Shown here: in pieces, positions 1 through 34,089 of the stretch
Layout of the letters: every line of letters starts with the position of its first letter
Numbering within the stretch: position 1 is the stretch's first letter
Virus record (IMG/VR): IMGVR_UViG_3300043410_000175
Coordinates: 1-34,089 of that record
DNA length: 34,089 nt
Strand: one strand, 5' to 3'
DNA from: a virus
Notes under the pieces: model-generated
Seen by the model: only the letters and a program-made list of their open reading frames with translations
Databases searched by the model: none
Told to the model about the DNA's origin: nothing
Translations under genes and position numbers: made by a program

Positions 1-1731
1 TGGTGTAGCACTTGTAGGAGCTGTGAAATTAACTTGTATAGTATTGAAAGGTGTGCCACTTGTAACAGATATAGATGATATGGACAGATTGGCACCCATA
101 GATGCGCCACCTGTTGCGGATACTATACCTATGGAAGTGATGCCATTTGCTTGTACACTTCCTGTTGCAGTTAAACTTGTTGCACCAACATTAGCTAATG
201 TAGCATTACCTGCGGTCAATGCACCGGATGTTGATATATTACCACCTGTGATATTACCAGTGCCTGCACTTATTGCACCATTGTTTGTTGATAATGAACC
301 TACAGTAGCAGAACCACTAGCAACAAGAGCACCACTAGTTGTTAAGTTTCCACCTGATACATTACCTTGAATAGTTAGTAAACTAGTTGTTTTGTTAAAC
401 GTTAATCCAGGAACGGCTGCACTATTACCACCGTCATTAAACATTAATTGTGTATCACTACCAGGAGCAGCTAAATTAGCGCCAGGTGGTAAAATCACGT
501 TACCTGAAATAGTTGTAGCATTTAATACAGTTGCTGTTAAATTAGCAGTAGATAAATTACCAGTAACAGATAAATTACCTGAAGTGGTAGTTCCAGCAAC
601 TGACAATGCATCCAATATACCCACTGAGGTAAGATTGGGCTGCGTACCAGTAGTTAATGTTCCACCTATATACGTAGCTGTAACGTTTCCAGCATCTATA
701 TTACCTGTAATTAAAGAAGGTGATATCGTAAGACTAGTAGTATTGGATGACAATGTTGTACTACCAATTGTAAGTGTATTACCACTTAAGTATAAGTCTT
801 TCCATTTTCTTGAAGCACTACCCAATGATCTAGTCTCATCACCATCAGGCAATAAATCTGTAGTGACGTAGCCTGTCATTGCAAAGTTGTTAGTTGTTAA
901 CTTTTGTGATACAGTTACGTTAGCACTAGCAGTTACATTTCCTGTTATGCCAGTAATTCCACCGACTACTAAATTACCCACAACATTAGCATTTTGGTTA
1001 ACCAATAAATTAGCAGATGCTGTAATGTTAGCACCAGACACATTGCCGGTCGCACTAACTATACCACCAGTAATAATGTTACCACCAGTAATATTTCCGG
1101 TAGCTACAAATGTTCCTGTTGTAGAAAGGTTTCCTGCTGAAATGTTACTAGTAACTGATATGTTACCGGTTGTTATATTTGTGGTTATGTATAGATTACC
1201 AGTCAGTATACCAGTGCTGTTAGCAGTTACTGTTTGAGACCCTAATGATAATACGTTTCCATAAAAAGTAGACCAACGTGATGTAGGTGAACCTAAGTTA
1301 TATGTAATATTTGCGTTAGGTACTAGATTAGATATAACATTATTGGTTACGGATAAATTGCCAGCAGTTACTAAATTACTTAAGCTAGCATTATTTGTTG
1401 TTATTGTAGATGCCAAGTTTAGATAAAATGCTGAATCTGATGTGGCAATTGTAACTGTATTAGCTGCCGGCGAGCCAGCAGCTACTGGTACTACGGTTAA
1501 GTTATTAGCAGTTTGTATTGTTACGTTGGGAAGTAATGAGTAGAGATAAATGTTACCAGTAGTTCTGTTTTGTTGTAACCCAGGTCCCGCGGTTAATTCC
1601 AATACACCTGCGCTAACTTGTGCAGTGTATAAATCTGTAAAATTATCTTGTATTTTCTGAAAAGCTGCCCTAATAGGATCCGCAGTCGGATCGTTAGGGA
1701 AAGTGCCGAAATCAATATACTGTTGGGCCAT
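1..1731 (-). CDS. Repeat-rich tail fibre / virion protein, 3' end cut by window edge
   Basis: An open frame of 577 codons runs from ATG at 1731 off the left edge without a stop. The N-terminus reads MAQQYIDFGTFPNDP, then DPIRAAFQKIQDNFTDLY, an anchor-like opening seen in fibre proteins of marine T4-like phages. The rest is a long Gly/Asn/Thr/Ser array of degenerate units such as GNLSVTGN, TTGNISVTSN and GGNITGGN, typical of beta-helical or beta-prism fibre shafts. Near residues 435-450 it has QLMFNDGGN, echoed by QVQFNDGG in the 351-aa protein at 20819-21874. A late-type promoter lies 20 bases upstream and a terminator for the preceding gene just beyond it, so it is probably its own late transcription unit. 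Fibre identity is inferred from composition and repeats; the receptor-binding end is outside the window. Confidence 0.8.
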   Translation of the reverse strand, partial: MAQQYIDFGTFPNDPTADPIRAAFQKIQDNFTDLYTAQVSAGVLELTAGPGLQQNRTTGNIYLYSLLPNVTIQTANNLTVVPVAAGSPAANTVTIATSDSAFYLNLASTITTNNASLSNLVTAGNLSVTNNVISNLVPNANITYNLGSPTSRWSTFYGNVLSLGSQTVTANSTGILTGNLYITTNITTGNISVTSNISAGNLSTTGTFVATGNITGGNIITGGIVSATGNVSGANITASANLLVNQNANVVGNLVVGGITGITGNVTASANVTVSQKLTTNNFAMTGYVTTDLLPDGDETRSLGSASRKWKDLYLSGNTLTIGSTTLSSNTTSLTISPSLITGNIDAGNVTATYIGGTLTTGTQPNLTSVGILDALSVAGTTTSGNLSVTGNLSTANLTATVLNATTISGNVILPPGANLAAPGSDTQLMFNDGGNSAAVPGLTFNKTTSLLTIQGNVSGGNLTTSGALVASGSATVGSLSTNNGAISAGTGNITGGNISTSGALTAGNATLANVGATSLTATGSVQANGITSIGIVSATGGASMGANLSISSISVTSGTPFNTIQVNFTAPTSATP

Positions 1732-1750
1732 ATCTAATCTACCTTATTAT

Positions 1751-1759
1751 GTATTTATC
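1751..1759 (-). promoter_or_regulatory. Late promoter element for fibre gene
   Basis: Minus-strand GATAAATAC, 19 bases from the ATG at 1731. It matches the T4 late consensus TATAAATA at seven of eight positions. With T4 geometry (element at -13 to -6) the transcript would start near 1746, giving a 15-nt leader that contains AAGG. Confidence 0.75.
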
Positions 1760-1782
1760 GTTTTATTTAGGTTACACTATCC

Positions 1783-1811
1783 AAAAAAATAGCCCGGGGT
1801 AACCGGGCTAT
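1783..1811 (-). terminator. Intrinsic terminator after the 773-aa gene
   Basis: A perfect 9-bp stem (1789-1797 with 1803-1811, ATAGCCCGG/CCGGGCTAT) with a 5-base loop is followed on the minus strand by a run of seven T (1789-1783). It lies 19 bases after the stop of the 773-aa gene and just before the late promoter of the fibre gene. Confidence 0.93.
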
Positions 1812-1829
1812 CTAAAGTACGGTTTATTG

Positions 1830-4151
1830 TTATTTTATACCGCTTAATTTTTTCCAGTCACGTAATGACTCTGCTACATTGACTTGTGTTGGGTTCAACA
1901 CTGATTGGTCACGTTTCATTTTGTGCAAATCACCGCCCATTGTTAACAATGCTTTTAGTTTAGCTAATTCTGTATCTGCCATAGCATCACCACCTACATC
2001 ATTAGCAAATTCGTTCATTTGCTCATGGTCGCACTCACAATCTTCCATTGTATATCCACACTCGTTGCAACTATCATCACCTTCGTGAACTTTTTCCATA
2101 TCTCCGTCATTATCTAAGTCTGCTTCTTCTTTACCTTGAGCACGTGCCTTAGCTAGATTACCGGTAAACATGTTACCTTCTTCCATGTCATCTTCTTTAA
2201 CTGGGTACTCTTTACCACCTACGTTAATTTTCTCGCCAGATTGAATACCATCTTGTTTAGCTTTAGCAACAGCTCCGCTGAAAGCATTACCTTCATCTGT
2301 CTGTTCTTCTTCATCTGAATCTTCTTCGGAAGAATCTTGTTCTTCTTCACCTTCTTCATCTGAATCTGCTGGCTCTAATGTACCATTCTGATGTTCTTCT
2401 CCGCCTTCTTCATCTTCATAGTCTTGACCACCCTCGGATCCAGTTTCGATTCCAGACATTTTCTTGATTAGAGCAAGCATGTCATCACCATCATCAACTA
2501 CATCTGGGCTTGGCTGAGGTTCTGTACCTGTACCTGTATGTTCTTCCTCACCACCTTGTGCGACACCATATCCAATTTCTGGCTTCTGTTCACCAGCACC
2601 AAAACCACCGATACCTGCGTTACGCAATACGCCCATTAATGATTGTGCATCATTGTCAGTAGCGGTAATGCTTAGGCTATCAGGAGCTCCCTGTTGACCT
2701 GTACTTGAAGATACCGTGATACCTTCTGTTAATAATGAATTTAGCTGTTGTTCCCAGCTTTCTAATTGAATGTCTTTCATATCTTCTGTACTTTCTTTAA
2801 CTGATTTCTTTCCTAGACCGGAAATAAAATTAATTGCTCTATCTGTTGTTGCTTGAATTGGGTCTACTTTCCATGGAGTAGGTTCTGCTCTTCCAGTAGG
2901 GGTATCAGCAACTGCTTTGAATGCAGAAGGCTTGCTGTCCATACCATGTGTTCTTAATGCTAATTTGCTAGGAACTTCTGGTCGTGTATCTGCTTCTTCT
3001 AAACTCTCATCGTAGTTAGTGAAACCAAATTCTTCTAAGGCTGCATCACGCAACTGACCTTTTAATGTACCAGCTAAACGCTTGTAACGATCACCGTGTT
3101 GCAATGTCTTGTCAATAATACGATTTGCCAGTGCCTTATCACCTATTTCTTGTGCTGGTCTGATGTTGTAACCTTTTGGTCCATTTTCTAAATCATCTAG
3201 CAAGCATGTAACTAAATCTTTCATCGCGCCTTCAGTTAAGATTGTACCATCTTCAAACTTGAATGATTCTTCTACATGACCTTTGTTGTGTGCTGCCCAT
3301 GTAGTAGCATAAGCAATAGCTTTTTCTTTAGGAGTTAGTTTACCATCCTTAGCATAGCTTGCCTTAATATGTTTTACCATGCGCTCTGCTTTAGCTCCTG
3401 GAGGAGCTTTCTCATCCATTGTAGCTGGTTGATCTAATGCTTCTTCGTGCATTTTAGCTAATGTTTGTGCTAAACGTGCTTGCTTACCTGTCTTACCTTT
3501 GTCATGTGCATGTGCTTTAGCAAATGCTGATGTAGACATATGAGCAGCTTTAGCTTTCTTTGTTAGTGCACCTGGATGCTTGATAGCTTTCTGGATCCAC
3601 TTCTCGCCACCTTCTTCAGCCATTTGTTCTTGCTTCATTCCAGCTGGTCCTGCTGTGCCTGGATTCAATGTCATTTGACCTTGACCAATAGCTTGTTTGA
3701 TTTGTTGTGCTAGTTGTGGGTTTGTAACTGTCCCCAACATCTTGCTACCTTGCTTGATAACTTGCGTGTTTTGTTGTGCTGGTGCAATAGTTAATTGTTC
3801 AGCCTCATCTAGTTGTGTGGTCTCAACTTCTTCAATATATTCTTTTAGCGAATGCTTTGTGGTCTTAGACTTATCCCACTTAGGTAACTTAACATCCTTG
3901 CCGCTACCACCAAATGCTGACCAGTCATATTTTTTAACTTCACCAGATGCATCAGCACCTTTCTTAGGACGACCACGTCCACGCTTCTCTGCTGGCTTAC
4001 TTGCGGCTGCGTCTTTATTGACTTTGCCAACTTTATGTCCATATTGGTCACGAACATCTTCACTGCCATGACTTGTACCATATGTACCTTTATGCACAAC
4101 GTCTCCTTCAGAGAGTGTGTTCATTGATTGTAATAGGCTTCTGAAATCCAT
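1830..4151 (-). CDS. Large AT-hook and acidic-tail phage protein, candidate capsid-internal protein
   Basis: A 773-aa protein with no enzymatic domain I recognise. In order: an N-terminus MDFRSLLQSMNTLSE|G that resembles a T4 capsid-targeting peptide ending in a gp21-type L-x-E cleavage site; a basic segment with an AT-hook, KRGRGRPKKG (about 56-65), followed by a Lys-rich stretch; a segment WIQKAIKHPGALTKKAKAAHMS, a motif I associate with virion-related proteins of marine phages; a long acidic Glu/Asp region (about 540-640); two GN(A/M)F(S/T)G-type repeats; and a Cys-rich patch CNECGYTMEDCEC (about 690-705) that could bind metal. It follows the 75-aa membrane protein with a TAATG stop-start overlap and ends at a strong terminator. 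DNA binding inside the head is an inference from the AT-hook and N-terminus; function is otherwise unknown. Confidence 0.85.
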   Translation of the reverse strand: MDFRSLLQSMNTLSEGDVVHKGTYGTSHGSEDVRDQYGHKVGKVNKDAAASKPAEKRGRGRPKKGADASGEVKKYDWSAFGGSGKDVKLPKWDKSKTTKHSLKEYIEEVETTQLDEAEQLTIAPAQQNTQVIKQGSKMLGTVTNPQLAQQIKQAIGQGQMTLNPGTAGPAGMKQEQMAEEGGEKWIQKAIKHPGALTKKAKAAHMSTSAFAKAHAHDKGKTGKQARLAQTLAKMHEEALDQPATMDEKAPPGAKAERMVKHIKASYAKDGKLTPKEKAIAYATTWAAHNKGHVEESFKFEDGTILTEGAMKDLVTCLLDDLENGPKGYNIRPAQEIGDKALANRIIDKTLQHGDRYKRLAGTLKGQLRDAALEEFGFTNYDESLEEADTRPEVPSKLALRTHGMDSKPSAFKAVADTPTGRAEPTPWKVDPIQATTDRAINFISGLGKKSVKESTEDMKDIQLESWEQQLNSLLTEGITVSSSTGQQGAPDSLSITATDNDAQSLMGVLRNAGIGGFGAGEQKPEIGYGVAQGGEEEHTGTGTEPQPSPDVVDDGDDMLALIKKMSGIETGSEGGQDYEDEEGGEEHQNGTLEPADSDEEGEEEQDSSEEDSDEEEQTDEGNAFSGAVAKAKQDGIQSGEKINVGGKEYPVKEDDMEEGNMFTGNLAKARAQGKEEADLDNDGDMEKVHEGDDSCNECGYTMEDCECDHEQMNEFANDVGGDAMADTELAKLKALLTMGGDLHKMKRDQSVLNPTQVNVAESLRDWKKLSGIK

Positions 4152-4378
4152 TATCGTGATCCTTTTTGTTTCTGATTAATTAATAAATCTTCTATCTTAG
4201 TAAGTTGAACACTCATTTCGTTCAACTTCTTTTCGCTATTTTCTGCTTTTACAGTTATGACAGCAACTTTTTTATCTAACTCGATTATCTTGCTATCCAT
4301 AGTCATATAACCTGTGCCGCCAATACTGCATGCACCGATCAATATCCAACTAAGTTGGGTAGAGGTGAAGTCGACCAT
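4151..4378 (-). CDS. Small membrane protein with coiled coil
   Basis: A 75-aa protein with one hydrophobic segment near the N-terminus (about residues 8-27, QLSWILIGACSIGGTGYMTM), then a Lys/Glu-rich amphipathic helix likely to form a coiled coil (about 30-70). The start is immediately after the TAA of the upstream 200-aa gene (TAAATG) and its own stop overlaps the next ATG (TAATG), so the three genes are translationally coupled. The topology fits a small membrane-anchored protein. A lysis role such as holin or spanin is possible, but nothing in the sequence proves it, and its neighbours are head-related. Confidence 0.75.
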   Translation of the reverse strand: MVDFTSTQLSWILIGACSIGGTGYMTMDSKIIELDKKVAVITVKAENSEKKLNEMSVQLTKIEDLLINQKQKGSR

Positions 4379-4981
4379 TTAGCGTCCAGCTCCTGTCTTT
4401 GGCTTCTCCGGTGCTCTTACGCGGCCATTACCCATTGGGCTAACTGTGTTGATACCTTCTTTACTCTTGTTTGGACTAGTTGGAGTTTGTTTTCCTGCAT
4501 AAGGAATATCAACACTTGGTTTCTTAGGTACTACTTTGTCCAAGTATTGATTTGCGTATTCTTTGCTTGCTTCTTTTCCGTTATCTTCTAATTCTGTTGT
4601 TAGAAGTAATGGCTCATCTTTCTTCTCATTAGCATACTGTTCAGATTCTGCATTGATACTCTCATCATAATCTGTTGTTACTACACGAACTCTACCAATT
4701 TGGCATCCACATGCTTGAGCACATTGTTGAATCATTGGCTCTGTAGCTGGATACTTGAATTCTACTTTGATGATAGTAATAGATTCATTCTGTAATTCAG
4801 GGAATCCATATGGATCTTTTTGTATAGGTGTTGTTTTAGGATCCTCGATCTTAACGGGATCAAATTTAGATAGGTTATGCTTGAACATATCTAAGAATTT
4901 AGAGTCGCAATCACCTGCAATTTTGATTGTATAGCGATAAGTGCGAACACTTTCTACTAAGTAATGACGAAGGGTTTTCAT
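4379..4981 (-). CDS. Candidate capsid-internal protein with T4 IP-like N-terminus
   Basis: A 200-aa protein conserved in type with marine T4-like phages, function unknown. Its first ten residues, MKTLRHYLVE, line up with the capsid-targeting peptide of T4 internal protein III as I recall it (MKTYQEFIAE), ending in an L-x-E site of the kind the T4 prohead protease gp21 cuts. After this comes a compact domain (YRYTIKIAGDCD to about residue 115) and a disordered, Pro/Lys/Gly-rich tail with DEPLLLTTELEDNGKEASKE. A late promoter sits 19 bases upstream. It lies just downstream of small terminase in the same direction. Packaging in the head is inferred from the N-terminus only. Confidence 0.8.
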   Translation of the reverse strand: MKTLRHYLVESVRTYRYTIKIAGDCDSKFLDMFKHNLSKFDPVKIEDPKTTPIQKDPYGFPELQNESITIIKVEFKYPATEPMIQQCAQACGCQIGRVRVVTTDYDESINAESEQYANEKKDEPLLLTTELEDNGKEASKEYANQYLDKVVPKKPSVDIPYAGKQTPTSPNKSKEGINTVSPMGNGRVRAPEKPKTGAGR

Positions 4982-4999
4982 TATTTTATTCCTATTGTA

Positions 5000-5008
5000 G
5001 TATTTATC
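5000..5008 (-). promoter_or_regulatory. Late promoter element for the 200-aa gene
   Basis: Minus-strand GATAAATAC; predicted start near 4995 gives a 14-nt leader with AGGAA before the ATG at 4981. It overlaps the last codon of the small terminase gene. I see only a 4-bp ATTG/CAAT pairing here, too weak to call a hairpin. Confidence 0.72.
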
Positions 5009-5495
5009 AATTTACTGGTTTTTTATTTGCCAGAATGGTTTTCAATAACTCATTCCTGTCAACTAAGCTACCCTCACCCAACGGTGTATTTTCAATTTCT
5101 TTAACTTGACTAGCTGATTTTTGATCCAGTGCAGCCTTCTTTAACTGCAAGTCAATCATTTTTAATTTCTTATTAATTTTAGCTGTTTTTGCTGTAATAG
5201 CGTGACCTAACATTGTCCCAGCACTATTAAATATCTCACTAGCAAAACGACTATCAACTTGCATACCCAAATCCATCAAGTCTTTATAACTATCTTTGGC
5301 CATTTGTGCTAGTTCATCCATTTCTGTGTCACTAGCTTCTAATCCACGAACTTGTGGTAACGCATTTTCTATCTTTTCTAAATTAGAATATGCTTCTTGT
5401 GTAACTATTTCTACTTGAGCACCTTCTAATATATCCTCATTGAGGTTAGATTCATCAGCAGGTAGGTCAAATAATTCTGATAACTTTTTAGTCAT
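5007..5495 (-). CDS. 16: Terminase small subunit, T4 gp16-like
   Basis: About 162 residues starting MTKKLSELFDLP. Small terminase of T4-like phages recognises replicated DNA and stimulates the large terminase gp17 during head filling. The short N-terminal (L/V)FDLP-type motif, the central helical stretch (YSNLEKIENALPQVRGLEASDTEMDELAQ) and the helical region with (A)SEIFNSAGTMLGHAITAKTAKINKKLKMIDLQLKKA fit the gp16 family and its usual length. I chose ATG 5495 rather than the upstream in-frame start because the family begins at this point and a late element lies 19 bases upstream; the longer reading would run through that promoter. No large terminase is in the window, so the usual 16-17 pair is split. 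Confidence 0.85.
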   Translation of the reverse strand: MTKKLSELFDLPADESNLNEDILEGAQVEIVTQEAYSNLEKIENALPQVRGLEASDTEMDELAQMAKDSYKDLMDLGMQVDSRFASEIFNSAGTMLGHAITAKTAKINKKLKMIDLQLKKAALDQKSASQVKEIENTPLGEGSLVDRNELLKTILANKKPVN

Positions 5496-5513
5496 GCTAT
5501 TTCCATAATAGCA
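5495..5513 (-). promoter_or_regulatory. Start-site hairpin of gp16
   Basis: Perfect 7-bp inverted repeat (5495-5501 with 5507-5513, TGCTATT/AATAGCA) with a 5-base loop. On the mRNA the loop holds GGA of the ribosome binding site and the 3' arm ends on the A of the ATG. The late element abuts the 5' arm at 5514-5522, so a late start near 5509 removes most of that arm. Confidence 0.6.
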
Positions 5514-5522
5514 GTATTTATT
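5514..5522 (-). promoter_or_regulatory. Late promoter element for gp16
   Basis: Minus-strand AATAAATAC. Predicted start near 5509, 14-nt leader. The element overlaps the stop codon of the upstream gp4 gene. Confidence 0.7.
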
Positions 5523-5958
5523 ACTTTTTCCTACCGTTGTAGAAAAGGTCATCTTCAGTAATGACTCTAAAAGTAAATCCATTTTGTTTGCAATAAGCCA
5601 TAGCACTACCCCACTTTGCATGGTTGATAGCTACGACGGCTCTATCTTTTGCGCTTGCAACACGACTTTCTATAAGACTTTGTTTCTTGGGCTTTATTTC
5701 AACCACTTCTGCTAGTTGGCGCCCATACTTATTTTGATATACAATGAAAAAGTCTGGGATGTAGTTAGTTTTCTTACCAGTAAGTGGATGTATATATGGG
5801 ATACTGATTGCTTCGCTTGCCCATTTTAATACAGCTTTGTTATTATCGCAGAACTGCATAAAGGTAAATTCCCAACCACTGCGAAATTTGGGCTTATGTT
5901 TTCCTATATACTTTTCAGGATTCTTGGGTGTGTAAATACCCTGTGCATAGTTCGCCAT
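5521..5958 (-). CDS. 4: Head completion protein, T4 gp4-like
   Basis: A 145-aa protein opening MANYAQGIYTPKNPEKYIG, followed by FRSGWEFTFMQFCDNN, matching the (Y)RSxWE...F..WLD opening of T4 gp4 (head completion). The family has a restriction-endonuclease-like fold, and the expected pattern is visible: E30, E49, D69 in YIPDFFIV, and E87-I-K89 in EIKPKK. In T4 it acts on the filled head before tail joining. Length is like T4 gp4 (about 150 aa). The start overlaps the preceding stop as TAATG, so it is coupled to the 120-aa virion gene. The gp4-gp16 adjacency places it in a head-assembly block. Confidence 0.87.
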   Translation of the reverse strand: MANYAQGIYTPKNPEKYIGKHKPKFRSGWEFTFMQFCDNNKAVLKWASEAISIPYIHPLTGKKTNYIPDFFIVYQNKYGRQLAEVVEIKPKKQSLIESRVASAKDRAVVAINHAKWGSAMAYCKQNGFTFRVITEDDLFYNGRKK

Positions 5959-6320
5959 TATTGTAAAATATTTCTTTGTACGTTTTGATTTGGTTGCGGT
6001 ACAACACTAATACCATACAAGGTAGTTTTACTTTTTATACTATTAATATAGTATGTTAACAATGAATTAGTTTCTAACTTATTTTGACCCTTGATATATT
6101 CCAATAAGTCTAAAACGTTTTGTCCAGTGACCATTGCAATTCTAAAAAGAATAGTAGTAAAATTGCGTGATATGTTGTTTGATTTATTGATAGAGTAAAA
6201 GTAAGAATATACTAACTCATATTGATCCGCACTTACAACTAAGTCAAAGTTGTAAAATTGGTCAAATACCTTAACTGTTGCGTCTAATTGTGATCTTGGT
6301 TCATCTACTGATCGTGCCAT
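5958..6320 (-). CDS. Conserved virion structural protein of T4-like marine phages
   Basis: A 120-aa protein starting MARSVDEPRSQLDATVKVFDQF. It resembles a short structural protein found next to head and tail genes of T4-like cyanophages: a helical middle with (T)ILFRIAMVTGQNVLDLLEYI and a C-terminal YGISVVPQPNQNVQRNIL. I know no activity for it. It has its own late element 15 bases upstream and is coupled to gp4 by TAATG. Association with head completion or connector is inferred from gene position only. Confidence 0.75.
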   Translation of the reverse strand: MARSVDEPRSQLDATVKVFDQFYNFDLVVSADQYELVYSYFYSINKSNNISRNFTTILFRIAMVTGQNVLDLLEYIKGQNKLETNSLLTYYINSIKSKTTLYGISVVPQPNQNVQRNILQ

Positions 6321-6335
6321 ATGCTACCTCGTAGA

Positions 6336-6344
6336 TTATTTATG
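6336..6344 (-). promoter_or_regulatory. Late promoter element for the 120-aa virion gene
   Basis: Minus-strand CATAAATAA; predicted start near 6331, 11-nt leader. A short 4-bp inverted repeat (6324-6327 with 6331-6334) brackets GAG of the ribosome binding site, and the predicted start would cut its 5' arm, but 4 bp may be chance. Confidence 0.65.
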
Positions 6345-6347
6345 CTT

Positions 6348-7538
6348 TTAAATAGTGCCAGGTTCAAGAGGCTTAGGACTCTTAACAACACCTTTATAAG
6401 AACCATTAATAGAATCTGTGACATTCTGTACTAATGTTTGTGCATTAGATGGGAAGGTGAAAATGTTGTTTCTATTAGGTGTTCCTTGCAATGCTTGCGT
6501 CACTGACCCTAGTGCTTCTGCTTTTGCAATTTGTAATATGTTCTGTGGGTTCTTAAATGTATTAGCTGCTACACCTGCTTTTTGCACAGCACCTACAATA
6601 TTGCCGTTCTCTAAATCATCTAATATGCCGCCGGCCGCCGATACTAATCCACCTTGACCTAGTATTGTAGCATTGCTTCCGGGTCTAGATATAGGACTCA
6701 ATCTAGTATCATAATGTGTTTCTTCACCAAATCCTGGAACGAACGCTGCAGGAGTTCTTCCGTCAATAGCACCTTCGAAGTATTTTACAGTTTCATATTC
6801 TAAAGACATTCTATTTTCCATAGTTCCGTTTTCACTGTAACCATATGTGTCGTGAGAGAAACTTTGAATTATAGGATTGATTAATTTGTACAATACAAAA
6901 TTGTGTTGGTTGAAACCATAGATATTGATTGACTTAAAGAATGGAGCCTTACTCACACCTTGACTTGCTGCTTGGTTAGTAGCAGGAGACTTACCGGATT
7001 CTCCTACATAACCCCAATCATCACTTCCGGCAATACTTGGATCATATATGTTTCTATGATTTAGGTCATATCTTGCGCCATACCCACCGTCACCCAAAGA
7101 TGATTTTGAGCTTGGTGAGTTTGAATCTAATTGGGTAGCATCTTTATAATAATATGTATAATACGTATACCACATTCTACGTATCAAATTGCTGTTATCA
7201 TCATGGAACACAATGTTAACAGGGTCATAATTAATTTTAGTTTGTACAACACGTTTTCTGTTGTACTGATTCATTGTCTGTGTATTAAAAGTAAACTTAG
7301 GTAATTCGACAGATTTTACTGCTAACCCAAAATTTTGATCTTGTGGCCAATTTTGAGTAGCACCTATGTATTGCTTGTTTACATCAAAGTAAACATGAAA
7401 TAAGAATTTAAACTTAGGTGCATAACCGTACGCATTGGTTCTAAAGGTTTTACTTGCGTGAGTAAAATCACGCAAGTATTCATTGCCGAAAAAACCTTTA
7501 GCGGCGTCAGTTAATAAATTCTGTACGAATCCAGCCAT
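6348..7538 (-). CDS. Tail-tube-fold baseplate/tube protein (gp19-superfamily-like)
   Basis: A 396-aa protein right after gp19, coupled to it by TAATG. The N-terminal half carries features of the phage tail-tube fold: FKFLFHVYFDVN, AVKSVELPKFTFNTQTMNQYNRKRVV, then INYDPVNIVFHDD and MWYTYYTYYYKD. The C-terminal part (from about residue 250) is Gly/Ala/Asn-rich and probably flexible. In T4-like phages, proteins with this fold extend or initiate the tube (gp48, gp54), so a tube-initiator or baseplate-hub role is likely, but I cannot choose between them. Transcribed from the late promoter at 8188-8196. Confidence 0.72.
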   Translation of the reverse strand: MAGFVQNLLTDAAKGFFGNEYLRDFTHASKTFRTNAYGYAPKFKFLFHVYFDVNKQYIGATQNWPQDQNFGLAVKSVELPKFTFNTQTMNQYNRKRVVQTKINYDPVNIVFHDDNSNLIRRMWYTYYTYYYKDATQLDSNSPSSKSSLGDGGYGARYDLNHRNIYDPSIAGSDDWGYVGESGKSPATNQAASQGVSKAPFFKSINIYGFNQHNFVLYKLINPIIQSFSHDTYGYSENGTMENRMSLEYETVKYFEGAIDGRTPAAFVPGFGEETHYDTRLSPISRPGSNATILGQGGLVSAAGGILDDLENGNIVGAVQKAGVAANTFKNPQNILQIAKAEALGSVTQALQGTPNRNNIFTFPSNAQTLVQNVTDSINGSYKGVVKSPKPLEPGTI

Positions 7539-8167
7539 TAGCTACCGATACCAGTTACTGCTGTACCACCGAATGCACGACCAACGTTAGTACCAACGCC
7601 AGATGTTAATGGTGATTGAATTGCGTTATCAAATCTTACAGAAAGTTGAATAGTTACTGGATCACTTGTTTTGTAGTCCATGTTGTTATAGTTTGCTGTC
7701 TTAATAAAGCAGCCATATAATTCCCATGTCTCTAATACTGTAGGTGCTAGAACACCGTTACCACCGTCAAGAACTTCATAGTTAATTTGGAACTTATAAT
7801 CTTGTGCGGTTGCAGCACTAGCTTGCTCAACAAAGTCCATTTGCTTCTGAATTTGTTGTCCAACCAACTTGCTGACGTTACCTTGAGCATCGTCACGTAG
7901 ATTGATTGTTGTTTCTTGCCATGCATGCTTACCAGCTAGATAGATACGTGAGTTGTAAACATCTAATTGTACTTCATCAAACTGTACTTGAGGTCTTGAA
8001 ATATCCATGACTTGTTTTGTTAGTTCCTGTGTGGAACCACCTACACCAAAGTTCAGAAACAAAGCTCTAAAACGATACTGTAGTTTAGGCATCAACAGAC
8101 CTTGGCTATTGGATGAATTATCCGCTGCTACGGTCATATTGAACAATGATTGTGAGGCTGTTGCCAT
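7538..8167 (-). CDS. 19: Tail tube protein, T4 gp19-like
   Basis: A 209-aa protein with the pattern of T4-like tail tube subunits: LQYRFRALFLNFG (strand 1), ELTKQVMDISRPQVQFDEVQLDVYNSRIYLAGKHAWQETTINLRDD (the tube-subunit beta-sandwich), and FKINYEVLDGG/LETWELYGCFIKTANYNNMDY near the C-terminus. It stacks as hexamers to form the tube inside the sheath. Order sheath gene then tube gene is the classical 18-19 pair. The ribosome binding site AGGAG is 9 bases before ATG, under its own late promoter, suiting high expression. Slightly longer than T4 gp19 (163 aa), as in marine relatives. Confidence 0.9.
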   Translation of the reverse strand: MATASQSLFNMTVAADNSSNSQGLLMPKLQYRFRALFLNFGVGGSTQELTKQVMDISRPQVQFDEVQLDVYNSRIYLAGKHAWQETTINLRDDAQGNVSKLVGQQIQKQMDFVEQASAATAQDYKFQINYEVLDGGNGVLAPTVLETWELYGCFIKTANYNNMDYKTSDPVTIQLSVRFDNAIQSPLTSGVGTNVGRAFGGTAVTGIGS

Positions 8168-8187
8168 TTTTTATTTCTCCTATGTCT

Positions 8188-8196
8188 TTATTTATC
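8188..8196 (-). promoter_or_regulatory. Late promoter element for gp19
   Basis: Minus-strand GATAAATAA; predicted start near 8183, 16-nt leader with a strong AGGAG. It sits directly after the hairpin that follows the sheath gene. Confidence 0.75.
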
Positions 8197-8198
8197 TT

Positions 8199-8230
8199 TA
8201 AATGACCCCCTTATTCAGGGGGTTCATTTA
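8199..8230 (-). terminator. Hairpin after the sheath gene
   Basis: Five C pair with five G (8206-8210 with 8218-8222), extended by TAAATGA/TCATTTA with one bulged base; loop TTATTCA. It begins at the base after the sheath stop codon. There is no clean T run on the minus strand, so it may slow or process the RNA rather than terminate fully. Confidence 0.6.
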
Positions 8231-11200
8231 TTACTTAAGGCTTGCTATTTCTCCGGTGTTCAATACACGAACTGGGATATAGATAAATTCAGCAGCCTTG
8301 ACTGGTTCGATAGCAACATCAATCCAGAGTTCATTTCTATCAATACGGGCTGGTGTGTTGTTAGAATCATCACAAACCACTAGATAGTCATATAAACCAC
8401 GTTTAGCAACTAAGTCAATAAACAATGATTGTACAACACCTTGAATCTGGCTACGTGTTAACGCATCGTTTGGTTCGAATACGAATGGACGAGCCAAAAT
8501 CTGTAACTGATAACGAATATAAGCTACTAGTCGTGCTACGTTGATACGATCCAATGCACTTTGAGTATCCTTAACGTTCTTGTTACCATAATTCAATAGA
8601 CCAATACCAGTGAAGTATGCCAATGGGTTAATCTGATTAGTATACAATACATCACGAATTGCCATACGGTTCTTAATTACCACAAACTCACCTGTAGCAG
8701 CATCTAAGTATCCAATGTTTGTAGCATTGTCAATAGTACCACGGCGTGTGCCTGCTGGTGCTAACCAAGGATAAGCAATTGTGTCATTACGTAAGAATGT
8801 ACGCAACATCATATGACTTGCAGGAACAACAACTGCTGCACCTGTTAAGTCTGTTGTTATACCACTTGGGTAGAAAAGACCCATATACTCATTACGTGTT
8901 ACTAGACCATCTTCACCTGTGCTTATTGCACCTGCTTGGTTTGTAGCCCAGTTGATTAAGTCTGTAGCTTGATCTGGTAAACGTAATGGTGTATCACCGA
9001 TAATATAAGCTGTATTGTTACGATTATTATTCAATGTAACCATATCAGGTTGTAGTTCAGGATAGTTAGGGCAAGAAATTAAGTTAAAGAATGTATCTTC
9101 TTCTAAAATGCTTTGGTTAGTACCAATAGCCGCCTTCAATGCTTGAACAACCATATTACGTTGTGCCTTACGACCCATGTAAGCAGCTCCATTTGATTGT
9201 AGGCCACTAGCACTTACCCATGTATATGAGTTAGTTGGTAGATCCATATCTGGATACTTAGCAGCAGTAAAATAATTTGTTGTAAATTGTTTTACATTAT
9301 ATCCACTGCGTCTTGTGTTGAATAACAACATACCTTGTGGGAACAATGTTGGATCAGGAGCATCTAAATCTATATAATTAGTGGTCAACAACGTTGAGAT
9401 AGGTACGATTGGATCGTTAACTGGATTCACAGTTCCATTGTTTGCCCAACGTGCGTCAGCAAATAGAATACCATTCTGACTTGTTTGGTCTGTATTGTCA
9501 ATTGCTACCCATTGATCTAATGAGTCAACCATTTGCCAACGTGATAATTTAGGATAGTTCTCTAAATCAGATGTATCTAACCATAAATCACCATATTGTA
9601 ATGGATCACCGCTAGATTGTTCTGTTGGTGCTGTTGTGCTAACAATAGGACCATTTGGATCTGTTGTGTTTGATCCGTCGATTGGGTGACCGTTTTGGTC
9701 ATAATTGACATTACCATAACCATACCATTCGCCGTCCTTGTTAATCATAATATCAACTTGACTTGCTGTGCTATAGAACCACTTGGTTCCATTTAATGGA
9801 TTTGTTACTGGTGCACCTTCGTTTGCGATATATTCTAGCTTAGACCAGTTACCTAACCATACAAAATAATTTTGTTTTGGTGTTCCAGAAACATACGTAA
9901 AGCTAGCTACTGGTGAGGGTACCAATGATTCATCATTCATTACTCGTATTGTAACGTCATTAGTATTATCAACTCCGCCTATGTCAGCTCCGGAGAATGT
10001 AATTGTATCTCCCAATATGTACCCTGAGCCACCATTAATAACTTCAATTTCATAGTAGGTTCCGAAGTTAGTAATACTGTATGTGCCACCTGAACCCGCT
10101 AATGAATTTACTGATTTTGGTGAAACCGCAGAATTTTTGTAAACTGCAAGACTACCATAACTTACATTGGCGCCCCCTTGGCTGAATCCAAGTTCTGAGA
10201 GTAATCCATTACTTTGACCTGTAGTGTCTATGTCACTCAATAGAATAATTCCACCATTATTATGTGTAATTTGTACTGCGTTATTGACAGAGACAGAAGC
10301 TGTTGTATCGGCGATGTTAGCTGATAACCATGCACTAACAAACGCGGTTGCTGTTGTGCCAGTTGTAGTAAGAACATATGTACTTACTGATCCATCAGAG
10401 TTGCTAACTACGATTGTTAAATCCAATCCTGATGTAATACTAGGACTTGTTACTGTACCAGTTGTTGTTACTGAACCGGTGCTAGTTTTTTCCCATAATG
10501 TCAAGAATTCGTATGGAATTGGATCAAACTGAGTAGCGTATGTTCCTTGTTGATAAGTTGCGATAACTGTTCCTGCAGGAATAGATTTTCCTCCATCACT
10601 GCTTAAATCACCGATAGCGGCAGCAACTGAAGTATACTTACCTACTACTAAACTTTTCCAAGTATCAGTTGAGGTAATATAACGTGATACGTTCAAGTCC
10701 ATACCACTTCCAGCAATGCTAGTCTTTATCCATACACTACCTGTTGGGTGAGGATATGATTGACCAGCTGTCCATAGTGGCATATTAGCAGAAGTACCGT
10801 ATGAGGTATCTGGGCAATAGAATGTACTAGGAGAAGTTGTTGCCAATCCTAAATCTTGCAATGGTGTACCTGAAACGTTAGATAAGGTAATGTTCTTGTT
10901 TAAGCCTGGCTCTCCGTATGAAATAGCCAATCTACCATCAATTGTTCTAGCAAATAGATATGAGACTCCCAATGCATTGATTTTATTTGCAAGAGTCTCA
11001 GTAGTATCGCCAGTTACAATAGGAACTGTTAGATAAAATGAGCTACCGACCGTGATACTGAAATAATCACCATCGTTTAAAGTAGGATTACCGTTTGATC
11101 CAATTACGAATGGTACAGCTTTTTTCCAATCAGAAGAACCTAATACTACCCATTCATTGTTGAAGTTTTTATAGAAGTATGTTGCTCTAGCGAAATCACC

Positions 11201-11782
11201 CACTAAATTTTCTGTAGGGATTACGGCGTAACTACCGATATTGCCTATAGATTGAACTGGATAGTTATCTTCAATGTACTCTGAATCTACTATCACAGTA
11301 GGTGTCTTTTGTGTGAACTTACCGGTATCAGCATTGAATTCATAGATACCCCATGTAGAATTAGTTGTATCTAACCAATAAGTACCGTCTGCTGGGTTTC
11401 CTGTAGGACGTGATAATGTACCTACTAACTGTCCTAAGTCGATATCTGCACGTAAAACATAAGCACGATTAGTAGCACCTAATAATGAATATGTTGCTAA
11501 TAAGCCATATTCATTTAGTTCGTAACCTTGAATTGGTGTACCGTTCGTTGTCTTATAGAAGAATGGAGTACCAAACAAGTTCACTAGGTCACGCTGACTT
11601 GTAACTTGATATAATTTATTTGCGTTTGCGGCTGTTGTTGCTGCTGCAACTCCTGTACCTGCTGCATTAGCTTTATTCTCTGCTGTTGCTAACAAGATTA
11701 AGGGAACTGAATTTGAGGCAGCAGGAAGATACTGACTTTGGTCAATGATTGTAACTTCTACGCCTGGTGATACTAGTGCCAT
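8231..11782 (-). CDS. 18: Tail sheath protein, T4 gp18-like, greatly enlarged
   Basis: An 1183-aa contractile sheath subunit. The N-terminus MALVSPGVEVTIIDQSQYLP and residues to about 120 (FGTPFF, GYELNEYGLLATYSLLGATNRAYVLRADID) and the C-terminus from about 800 (YQLQILARPFVFEPNDALTR, VAKRGLYDYLVVCDD, VAIEPVKAAEFIYIPVRV) are typical of T4-like sheath. T4 gp18 is about 659 aa, so roughly 500 residues are inserted between 130 and 790. The insert contains at least four short modules of the type G-x-x-W-(L/I/F)-x-(S/T): near W136, W351, W668 and W734, plus Thr/Ser/Gly-rich stretches. Such modules are common in fibres. The sheath core is complete; the insert probably faces outward. Ribosome site AAAGGAAA lies upstream of ATG 11782. 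Confidence 0.96.
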   Translation of the reverse strand: MALVSPGVEVTIIDQSQYLPAASNSVPLILLATAENKANAAGTGVAAATTAANANKLYQVTSQRDLVNLFGTPFFYKTTNGTPIQGYELNEYGLLATYSLLGATNRAYVLRADIDLGQLVGTLSRPTGNPADGTYWLDTTNSTWGIYEFNADTGKFTQKTPTVIVDSEYIEDNYPVQSIGNIGSYAVIPTENLVGDFARATYFYKNFNNEWVVLGSSDWKKAVPFVIGSNGNPTLNDGDYFSITVGSSFYLTVPIVTGDTTETLANKINALGVSYLFARTIDGRLAISYGEPGLNKNITLSNVSGTPLQDLGLATTSPSTFYCPDTSYGTSANMPLWTAGQSYPHPTGSVWIKTSIAGSGMDLNVSRYITSTDTWKSLVVGKYTSVAAAIGDLSSDGGKSIPAGTVIATYQQGTYATQFDPIPYEFLTLWEKTSTGSVTTTGTVTSPSITSGLDLTIVVSNSDGSVSTYVLTTTGTTATAFVSAWLSANIADTTASVSVNNAVQITHNNGGIILLSDIDTTGQSNGLLSELGFSQGGANVSYGSLAVYKNSAVSPKSVNSLAGSGGTYSITNFGTYYEIEVINGGSGYILGDTITFSGADIGGVDNTNDVTIRVMNDESLVPSPVASFTYVSGTPKQNYFVWLGNWSKLEYIANEGAPVTNPLNGTKWFYSTASQVDIMINKDGEWYGYGNVNYDQNGHPIDGSNTTDPNGPIVSTTAPTEQSSGDPLQYGDLWLDTSDLENYPKLSRWQMVDSLDQWVAIDNTDQTSQNGILFADARWANNGTVNPVNDPIVPISTLLTTNYIDLDAPDPTLFPQGMLLFNTRRSGYNVKQFTTNYFTAAKYPDMDLPTNSYTWVSASGLQSNGAAYMGRKAQRNMVVQALKAAIGTNQSILEEDTFFNLISCPNYPELQPDMVTLNNNRNNTAYIIGDTPLRLPDQATDLINWATNQAGAISTGEDGLVTRNEYMGLFYPSGITTDLTGAAVVVPASHMMLRTFLRNDTIAYPWLAPAGTRRGTIDNATNIGYLDAATGEFVVIKNRMAIRDVLYTNQINPLAYFTGIGLLNYGNKNVKDTQSALDRINVARLVAYIRYQLQILARPFVFEPNDALTRSQIQGVVQSLFIDLVAKRGLYDYLVVCDDSNNTPARIDRNELWIDVAIEPVKAAEFIYIPVRVLNTGEIASLK

Positions 11783-11834
11783 GTTAAATTTCCTTTATGT
11801 TATGATTATGAGGGTTAACGCCCTAACGTACATA

Positions 11835-11841
11835 TATTTAG
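11835..11841 (-). promoter_or_regulatory. Possible late promoter element for sheath gene
   Basis: Minus-strand CTAAATA, the variant reported for T4-like cyanophages, in the only intergenic space before the sheath gene. Predicted start near 11829 would give a 46-nt leader, longer than elsewhere in the window. Weaker than the other elements. Confidence 0.4.
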
Positions 11842-11894
11842 CGAAAATATTAAAAAATACCCAATTAGCGTACCTTCGAAGGTCTAAATACGTT

Positions 11895-12239
11895 ATGAGA
11901 CCTATCTGCAAAACTTGCAACAAAAACTTTTGTGCTGTGAATTACAAGCGCGGTGAGGTAACTCATTACCGAAGTTCATGTGATGAATGCGGTCGTAAAA
12001 AGAACAAGAAAAAACCTAGAGTTCCTAGTTGGCAGAAGTCTGGGTACAAGAAAAAAGCCACATGTGATTTATGTGGCTTTAAAAGTATCTACCCATCTCA
12101 AACTACAGTGTTTCACATAGATGGGAATTTAGAAAATTCAATTTTTACTAATCTCAGGACCATATGCCTCAACTGTGTTGAAGTCATAAAACGCAAAGAA
12201 GTCACTTGGCGTAGGGGTGACTTAGAGGTTGATAATTAA
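11895..12239 (+). CDS. Cys-rich HNH-like zinc protein
   Basis: A 114-aa protein with four CxxC pairs or partial pairs: C5-C8 with C13, C29-C32, C57-C60 and C91-C94. The C-terminal half reads FHIDGN, then N, then TNLRTICLNC, close to the core of HNH endonucleases (H-x-D-x-N...N-L...C-x-x-C), but the usual closing His after the last Cys is replaced by Val and the first His of the HH pair is Phe, so catalysis is uncertain. I start it at ATG 11895; the open frame upstream runs into the sheath gene on the other strand and has no domain. It lies alone on the plus strand and its 3' end overlaps the dNMP kinase gene tail to tail by 18 bases. Could be a homing-type nuclease remnant or a zinc-binding regulator. 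Confidence 0.72.
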   Translation: MRPICKTCNKNFCAVNYKRGEVTHYRSSCDECGRKKNKKKPRVPSWQKSGYKKKATCDLCGFKSIYPSQTTVFHIDGNLENSIFTNLRTICLNCVEVIKRKEVTWRRGDLEVDN

Positions 12240-12857
12240 ATCAATCTGTTTACGCAAATCATCTATAGTTCCGTTATTATCTAAGTAATGGTCATAGTTC
12301 AGTCCCACACTAGAATACTCACTTGCATGTACTCTATTCTTGTCTAGTTTAGCTTTGCTAATAGACCAAGCTGAGTTACCATCAGGACCCCTGTTAAATG
12401 CAATTGCGGCATCATACCAGTTTGGCCTGTCACCACGTTCTACCCTCATAGTTATTCCCCCGGCGTCTTTGATAGCTTTTACCTCATTAGAAAAACGACA
12501 GTCAGTAATTACAATGTCATCTTTGGCTTGACGTAGTTTGTTTTCTACGCTAGCTACCCAAATATCACTATGGAATCCCCTACGACAAACTTCAGTACCC
12601 CACTGTTGTAGTATCCACCTAGGAGTAAGGTCAGGCATGTCTAATCGTTCTGCCCACCAAGGATCTACTTTTTCTCTCCATTCACGGCTAGTCTTAGTTG
12701 TGCCTTCTAGCATTTCTCTGTCCCAACCAAATACTGATGCAACTGCGTCTTTAAGAGAAGCCGCAAAACTGATTCTTTTGAATCCGTGAAATGTACAAAG
12801 ATAGTCAGCAATAGTGTCTTTGCCGCTACCAATAAATCCGGTGACGCCTATAATCAT
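12222..12857 (-). CDS. 1: Deoxynucleoside monophosphate kinase, T4 gp1-like
   Basis: A 211-aa kinase with a P-loop at the N-terminus, G7-FIGSGKD14, then FHGFKRISFAASLKDAVASVFGWDREMLEG, the dNMP kinase substrate region, and RWILQQWGTEVCRRGFHSDIW, a hallmark stretch of phage dNMP kinases. ITDCRFSNEVKAI supplies the Walker B-like Asp. It phosphorylates dNMPs to dNDPs for phage DNA synthesis. Its start is preceded by an 11-bp hairpin that contains the AGGAG of its own ribosome binding site. It follows gp13 on the same strand after about 60 bases and converges with the Cys-rich gene. Confidence 0.92.
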   Translation of the reverse strand: MIIGVTGFIGSGKDTIADYLCTFHGFKRISFAASLKDAVASVFGWDREMLEGTTKTSREWREKVDPWWAERLDMPDLTPRWILQQWGTEVCRRGFHSDIWVASVENKLRQAKDDIVITDCRFSNEVKAIKDAGGITMRVERGDRPNWYDAAIAFNRGPDGNSAWSISKAKLDKNRVHASEYSSVGLNYDHYLDNNGTIDDLRKQIDLIINL

Positions 12858-12866
12858 AAAAGAAAA

Positions 12867-12895
12867 CTCCTGTAATACTTATTATATTACAGGAG
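12867..12895 (-). promoter_or_regulatory. Hairpin hiding the dNMP kinase ribosome site, possible terminator
   Basis: A perfect 11-bp inverted repeat (12867-12877 with 12885-12895, CTCCTGTAATA/TATTACAGGAG), loop 7. On the minus strand the 3' arm ends in AGGAG, followed by TTTTCTTTT and the ATG at 12857. The structure can act as a terminator (hairpin plus T-rich tract) or as a lid on the ribosome site. The 5' arm and loop contain TATAATA, one base short of the late consensus and also a sigma70 -10 match, but no -35 is placed correctly. Confidence 0.75.
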
Positions 12896-12916
12896 CGTGA
12901 CGAAATAAATGTCAGT

Positions 12917-13678
12917 TTAACCAATTATCCAAGTTAATGGCTGTGAATGGTCAACATAACGCTTCAACTCGTCTATTAAATCTTTCTGTTGTTGTAAGCC
13001 TTCCGACTTCATTGCTGTACCATTTAATGATGTACCACCACCTGGGCCTGCAATTGAACCAAACTTTTCACGTGCCTCACCTATAATCATTTTACAGGTA
13101 GCCAATGTGAAGTCACCAATCCATATTCCTGCTCCTGGATCTTGTAGCAACTCTGCTTCAGGGCGCTGAATGTCGGCCCATATAAGTATCTGTTCTCCAC
13201 TAGCTTTAGGATCACGTACTATTTTAATCTGTTTCGTAACGGGGTTGAATGTATAGATAACATACCCACCGAACATACGTGCGGCTAATTCAATGTAGCC
13301 TGCATAGAAATCGTATGTAGCCAAACCACCTGCGTAGTTGTAATTCAACAAATACGTATTAAGAATAGCACTTGAGAATGGGTCAAAGCTACTTGCGGCT
13401 GGACCAGTTTCTAAACCAACCGTTCTACGAAACACTTGTCGTACACTCATAAACTCTTGGGGAAGAGTATAAATGTAAGTGTCCTTTTCCATCTTCATTA
13501 ATGTGTAAGATTCTATCGTAGAGTTTTGTGCCCTCTGACGATAGATTTTAATGGAATAGGAATAGGCTGCTTCTAAGTGAGCAGGGTCTAATTCAATATC
13601 TACGATTCCGTCACCTAAACGCAATCTGATATTTTGGAATAATGCTTCTTTTAATTCGTCTAACGATAGACCGGCCAT
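12917..13678 (-). CDS. 13: Neck protein, T4 gp13-like
   Basis: A 253-aa protein resembling the gp13 head-completion/neck proteins of T4-like phages: N-terminal helical LSLDELKEALFQNIRLRLG and VDIELDPAHLEAAYSYSIKIYRQR, a central ILNTYLLNYNYAGGLATYDFYAGYIELAARMFGGYVIYTFNPVTK, and C-terminal FTLATCKMIIGEAREKFGSIAGPGGGTSLNG. gp13 and gp14 seal the portal after packaging and receive the tail. Here it is on the opposite strand from gp14-gp15 and separated from them by two early-type genes. Its start has a nested late promoter and hairpin (13685-13709). Assignment to gp13 is by recalled family resemblance; exact neck role is inferred. Confidence 0.75.
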   Translation of the reverse strand: MAGLSLDELKEALFQNIRLRLGDGIVDIELDPAHLEAAYSYSIKIYRQRAQNSTIESYTLMKMEKDTYIYTLPQEFMSVRQVFRRTVGLETGPAASSFDPFSSAILNTYLLNYNYAGGLATYDFYAGYIELAARMFGGYVIYTFNPVTKQIKIVRDPKASGEQILIWADIQRPEAELLQDPGAGIWIGDFTLATCKMIIGEAREKFGSIAGPGGGTSLNGTAMKSEGLQQQKDLIDELKRYVDHSQPLTWIIG

Positions 13679-13684
13679 AAAAAT

Positions 13685-13709
13685 CTCCAGATAATGTATT
13701 TATCTGGAG
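13685..13709 (-). promoter_or_regulatory. Hairpin with embedded late promoter before gp13
   Basis: Perfect 10-bp stem (13685-13694 with 13700-13709, CTCCAGATAA/TTATCTGGAG), loop 5. On the mRNA the 3' arm ends in GGAG, then ATTTTT and ATG 13678. The late element GATAAATAC (13704-13696) spans the 5' arm and loop. A late start near 13691 would lack the whole 5' arm, leaving GGAG free in a 13-nt leader. Read-through RNA from the early promoter at 15304-15332 would form the hairpin and either stop at the T run or be untranslatable. Confidence 0.8.
13696..13704 (-). promoter_or_regulatory. Late promoter element for gp13
   Basis: Minus-strand GATAAATAC inside the hairpin described for 13685-13709. 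Confidence 0.75.
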
Positions 13710-13716
13710 CTGGCTA

Positions 13717-14124
13717 TTACAGATCACCTTCTTTTCGGTTCTCGCTATAGAATGCATCAAAGTGTCCGCCCGGGTACCGTGCTTCAAGTTTTGCAACATT
13801 CTCAGCAATTACCTCGTTAGGATCATATCCAAGTGCCCTACAAGCATTGATCCAATACCAAATGATATCACCGAGTTCACGCTTCATGTGAAAACGATTA
13901 TCCTCATTGAATGGCTTACCTTGGAACAACATCTTTTTAACGATTTCGTTAAACTCGCCTCCTTCACTTGCTAGACCAATACCGGCTGTAGCAAGCAATG
14001 GAACATTTAGTCCTAGTTCTTGCAATTCAAGTACACGTGCAATAAACGTACCTGTGTTGTTACTTGCGTCACTTGTGACTGCTTGGACAAAGTCCTGATA
14101 TTTGTTTAAATCAATTTTACTCAT
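13717..14124 (-). CDS. MazG-like nucleotide pyrophosphohydrolase
   Basis: A 135-aa all-helical protein carrying the metal-binding signature of MazG proteins: E54-GG-E57 (in LASEGGEFNEIVKK) and, 25 residues on, E83-LG-D86 (in KRELGDIIWYW). These hydrolyse (d)NTPs to monophosphates; in marine phages they are proposed to clear abnormal nucleotides or adjust host (p)ppGpp signalling. A single domain, shorter than E. coli MazG (263 aa), as usual in phages. It is coupled to the upstream 384-aa gene by TAATG and both lie under a sigma70 promoter, so it is probably expressed early, consistent with a nucleotide-metabolism job beside dNMP kinase. Confidence 0.88.
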   Translation of the reverse strand: MSKIDLNKYQDFVQAVTSDASNNTGTFIARVLELQELGLNVPLLATAGIGLASEGGEFNEIVKKMLFQGKPFNEDNRFHMKRELGDIIWYWINACRALGYDPNEVIAENVAKLEARYPGGHFDAFYSENRKEGDL

Positions 14125-15278
14125 TAGAATGCTTTCAAAATAATCATGTTCTCATTAAAGCGACCGTTAGGTGTAGTACTGACAGCTTTAATGTCCTTAA
14201 AGAATTTACGTGCCGCAGGCTTTGAACCCATGACTTCTTTAATTTGCTCACCCGGCTTACGCAGGGTTTTAATCTCGCTCTGATTAGTATCAAAGCCTAG
14301 AATTGTATTACCCTTGACTGTAAAAGTCTTAGAGTACTCATCCGCAATATAGTGATGCAGTTTGCGCTTGCTAGTATCATATACCCACGCTTCACTAGCA
14401 CCGTGAAGTTTTGTAGGATGGATACTGATAAGATCCAGCTTATTTGCGGCGTCTTTGAATTCCTTCATGTACTTGAGTTTAGCTACAACTTTCTCAATAG
14501 GAACTGCCTTGCGCTTACGTGGCGCTTTGCTTGCTTTCTTAATAGAAATGTAACTGTTCAAGTCACCTAGAACGCCGTCGATGAATTTAGTGATGTTTCG
14601 AACCTGAACCTTACCCAAATGTTTGTATGCTTCGGTTAGGTCTTTGTCTTTGCCCTCACTCAATTGCTCAAATTCTTCCTGCTTTTTCTTCCAGATATCA
14701 ACAATCAACGGAATATGTTGGGGCATAACGTTGAAACGTGCTACAACATCTACAGTTTTGGCACTTGCTTTACCCACTTGTATAAAATCGTCAAACACAC
14801 CCTCAAGTTCACCTGCGGCTTCGCGGGCTTTGTCACGCATAATTTCCTGTACATTAGGACGATTGGTGACTTTTTCTTCTTTGACTTCAACAACCTTGAC
14901 TTTCAATTTAGTCAATCGGGTAATCTCGTTTTCGAGAGTCAATTCCTCATGTTCGTTGAGTTCTAGACCACGCAATGTCATACGTGCTAGCCAGCAATGT
15001 GTCATTACAAAATCGCGGTCATCAATTTTGCGAATAAGTTTGGCTTCATTTTCACGCTTATTGTGATCCAAATACTGCGCCAATAGTTCTTTTGCATCCT
15101 TCTTACCGTAGAAACGGTTGTACCACGTAAAACCTTCTGTCAGTTTCGTGGTTCGTTGTTCACTTTCGGGCTGAATTGGGAAGAATGGCTCGTTACCCAT
15201 ATACTTTGTATCAGCATCACGGGGATTCAATGCTTTCACAAAATGGTCGCCAGTCAGTTTGGGTTTACGTGTAGCCAT
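14124..15278 (-). CDS. Unknown early phage protein, 384 aa
   Basis: I do not recognise a domain. The protein is highly charged (Lys/Glu-rich) with long helical segments, for example residues about 60-180 (LLAQYLDHNKRENEAKLIRKI, LTLENEITRLTKLKVKVVEVKEEK) and a basic patch KKASKAPRKRKAVP. C-terminal stretch HPTKLHGASEAWVYDTSKRKLHHYIADEY looks like a compact beta domain. It has a strong AAGGAG site and is the first gene downstream of the only perfect sigma70-type promoter in the window, so it is most likely made early by host RNA polymerase. Similar proteins occur in marine phage genomes as unnamed products. Followed by MazG with TAATG coupling. Confidence 0.8.
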   Translation of the reverse strand: MATRKPKLTGDHFVKALNPRDADTKYMGNEPFFPIQPESEQRTTKLTEGFTWYNRFYGKKDAKELLAQYLDHNKRENEAKLIRKIDDRDFVMTHCWLARMTLRGLELNEHEELTLENEITRLTKLKVKVVEVKEEKVTNRPNVQEIMRDKAREAAGELEGVFDDFIQVGKASAKTVDVVARFNVMPQHIPLIVDIWKKKQEEFEQLSEGKDKDLTEAYKHLGKVQVRNITKFIDGVLGDLNSYISIKKASKAPRKRKAVPIEKVVAKLKYMKEFKDAANKLDLISIHPTKLHGASEAWVYDTSKRKLHHYIADEYSKTFTVKGNTILGFDTNQSEIKTLRKPGEQIKEVMGSKPAARKFFKDIKAVSTTPNGRFNENMIILKAF

Positions 15279-15303
15279 GTATACTCCTTATAAAACATAC
15301 TGT

Positions 15304-15332
15304 ATTATATAGTGTAATCCATTTATTGTCAA
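15304..15332 (-). promoter_or_regulatory. Perfect sigma70-type early promoter
   Basis: On the minus strand TTGACA (15332-15327), a 17-base spacer, then TATAAT (15309-15304): full match to the bacterial housekeeping consensus with ideal spacing. Predicted start near 15297, about 18 bases before ATG 15278, with AAGGAG between. It reads the 384-aa gene and MazG and points away from the late promoter of gp14 on the other strand. Confidence 0.92.
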
Positions 15333-15354
15333 GTTTCGTAGGTAATACTTTTGT

Positions 15355-15363
15355 AATAAATAC
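15355..15363 (+). promoter_or_regulatory. Late promoter element for gp14
   Basis: Plus-strand AATAAATAC, 19 bases before the gp14 ATG at 15383; predicted start near 15368, 15-nt leader. An 8-bp complementarity (TGTAATCC 15313-15320 with GGATTACA 15373-15380) flanks it, which could fold only in longer transcripts. Confidence 0.75.
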
Positions 15364-15382
15364 TAAGTAAACGGATTACAAT

Positions 15383-17284
15383 ATGCCAAGACTCTCATTA
15401 TACCGTCCCGATAAAACAAACGATTATAGATACCTAGACCGAAACATTAGGGAAATGTTTGTTGTGGGTGGAACGGATTTATATGTCCACAAGTATGTAG
15501 GAATCGGTAATACTGGCCCCAGTAATGATTTTACTCAGCCACAGTATGATGCATTAAATCCTACAAATATACAAGATTTACTATTCTTAGAAAACCGCGA
15601 TAGAAAATATGATCCAGATATCTATAGACTTCGTGGACATTACAACGTACAGAATTTAGATTTTGACTTAAGCCAATTTGGATTGTTCTTAAACAACGAT
15701 ATCATATTCATTACTGTACATTACAACGACATGATTGATTTGATTGGTCGTAAATTGATGGTTGGTGATGTTTTAGAATTGCCACATTTAACAGACTATC
15801 ATCCATTGAATGAAACGATACCAATAGGATTGCGTAGATATTATCAAGTAACTGATGGTAACTTTGCAAGCGAAGGTTTTACTCAAACATGGTATCCTCA
15901 CTTATGGCGTATTAAATGTGAGCCATTAGTAGATAGCCAAGAATTTGCTAACATTCTTTCTCAGCCAGTAGAGAAAGATAATTACTTAGGTGACTGGGAT
16001 CCTACAAAAACGTATGTACCTGGTTATACAGTTATGTACGGTGATAAAATTTATACACCAATTGCGCCCGGTCCTGTACCAGCTGGCATTCCACCTACAG
16101 ACCCTGCATATTGGGAATTAAGTACTGCTGACAATCTTCGTGATATCATAGGACGTTACAATCAGAATATTGCTATCAATGATGCTGTAACTGCTGAGGC
16201 TGCAAGATTGTTACCTAAGACAGGTTACGACCGCAGTCAGTTATATGTTGTACCTACGTTCGAAGGACAGCCTGCATTGCCCGTTAACGTATTAGCCCCG
16301 TCAACAAACCCTGTACCAACTAGAGGTTTACTAGAGATGGTTCATAATCCATTATACAGAAATCCTAGCCCAGTAATACGTATTGGTGCAGCCGCATTGA
16401 AGAAACTGTGGTCATTGACTAGTGATGATGCAGATAAATTACGCAACCTAATATCACTCAACTTACAAACTGCAAAGATGGCTCCTGATCGTTTAGATAC
16501 AGGATCTGGTCAAGTTGATGGTACATTAGTATTAACTGCAAAAGCAGCAGGTCCAATAACAGGACCATACGGAACAGCAGACAACACATACTCAACTGCT
16601 GACCAATTCCCATCATTTACTATCACATCGTTGACAGTTCCTGCAGGAACTACATTGATTAGCTCAGTAGATGTTACTAGAGATTTAGTACCAAACATAG
16701 ATGTTGCGGCTACTGTCACTACCGAAACAGGTGCAGTGGTTGATGTTTTTGAGCGTGGCACATACGTTGTTAGTGTAGATTATGTAGCTAATACATTTGT
16801 AATTAATTTACCAACACTAGCATACATGCCTAGTGGCACCGCTATCACAGTTGCTCCTACTTTCGCAGATGCTGTAACTCCTGTAATGGATTTCCGTGCT
16901 GACTGTGATCCTAGATTTAGATTTATTTCACGTGTAAGCCCCGAGAGTTTCGGTTATACAAATGGATATATGATAGGTGACGGAACTGCACCTAACGGAT
17001 TACCAGTCGGATCAGGTATTGTATTCCCTGCTAGCGCAAACGTAGGGGATTATTTCTTACGTGTAGATTACACACCCAACCTATTATATCGTTGGGATGG
17101 AACTTTATGGGTTAGAATTGGCGTAAGTTCACGTGCAGGTGTGTCGTTTGATTCAACTGTACCAGGACAACAGTCTCAGTTGGCAAGTTTCATCAACAAC
17201 GAACAGACATTGGTATTGACAGATGGTACCGTAGTACCACAACAACAACCATTGTCAACGTTATTATCAATTGTACCAGATTAA
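15383..17284 (+). CDS. 14: Neck protein, T4 gp14-like, enlarged with binding-type modules
   Basis: A 633-aa protein. Residues about 70-195 (RLRGHYNVQNLDFDLSQFGLFL, HYNDMIDLIGRKLMVGDVLELPHL, YYQVTDGN, WYPHLWRIKCEPLVDSQEFANIL) match the core of T4 gp14, which joins the portal/neck to the tail. T4 gp14 is about 256 aa, so there is a large extension. Residues about 203-246 (DWDPTKTYVPGYTVMYGDKIYTPI...PPTDPAYWEL) look like a CBM5/12-type chitin-binding module (W...Y..GD.V.Y..K.Y......P......W). The C-terminus holds NVGDYFLRVDYTPNLLYRWDG and TLWVRIG, another Trp/Gly module. The protein heads a plus-strand late operon with gp15. The core assignment is firm; the carbohydrate-binding call is inference. 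Confidence 0.82.
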   Translation: MPRLSLYRPDKTNDYRYLDRNIREMFVVGGTDLYVHKYVGIGNTGPSNDFTQPQYDALNPTNIQDLLFLENRDRKYDPDIYRLRGHYNVQNLDFDLSQFGLFLNNDIIFITVHYNDMIDLIGRKLMVGDVLELPHLTDYHPLNETIPIGLRRYYQVTDGNFASEGFTQTWYPHLWRIKCEPLVDSQEFANILSQPVEKDNYLGDWDPTKTYVPGYTVMYGDKIYTPIAPGPVPAGIPPTDPAYWELSTADNLRDIIGRYNQNIAINDAVTAEAARLLPKTGYDRSQLYVVPTFEGQPALPVNVLAPSTNPVPTRGLLEMVHNPLYRNPSPVIRIGAAALKKLWSLTSDDADKLRNLISLNLQTAKMAPDRLDTGSGQVDGTLVLTAKAAGPITGPYGTADNTYSTADQFPSFTITSLTVPAGTTLISSVDVTRDLVPNIDVAATVTTETGAVVDVFERGTYVVSVDYVANTFVINLPTLAYMPSGTAITVAPTFADAVTPVMDFRADCDPRFRFISRVSPESFGYTNGYMIGDGTAPNGLPVGSGIVFPASANVGDYFLRVDYTPNLLYRWDGTLWVRIGVSSRAGVSFDSTVPGQQSQLASFINNEQTLVLTDGTVVPQQQPLSTLLSIVPD

Positions 17285-17292
17285 GGTTTATA

Positions 17293-18666
17293 ATGGCAAA
17301 TTATTTTTATGACAATCAGATACGCAGATTCTTGATTCAGTTCGCAAGAATTTTTAGTAATTGGCAAGTTACTAAAGGCAAAGATCCAGCTGGTAATAAT
17401 ATTGTTGTACGTGTCCCTGTAATGTATGGGGACTCTAGTAGAATGGTTAGCACTACTATAGCTAATAACAGTCCTAGTAGTCTTCCAAGCGCACCAATGA
17501 TTACATACTATATCAGTGGCTTAGAATATGACCAAAGACGTACACAGGATCCTTTCTTCCTAGATAAAACATCAGTTCGCCAAAGAACATGGAATGCAGA
17601 AACACAAAGTTATGATACCACACAAGGTCAAGCATTTACTGTAGAACGTATCATGCCTGTACCCTATACACTACGTATCACAGTTGATTTTTGGACAACT
17701 AACTATAATCAGAAGTTAGAGTTAATTGAACAACTAGGTGTACTATTCAATCCTAGTATGGAATTACAGAGTACAGATAACTTCATTGACTGGACATCAT
17801 TGAGTGTTGTATACCAAGATGGATTAACTTTCAGTAGCAAAACTATTCCTCAAGGAAATAGTAATCCTATTGACGTTATGACATGGAAGTTTTACATGCC
17901 GATATGGATTAGTTCTAGTGCTAAGATTAAGAAACTTGGTGTTATTCATAAGATTATTGCTAGTATCTTTAAAGGTAACGCAATCACAGATATGCAGGAC
18001 GATCATTTGTTATTGGGTACTAGACAAAAAGTTACTCCATATGGATACAAATTATTGTTGATAGGAAGTAGTTTACAAATACTTCCAGCTAACCAAGACT
18101 TTTATCCACAAAATGAGGCATCATTAGACTTACCCGAAAACCCAAACACTGATGTATACTGGCAAGCAGTCTTAAACGTGTATGGTACAGTAAGACCGGG
18201 CATCAGTCAGATATGGTTACAAAACCCATATATGGAGAACGAAATCGTAGGTACTATTGCATTCAATCCAAGTGATGACCGTTTACTAATATACAATATC
18301 GACCCCGATACATTACCACAAAACACATTAGATCCAGTTGATAGCATTATCAATCCATTGTTAAAGGGTCCTGGGCATGGATTACCCGAGCCAGAAGCCG
18401 GACAACGTTATCTTATTGTTGAGGATATTGGTGCTGACTCTAATACTGACCCATCAATAACATGGGGAATTATAGTTGCTCCTGCAAATAGTATTATTGA
18501 ATATGATGGATTTGATTGGCTAATCAGTTTTGATAGTACCAATATTGTAGATACACAATATGTAACCAACTTAACAACTGGTGTGCAATATCGTTGGTCT
18601 AATGGTGTTTGGATGAAATCATACGAAGGTTGGTACGACCAGGGAGATTATTCTATAGTGATTTAA
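17293..18666 (+). CDS. 15: Tail sheath stabiliser/tail terminator, T4 gp15-like, enlarged
   Basis: A 457-aa protein whose first ~230 residues match T4 gp15: MANYFYDNQIRRFLIQFARIFSN (T4 begins with the same YFY...RR...LFSN pattern), VRVPVMYGDSSRM, TYYISGLEYDQRRTQDPFF, PVPYTLRITVDFWTTNYNQKLELIEQLGVLFNPS, VMTWKFYMPIWI. gp15 caps the finished tail and contacts the neck. T4 gp15 is about 272 aa; the extra C-terminus (about 330-457) has Trp/Gly modules (QRYLIVEDIG, IEYDGFDWLISFD, GVQYRWSNGVWMKSYEGW) like those in the sheath and gp14. It starts 8 bases after the gp14 stop with AAGG upstream, so it is in the same late operon. Confidence 0.88.
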   Translation: MANYFYDNQIRRFLIQFARIFSNWQVTKGKDPAGNNIVVRVPVMYGDSSRMVSTTIANNSPSSLPSAPMITYYISGLEYDQRRTQDPFFLDKTSVRQRTWNAETQSYDTTQGQAFTVERIMPVPYTLRITVDFWTTNYNQKLELIEQLGVLFNPSMELQSTDNFIDWTSLSVVYQDGLTFSSKTIPQGNSNPIDVMTWKFYMPIWISSSAKIKKLGVIHKIIASIFKGNAITDMQDDHLLLGTRQKVTPYGYKLLLIGSSLQILPANQDFYPQNEASLDLPENPNTDVYWQAVLNVYGTVRPGISQIWLQNPYMENEIVGTIAFNPSDDRLLIYNIDPDTLPQNTLDPVDSIINPLLKGPGHGLPEPEAGQRYLIVEDIGADSNTDPSITWGIIVAPANSIIEYDGFDWLISFDSTNIVDTQYVTNLTTGVQYRWSNGVWMKSYEGWYDQGDYSIVI

Positions 18667-18681
18667 TTTAGATAAATCACT
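18657..18681 (+). repeat. Inverted repeat between gp15 and NUDIX gene
   Basis: Perfect 9-bp stem (18657-18665 with 18673-18681, AGTGATTTA/TAAATCACT), loop 7, overlapping the gp15 stop codon and ending 3 bases before the NUDIX ATG. No T run follows, so a terminator is unlikely; it could limit ribosome access to the NUDIX start. Confidence 0.6.
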
Positions 18682-18683
18682 GT

Positions 18684-19103
18684 ATGAGTAACAAAGTCAC
18701 GTCCGCAGGTGTATTCTTTTATGCGGCAGATACTAAAAGATTTCTATACCTATTAAGAAACGATGATAAGAATCCCGGCAACTGGGGAATACCCGGTGGG
18801 AAAATAGACAACGGCGAAACATTGTTAGATGGTATAAAACGTGAATGCATTGAGGAAATAAGTTTCTTCCCAGACAATGCTAAATTGATACCTATTCAAA
18901 AGTTTATTAACAATACCTTTACGTATCATACATTCTTTTGTAAATTAGAACAAGAATTTATTCCTATATTAAATGATGAGCATGTGGGCTATTGTTGGAT
19001 CGACAACAATCAATATCCAAAACCATTACATCCTGGATTATTTAATACTGTAAATTTTGACGTAGTTAAAGATAAACTACAAAAGTTAATTAACGCAAGT
19101 TAA
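18684..19103 (+). CDS. NUDIX hydrolase
   Basis: A 139-aa protein with a NUDIX box: G39-x5-E45-x7-R53-E54-x2-E57-E58 (GKIDNGETLLDGIKRECIEE), within the expected NWGIPGGK context. The final Gly of the consensus is Ser (EEIS), a common variation. NUDIX enzymes cleave nucleoside diphosphates linked to another group, for example damaged nucleotides, ADP-ribose, NAD or mRNA caps; the substrate cannot be read here. It follows gp15 by 17 bases on the plus strand and ends overlapping the pirin gene tail to tail by 14 bases. An inverted repeat immediately before its ATG may reduce its translation. Confidence 0.9.
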   Translation: MSNKVTSAGVFFYAADTKRFLYLLRNDDKNPGNWGIPGGKIDNGETLLDGIKRECIEEISFFPDNAKLIPIQKFINNTFTYHTFFCKLEQEFIPILNDEHVGYCWIDNNQYPKPLHPGLFNTVNFDVVKDKLQKLINAS

Positions 19104-19773
19104 ACAATAGAATCTCAGGACTATCTTCTGGATCTGTAATTATTAGTTCAGCTTCGTTTTCAAAACTAAATCCAGATCCAGTGTCAGCAAATGTATTGTT
19201 TATTGTCGCACAGCCGGTAATCACATAAACATAATATCTACGCTTAGTATCTAATTTTTCAGTATAATTTTCTGTGAATATACCTGCACTTAACTTAACA
19301 TCAGATTGAATTATCATAGGACCTTTGTCACTAGCTATTGGACAAAAGTTGTTTAGTTTTTCTTCACGTGTAAATTCCCAACATGTATAGTCTGGTTGAA
19401 AATTATGCCTATTTGGTCTCATCCAAAGTTGCAGATAGTGAATAGGATGGTCGCTTAAGTTACCTTCTACGTGCCAAATACCCGTTCCACAACTCATTCG
19501 TTGTACACCACCGCTAGGTACATGAAATATATTGTGCAGGTTATCATTATGATAACATGGACCTTCTACAACATAACCTATAATTTCCATATCACAATGT
19601 TGATGTATGGGCACACAGTTACCGGGTTGGACAAAGTCATCGTTTATTACTTCTAAATCACTGTAATGAACAAATTTAGGATCGTAATATCCATTATTAC
19701 TAAATGTCCTAAAAGATTCAATCCAAGTATCAGTGAGATGGCCTCTTGTATGTGGTGGTCTAAATTTAATCAT
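19090..19773 (-). CDS. Pirin-like cupin protein
   Basis: A 227-aa bicupin of the pirin family. The N-terminal cupin keeps the metal ligands with the spacing known for pirin: H57-x-H59 (in PIHQHCDMEIIGYVVEG) and H101-x-E103 (in QRMSCGTGIWHVEGN). Residues HYLQLWMRPNRHNFQPDY continue the family pattern and a shorter second cupin follows. Bacterial pirins include quercetin 2,3-dioxygenase-like enzymes and metabolic regulators; what a phage uses it for is not known. No late element is well placed (TTAAATAAA lies only a few bases upstream). Its 3' end overlaps the NUDIX gene. Likely an auxiliary metabolic gene taken from a host. Confidence 0.88.
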   Translation of the reverse strand: MIKFRPPHTRGHLTDTWIESFRTFSNNGYYDPKFVHYSDLEVINDDFVQPGNCVPIHQHCDMEIIGYVVEGPCYHNDNLHNIFHVPSGGVQRMSCGTGIWHVEGNLSDHPIHYLQLWMRPNRHNFQPDYTCWEFTREEKLNNFCPIASDKGPMIIQSDVKLSAGIFTENYTEKLDTKRRYYVYVITGCATINNTFADTGSGFSFENEAELIITDPEDSPEILLFNLR

Positions 19774-19788
19774 GTTTTTATTTAATGG

Positions 19789-19812
19789 AAAAGCGGCATA
19801 AGCCGCTTTTTT
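19789..19812. terminator. Bidirectional intrinsic terminator
   Basis: Perfect 9-bp stem (19789-19797 with 19802-19810, AAAAGCGGC/GCCGCTTTT) with loop ATAA. Six T follow on the plus strand; on the minus strand the 3' arm itself ends in TTTT. It most likely ends the minus-strand 295-aa gene, and would also stop plus-strand read-through. Confidence 0.85.
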
Positions 19813-19813
19813 G

Positions 19814-19836
19814 TGAAGTAAGTTTACTTTACTTCA
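19814..19836 (-). repeat. Second hairpin after the 295-aa gene
   Basis: 8-bp perfect stem (19814-19821 with 19829-19836, TGAAGTAA/TTACTTCA), loop 7, between the stop codon of the 295-aa gene and the terminator. A 3' hairpin in this place could protect the mRNA end. Confidence 0.55.
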
Positions 19837-19840
19837 AATA

Positions 19841-20728
19841 TTAACACCAGTTGTTAATACCAACTAATGTATAACCAGTTGCTGTGTCAACATTTCCACC
19901 GTCGTTGAAGAATGTCGCAACAAACTTAGTGTTTGTACCATCTTCAGGAGTAACAGTATTGTCAAAATCACGTACCCAATGATTGGTTATTTTAGTAGCA
20001 TATGTTGTGTCACCATCGTTATATACTGCAACACTTACTTGATTTGGACCAGCTGGGTCTGATGAGTCAGTCAATGTGCATACTCCTACTGGGTATACTA
20101 CACCGTCTGTTGTTAGTCCAGAACCACTTGCGGTTGCGGTAAACACAACGCCTTCAGTAGCATTTTGAGGAGCACCTAGAGCAGCCCAGTCAGTATCTTG
20201 TAAATCTGAAATCATATATGCTTGTCCAGGAGCGATACCCTCGTCTTGTATACTAATGTAACTAACTATTAAGAATTTCTTTGCACCTTTTTGACGTAGA
20301 AGACCAGAATTGTTTACTGTAGCTACATAGAAAGCTGCGTCAGTTACTTCAACATTAGCAGGATCTTGCAATGTAATAGTTTCTGCATCATCAACTGAAT
20401 CTACAACTCCTACTAGTGTATATCCGCCTGCACCATCATCAACATAAACTTCTGAATTTCCACTTGATAAACTGTACACATCAAATACGGTATCTGTACC
20501 TATTACTTGGTCTGTTGTGTCAGTTGTGATGGTACCAACGGCTTTTACTAAAATTCTTCCGTTTGCTGCAATTTGTTTTGAGTATGTAGAAGTTCCACCT
20601 TGTGTACCACCTACGACACCAGGATTATCACCATCGTAACCGTTACTAGTTGTACCGTCGTTTGGAAAACCTTCATCGATATGAGTTCCATTGTCATTTT
20701 GTTTTCTAATTTTTAGAGGACGTCCCAT
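19841..20728 (-). CDS. Virion structural protein, beta-rich, likely abundant
   Basis: A 295-aa protein beginning MGRPLKIRKQNDNGTHIDEGF. I associate the MGRPL(K/N) opening with structural proteins of marine T4-like phages. The body is Gly/Thr/Asp-rich beta modules, for example GTITTDTTDQVIGTDTVFDVYSL, VYVDDGAGGYTLVGVVDS and a SGLLRQKGAKKFLIVS stretch. No enzyme motif. It has its own late promoter, an unusually long (about 79-nt) structured leader, a strong AAGGAG site and its own terminator, so it is a monocistronic, probably highly expressed late gene. A decoration or other surface role is possible but not shown. Confidence 0.75.
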   Translation of the reverse strand: MGRPLKIRKQNDNGTHIDEGFPNDGTTSNGYDGDNPGVVGGTQGGTSTYSKQIAANGRILVKAVGTITTDTTDQVIGTDTVFDVYSLSSGNSEVYVDDGAGGYTLVGVVDSVDDAETITLQDPANVEVTDAAFYVATVNNSGLLRQKGAKKFLIVSYISIQDEGIAPGQAYMISDLQDTDWAALGAPQNATEGVVFTATASGSGLTTDGVVYPVGVCTLTDSSDPAGPNQVSVAVYNDGDTTYATKITNHWVRDFDNTVTPEDGTNTKFVATFFNDGGNVDTATGYTLVGINNWC

Positions 20729-20807
20729 TTGTTTTTTCTCCTTATAAATCAGTGGGTTCTAGCCACTACGCGGCGGGGACCGCATAAATTCTCCGAATGA
20801 GAATGTA
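20729..20807 (-). promoter_or_regulatory. Structured 5' leader of the 295-aa gene
   Basis: About 79 nt from the predicted late start (near 20807) to the ATG. It holds three small hairpins: ATTCTC/GAGAAT (20788-20793 with 20799-20804), GCGG/CCGC and AGTGG/CCACT, then an open AAGGAG. It is much longer than other leaders here and locally GC-rich, suggesting a stabilising leader as in T4 gene 32. Confidence 0.6.
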
Positions 20808-20811
20808 TTAA

Positions 20812-20820
20812 GTATTTATC
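20812..20820 (-). promoter_or_regulatory. Late promoter element for the 295-aa gene
   Basis: Minus-strand GATAAATAC at the end of the 351-aa gene; predicted start near 20807. Confidence 0.65.
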
Positions 20821-21874
20821 AAATTGCGGTCAAATTGACCTGGTATGTGGTGCTAGTTGCACTGTCTGTACAGAAGATACCACCAACATTAGCGAAAATA
20901 GTCCATGTACCTAACTGTAATGTATTAGCAGTTACATTACCTTCGCTAGTGAAGTCACCTGTATACGTCAATGGACCTACACCACTGCGTCCTAATGAGG
21001 CTGTGTCGCTTGTACCGAACACGATGTATGCGTTTGCATCATCTTCTACACCCTTAATTTGTATAGTGTCGGATACGTTAATATCACCTATCCAAGCATC
21101 ATCACCTACTTTGTAGTTTTCACCAGCACCATTAGATGTTGATAGGACTTTGTTTGCTGTTAACGTATGGGCAATGGTTACATTGTTGTTAACTGTAACG
21201 CTAGAGAATGTAGCTACTCCGGGTGTAATACTACCAATAGTACCATCGAACTTACCTTGACTATTAGCTACAACAGTATTAGCATAAATTATACCACTTA
21301 CAGTTAATGCTTGTGCAACATAATCATACGTGAAATGACCATTACCACCAAAACTACCACCGTCGTTAAATTGAACTTGTTGGTTAGAACCAGTTGGGCT
21401 TCCACCGCCCCCACCACCTGATCCTGGCATCCACGATAAATTACCACTACCATCTGTAGTTAATACGTATCCGTTAACTCCACCGGTGATTGATAGATTA
21501 GCTTCGGATCCTAAGTTTAATTTAACATCTGCGTTTGGCCCTAGTAAATTACCAGTATAGTTTTCCCATACATTTCCCACACCAGTCACGATATTAGCCA
21601 CCAATATTTGTCCGGCATCTAATGTCGTATCATCAATATTAACTGATGAATTAGCCGAACCAGTAATTCTACTAAAGTCTAAGTAAGACTGTGTAGTTAG
21701 AATCTCTGTTTGAGTTGTAGCATCTACGTTAGCAGGAGGAATTATGTCAGGATCGTTTCCGATAAAGACACGTTGTTCGTCTGTGGCAAAACCGATTTCA
21801 CCGATATCTAATTGAGGTAGATCGGTGTAAGCTCCGGTTCTGTGAATTATCTTGGAAATCTGTACTATAGCCAT
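20819..21874 (-). CDS. Tail fibre-like / virion protein, 351 aa
   Basis: The N-terminus MAIVQISKIIHRTGAYTDLPQLDIGEIGFATDEQRVFIGND follows a frequent phage fibre opening (I-x-x-R-x-G...L-x-x-G-E-I-G-F-x-x-D...I-G). A poly-Gly linker near residues 150-160 (GSGGGGGGS) leads to GSNQQVQFNDGGSFGG, a motif shared with the truncated fibre at 1-1731. The rest is beta-repeat-rich (ANTVVANSQGKFDGTI, ANKVLSTSNG). It is likely a fibre or fibre-attached protein; no enzymatic motif. Its late promoter is nested in an 11-bp hairpin that takes in the start codon (21873-21904). No Shine-Dalgarno sequence is visible, unlike the neighbours. Confidence 0.78.
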   Translation of the reverse strand: MAIVQISKIIHRTGAYTDLPQLDIGEIGFATDEQRVFIGNDPDIIPPANVDATTQTEILTTQSYLDFSRITGSANSSVNIDDTTLDAGQILVANIVTGVGNVWENYTGNLLGPNADVKLNLGSEANLSITGGVNGYVLTTDGSGNLSWMPGSGGGGGGSPTGSNQQVQFNDGGSFGGNGHFTYDYVAQALTVSGIIYANTVVANSQGKFDGTIGSITPGVATFSSVTVNNNVTIAHTLTANKVLSTSNGAGENYKVGDDAWIGDINVSDTIQIKGVEDDANAYIVFGTSDTASLGRSGVGPLTYTGDFTSEGNVTANTLQLGTWTIFANVGGIFCTDSATSTTYQVNLTAI

Positions 21875-21904
21875 AATATAATCTGTTTGATTATATTATT
21901 TATC
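21873..21904 (-). promoter_or_regulatory. Late promoter nested in a start-codon hairpin
   Basis: Perfect 11-bp stem (21873-21883 with 21889-21899, ATAATATAATC/GATTATATTAT), loop 5. The first two bases of the ATG are in the 3' arm. The late element GATAAATAA (21904-21896) overlaps the 5' arm; a late start near 21891 would leave only 3 bases of it, freeing the start codon in a 17-nt leader. Confidence 0.75.
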
Positions 21905-21909
21905 TGGAT

Positions 21910-22596
21910 CTATAGGAACTTTGAATAGTACTGCTCTAGTCTTTTATACCATTCTTGCTGCCATTTGTCAAATTCATCACCCTCAATGATGAATTCTGCA
22001 TATACAGCATTAGGATCACTCATAAAAATCACGCCCTTACGTATGTTTGTACCGTGTTTTTCGTTGTGTGCTGTGGCATAAGCGGCTAATTGAATGAAAT
22101 AGTCACTGATCCATTCACGCTTTTTGATTTTGTTTGCTTGCTTATGATCCATAATAGCTGGTTCGCCATCATGTACTCCCACTAAATCAGTTGTTCCTGC
22201 ATATACTGCTGGGAAGTATAAGGGAACTTCTGTGCCCCAGAATTCATTACATTTACTCAATCCTTGATAGATGATAGTCTCAGCCATCTTGTGACTTTGA
22301 ATTGAATACGGATTTGATCCAGGTGTACCTATTTTTCCTGTTTTGATGTAATCTTCTAACCACTTGTGCATTCGTGTACCACGACCTGCAGCCTCTGTTG
22401 TAATCTGTTGAGCCTTCTCTGTGCCCACACGCTTACGCCATTCGTATAGTGCTTTCTTTGCTTCTTCGGGTTTAGTTGCGTCTAATATCGTTGTGACTGA
22501 GGGGAGTTTGTTTCCGTCAGGGGTAGCATATCTGCGACCTTCGGGTGTGTCAATACGTTTAATTGGTTCGTATTTAAATTTATCGGGAATGTACAT
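21910..22596 (-). CDS. PD-(D/E)XK nuclease (RecB/Cas4-like exonuclease)
   Basis: A 228-aa nuclease-fold protein. Visible motifs: LPSVTTILDAT (31-41), GTRMHKWLEDYI (73-84, the conserved His77 helix), E123 in FWGTEVPLYF, D137 in GTTDLVGVHDG, D150-H-K152 in AIMDHKQ, and Q169-x3-Y173 in FIQLAAYA. The order H...D...(D/E)xK...QxxxY is that of RecB-type nucleases. Such phage proteins degrade or resect DNA in recombination or host DNA breakdown. The start follows a 10-bp hairpin. It sits among virion genes with no replication gene beside it, so its exact task is open. Confidence 0.87.
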   Translation of the reverse strand: MYIPDKFKYEPIKRIDTPEGRRYATPDGNKLPSVTTILDATKPEEAKKALYEWRKRVGTEKAQQITTEAAGRGTRMHKWLEDYIKTGKIGTPGSNPYSIQSHKMAETIIYQGLSKCNEFWGTEVPLYFPAVYAGTTDLVGVHDGEPAIMDHKQANKIKKREWISDYFIQLAAYATAHNEKHGTNIRKGVIFMSDPNAVYAEFIIEGDEFDKWQQEWYKRLEQYYSKFL

Positions 22597-22602
22597 GTGG
22601 AA

Positions 22603-22632
22603 ATTGTACTACAAATTTCTTCGTAGTACAAT
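22603..22632 (-). promoter_or_regulatory. Hairpin upstream of the nuclease gene
   Basis: Perfect 10-bp stem (22603-22612 with 22623-22632, ATTGTACTAC/GTAGTACAAT), loop 10, ending 6 bases before ATG 22596 on the mRNA. Only a poor late-like CAAATAG precedes it and only TTT follows, so it may be a weak terminator for the upstream operon or a translational lid. Confidence 0.6.
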
Positions 22633-22640
22633 CTATTTGG

Positions 22641-22964
22641 TTACTTTAAGGCTTTGCTTGCCATTTGTTGACGAGTCTTTTGCATCTCATCATCTTTTTG
22701 TGGTACGTCACTAGCGTTTTCTTGACCTCTGAATACAACTTGGTCTTTGTTTATGTTTGAAATGATATTAACTAACGGTTCTTTTTTAACCATATCAAAC
22801 AAGTCAGCCTTGTCTACTACAATATCATTCTGTTTTAGAAAGTTTAAAAACTCATCCGTTGACCAAGTTCTTCCCGATCCAAGCACTTGGTTCTTAAGTT
22901 GGTTTGCTACTGCTAGTAGTTTTACACGCAGTGGATCGTCATCAGCAAACTCAAATAAACGCAT
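22641..22964 (-). CDS. Small conserved phage protein, possible internal protein
   Basis: A 107-aa, mostly helical acidic protein of unknown function: MRLFEFADDDPLRVKLLAVANQLKNQ at the start, a small (winged-helix-like?) middle GRTWSTDEFLNFLKQNDIVVDKADLFDMVKKEPL, and a charged tail ending MASKALK. The MRLFEF opening resembles the N-termini of the 240-aa and 237-aa neighbours (MKLTEF, MRINEL). Its ATG is two bases after the upstream TAA, so it is coupled to the 240-aa scaffold-like gene. A capsid-core association is a guess from the shared N-terminus and coupling. Confidence 0.7.
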   Translation of the reverse strand: MRLFEFADDDPLRVKLLAVANQLKNQVLGSGRTWSTDEFLNFLKQNDIVVDKADLFDMVKKEPLVNIISNINKDQVVFRGQENASDVPQKDDEMQKTRQQMASKALK

Positions 22965-22966
22965 GA

Positions 22967-23689
22967 TTAACGTGTAGAGCGACCTACGCTTGCTACTGGT
23001 TCTTCTTCGTCAGGCTCAGCTGGAAGACCGGCTAATTCACTATCTGGCTCTTCGCCGCCTAGTTCTTCAGCATCAGCACCCATGTCCATTTCGTCACCGC
23101 CTAAATCATCGCCCATGCCCATATCAGCACCCATGTCTCCCATTGGAGCGCCTTGGCCAGTGATAGAACCTAAAGCAGACTTTAGTGTGCCTTGTGATTG
23201 TGTTAGTGCAGCCTGTAAGCTAGTCAATGCTTCAGTAGCTTGTTGATTGAATGACTCACCTTCAGTTGTTCCTACTTCTGAATTGACACCATCAACAACT
23301 GCTGGTAGTTCTTTAACTAGCATGTCAGAAACTTGCTCTACCATCTTTTGCATTGCATCAACCATTTCTTGTGCAGCTAGAATAACTTGTGACTTCTCAA
23401 CTTCTTCGTTCTCTAAAACGATACGTGTGTTGTACATTGGAAGTGCCTTCAACTCACCATAGTGATGTTGTAGTGCTTGTTCCATGAATACTAGCTTTAG
23501 ATAAGCTGGATTCTTTTCAGTCTGTTGCTGAGTCTGGCGCATTTCATTCATAAGGCCATTGACTTTACGCATCATGCGCTGTGTGTCATATAGACTTAAG
23601 CTGTCCAATTTGATATCAGTATTGAAGTGCTCACGTAGGGCCTTTTTAGCTACTGTTGTTGGTTTTGCGTTGAATTCTGTAAGTTTCAT
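22967..23689 (-). CDS. Acidic scaffold-like / prohead-core candidate
   Basis: A 240-aa protein: short N-terminal motif MKLTEFNAKP; long helical region (about 20-165) with coiled-coil character, including QVILAAQEMVDAMQKMVEQVSDMLVKELPAV and EALTSLQAALTQSQGTLKSALGS; then a low-complexity Gly/Met/Asp/Glu tail (MGADMGMGDDLGGDE and similar). Long helices with an acidic, Met/Gly-rich tail and an N-terminal targeting-like peptide are what prohead core or scaffold proteins look like, but I cannot equate it with T4 gp22, gp67 or gp68. It has a late promoter overlapping a hairpin and is coupled to the 107-aa gene. Confidence 0.72.
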   Translation of the reverse strand: MKLTEFNAKPTTVAKKALREHFNTDIKLDSLSLYDTQRMMRKVNGLMNEMRQTQQQTEKNPAYLKLVFMEQALQHHYGELKALPMYNTRIVLENEEVEKSQVILAAQEMVDAMQKMVEQVSDMLVKELPAVVDGVNSEVGTTEGESFNQQATEALTSLQAALTQSQGTLKSALGSITGQGAPMGDMGADMGMGDDLGGDEMDMGADAEELGGEEPDSELAGLPAEPDEEEPVASVGRSTR

Positions 23690-23701
23690 ATTTTGGTTCC
23701 C

Positions 23702-23723
23702 AAATACTTATTAAGTATTTATC
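23702..23723 (-). promoter_or_regulatory. Late promoter overlapping a hairpin before the 240-aa gene
   Basis: GATAAATAC (23723-23715) leads into a near-palindrome AAATACT/AGTATTT (23702-23708 with 23714-23720). A late start near 23710 removes the 5' arm. A second small stem TTTGG/CCAAA with loop GAA lies just before the ATG on the mRNA and includes the only ribosome-site-like GGGAA. Confidence 0.6.
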
Positions 23724-23733
23724 ATTTTTTAAA

Positions 23734-24207
23734 TTATTTTATGGCTTCTTTAAAGAGCTTTTCTTGCCAAATTTTGGCGCTTTTGATGTACACGTGAAGT
23801 TCATCATTAATCACTTTTTTCTTGACCTTGCATTCCTCTAACTTGACCCTATACATTAATTGGGTATCTACGTCTTTAGACTTCTTACTCAATGAATGAT
23901 ACAGGTCCATATTAAAGGCTGTTCCTTCAAGTATTTTATCTAACGTTTCTACACGTAGTGCGTCAGACAATTTACTTCGTTTGTATAATGTTATCCAAAC
24001 TACTGCATTTTTAATATTATAAAAACTTTTAGATAAATCTGTGTAAAATTTGGTCACAATATATTTGTTCTCTACTTTTTGTATCTGATATTCTTCAAAA
24101 AATGTATAGATATTATCTTCTACTACGACCAATTTTCTTGCTAAATCATTCAATTCTGCCATACTGAACAATTTATTCATTATGTTAAACATCTTTTCTT
24201 CATTCAT
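23734..24207 (-). CDS. Unknown helical phage protein
   Basis: About 157 residues, starting MNEEKMFNIMNKLFSMAEL when the ATG at 24207 is used. I prefer this start because the next candidate upstream (24222) is a TTG, and ATG 24207 overlaps the stop of the preceding gene by 8 bases with GAGG upstream. The protein is rich in Lys, Leu, Tyr and long helices (NDLARKLVVVEDNIYTFFEEYQ, SFYNIKNAVVWITLYKR, MYRVKLEECKVKKKVINDELHVYIKSAKIWQEKLF). No motif points to an activity. It is coupled to the 151-aa gene and precedes the scaffold-like gene's promoter. Confidence 0.7.
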   Translation of the reverse strand: MNEEKMFNIMNKLFSMAELNDLARKLVVVEDNIYTFFEEYQIQKVENKYIVTKFYTDLSKSFYNIKNAVVWITLYKRSKLSDALRVETLDKILEGTAFNMDLYHSLSKKSKDVDTQLMYRVKLEECKVKKKVINDELHVYIKSAKIWQEKLFKEAIK

Positions 24208-24655
24208 CAGATAATACCTCAAAGTGTATGTTTTTTAATTCAGGGCTTATGTCTAATGATGTAGATAAATTTTTCCAATCATCTTGGAATTTAATCATAG
24301 GAACGTCCTGACAGTCGCTATATAAAGCACCCAAAGCTGTTTCTCCGTTATCAAACACTTGTTTTTGACTTACTGAAAAATCAAAACTATAAACGATTTT
24401 ATCTTCTTCGTTATCGTATAAAAACCCAAATTTATTAAATTCACCAAAGTTAATTTGTTCAGTTAAAATAGCCGAAATGTCTTCGGGCTGTCCTCGCAAT
24501 GAAATTACTTGAAGTATAGTATCAAAATTTACCTGAAGATTTCTACTTTCTTGCCATCGTTTCAGTTGAAGTTCAGGGAGATCGCTAGGTGATCTACGAT
24601 TGGGAACCCCTGTACTTTTGATTCTGAACAATGTGTAACATCTAATTCTTGTCAT
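24200..24655 (-). CDS. Unknown conserved phage protein, possibly from a leaderless mRNA
   Basis: A 151-aa protein opening MTRIRCYTLFRIKSTGVPN, with WQESRNLQVNFDTILQVISLRGQPEDI and FGFLYDNEEDKIVYSFDFSV, and ending in a region naming LYSDCQDVPMIKF. I associate this pattern (CYTLF.I..TG..., R.Q.NF.T..Q.I.LR.Q) with unnamed proteins of marine myoviruses; no function is known to me. The exact late consensus TATAAATA ends only 4 bases before the ATG, so a T4-style start would fall on the first bases of the start codon, giving a leaderless message. There is no Shine-Dalgarno sequence. Confidence 0.72.
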   Translation of the reverse strand: MTRIRCYTLFRIKSTGVPNRRSPSDLPELQLKRWQESRNLQVNFDTILQVISLRGQPEDISAILTEQINFGEFNKFGFLYDNEEDKIVYSFDFSVSQKQVFDNGETALGALYSDCQDVPMIKFQDDWKNLSTSLDISPELKNIHFEVLSDE

Positions 24656-24658
24656 ACA

Positions 24659-24667
24659 GTATTTATA
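24659..24667 (-). promoter_or_regulatory. Late promoter element, perfect TATAAATA
   Basis: Minus-strand TATAAATA (24667-24660) followed by C, exactly the T4 late consensus. With T4 spacing the first transcribed base is at or next to the A of ATG 24655. Confidence 0.8.
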
Positions 24668-24672
24668 GAGGT

Positions 24673-24698
24673 AAAAAAACCCGAGAAATTCTCGGGTT
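24673..24698 (-). terminator. Intrinsic terminator after the 130-aa gene
   Basis: Perfect 9-bp stem (24678-24686 with 24690-24698, AACCCGAGA/TCTCGGGTT) followed on the minus strand by seven T (24679-24673). It ends the 130-aa gene and stands directly before the late promoter of the 151-aa gene. Confidence 0.93.
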
Positions 24699-24717
24699 CT
24701 TGTAAACTAATTTAAGA

Positions 24718-25110
24718 TTAGTTTGTGAATGTAGCTGTAGCTGCGACAGAAACTGCTTCACCAGCTGCTGCTGTAACTGCTGCGTCTAGTGATCCAGCGC
24801 CAGTAGCTGTTAGGTCTGTACCCCATGCACCTGTTGGGTAGAAAGCAACTGCTAGTGTATCGTTTGTAGTTGTTGTGAACTCATAGATATAAACTGTTGC
24901 TAATTGTTGAATTGCATCGATTGTTGCTTTAACTTGTGCAGTAGTTGTACCTGTACCGTCAAATGTGATTGTGCAATAGTCTAACTTTGGACCTTGTGGC
25001 TGAACTGTAACACCGCTTGTGTAAGCGTTAACTGCACCTACTGTGTAGCTAGGTGCGTCATAGTTCATTACTTGTTTAAAGTCGCCGTGTACTCTTGTTG
25101 TTTGTGCCAT
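24718..25110 (-). CDS. Small beta-rich virion protein, likely abundant
   Basis: A 130-aa protein: MAQTTRVHGDFKQVMNYDAP, then a compact predicted alpha/beta domain (KLDYCTITFDGTGTTTAQVKATIDAIQQLATVYIYEF) and an Ala/Thr-rich C-terminus (AVTAAAGEAVSVAATATFTN). No known motif. It forms a single-gene unit with its own late promoter, a 5' hairpin in the leader, a strong AAAGGAAA site and its own strong terminator. That investment in expression suggests a major structural or decoration protein, which is an inference. Confidence 0.72.
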   Translation of the reverse strand: MAQTTRVHGDFKQVMNYDAPSYTVGAVNAYTSGVTVQPQGPKLDYCTITFDGTGTTTAQVKATIDAIQQLATVYIYEFTTTTNDTLAVAFYPTGAWGTDLTATGAGSLDAAVTAAAGEAVSVAATATFTN

Positions 25111-25128
25111 GATAAATTTCCTTTAAAT

Positions 25129-25161
25129 GTGTGAAGCATATAGCTTCTACACTTATTTATG
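25129..25161 (-). promoter_or_regulatory. Late promoter with leader hairpin before the 130-aa gene
   Basis: CATAAATAA (25161-25153) is followed by a 9-bp stem with one bulged base (GTGTAGAAGC 25152-25143 with GCTTCACAC 25137-25129). The ribosome site lies beyond the hairpin, so here the fold would not hide it. A predicted start near 25148 keeps only five base pairs. Confidence 0.6.
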
Positions 25162-25188
25162 CCATAACGAAAAAAATGTTGGATTTGG

Positions 25189-26355
25189 TTACTGTCTTCC
25201 AGCCAAATTCTGGCGGCTGAAGCCCATTCTGTCTACAAACTTGAATCCGTGTGCTACGAATCCTTCTTGGGTCTGTGTTCCGTCTTGTAGATAGCCCTTT
25301 ACTGGGCTTGATTGACTTGCGGTGTCAAGCTGTTTAACTATGCTCATTTTGAGCTTGTATATCTCTGCCCAAATTAAGAATGCGCCTGCTAGACCTTGCT
25401 TGTTGAGTTTCAAGTGCTCTAATACCTTTTCTCTCATCTGAGGAGTCATAGGACGAGTATTAAAGTATTCCATAAAGTCTTTGAGTAAATTATTCAAGTC
25501 ACCTGCAACTACTTTACGATTAATATAAACAGTGAATAAATTGCTGTTCAGTACGCTCTTTGTTCCAGCTGGGGCAACTAATAGTTGATCCACTGCGGCA
25601 CCATACTTCTGTATAGCATTGTTACAATTTGCTACTAACTTCTGGTTTAGTTTCATAGAAGGAGCATTGGGCATTTTGCTAGGAACAATAGCAACATTGC
25701 TATCATTCTTTAACTGACCAATACTTCCATTTAAACTCTGTGCTTCATCTGTGCTAGCTGCGTTTGGTGGGATAAATTGGTGAACTGCGATACCTGCAAC
25801 CTTGTTTGTGATTAGTTTTCCTATGTCACTATCTACGTCAACAGTATATGTGATACCATTTGGGTTAGCACGGAATTTATATAATCCATTTTGATTCTGA
25901 AGTGGCTTACTGAATAACAAATCACCCCAGTAATAGCCCTGTCCTTTATCTTCTTTGCTCAACCCAGGCCATATTTGCGCTAGTATCTCATGTAATTGAC
26001 TACGGTCTACACCGCGGTCTAAATCATACTTGCGGAACATCTCAGGACTATATGCTGTGCGGCCTACACCACCCGCTTTGTTGAACATATGTTTGTCCAT
26101 TACAGCAAACTTACCATTAGGGCCACGACCAAATATTAATGCAGGATATCCATCCCACTTAATAGTTACTATTTCAGGTTGTTGTGATGTATCTACGATA
26201 GCTTTAACAGCGGTTTTTGCATAACTGCTTCCACCGATAAAGATAGCATCTTCTGGATGATCTAAGTGGCCTTTAGCTTCTACAATTACTGTAGATTCTT
26301 GTACGGTTGCTAGGTCATCAAGTGTATCCCTAAGACCACGTAATGACTGTTCCAT
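25189..26355 (-). CDS. KxDG nucleotidyltransferase-like protein
   Basis: About 388 aa from ATG 26355, one base after the stop of the 237-aa gene (TAATATG); I prefer this to an in-frame start further upstream. Features recall the covalent nucleotidyltransferase (DNA/RNA ligase, capping enzyme) superfamily: K66-W-D-G69 in IVTIKWDGYPALIFGRGPNG (motif I, KxDG), YYWGDLLFS (about 141-149, motif III-like), AGIAVHQFI (about 187-195, motif IV-like) and, far C-terminal, EGFVAHGFKFVDRMGFS (about 364-380, motif V-like with Lys). An earlier stretch EAKGHLDHPEDAIF is also conserved in relatives I recall from marine phages, where the family is unnamed. Activity is not proven; the order of motifs is the evidence. 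It sits with virion-type genes, not with replication enzymes. Confidence 0.72.
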   Translation of the reverse strand: MEQSLRGLRDTLDDLATVQESTVIVEAKGHLDHPEDAIFIGGSSYAKTAVKAIVDTSQQPEIVTIKWDGYPALIFGRGPNGKFAVMDKHMFNKAGGVGRTAYSPEMFRKYDLDRGVDRSQLHEILAQIWPGLSKEDKGQGYYWGDLLFSKPLQNQNGLYKFRANPNGITYTVDVDSDIGKLITNKVAGIAVHQFIPPNAASTDEAQSLNGSIGQLKNDSNVAIVPSKMPNAPSMKLNQKLVANCNNAIQKYGAAVDQLLVAPAGTKSVLNSNLFTVYINRKVVAGDLNNLLKDFMEYFNTRPMTPQMREKVLEHLKLNKQGLAGAFLIWAEIYKLKMSIVKQLDTASQSSPVKGYLQDGTQTQEGFVAHGFKFVDRMGFSRQNLAGRQ

Positions 26356-26356
26356 A

Positions 26357-27070
26357 TTATTTTTTACTCTCGGATACTTGTGCAGCCTCAAGTTCTTTCA
26401 TTCTTCTTAGTCCAGCTGAAACAATATATTTTATTGCTAGCGGATCATTCAAAGTTTTAATTAAACCAATAACATCGTCTTTTGCACTAGGAGCACTTGA
26501 AGGTGTAGTAGTTGCAGTAGATGCTGGGGTAGATGTTGGAGTAGATGTTGTTGCTGATGATTTTTTAGCTGCTGCGCCGCCAGTAGTTCCGGCTGCTTTC
26601 ATCATAATAGCTTCTTGTGCTGCTGCCAAAAATGCTTGGTCAATAGCTTGTTGTGGCATAGGATCGTTTACACCCTCGCTGACTGCACCTGCTAGGTCTG
26701 AAGCTGTACCAGATGATGTGCTTGCTGATGGACTCTTAGGAGCCTTAAATTTACTAGCAGTTGTTGATGCAGTTTGTGCTGCCTTGTTAAGGATAGTCTT
26801 TGCGCTCTTTGTAGGGTAACCCTTAGATTGCAAGAATGTTAATACTGCTCTTGCAGTAGGTTGTGAACCTGTTTGACCTAGATAAAACTGAAATGCTTTG
26901 TGTAGTTGATTGGCTAACTTACCAGTTTCTAATTTACCACTAGCTCTTGCTCCGAAATCAGCATCCATTTTGTTTCCTGCCCAGGCTGCTGCTTTATTAC
27001 CCATTTTAGAGAAGAACCCTAGAGGTGCTTCGGTCAAGGTCTTTGATGTGTTTAATTCATTGATACGCAT
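26357..27070 (-). CDS. Candidate capsid-internal protein, 237 aa
   Basis: The N-terminus MRINELNTSKTLTE|APLGF resembles a targeting peptide ending in a gp21-type L-x-E cleavage site. Next comes a helical domain (about 20-105: GNKAAAWAGNKMDADFGARAS, LANQLHKAFQFYLGQTGSQPTARAVLTFLQSKG), then a low-complexity Ser/Thr/Ala/Pro linker (about 115-200) and a short helical C-terminus (DDVIGLIKTLNDPLAIKYIVSAGLRRMKELEAAQ). No enzyme motif. It has its own late promoter and AGGAA site; its stop is one base before the KxDG gene. The linker and N-terminus suit a protein packaged in or around the prohead core, by inference. Confidence 0.72.
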   Translation of the reverse strand: MRINELNTSKTLTEAPLGFFSKMGNKAAAWAGNKMDADFGARASGKLETGKLANQLHKAFQFYLGQTGSQPTARAVLTFLQSKGYPTKSAKTILNKAAQTASTTASKFKAPKSPSASTSSGTASDLAGAVSEGVNDPMPQQAIDQAFLAAAQEAIMMKAAGTTGGAAAKKSSATTSTPTSTPASTATTTPSSAPSAKDDVIGLIKTLNDPLAIKYIVSAGLRRMKELEAAQVSESKK

Positions 27071-27098
27071 AAGAATTCCTAATATTACTTATTTATGC
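27067..27098 (-). promoter_or_regulatory. Late promoter pairing with the start codon region
   Basis: CATAAATAA (27097-27089) is part of a 6-bp inverted repeat GCATAA/TTATGC (27093-27098 with 27067-27072) whose 3' arm contains the ATG at 27070. A late start near 27084 removes the 5' arm and leaves a 14-nt leader with AGGAA. Confidence 0.55.
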
Positions 27099-27318
27099 TC
27101 TTACTGAACCTATCCTGATCTCTGTTCTTAATAGCAAGTAACAACTTCTTTTCTAGGATTTGAGCCTTTTCATTGTCATAATGCTTATTAATCATTTCCA
27201 ATAAATTAATGGCGCTGGTAATAATATTATGGGCTCTGCTCTCAATAATGTGCTTGGTGTCACGATTATTGCCTATCGCCTCTAATTCTTCTAACAGACT
27301 ACGGGTTTTTCTTTGCAT
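27085..27318 (-). CDS. Small helical phage protein
   Basis: A 77-aa protein, almost wholly helical and charged: MQRKTRSLLEELEAIGNNRDTKHIIESRAHNIITSAINLLEMINKHYDNEKAQILEKKLLLAIKNRD. No motif. It has a late element 19 bases upstream (overlapping the helicase stop) and its end overlaps the next late element. It could be a small DNA- or protein-binding accessory; no function can be assigned. Confidence 0.7.
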   Translation of the reverse strand: MQRKTRSLLEELEAIGNNRDTKHIIESRAHNIITSAINLLEMINKHYDNEKAQILEKKLLLAIKNRDQDRFSKSINK

Positions 27319-27336
27319 AATGTAAAGGTCCTACTT

Positions 27337-27345
27337 GTATTTATC
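27337..27345 (-). promoter_or_regulatory. Late promoter element for the 77-aa gene
   Basis: Minus-strand GATAAATAC overlapping the stop codon of the helicase gene; predicted start near 27332, 14-nt leader with AGGACC. Confidence 0.7.
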
Positions 27346-28780
27346 AGTTTTTGCTTCTAATTTGGTTTAAAAGCTGATTTAACTTAGCACCCTTAACATC
27401 AACTGTAACCTTTTTAGTTATTTCACCCGTCTCATTATCCGTAATTTCGCTACTATTAAACGGGGTTACGGTTGCAGTAGGTTTTAATTTATTCATAATA
27501 TCGTTAGGACTAGGTTGCGGGGCTGGTCTGTAACTAGTTTGTCCGTCACCGTCAGGATCCGGGTCTGTAATTCTCAATGTTTCTATATTGAAATCTAACT
27601 CAATTTTCTGACCTACACCTGAACTTGAACGTGTTTTCATTAATTGTAACTGATATTGGCCACGCTCACGCATACTGCGACTTGTGAAGATACCAAATAC
27701 GTTATCTGCTGTGTTAATCTTACTAATACCACCAGAAATATGACTGTGGTCAAACTCAATTTCTTCAACTGCTGAACGATTCAACTGACTAGCTGTTACA
27801 AATAATACACGTAATTCCTTAGCTAAATTACGTAATTCTTCAGACACATATTTGTCCTTGATGAACAAGTCGCTTGGGCTGACTTTTGCGCTGACAGGCA
27901 TCAACAAGTCCAAATAGTCAACACACAAAAAGTCAATCTTTTTCTTAGTCTTTACTTCTAATTCTTTACAATAGCTTCGTAAGTCGTTGACCGTAGATTG
28001 TGCTGGCATATATTTAATCTGTAACATGCCAGATTTTCTAGCCAACATCTTAACTTTCATTTCAACGTTGTCAATGTCCTTGAAAATCTCACGTGAACTG
28101 GTATCGGTCATCATACTATCAATACGCATAGAACACAGACCTTCAGCAAGTTCGAGTGTCACATACACACCATTCAATCCTGCCTGTGACCAGTTAACTG
28201 CTAAGTTCTGCATAAACAAACTCTTACCCGAACCTGATCCGCCCGCAAAGATTTGCAATTCTCCCCTGTTGAATCCACCATAGAGTTTACGATCCATGCC
28301 AGGCCAGCCAGTGCTAATCTGACCATTATTGTTTTTCAGTTCCATCAATCGTTTACGTGGGTCAGCAAAATAGTCTGTACCCATGTCTTTTTGTAGACTG
28401 ATTTGGACTGCATCTTTAATCAATTTTTCAACTGGGTCGTACTCACCCTTTTCAAGCAAGTCGGCTGATTTAAGAATCGCACGTTCTAATTCTTGTCTAC
28501 GTGTAAACTGTTCAAACTCATCCAAAAACCAATCTAAGTGACCCTGATCTAATTCAGGTATTGCCTCAACTTCTATACCTGTTACCGCTTTGATTTGATC
28601 CTGATCAGGCAATACATTATATTTTTCACTTTGTTCTTTATACAATTCTACGACTGGGCGCAAACTCTTGTCAAAGTTTTCTGGATTTACGATGTTCATT
28701 ACACGTATATACAATTCTGCGTTTGAAATCATCATACGCAAGAAAAGTTTTTGAACATCTACATTATAATCCTTTATCAA
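27344..28780 (-). CDS. 41: Replicative DNA helicase, T4 gp41-like (DnaB family)
   Basis: A 478-aa hexameric helicase that unwinds DNA 5'-3' at the phage fork with the primase. N-terminal helical domain (1-130); RecA-like domain with Walker A GGSGSGKS at 180-187 (in LQIFAGGSGSGKSLFMQNLAVNWS), VTLELAEGL (about 207), Walker B FLCVDYLDLL at 284-293, and ASQLNRSAV at 330-338, then a FTSR...QLQLMKTRSSSGVG region (arginine-finger/H4-type). The last ~70 residues are Pro/Asp-rich and probably disordered. The frame begins with a TTG at 28780, with AGGA nine bases before it, overlapping the primase stop by 17 bases: primase and helicase are a coupled pair. Confidence 0.94.
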   Translation of the reverse strand: MIKDYNVDVQKLFLRMMISNAELYIRVMNIVNPENFDKSLRPVVELYKEQSEKYNVLPDQDQIKAVTGIEVEAIPELDQGHLDWFLDEFEQFTRRQELERAILKSADLLEKGEYDPVEKLIKDAVQISLQKDMGTDYFADPRKRLMELKNNNGQISTGWPGMDRKLYGGFNRGELQIFAGGSGSGKSLFMQNLAVNWSQAGLNGVYVTLELAEGLCSMRIDSMMTDTSSREIFKDIDNVEMKVKMLARKSGMLQIKYMPAQSTVNDLRSYCKELEVKTKKKIDFLCVDYLDLLMPVSAKVSPSDLFIKDKYVSEELRNLAKELRVLFVTASQLNRSAVEEIEFDHSHISGGISKINTADNVFGIFTSRSMRERGQYQLQLMKTRSSSGVGQKIELDFNIETLRITDPDPDGDGQTSYRPAPQPSPNDIMNKLKPTATVTPFNSSEITDNETGEITKKVTVDVKGAKLNQLLNQIRSKN

Positions 28781-29735
28781 TTTGTTTCTTCCTCATTTCA
28801 ATTTTAATTCTACTCAATGTTGCATTCTCTAATATACTTAATAGTGTAGGTAGTTTACCATATTTAATTACTGCGTCATTAGTGTCTTTGACTCCATTAC
28901 CCCAATTAGGTAAACTAACTTTATATCCTAAGTCTAGGGCACGGTCGATAAGATTAAGACCTGTCTTGTCTCTATCTGGAACTACAATAATTTGTTTATT
29001 CAGAGTTGCTAGCAACGTTGCTTGCTCTTGGCTAATATCGTCATGCATCACAGCGACACCGTCGATACTCAATGCATCAAATATACCTTCTGTAACTATA
29101 CAAACTTGCCAATCTGGTTTTTGCATATCAATGTTGAATACATAACCTGGTTGTTGCTGATTAATATATTTTGGTATTTTATTGTCTAAGAACCTAGACG
29201 TATGACCTACGATTTTGTTCTTGTAAGTATAGGGAACAATCACACGATTAGCCATTCTACCATTTTCGTGCGGTGTTATTAGAAAAGGATATCTAGTAAT
29301 ATCTATCTGCCTAGCCCTAACATAATCTACGTACACTTTATGTTCTGGGTTATTTTCATTTAGTAACTGACCTTCAGGTAACTGATGGTCATTAAATTTT
29401 ATTTTAGCTTGTTTTTGTTTAGGTTGAATCAAGTCCAACAAATCTCTATGCTGTAGACTTTCAAGACTCCAACGCTGTACTTCAAGTTTGTCTACCCCAC
29501 ACCATTGCAAGAATTGTCTTGTTTTAGGACCTATACTCTTACCCAAAGTAAAGCTACAACTGTAACCACAGTTGAAGCAATGCATTACCCAATTGTTTCC
29601 GTCTATTTTTACTCCACCGCGCTGTCTAGTGTCAGAACGATGTCCGCGATGGTTGCAACAAATTGCATTAAAACTTGTCCAACCTGAACTGGTATGCTTT
29701 TTCTTACCTGGAATTAAAGATAGGATATCAAACAT
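28764..29735 (-). CDS. 61: DNA primase, T4 gp61-like
   Basis: A 323-aa primase making RNA primers with the gp41 helicase. An N-terminal zinc ribbon is visible with C26, C27 and H29 near the start and C53-x2-C56 (HCFNCGY). A Toprim catalytic core follows: VTEGIFDALS with E216, VPDRDKTG with D254 and D256, and a later DTNDAV. The size is close to T4 gp61 (342 aa). A 10-bp inverted repeat stands 5 bases before the ATG and no Shine-Dalgarno sequence is visible. The upstream gene is a late virion protein; the source of early transcription is not evident. Confidence 0.94.
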   Translation of the reverse strand: MFDILSLIPGKKKHTSSGWTSFNAICCNHRGHRSDTRQRGGVKIDGNNWVMHCFNCGYSCSFTLGKSIGPKTRQFLQWCGVDKLEVQRWSLESLQHRDLLDLIQPKQKQAKIKFNDHQLPEGQLLNENNPEHKVYVDYVRARQIDITRYPFLITPHENGRMANRVIVPYTYKNKIVGHTSRFLDNKIPKYINQQQPGYVFNIDMQKPDWQVCIVTEGIFDALSIDGVAVMHDDISQEQATLLATLNKQIIVVPDRDKTGLNLIDRALDLGYKVSLPNWGNGVKDTNDAVIKYGKLPTLLSILENATLSRIKIEMRKKQIDKGL

Positions 29736-29739
29736 AACA

Positions 29740-29789
29740 AGATTTTAGCACATTATTTAAGATAAAGCAATCTTATCTGGCTAAAATCT
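29740..29789 (-). promoter_or_regulatory. Extended inverted repeat before the primase
   Basis: A perfect 10-bp outer repeat (29740-29749 with 29780-29789, AGATTTTAGC/GCTAAAATCT) encloses a smaller one (AAGAT/ATCTT at 29759-29763 with 29770-29774). It spans the end of the BppU-like gene and ends 5 bases before the primase ATG. No late element is in it. It could block primase translation on late read-through RNA. Confidence 0.65.
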
Positions 29790-30519
29790 GTGTTACATCT
29801 CCCTGTGTGCTAACGAACTTCACTCTTACATATGGGTGATAGCCGGTTACGACATACCCATCACTCAATGTAGCGTCCAAATACATGTACTCATCATTGA
29901 TGTTATACCAATCAGAGTCAGGTACAGTGCTACCTTGTATCTGTACTATACCGCTAAAGTTAGCATAATAAGGTTGTAGTGTGAGAATAGGGTTTTCTGT
30001 AGTATTGATTGTACTACTGTAATATGTTTCCGTAGAGTTATTTGGGATAGTGTGTTGTGGGATGGTTACCGTGAACGCAGGAATGAATGATGGTAGTACA
30101 CTATCAACGACCTGAATGGTTCCTCTTGCTGTGGCTTCGGAATTCACAAATACAGGATAGTTCATCCCAGAATCACTGACCTCTAAGCTATAACTACACA
30201 ACTGTGGGTCAACATCTTCCAATTCTGCGGCTGTTGTTGTTAGTTCTGTAATTCCAGTTAGGGGTAGTAAAATATTAACGGTTTTTTGTAGTAGGACCTT
30301 TTGTCCATCATAGCTTATTAGACGAAAAGTAATTTCTTTATCAGTGAGGTCCACAGCTTTTTGTTGCTGATTTATAAATTGAAATTGTAATACGTTATCT
30401 ACACCCTTGTTTAGTCTTAAGTTCTTAGCATACACTATCTGGTACCTCCTGGATGAAGTCCCACTGTAATACACAACTACATGGCGCGGTTTGTAATAAT
30501 ATACACTTGTTGAGTACAC
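29773..30519 (-). CDS. BppU-like virion/baseplate protein
   Basis: A 248-aa protein with a GTG start (GTGTACTCA), AGGAG seven bases upstream. Residues about 30-115 (LRLNKGVDNVLQFQFINQQQKAVDLTDKEITFRLISYDGQKVLLQKT, then SYSLEVSDSG) resemble the N-terminal domain of phage baseplate upper proteins (BppU family), an immunoglobulin-like module also used in other virion proteins. The C-terminal half repeats beta segments (NPILTLQPYYANFSGIVQIQGS, GYHPYVRVKFVSTQGDVTQIL). It probably decorates baseplate or head. It is driven by a perfect TATAAATA late promoter next to a start-site hairpin. Confidence 0.75.
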   Translation of the reverse strand: MYSTSVYYYKPRHVVVYYSGTSSRRYQIVYAKNLRLNKGVDNVLQFQFINQQQKAVDLTDKEITFRLISYDGQKVLLQKTVNILLPLTGITELTTTAAELEDVDPQLCSYSLEVSDSGMNYPVFVNSEATARGTIQVVDSVLPSFIPAFTVTIPQHTIPNNSTETYYSSTINTTENPILTLQPYYANFSGIVQIQGSTVPDSDWYNINDEYMYLDATLSDGYVVTGYHPYVRVKFVSTQGDVTQILAR

Positions 30520-30545
30520 AGTAAATCTCCTTTACTATATTTATA
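30520..30545 (-). promoter_or_regulatory. Perfect late promoter with ribosome-site hairpin
   Basis: TATAAATA (30545-30538) exactly matches the T4 late consensus. Downstream, AGTAAA/TTTACT (30531-30536 with 30520-30525) form a 6-bp stem with loop GGAGA, which is the ribosome binding site. A late start near 30532 removes most of the 5' arm and leaves a 13-nt leader. Confidence 0.7.
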
Positions 30546-30569
30546 AAAATATATTGGGTAAACACTTTT

Positions 30570-30578
30570 GATAAATAA
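30570..30578 (+). promoter_or_regulatory. Late promoter element for the 126-aa gene
   Basis: Plus-strand GATAAATAA; predicted start near 30583, 8-nt leader. It is back to back with the perfect minus-strand late element at 30538-30545. Confidence 0.65.
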
Positions 30579-30590
30579 ACCGGTAGCTAT

Positions 30591-30971
30591 ATGATTCATA
30601 ACGATTTTTTCAAAAAACTAACGGAAAATCATCCATTCATTACTGTTTGTTCCTATGCAGGCCAAGACTACGTAGGAATTGTTCAGAATAGGGATGATGT
30701 TGTTACCACTATATATGACTATGGGTCGATAATTACCCCGGATTTACGTGAAAAATTCTTAGAATTAGGTGATATCTGGTGGTGGGAAAGCAATAGACTC
30801 GTACCCATCAATATGTTCTTAAAAGAAGAATGGAACGTATTCAGGCCCTATATACGCACATTCAATAACAAAAGTCTCACAATATTACATGGGCCAATAT
30901 GCAGTATGTTAGAACTGAGCAAACGCAAGAGTAAGCGTAAATCAATTACTCTCGTTAAGAGAATGACTTAA
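30591..30971 (+). CDS. Conserved phage protein of unknown function
   Basis: A 126-aa protein, MIHNDFFKKLTENHPFITVCSYAGQDYVGIVQNRDD, with GDIWWWESNRLVPINMFLKEEW in the middle and a strongly basic end (LSKRKSKRKSITLVKR). I associate this sequence type with conserved unnamed proteins of marine phages. The first half looks like a small beta-barrel. The basic tail suggests nucleic-acid contact. It lies alone on the plus strand between two minus-strand blocks, under a late element, and overlaps the DnaE-like gene tail to tail by 30 bases. Confidence 0.75.
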   Translation: MIHNDFFKKLTENHPFITVCSYAGQDYVGIVQNRDDVVTTIYDYGSIITPDLREKFLELGDIWWWESNRLVPINMFLKEEWNVFRPYIRTFNNKSLTILHGPICSMLELSKRKSKRKSITLVKRMT

Positions 30972-31535
30972 TTCTTCTAACAAATTCATGTGTACTACAA
31001 CCAATTGTGCGTAAGCTACACTATGACTTTTCTTAAAGTGATAACCATCACTACCTTTATCCCATACAGTTTTAGCAACTTCTATCCAGGGAAGTCCAAT
31101 CAAATGTTTCTTTGCCGGACGAATGATAGCTAGAAACATAGCTAGCCTAGGAATACTATTGATTGGTTCGGGCATCTTTTGAATGCTATTGTAATGATTA
31201 CTTAAGTGTATTAACTTTTCTACAAATTGTCTATCGTTAAGTTTATCCCACTTTGGATCACCCATTAAACTTATTAGATGTTCTTCACTTTTTACTTTTT
31301 CATAGACATGTACATTCAAGAAATCTAGTTTTATGTATCCTCGCTTTTCGGCATCCGAATAATCTAAGTTACACATATCATTGATACTGTCATAAGGTAC
31401 ATCGGTAACATAGACCCCGGTCGCATGTTTTCTAATAGGGTTTATCTTACGCATAGCCGCAGGGATATGTTCGATATGTTCTAATATCTTATCTCTATTA
31501 CCAAAGTCAATATCAATGTCTGAATTAAATTTCAC
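30942..31535 (-). CDS. Miniature DnaE-like (Pol III alpha palm) protein
   Basis: About 197 aa, GTG start at 31535 overlapping the epimerase stop (GTGA). In order it carries fragments of bacterial DNA polymerase III alpha: DIDIDFGNRDKILEHI (about 6-21; DnaE has PDFDVDFCMEKRDQVIEHV, with two catalytic Asp), RKHATGVYVTDVPYDS (35-50; DnaE KHAGGVVIAP), GYIKLDFLNV (about 66-75; DnaE VKFDFLG, third catalytic Asp), SIPRLAMFLAIIRPAK (DnaE ...ALYRPG), and FKKSHSVAYA (167-176; DnaE FNKSHSAAYA). So the three acidic residues and several landmarks remain, while the PHP, most of fingers, thumb, beta-binding and OB domains are absent (DnaE is about 1160 aa). Polymerase activity is doubtful but the palm core may bind DNA or nucleotide. 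Function unknown. Confidence 0.82.
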   Translation of the reverse strand: MKFNSDIDIDFGNRDKILEHIEHIPAAMRKINPIRKHATGVYVTDVPYDSINDMCNLDYSDAEKRGYIKLDFLNVHVYEKVKSEEHLISLMGDPKWDKLNDRQFVEKLIHLSNHYNSIQKMPEPINSIPRLAMFLAIIRPAKKHLIGLPWIEVAKTVWDKGSDGYHFKKSHSVAYAQLVVVHMNLLEELSHSLNESN

Positions 31536-32557
31536 TTGAACAACCAACGCTTATTGTGTAATGACCATTCTGTTACTTGCTTGATACGTTCACTAAACTT
31601 AATCTTAGGCTCCCAACCCAAGTCTTTAAGTAACTTACCACTCAAAGCATATCTCAAGTCATGTCCGGGTCTAGCTGAATGAAAGTCAGTCAACTCATAT
31701 AATAACGCTCTATCTTGCACATCCGCAATCATTTTGGCTAACATCAAGTTGTCAGTTTCTTCGGGTCCTACTAAGTTGAATTTAGGAATGACTTTCAGTC
31801 CAGTTGATTCAAAGTAGGTGTAGTCTTTTAGATTGTTAAGAATGAACATCAAACCTTCAGCCACATCCATGGCATGAATATAGTGACGGCTACCAGGAAT
31901 AGTTTTAGTAGGGTCGGCATGTATGCGAATCTTTTCTCCATCACGTACACGCTGAATCACTAATGGTATAAACTTTTCGGGATGTTGACGTTCTCCGAAC
32001 ACATTCATAGTATGTGTGATAACAATAGGTAGTTTATATGTGTTCTCGTAAGCAACACACATTTCTTCACCACCTGCTTTACTAGCACTATAAGGGTTTG
32101 TTGAATTGTATCTGTCATACTCTGCGTACTTGACACCAGCAGGAGCAGGACCAAATACTTCATCTGTGCTAAAGTAAACAAACTTCTCTAAGTCGGGCAA
32201 CTTTCGTGCGTACTCTAACAAATTTACCGTGCCTACAACATTGTCCATGACAAATTCCATAGGATGTTCAATAGAGCGATCCACATGACTACCTGCTGCC
32301 ATATGTAAAATGATGTTTACCTTACCCAATGCAGTAATAATCTGTGGATTGATTTCACTTTTCAAATCATGGTAAACAATATTAACACGTTTACGTTCAT
32401 TAGGTAAGTCTCCCAACACATCAACTAAACGATTTAGATTACCACTGAAGTCTAGTCTGTCTAGTGTTACTATTTCCCAATCAGTCGTTCGCAGAATATG
32501 ACTGATAACGTGATGTGCAATAAAGCCTGCGCCACCTGTAATTAATACTCTTTTCAT
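31532..32557 (-). CDS. NAD-dependent sugar epimerase/dehydratase (dTDP-glucose 4,6-dehydratase-like)
   Basis: A 341-aa short-chain dehydrogenase of the extended type. N-terminal NAD-binding GGAGFIAHH (8-16); LHMAAGSHVDRS (84-95); STDEVFG (130-136) with T131, D132 and E133, the catalytic set of 4,6-dehydratases; Y156-SAS-K160 catalytic pair; RHYIHAMDVAEGL near 224-236. The closest group by eye is RmlB, which makes dTDP-4-keto-6-deoxyglucose, but UDP-sugar enzymes share these motifs. Phages use such enzymes to modify surface sugars or virion glycans. It overlaps the DexA gene by 4 bases (ATGA) and the DnaE-like gene by 4, inside a minus-strand operon. Confidence 0.88.
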   Translation of the reverse strand: MKRVLITGGAGFIAHHVISHILRTTDWEIVTLDRLDFSGNLNRLVDVLGDLPNERKRVNIVYHDLKSEINPQIITALGKVNIILHMAAGSHVDRSIEHPMEFVMDNVVGTVNLLEYARKLPDLEKFVYFSTDEVFGPAPAGVKYAEYDRYNSTNPYSASKAGGEEMCVAYENTYKLPIVITHTMNVFGERQHPEKFIPLVIQRVRDGEKIRIHADPTKTIPGSRHYIHAMDVAEGLMFILNNLKDYTYFESTGLKVIPKFNLVGPEETDNLMLAKMIADVQDRALLYELTDFHSARPGHDLRYALSGKLLKDLGWEPKIKFSERIKQVTEWSLHNKRWLFK

Positions 32558-33111
32558 TTTAATGCTAATCCAGCTTTCATTAATTTTTTATATGCTTCCT
32601 GTACAACAATAGCTTGTCGTTCAGCATCTTCTACCGCCTTGTGACTTGTTGTGTGACCACCTGATTGTAGTTTAACACCTGCAACTTCATACAGTGTTCG
32701 TGTGTCCCGCATTGACCAGAAGGGCCATGGTATGGGGTTTGGTTTGTCGCTTGTCTGTCGCCATGCGTGTTCCATTACGACCAAATCAAATGGTGCACCG
32801 TTACTCCAAACAGCACGACGGTTCCAACAAAACTTGTAAAGGGTCTCCATGCACTCAACAAATGGCACACGTCCCCTGTCTCCCAATGCTTCTTCAAGTG
32901 CTTCAGGGCTCTGCTCAGACCACCATCTAAGTGTGTCATCATTGATACTCCTATTATATATTTCAGTTTGATCCTCTACAGTAGGTCTTAGTTCTAATTT
33001 CTCAGCAACTCCGTTACCTCTAGGATCGAATCGTACAGCACCAATAGTTAAGATAACACAATCAGGTCGTGTATCTAAACTCTCAATGTCAATCATTATA
33101 TCATTTGCCAT
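32554..33111 (-). CDS. dexA: 3'-5' exonuclease, T4 DexA-like (DEDDh)
   Basis: A 185-aa exonuclease. Exo I D8-x-E10 (MIDIES), with LTIGAVRFDP following; RWWSEQSPEA, typical of the T4 DexA/RNase-T-like group; Exo II D109 in NGAPFDLVVME; WSMRDTRTL; Exo III H157-x4-D162 (HKAVEDA). All four acidic residues plus His needed for two-metal catalysis are present. DexA degrades single-stranded DNA 3'-5'. Preceded by the zinc protein gene with TAATATG coupling, and followed by the epimerase with a 4-base overlap. Shorter than T4 DexA (227 aa). Confidence 0.9.
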   Translation of the reverse strand: MANDIMIDIESLDTRPDCVILTIGAVRFDPRGNGVAEKLELRPTVEDQTEIYNRSINDDTLRWWSEQSPEALEEALGDRGRVPFVECMETLYKFCWNRRAVWSNGAPFDLVVMEHAWRQTSDKPNPIPWPFWSMRDTRTLYEVAGVKLQSGGHTTSHKAVEDAERQAIVVQEAYKKLMKAGLALK

Positions 33112-33112
33112 A

Positions 33113-33322
33113 TTATTTGTTCTTTGTCTTTGTGTAAGCAGGTTCTATTCTAGGCATACCACAGTCAGCACAACTACATCTAGCCCATACTCCCCCGAAC
33201 TCGTTTCGTTCTCTAATTTCATAGTTAGTCCAACGATGCCAACCAAATCTACAACGCCAAGACTGGATGGGCTTTACGCCCTTTAACGATCTCCATGCAT
33301 TTTCTTTTTCTAAGTCAAACAT
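33113..33322 (-). CDS. Small zinc-ribbon-like protein
   Basis: About 69 aa from ATG 33322, two bases after the upstream stop (TAACTATG); a TTG further upstream is the alternative. Cys/His layout: C24, H28 (CRFGWHRW), C48-x-C50-x2-C53 (CSCADCGMPR). The FGWHxW...C..CG pattern recalls short phage proteins of the DUF1660 type, function unknown. Highly basic and aromatic otherwise. Coupled on both sides. Confidence 0.68.
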   Translation of the reverse strand: MFDLEKENAWRSLKGVKPIQSWRCRFGWHRWTNYEIRERNEFGGVWARCSCADCGMPRIEPAYTKTKNK

Positions 33323-33324
33323 AG

Positions 33325-33570
33325 TTATTCCCAACGCAACTTAAACATAGTTAAGTCTTCCTCATGTAAGAAAGTGATAGACCCTGACTCAATGTCATTA
33401 GTCCATCTAATCTTACCTTCATCTTCTTTGTATCCATATGGCCCGAATGTTTTAACACTCCACTCAGTAATCTCATCGGCAGTAACATCTATTTGATGTG
33501 GGTTCCAGGTCACTGTATAAAACGTTGAATTTGATCCGGGATAGCAATATTTTTTATGTGTGAGTTCCAT
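33325..33570 (-). CDS. Unknown small protein
   Basis: An 81-aa protein with beta-strand and aromatic-rich segments (KKYCYPGSNSTFYTVTWNPHQ, WSVKTFGPYGYKEDEGKIRWTND, ITFLHEEDLTMFKLRWE). The final motif (F..EED...FKL.W) is of the kind seen in small structural folds where the strand pairs with the N-terminus; no function can be assigned. Its ATG overlaps the preceding stop (TAATG). It resembles the neighbouring 119-aa and edge proteins in composition, so the three might be divergent paralogues. Confidence 0.68.
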   Translation of the reverse strand: MELTHKKYCYPGSNSTFYTVTWNPHQIDVTADEITEWSVKTFGPYGYKEDEGKIRWTNDIESGSITFLHEEDLTMFKLRWE

Positions 33571-33929
33571 TATTTTTTCAGTATATCTACAATATATCGT
33601 TGTTCTAAGTCGTTACCAAAATTCTCAGCTTCTTCACGTGTTTGATAATAGATTGATAGGACTTGATATTCATTCATATCCCTAAATCTGCGGTAGACAT
33701 TCAGACTTAGAACATCCCAATCACAATCAACATTCTCTAAAAAAATTTGATGTGATAAATTATACACACAAGATTTTCCACCTAGTCCAACTGTTTCACT
33801 TTTAAAATGTTTAGTAACTAGTTTCAGGAACTTAGAAAAGTCCCCTACAGTAACATCCATTCCAGTGATATACTTGCCCCAGTCTACTTTATAGTAACCG
33901 TTTCTTGTTTGTGTAATTTCAAATATCAT
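33570..33929 (-). CDS. Unknown small protein
   Basis: About 119 aa from ATG 33929, which overlaps the upstream stop as ATGA; an in-frame GTG at 33938 is the alternative but lies inside the upstream gene. Segments: IFEITQTRNGYYKVDWGKYI, FSKFLKLVTKHF, DWDVLSLNVYRRF, YYQTREEAENFGNDLEQRYIV. The last resembles the common 'F.t.eeA..F' helix that ends small alpha/beta folds. No function can be assigned. Confidence 0.7.
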   Translation of the reverse strand: MIFEITQTRNGYYKVDWGKYITGMDVTVGDFSKFLKLVTKHFKSETVGLGGKSCVYNLSHQIFLENVDCDWDVLSLNVYRRFRDMNEYQVLSIYYQTREEAENFGNDLEQRYIVDILKK

Positions 33930-34089
33930 AATTTCCACATTTCATACGTGAATTTGGCTTTGTCTCCCCAGACTTCAATATATAATACTCCATTAGATAG
34001 CCAGAAGTCCCAGTCACTACCACGATCACCTAAGTTTCTACGACACCATTTGATATATTCTACTTCATTGATTTTACGATGGCGTAAAT
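33926..34089 (-). CDS. Unknown small protein, 5' end outside window
   Basis: The last 53-54 codons of a minus-strand frame run from the right edge to TGA at 33928-33926, reading ...VEYIKWCRRNLGDRG, then SDWDFWLSNGVLYIEVWGD and KAKFTYEMWKL. The stop overlaps the next ATG (ATGA). The ending (E.WGD.AKF.Y.MWKL) resembles that of its neighbour at 33325-33570. Function is unknown. Confidence 0.65.
   Translation of the reverse strand, partial: LRHRKINEVEYIKWCRRNLGDRGSDWDFWLSNGVLYIEVWGDKAKFTYEMWKL

Follow-up and report, generated by a model that had tools for sequence, protein, structure and literature searches.

In bacteriophage T4, the late promoter of gene e, like those of soc and 49, lies in the 5' portion of a hairpin in which the ribosome-binding site is buried, and measurements on e have demonstrated that the long early RNA is silent whereas the short late RNA is translated (PMC3014915). 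A similar arrangement has been described for I-TevI, I-TevII, I-TevIII, segB and mobE of phage Aeh1, where the late promoter is placed such that late transcripts lack the 5' arm, and hairpin genes of the I-TevI type sit within an early or middle transcript (PMC2988022). The T4-type late element itself is positioned 'one helical turn upstream of the start' (PMC2988020), and in phages CBB and GAP32, with a gp55-like sigma factor encoded, ATAAATA late promoters precede structural genes (PMC5259590).

Analysis of the window, that is, the entire 34,089-nt stretch of DNA, which comes from a large T4-like phage, revealed a hairpin that, judging from its sequence and from the comparison with relatives, very probably functions as a cis-acting temporal gate on translation of gp13, the late gene for the neck protein, or head-tail adaptor Ad2 (12917..13678, minus strand; phrog_211, E 1.4e-23; 57 phage records). 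Read on the minus strand from 13709 to 13685, the hairpin has the sequence CTCCAGATAA-ATACA-TTATCTGGAG, with 10 perfect pairs and a 5-nt loop. The T4-type late element GATAAATA (13697..13704, minus strand) is split between the 5' arm, which holds GATAA, and the loop, which holds ATAC; the Shine-Dalgarno sequence GGAG (13685..13688) ends the 3' arm, with 6 nt separating it from the gp13 ATG at 13678. An earlier sequence-only reading had described exactly such a perfect 10-bp stem with these two elements in opposite arms, and the sequence bears this out; of its statement that the stem is followed by TTTTT and ATG, the T run (13679..13683) and the ATG hold, but the T run is separated from GGAG by an A. 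The predicted folding energy is −13.6 kcal/mol (z = −4.6), and none of 200 shuffled sequences was equally stable. Perfect stems of at least 10 bp with loops of 3 to 8 nt are themselves in excess, with 5 in the window against 0.23 expected from shuffles, and three of the five are located at gene starts, namely those of gp13, the deoxynucleoside monophosphate kinase (dNMP kinase) and gene 21874.

In T4, TATAAATA occupies positions −13 to −6. By this rule, the predicted late +1 is the sixth base after ATAAATA, at 13691, between the hairpin arms, which reproduces the start proposed in the sequence-only reading. The cost of opening the gp13 Shine-Dalgarno sequence is calculated at 10.7 kcal/mol in read-through RNA compared to 0.55 kcal/mol in the predicted late RNA. 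Among the window genes with a recognisable Shine-Dalgarno sequence, to which this comparison was limited, gp13 and the gene after it, dNMP kinase (9.9 kcal/mol), are the only two with this site strongly buried in read-through RNA, all others requiring no more than 5.4 kcal/mol.

The late motif is not enriched in the window as such (16 copies of ATAAATA, 15.2 expected); nearly all of the sites, however, lie directly 5' of genes, and the motif precedes late genes. The form GATAAATAC occurs six times on the minus strand and not at all on the plus strand, with a count of zero for the reversed-pattern control, and ATAAATAC is likewise strand-biased in the records of relatives (for example, 13 vs 0). 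Among the 16 copies of ATAAATA, only the one at gp13 is embedded in a stable hairpin that holds a Shine-Dalgarno sequence. A gp55-type sigma factor is absent from the window, which is only a part of the genome; it is encoded in CBB, in PA5oct and in the 223-kb record of the close relative L078.

Upstream of gp13, on the same strand, the perfect sigma70 promoter claimed in the sequence-only reading is indeed present (15304..15332, TTGACA-17-TATAAT, 12 of 12 consensus positions). This presumed early promoter is located about 1.6 kb from gp13 and is followed, in order, by the phrog_11903 gene (14124..15278, minus strand; E 1.7e-61), the first of a presumed early operon, a gene for a MazG-like pyrophosphatase (13717..14124, minus strand; phrog_229, E 5e-49; PF03819) and gp13 itself, and a terminator scan found no terminator-like site on this strand between the promoter and the gp13 hairpin. 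From this layout, we infer that RNA from early promoters upstream of phrog_11903 and MazG would read into gp13 and fold such that GGAG is hidden, so that little neck protein would be made early. Late RNA polymerase would then use GATAAATA within the hairpin, and the new RNA, starting near 13691, would lack the 5' arm and carry a leader of about 13 nt in which GGAG is open, allowing gp13 to be translated.

The conservation of the stem in relatives is compensatory. We collected approximately 330 gp13 loci from scans of viral contigs and added 12 loci of cultured jumbo phages; a near-identity search of cultured phages gave no match, whereas a protein search did. Close relatives (73-80% protein identity) all share the late element unchanged, and their stems vary on both sides, yielding variants such as CTCCAG/CTGGAG, TTTCCTG/CAGGAAA and GTTACCTG/CAGGTAAC, among others. 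In a MAFFT alignment of 54 distinct sequences, all of which retain the late element, 86.7% of the cells in the stem are paired compared to 74.0% after shuffling, and 88 cells are changed on both sides compared to 36 ± 5. The covariation score of 0.363 far exceeds those of the shuffled controls (0.157 ± 0.012) and those obtained when the partner was slid (0.05-0.08), so that the alignment check for compensatory changes suggested earlier came out positive. In the cultured jumbo phages CBB, RaK2, PBECO4 and XaC1, where gp13 is 32-38% identical to the protein of the window, hairpins of the same design have stems of unrelated sequence, whose 5' arm carries TAAATA and whose 3' arm carries GAGG or AGGGG. 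We denote a locus gated when the opening cost in read-through RNA exceeds that in late RNA by at least 4 kcal/mol; by this definition, applied to 269 dereplicated loci, all 14 of the CBB/RaK2-type loci are gated. At every one of 84 gated loci, the bases that pair with the Shine-Dalgarno sequence from the 5' side all lie upstream of the predicted start.

The same comparison bears on the possibility that the hairpin and the T run form an intrinsic terminator or attenuator that stops early RNA before gp13, the hidden ribosome-binding site being incidental. The hairpin was flagged in the terminator scan, and a T run is present in the window and in 12 of the 14 loci of the CBB/RaK2 group. However, the close relatives keep the stem but mostly lack the T run (TTTT in 10 of 56), and the late element and the Shine-Dalgarno sequence remain in opposite arms whatever the sequence of the stem. 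Because the U run is so poorly conserved, we rejected termination as the main function, an explanation that we consider improbable, and view it as secondary; the earlier suggestion that the T run also stops the early transcript is weakened by the same counts.

The presence of the gate depends on gene context. The genes upstream of gp13 cluster into same-strand neighbours, namely MazG, phrog_14786 and phrog_11903, and the divergent phrog_11591, which encodes a virion protein; in the window, the latter is found at 15383..17284 on the plus strand, and many relatives have it immediately next to gp13 in divergent orientation. Among evaluable loci, those with a same-strand upstream gene are gated in 34 of 36 cases for MazG, 14 of 14 for phrog_14786 and 15 of 37 for phrog_11903, compared to 11 of 57 with the divergent phrog_11591 and 1 of 11 with other divergent neighbours. 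With a stricter cut-off, 76 of 113 same-strand loci are gated vs 6 of 74 divergent leadered loci, these counts being taken without regard to relatedness. Orientation and gating are both bound to clades: the tree accommodates about 10 changes of context, and a paired test of orientation against gating is powerless, with about 2 informative pairs out of 8. In other late-motif genes of the same loci, the design is rare (a difference of 8 or more in 3%).

Several of these observations count against a gate, including the clade-bound distribution, the gating of only 15 of the 37 evaluable phrog_11903-type loci, and the junction between the DnaB-like helicase gene and gene 27085-27318 in the window (27318-27344, minus strand), an early-to-late junction with a late motif and no hairpin, which indicates that gates are not universal at such junctions. 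Furthermore, the MazG stop codon lies 7 nt 5' of the stem, so that terminating ribosomes could disturb it. Carried further, this proximity leads to an explanation by translational coupling, under which ribosomes finishing MazG open the stem, so that gp13 is produced alongside MazG instead of being silenced. Most MazG-type relatives are similarly spaced; nevertheless, the stem persists where other genes precede gp13 and where the spacing is wider (in the CBB type, stop codon and ATG are about 50 nt apart), and coupling has no need of a late promoter inside the hairpin. We regard coupling as improbable too, slightly more so than termination.

The divergent loci require separate consideration. 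There, the palindrome consists of two back-to-back late promoters, with the Shine-Dalgarno sequence outside, as in loci L111, L095, L156 and others, where GTATTTATC...GATAAATAC lies between gp13 and the divergent virion gene. A crude hairpin score wrongly flagged these loci because of their palindromic promoters and was therefore replaced by the Shine-Dalgarno opening cost. Such palindromes, together with the perfect inverted repeat over the gp13 promoter in the window, would be compatible with an operator or promoter feature recognised as double-stranded DNA. However, the sequence of the arms is free to vary provided that pairing holds, the window's remaining late promoters are non-palindromic, and G-U pairs are tolerated: mispairs of the G-U type outnumber those of the A-C type by 30 to 20 in the gp13 stem and by 62 to 11 in the kinase stem described below, which mildly favours pairing in RNA over pairing in DNA. 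A DNA-level function thus seems very unlikely. Least likely of all is an RNA thermometer or a protein-binding operator, switches that commonly take the form of a hairpin over a Shine-Dalgarno sequence, given that we find no conserved loop or bulge beyond the letters of the promoter and that such a switch would not explain why the start is predicted between the arms at every gated locus.

The distances between the late motif and the ATG of gp13 are bimodal, at 5 nt and at 15-24 nt. In 57 of the 269 dereplicated loci, the motif ends exactly 5 nt before the ATG (L305, L286, L310 and others), such that the late mRNA is predicted to start at the A of ATG, with no Shine-Dalgarno sequence. A different hairpin, between the late motif and the ATG, is found upstream of gp13 in L251, L253, L240, L247, L252 and L254; here the Shine-Dalgarno sequence lies in or beside the loop (e.g. 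AAGGGGGACTGGAGTCCCCCTT), and the predicted late start is within the 5' arm. Hairpins that contain TAAATA and hide a Shine-Dalgarno sequence also occur at other genes, of the radical SAM, dNMP kinase and unknown kinds (L256/L259 at 1951, L055 at 1937 and L271 at 5125, all on the plus strand, and the small gene that follows gp13 in L083/L087). A search of the open-licence literature found no report of a hairpin at gp13, nor any describing leaderless late mRNAs of phages of this kind.

The sequence-only reading had named loss of the stem in relatives that keep the promoter as evidence against its interpretation. Such losses do occur; mostly, however, they coincide with a divergent late neighbour or with an intervening structured RNA, that is, they appear to fall mostly where the gate model needs no stem. 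The structured RNA came to light through the ungated exceptions in the close clade, which have a conserved, strongly structured non-coding element of about 380 nt in the gap between MazG and gp13 (L077:2546-2930, plus strand; also L051, L063, L019, L061 and 65 viral contigs, L355-L418 and L059). Of the 65 viral contigs, all of which contain its 19-nt core, 52 have a gp13 start no more than 500 nt downstream of the core, several of the others ending before that point. The element has no credible match in Rfam (one hit, E 6.7) and none in the cultured phages searched, and we detected in it neither a tRNA or tmRNA nor a long open reading frame across it; identification as a group I intron or a tmRNA, judged by the motifs of these RNAs, was unsupported. 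An alignment of 36 distinct copies shows changes on both sides at 26 of the 38 predicted pairs, with 211 double-change cells vs 53 ± 8 after shuffling; since this alignment also served to predict the structure, the comparison is biased in its favour.

The gp13 stem is weak in the presence of the element: the median opening cost is 3.7 kcal/mol in 30 loci with the element vs 11.9 kcal/mol in 48 loci without it, and 7 of 30 compared to 44 of 48 are gated. On the gp13 DNA tree, about 11 independent pairs can be formed, of which about 7 combine the element with a weak stem and practically none show the opposite. The sign test gives a median p of 0.016 over all branches; confined to well-supported branches, it comprises 5 pairs with p 0.125, which adds to the points against the gate. 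The contrast is what would be expected of a gate maintained only if early RNA can run straight into gp13.

The dNMP kinase gene that follows gp13 (12222..12857, minus strand; phrog_139, E 4e-49; PF21448) is preceded by a hairpin of what may be the mirror type (12866..12896, minus strand; −17.6 kcal/mol, z −6.2), with a stem of 13 bp including one wobble and AGGAG in the 3' arm. In this case, TATAAT (12886-12881) spans the end of the 5' arm and the start of the loop, the predicted start about 7 nt past it (12874) again lies beyond the 5' arm, and TTTA(C/T)TTT is conserved at the −35/−30 position of the predicted promoter. The stem covaries in 45 relatives, with 30 double-change cells vs 10.5 ± 2.5 and a score of 0.370 vs 0.253 in shuffled and at most 0.173 in slid controls, and the kinase is gated in 38 of 51 close loci vs 14 of 65 in other clades. 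Perhaps, then, late RNA from gp13 cannot make the kinase, whereas early or middle RNA starting at the predicted promoter can; in addition, the T-rich tail of the kinase hairpin in the window could end the gp13 RNA. The published T4 gates are said to be all of late genes on early or middle RNA (PMC2988022). A true mirror gate at the kinase would mean that silencing in phages also works the other way, on an early gene carried by late RNA. We give roughly even chances to a broader model under which gates of both polarities separate temporal classes within one string of genes, early-to-late through the late promoter in the gp13 hairpin and late-to-early/middle through the TATAAT promoter in the kinase hairpin, and the ~380-nt RNA can replace the gp13 gate, insulating gp13 in another way.

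Other structured sites were observed in the window. An 11-bp stem at 21873-21899 (minus strand) has a 5' arm overlapping a late motif GATAAATA and a 3' arm that includes the AT of the ATG of gene 20819-21874, an Mtd_N-like tail protein gene directly downstream of an exonuclease gene, with few and partial relatives. The exonuclease gene (21910-22596) is itself directly preceded by a 15-bp hairpin (22596-22640, minus strand; −16.5 kcal/mol, z −5.7) without a clear internal promoter, and the Rfam cis-regulatory RNA freshwater-2 (RF02980, 67.2 bits) is found at 20726-20804 (minus strand), just 5' of gene 19841-20728. A terminator-like stem AAAGCCACATAAATCACATGTGGCTTT with a T run (12054-12080, minus strand) lies between the dNMP kinase and tail sheath genes, inside the opposite-strand open reading frame 11745-12239, and an 11-bp inverted repeat, TACTTGCGTGA...TCACGCAAGTA, occurs at 7451-7478 inside the tail-tube-like gene 6348-7538.

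Taken together, these results support the interpretation of the gp13 hairpin as a gate of the T4 gene e/soc/I-TevI type. The layout matches those reviewed for e and I-TevI (PMC3014915, PMC2988022), and gp13 shows, by sequence and prediction, a paired Shine-Dalgarno sequence, a late start beyond the 5' arm, compensatory conservation and a same-strand upstream promoter with no terminator-like site in between. The mechanism is already known; what appears to be new is gp13 as a member, the breadth of its distribution, a probable mirror gate and the structured RNA. The e/I-TevI gate was established with a few T4 genes; in the present case, compensatory change documents a known trick at a structural gene in dozens of relatives, with unusually strong evolutionary support. 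The natural contrasts, in which a divergent neighbour or an intervening structured RNA accompanies a weak stem, make the hiding of late ribosome-binding sites a comparative question, and the unrelated stems in the cultured jumbo phages CBB, RaK2, PBECO4 and XaC1 make the gate directly testable there. As at e, soc and 49, the ribosome-binding site of gp13 is hidden by a hairpin whose 5' part contains the late promoter. The gp13 gene differs from e in encoding a neck protein behind one perfect stem, and in that its gate is argued from compensatory change and natural contrasts, that of e from experiment; furthermore, early expression would be obviously costly for e, whose product is a lysis protein, but not for gp13. 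With the I-TevI group, gp13 shares, by prediction, a late RNA without the 5' arm and a location within an early or middle transcript, although those genes are mobile, encoding homing endonucleases, and gp13 is structural. Finally, the late motif 5' of a structural gene is the same as in CBB and GAP32, and while the main text of the CBB paper (PMC5259590) makes no mention of late-promoter hairpins, CBB gp13 shows the same predicted gate here.
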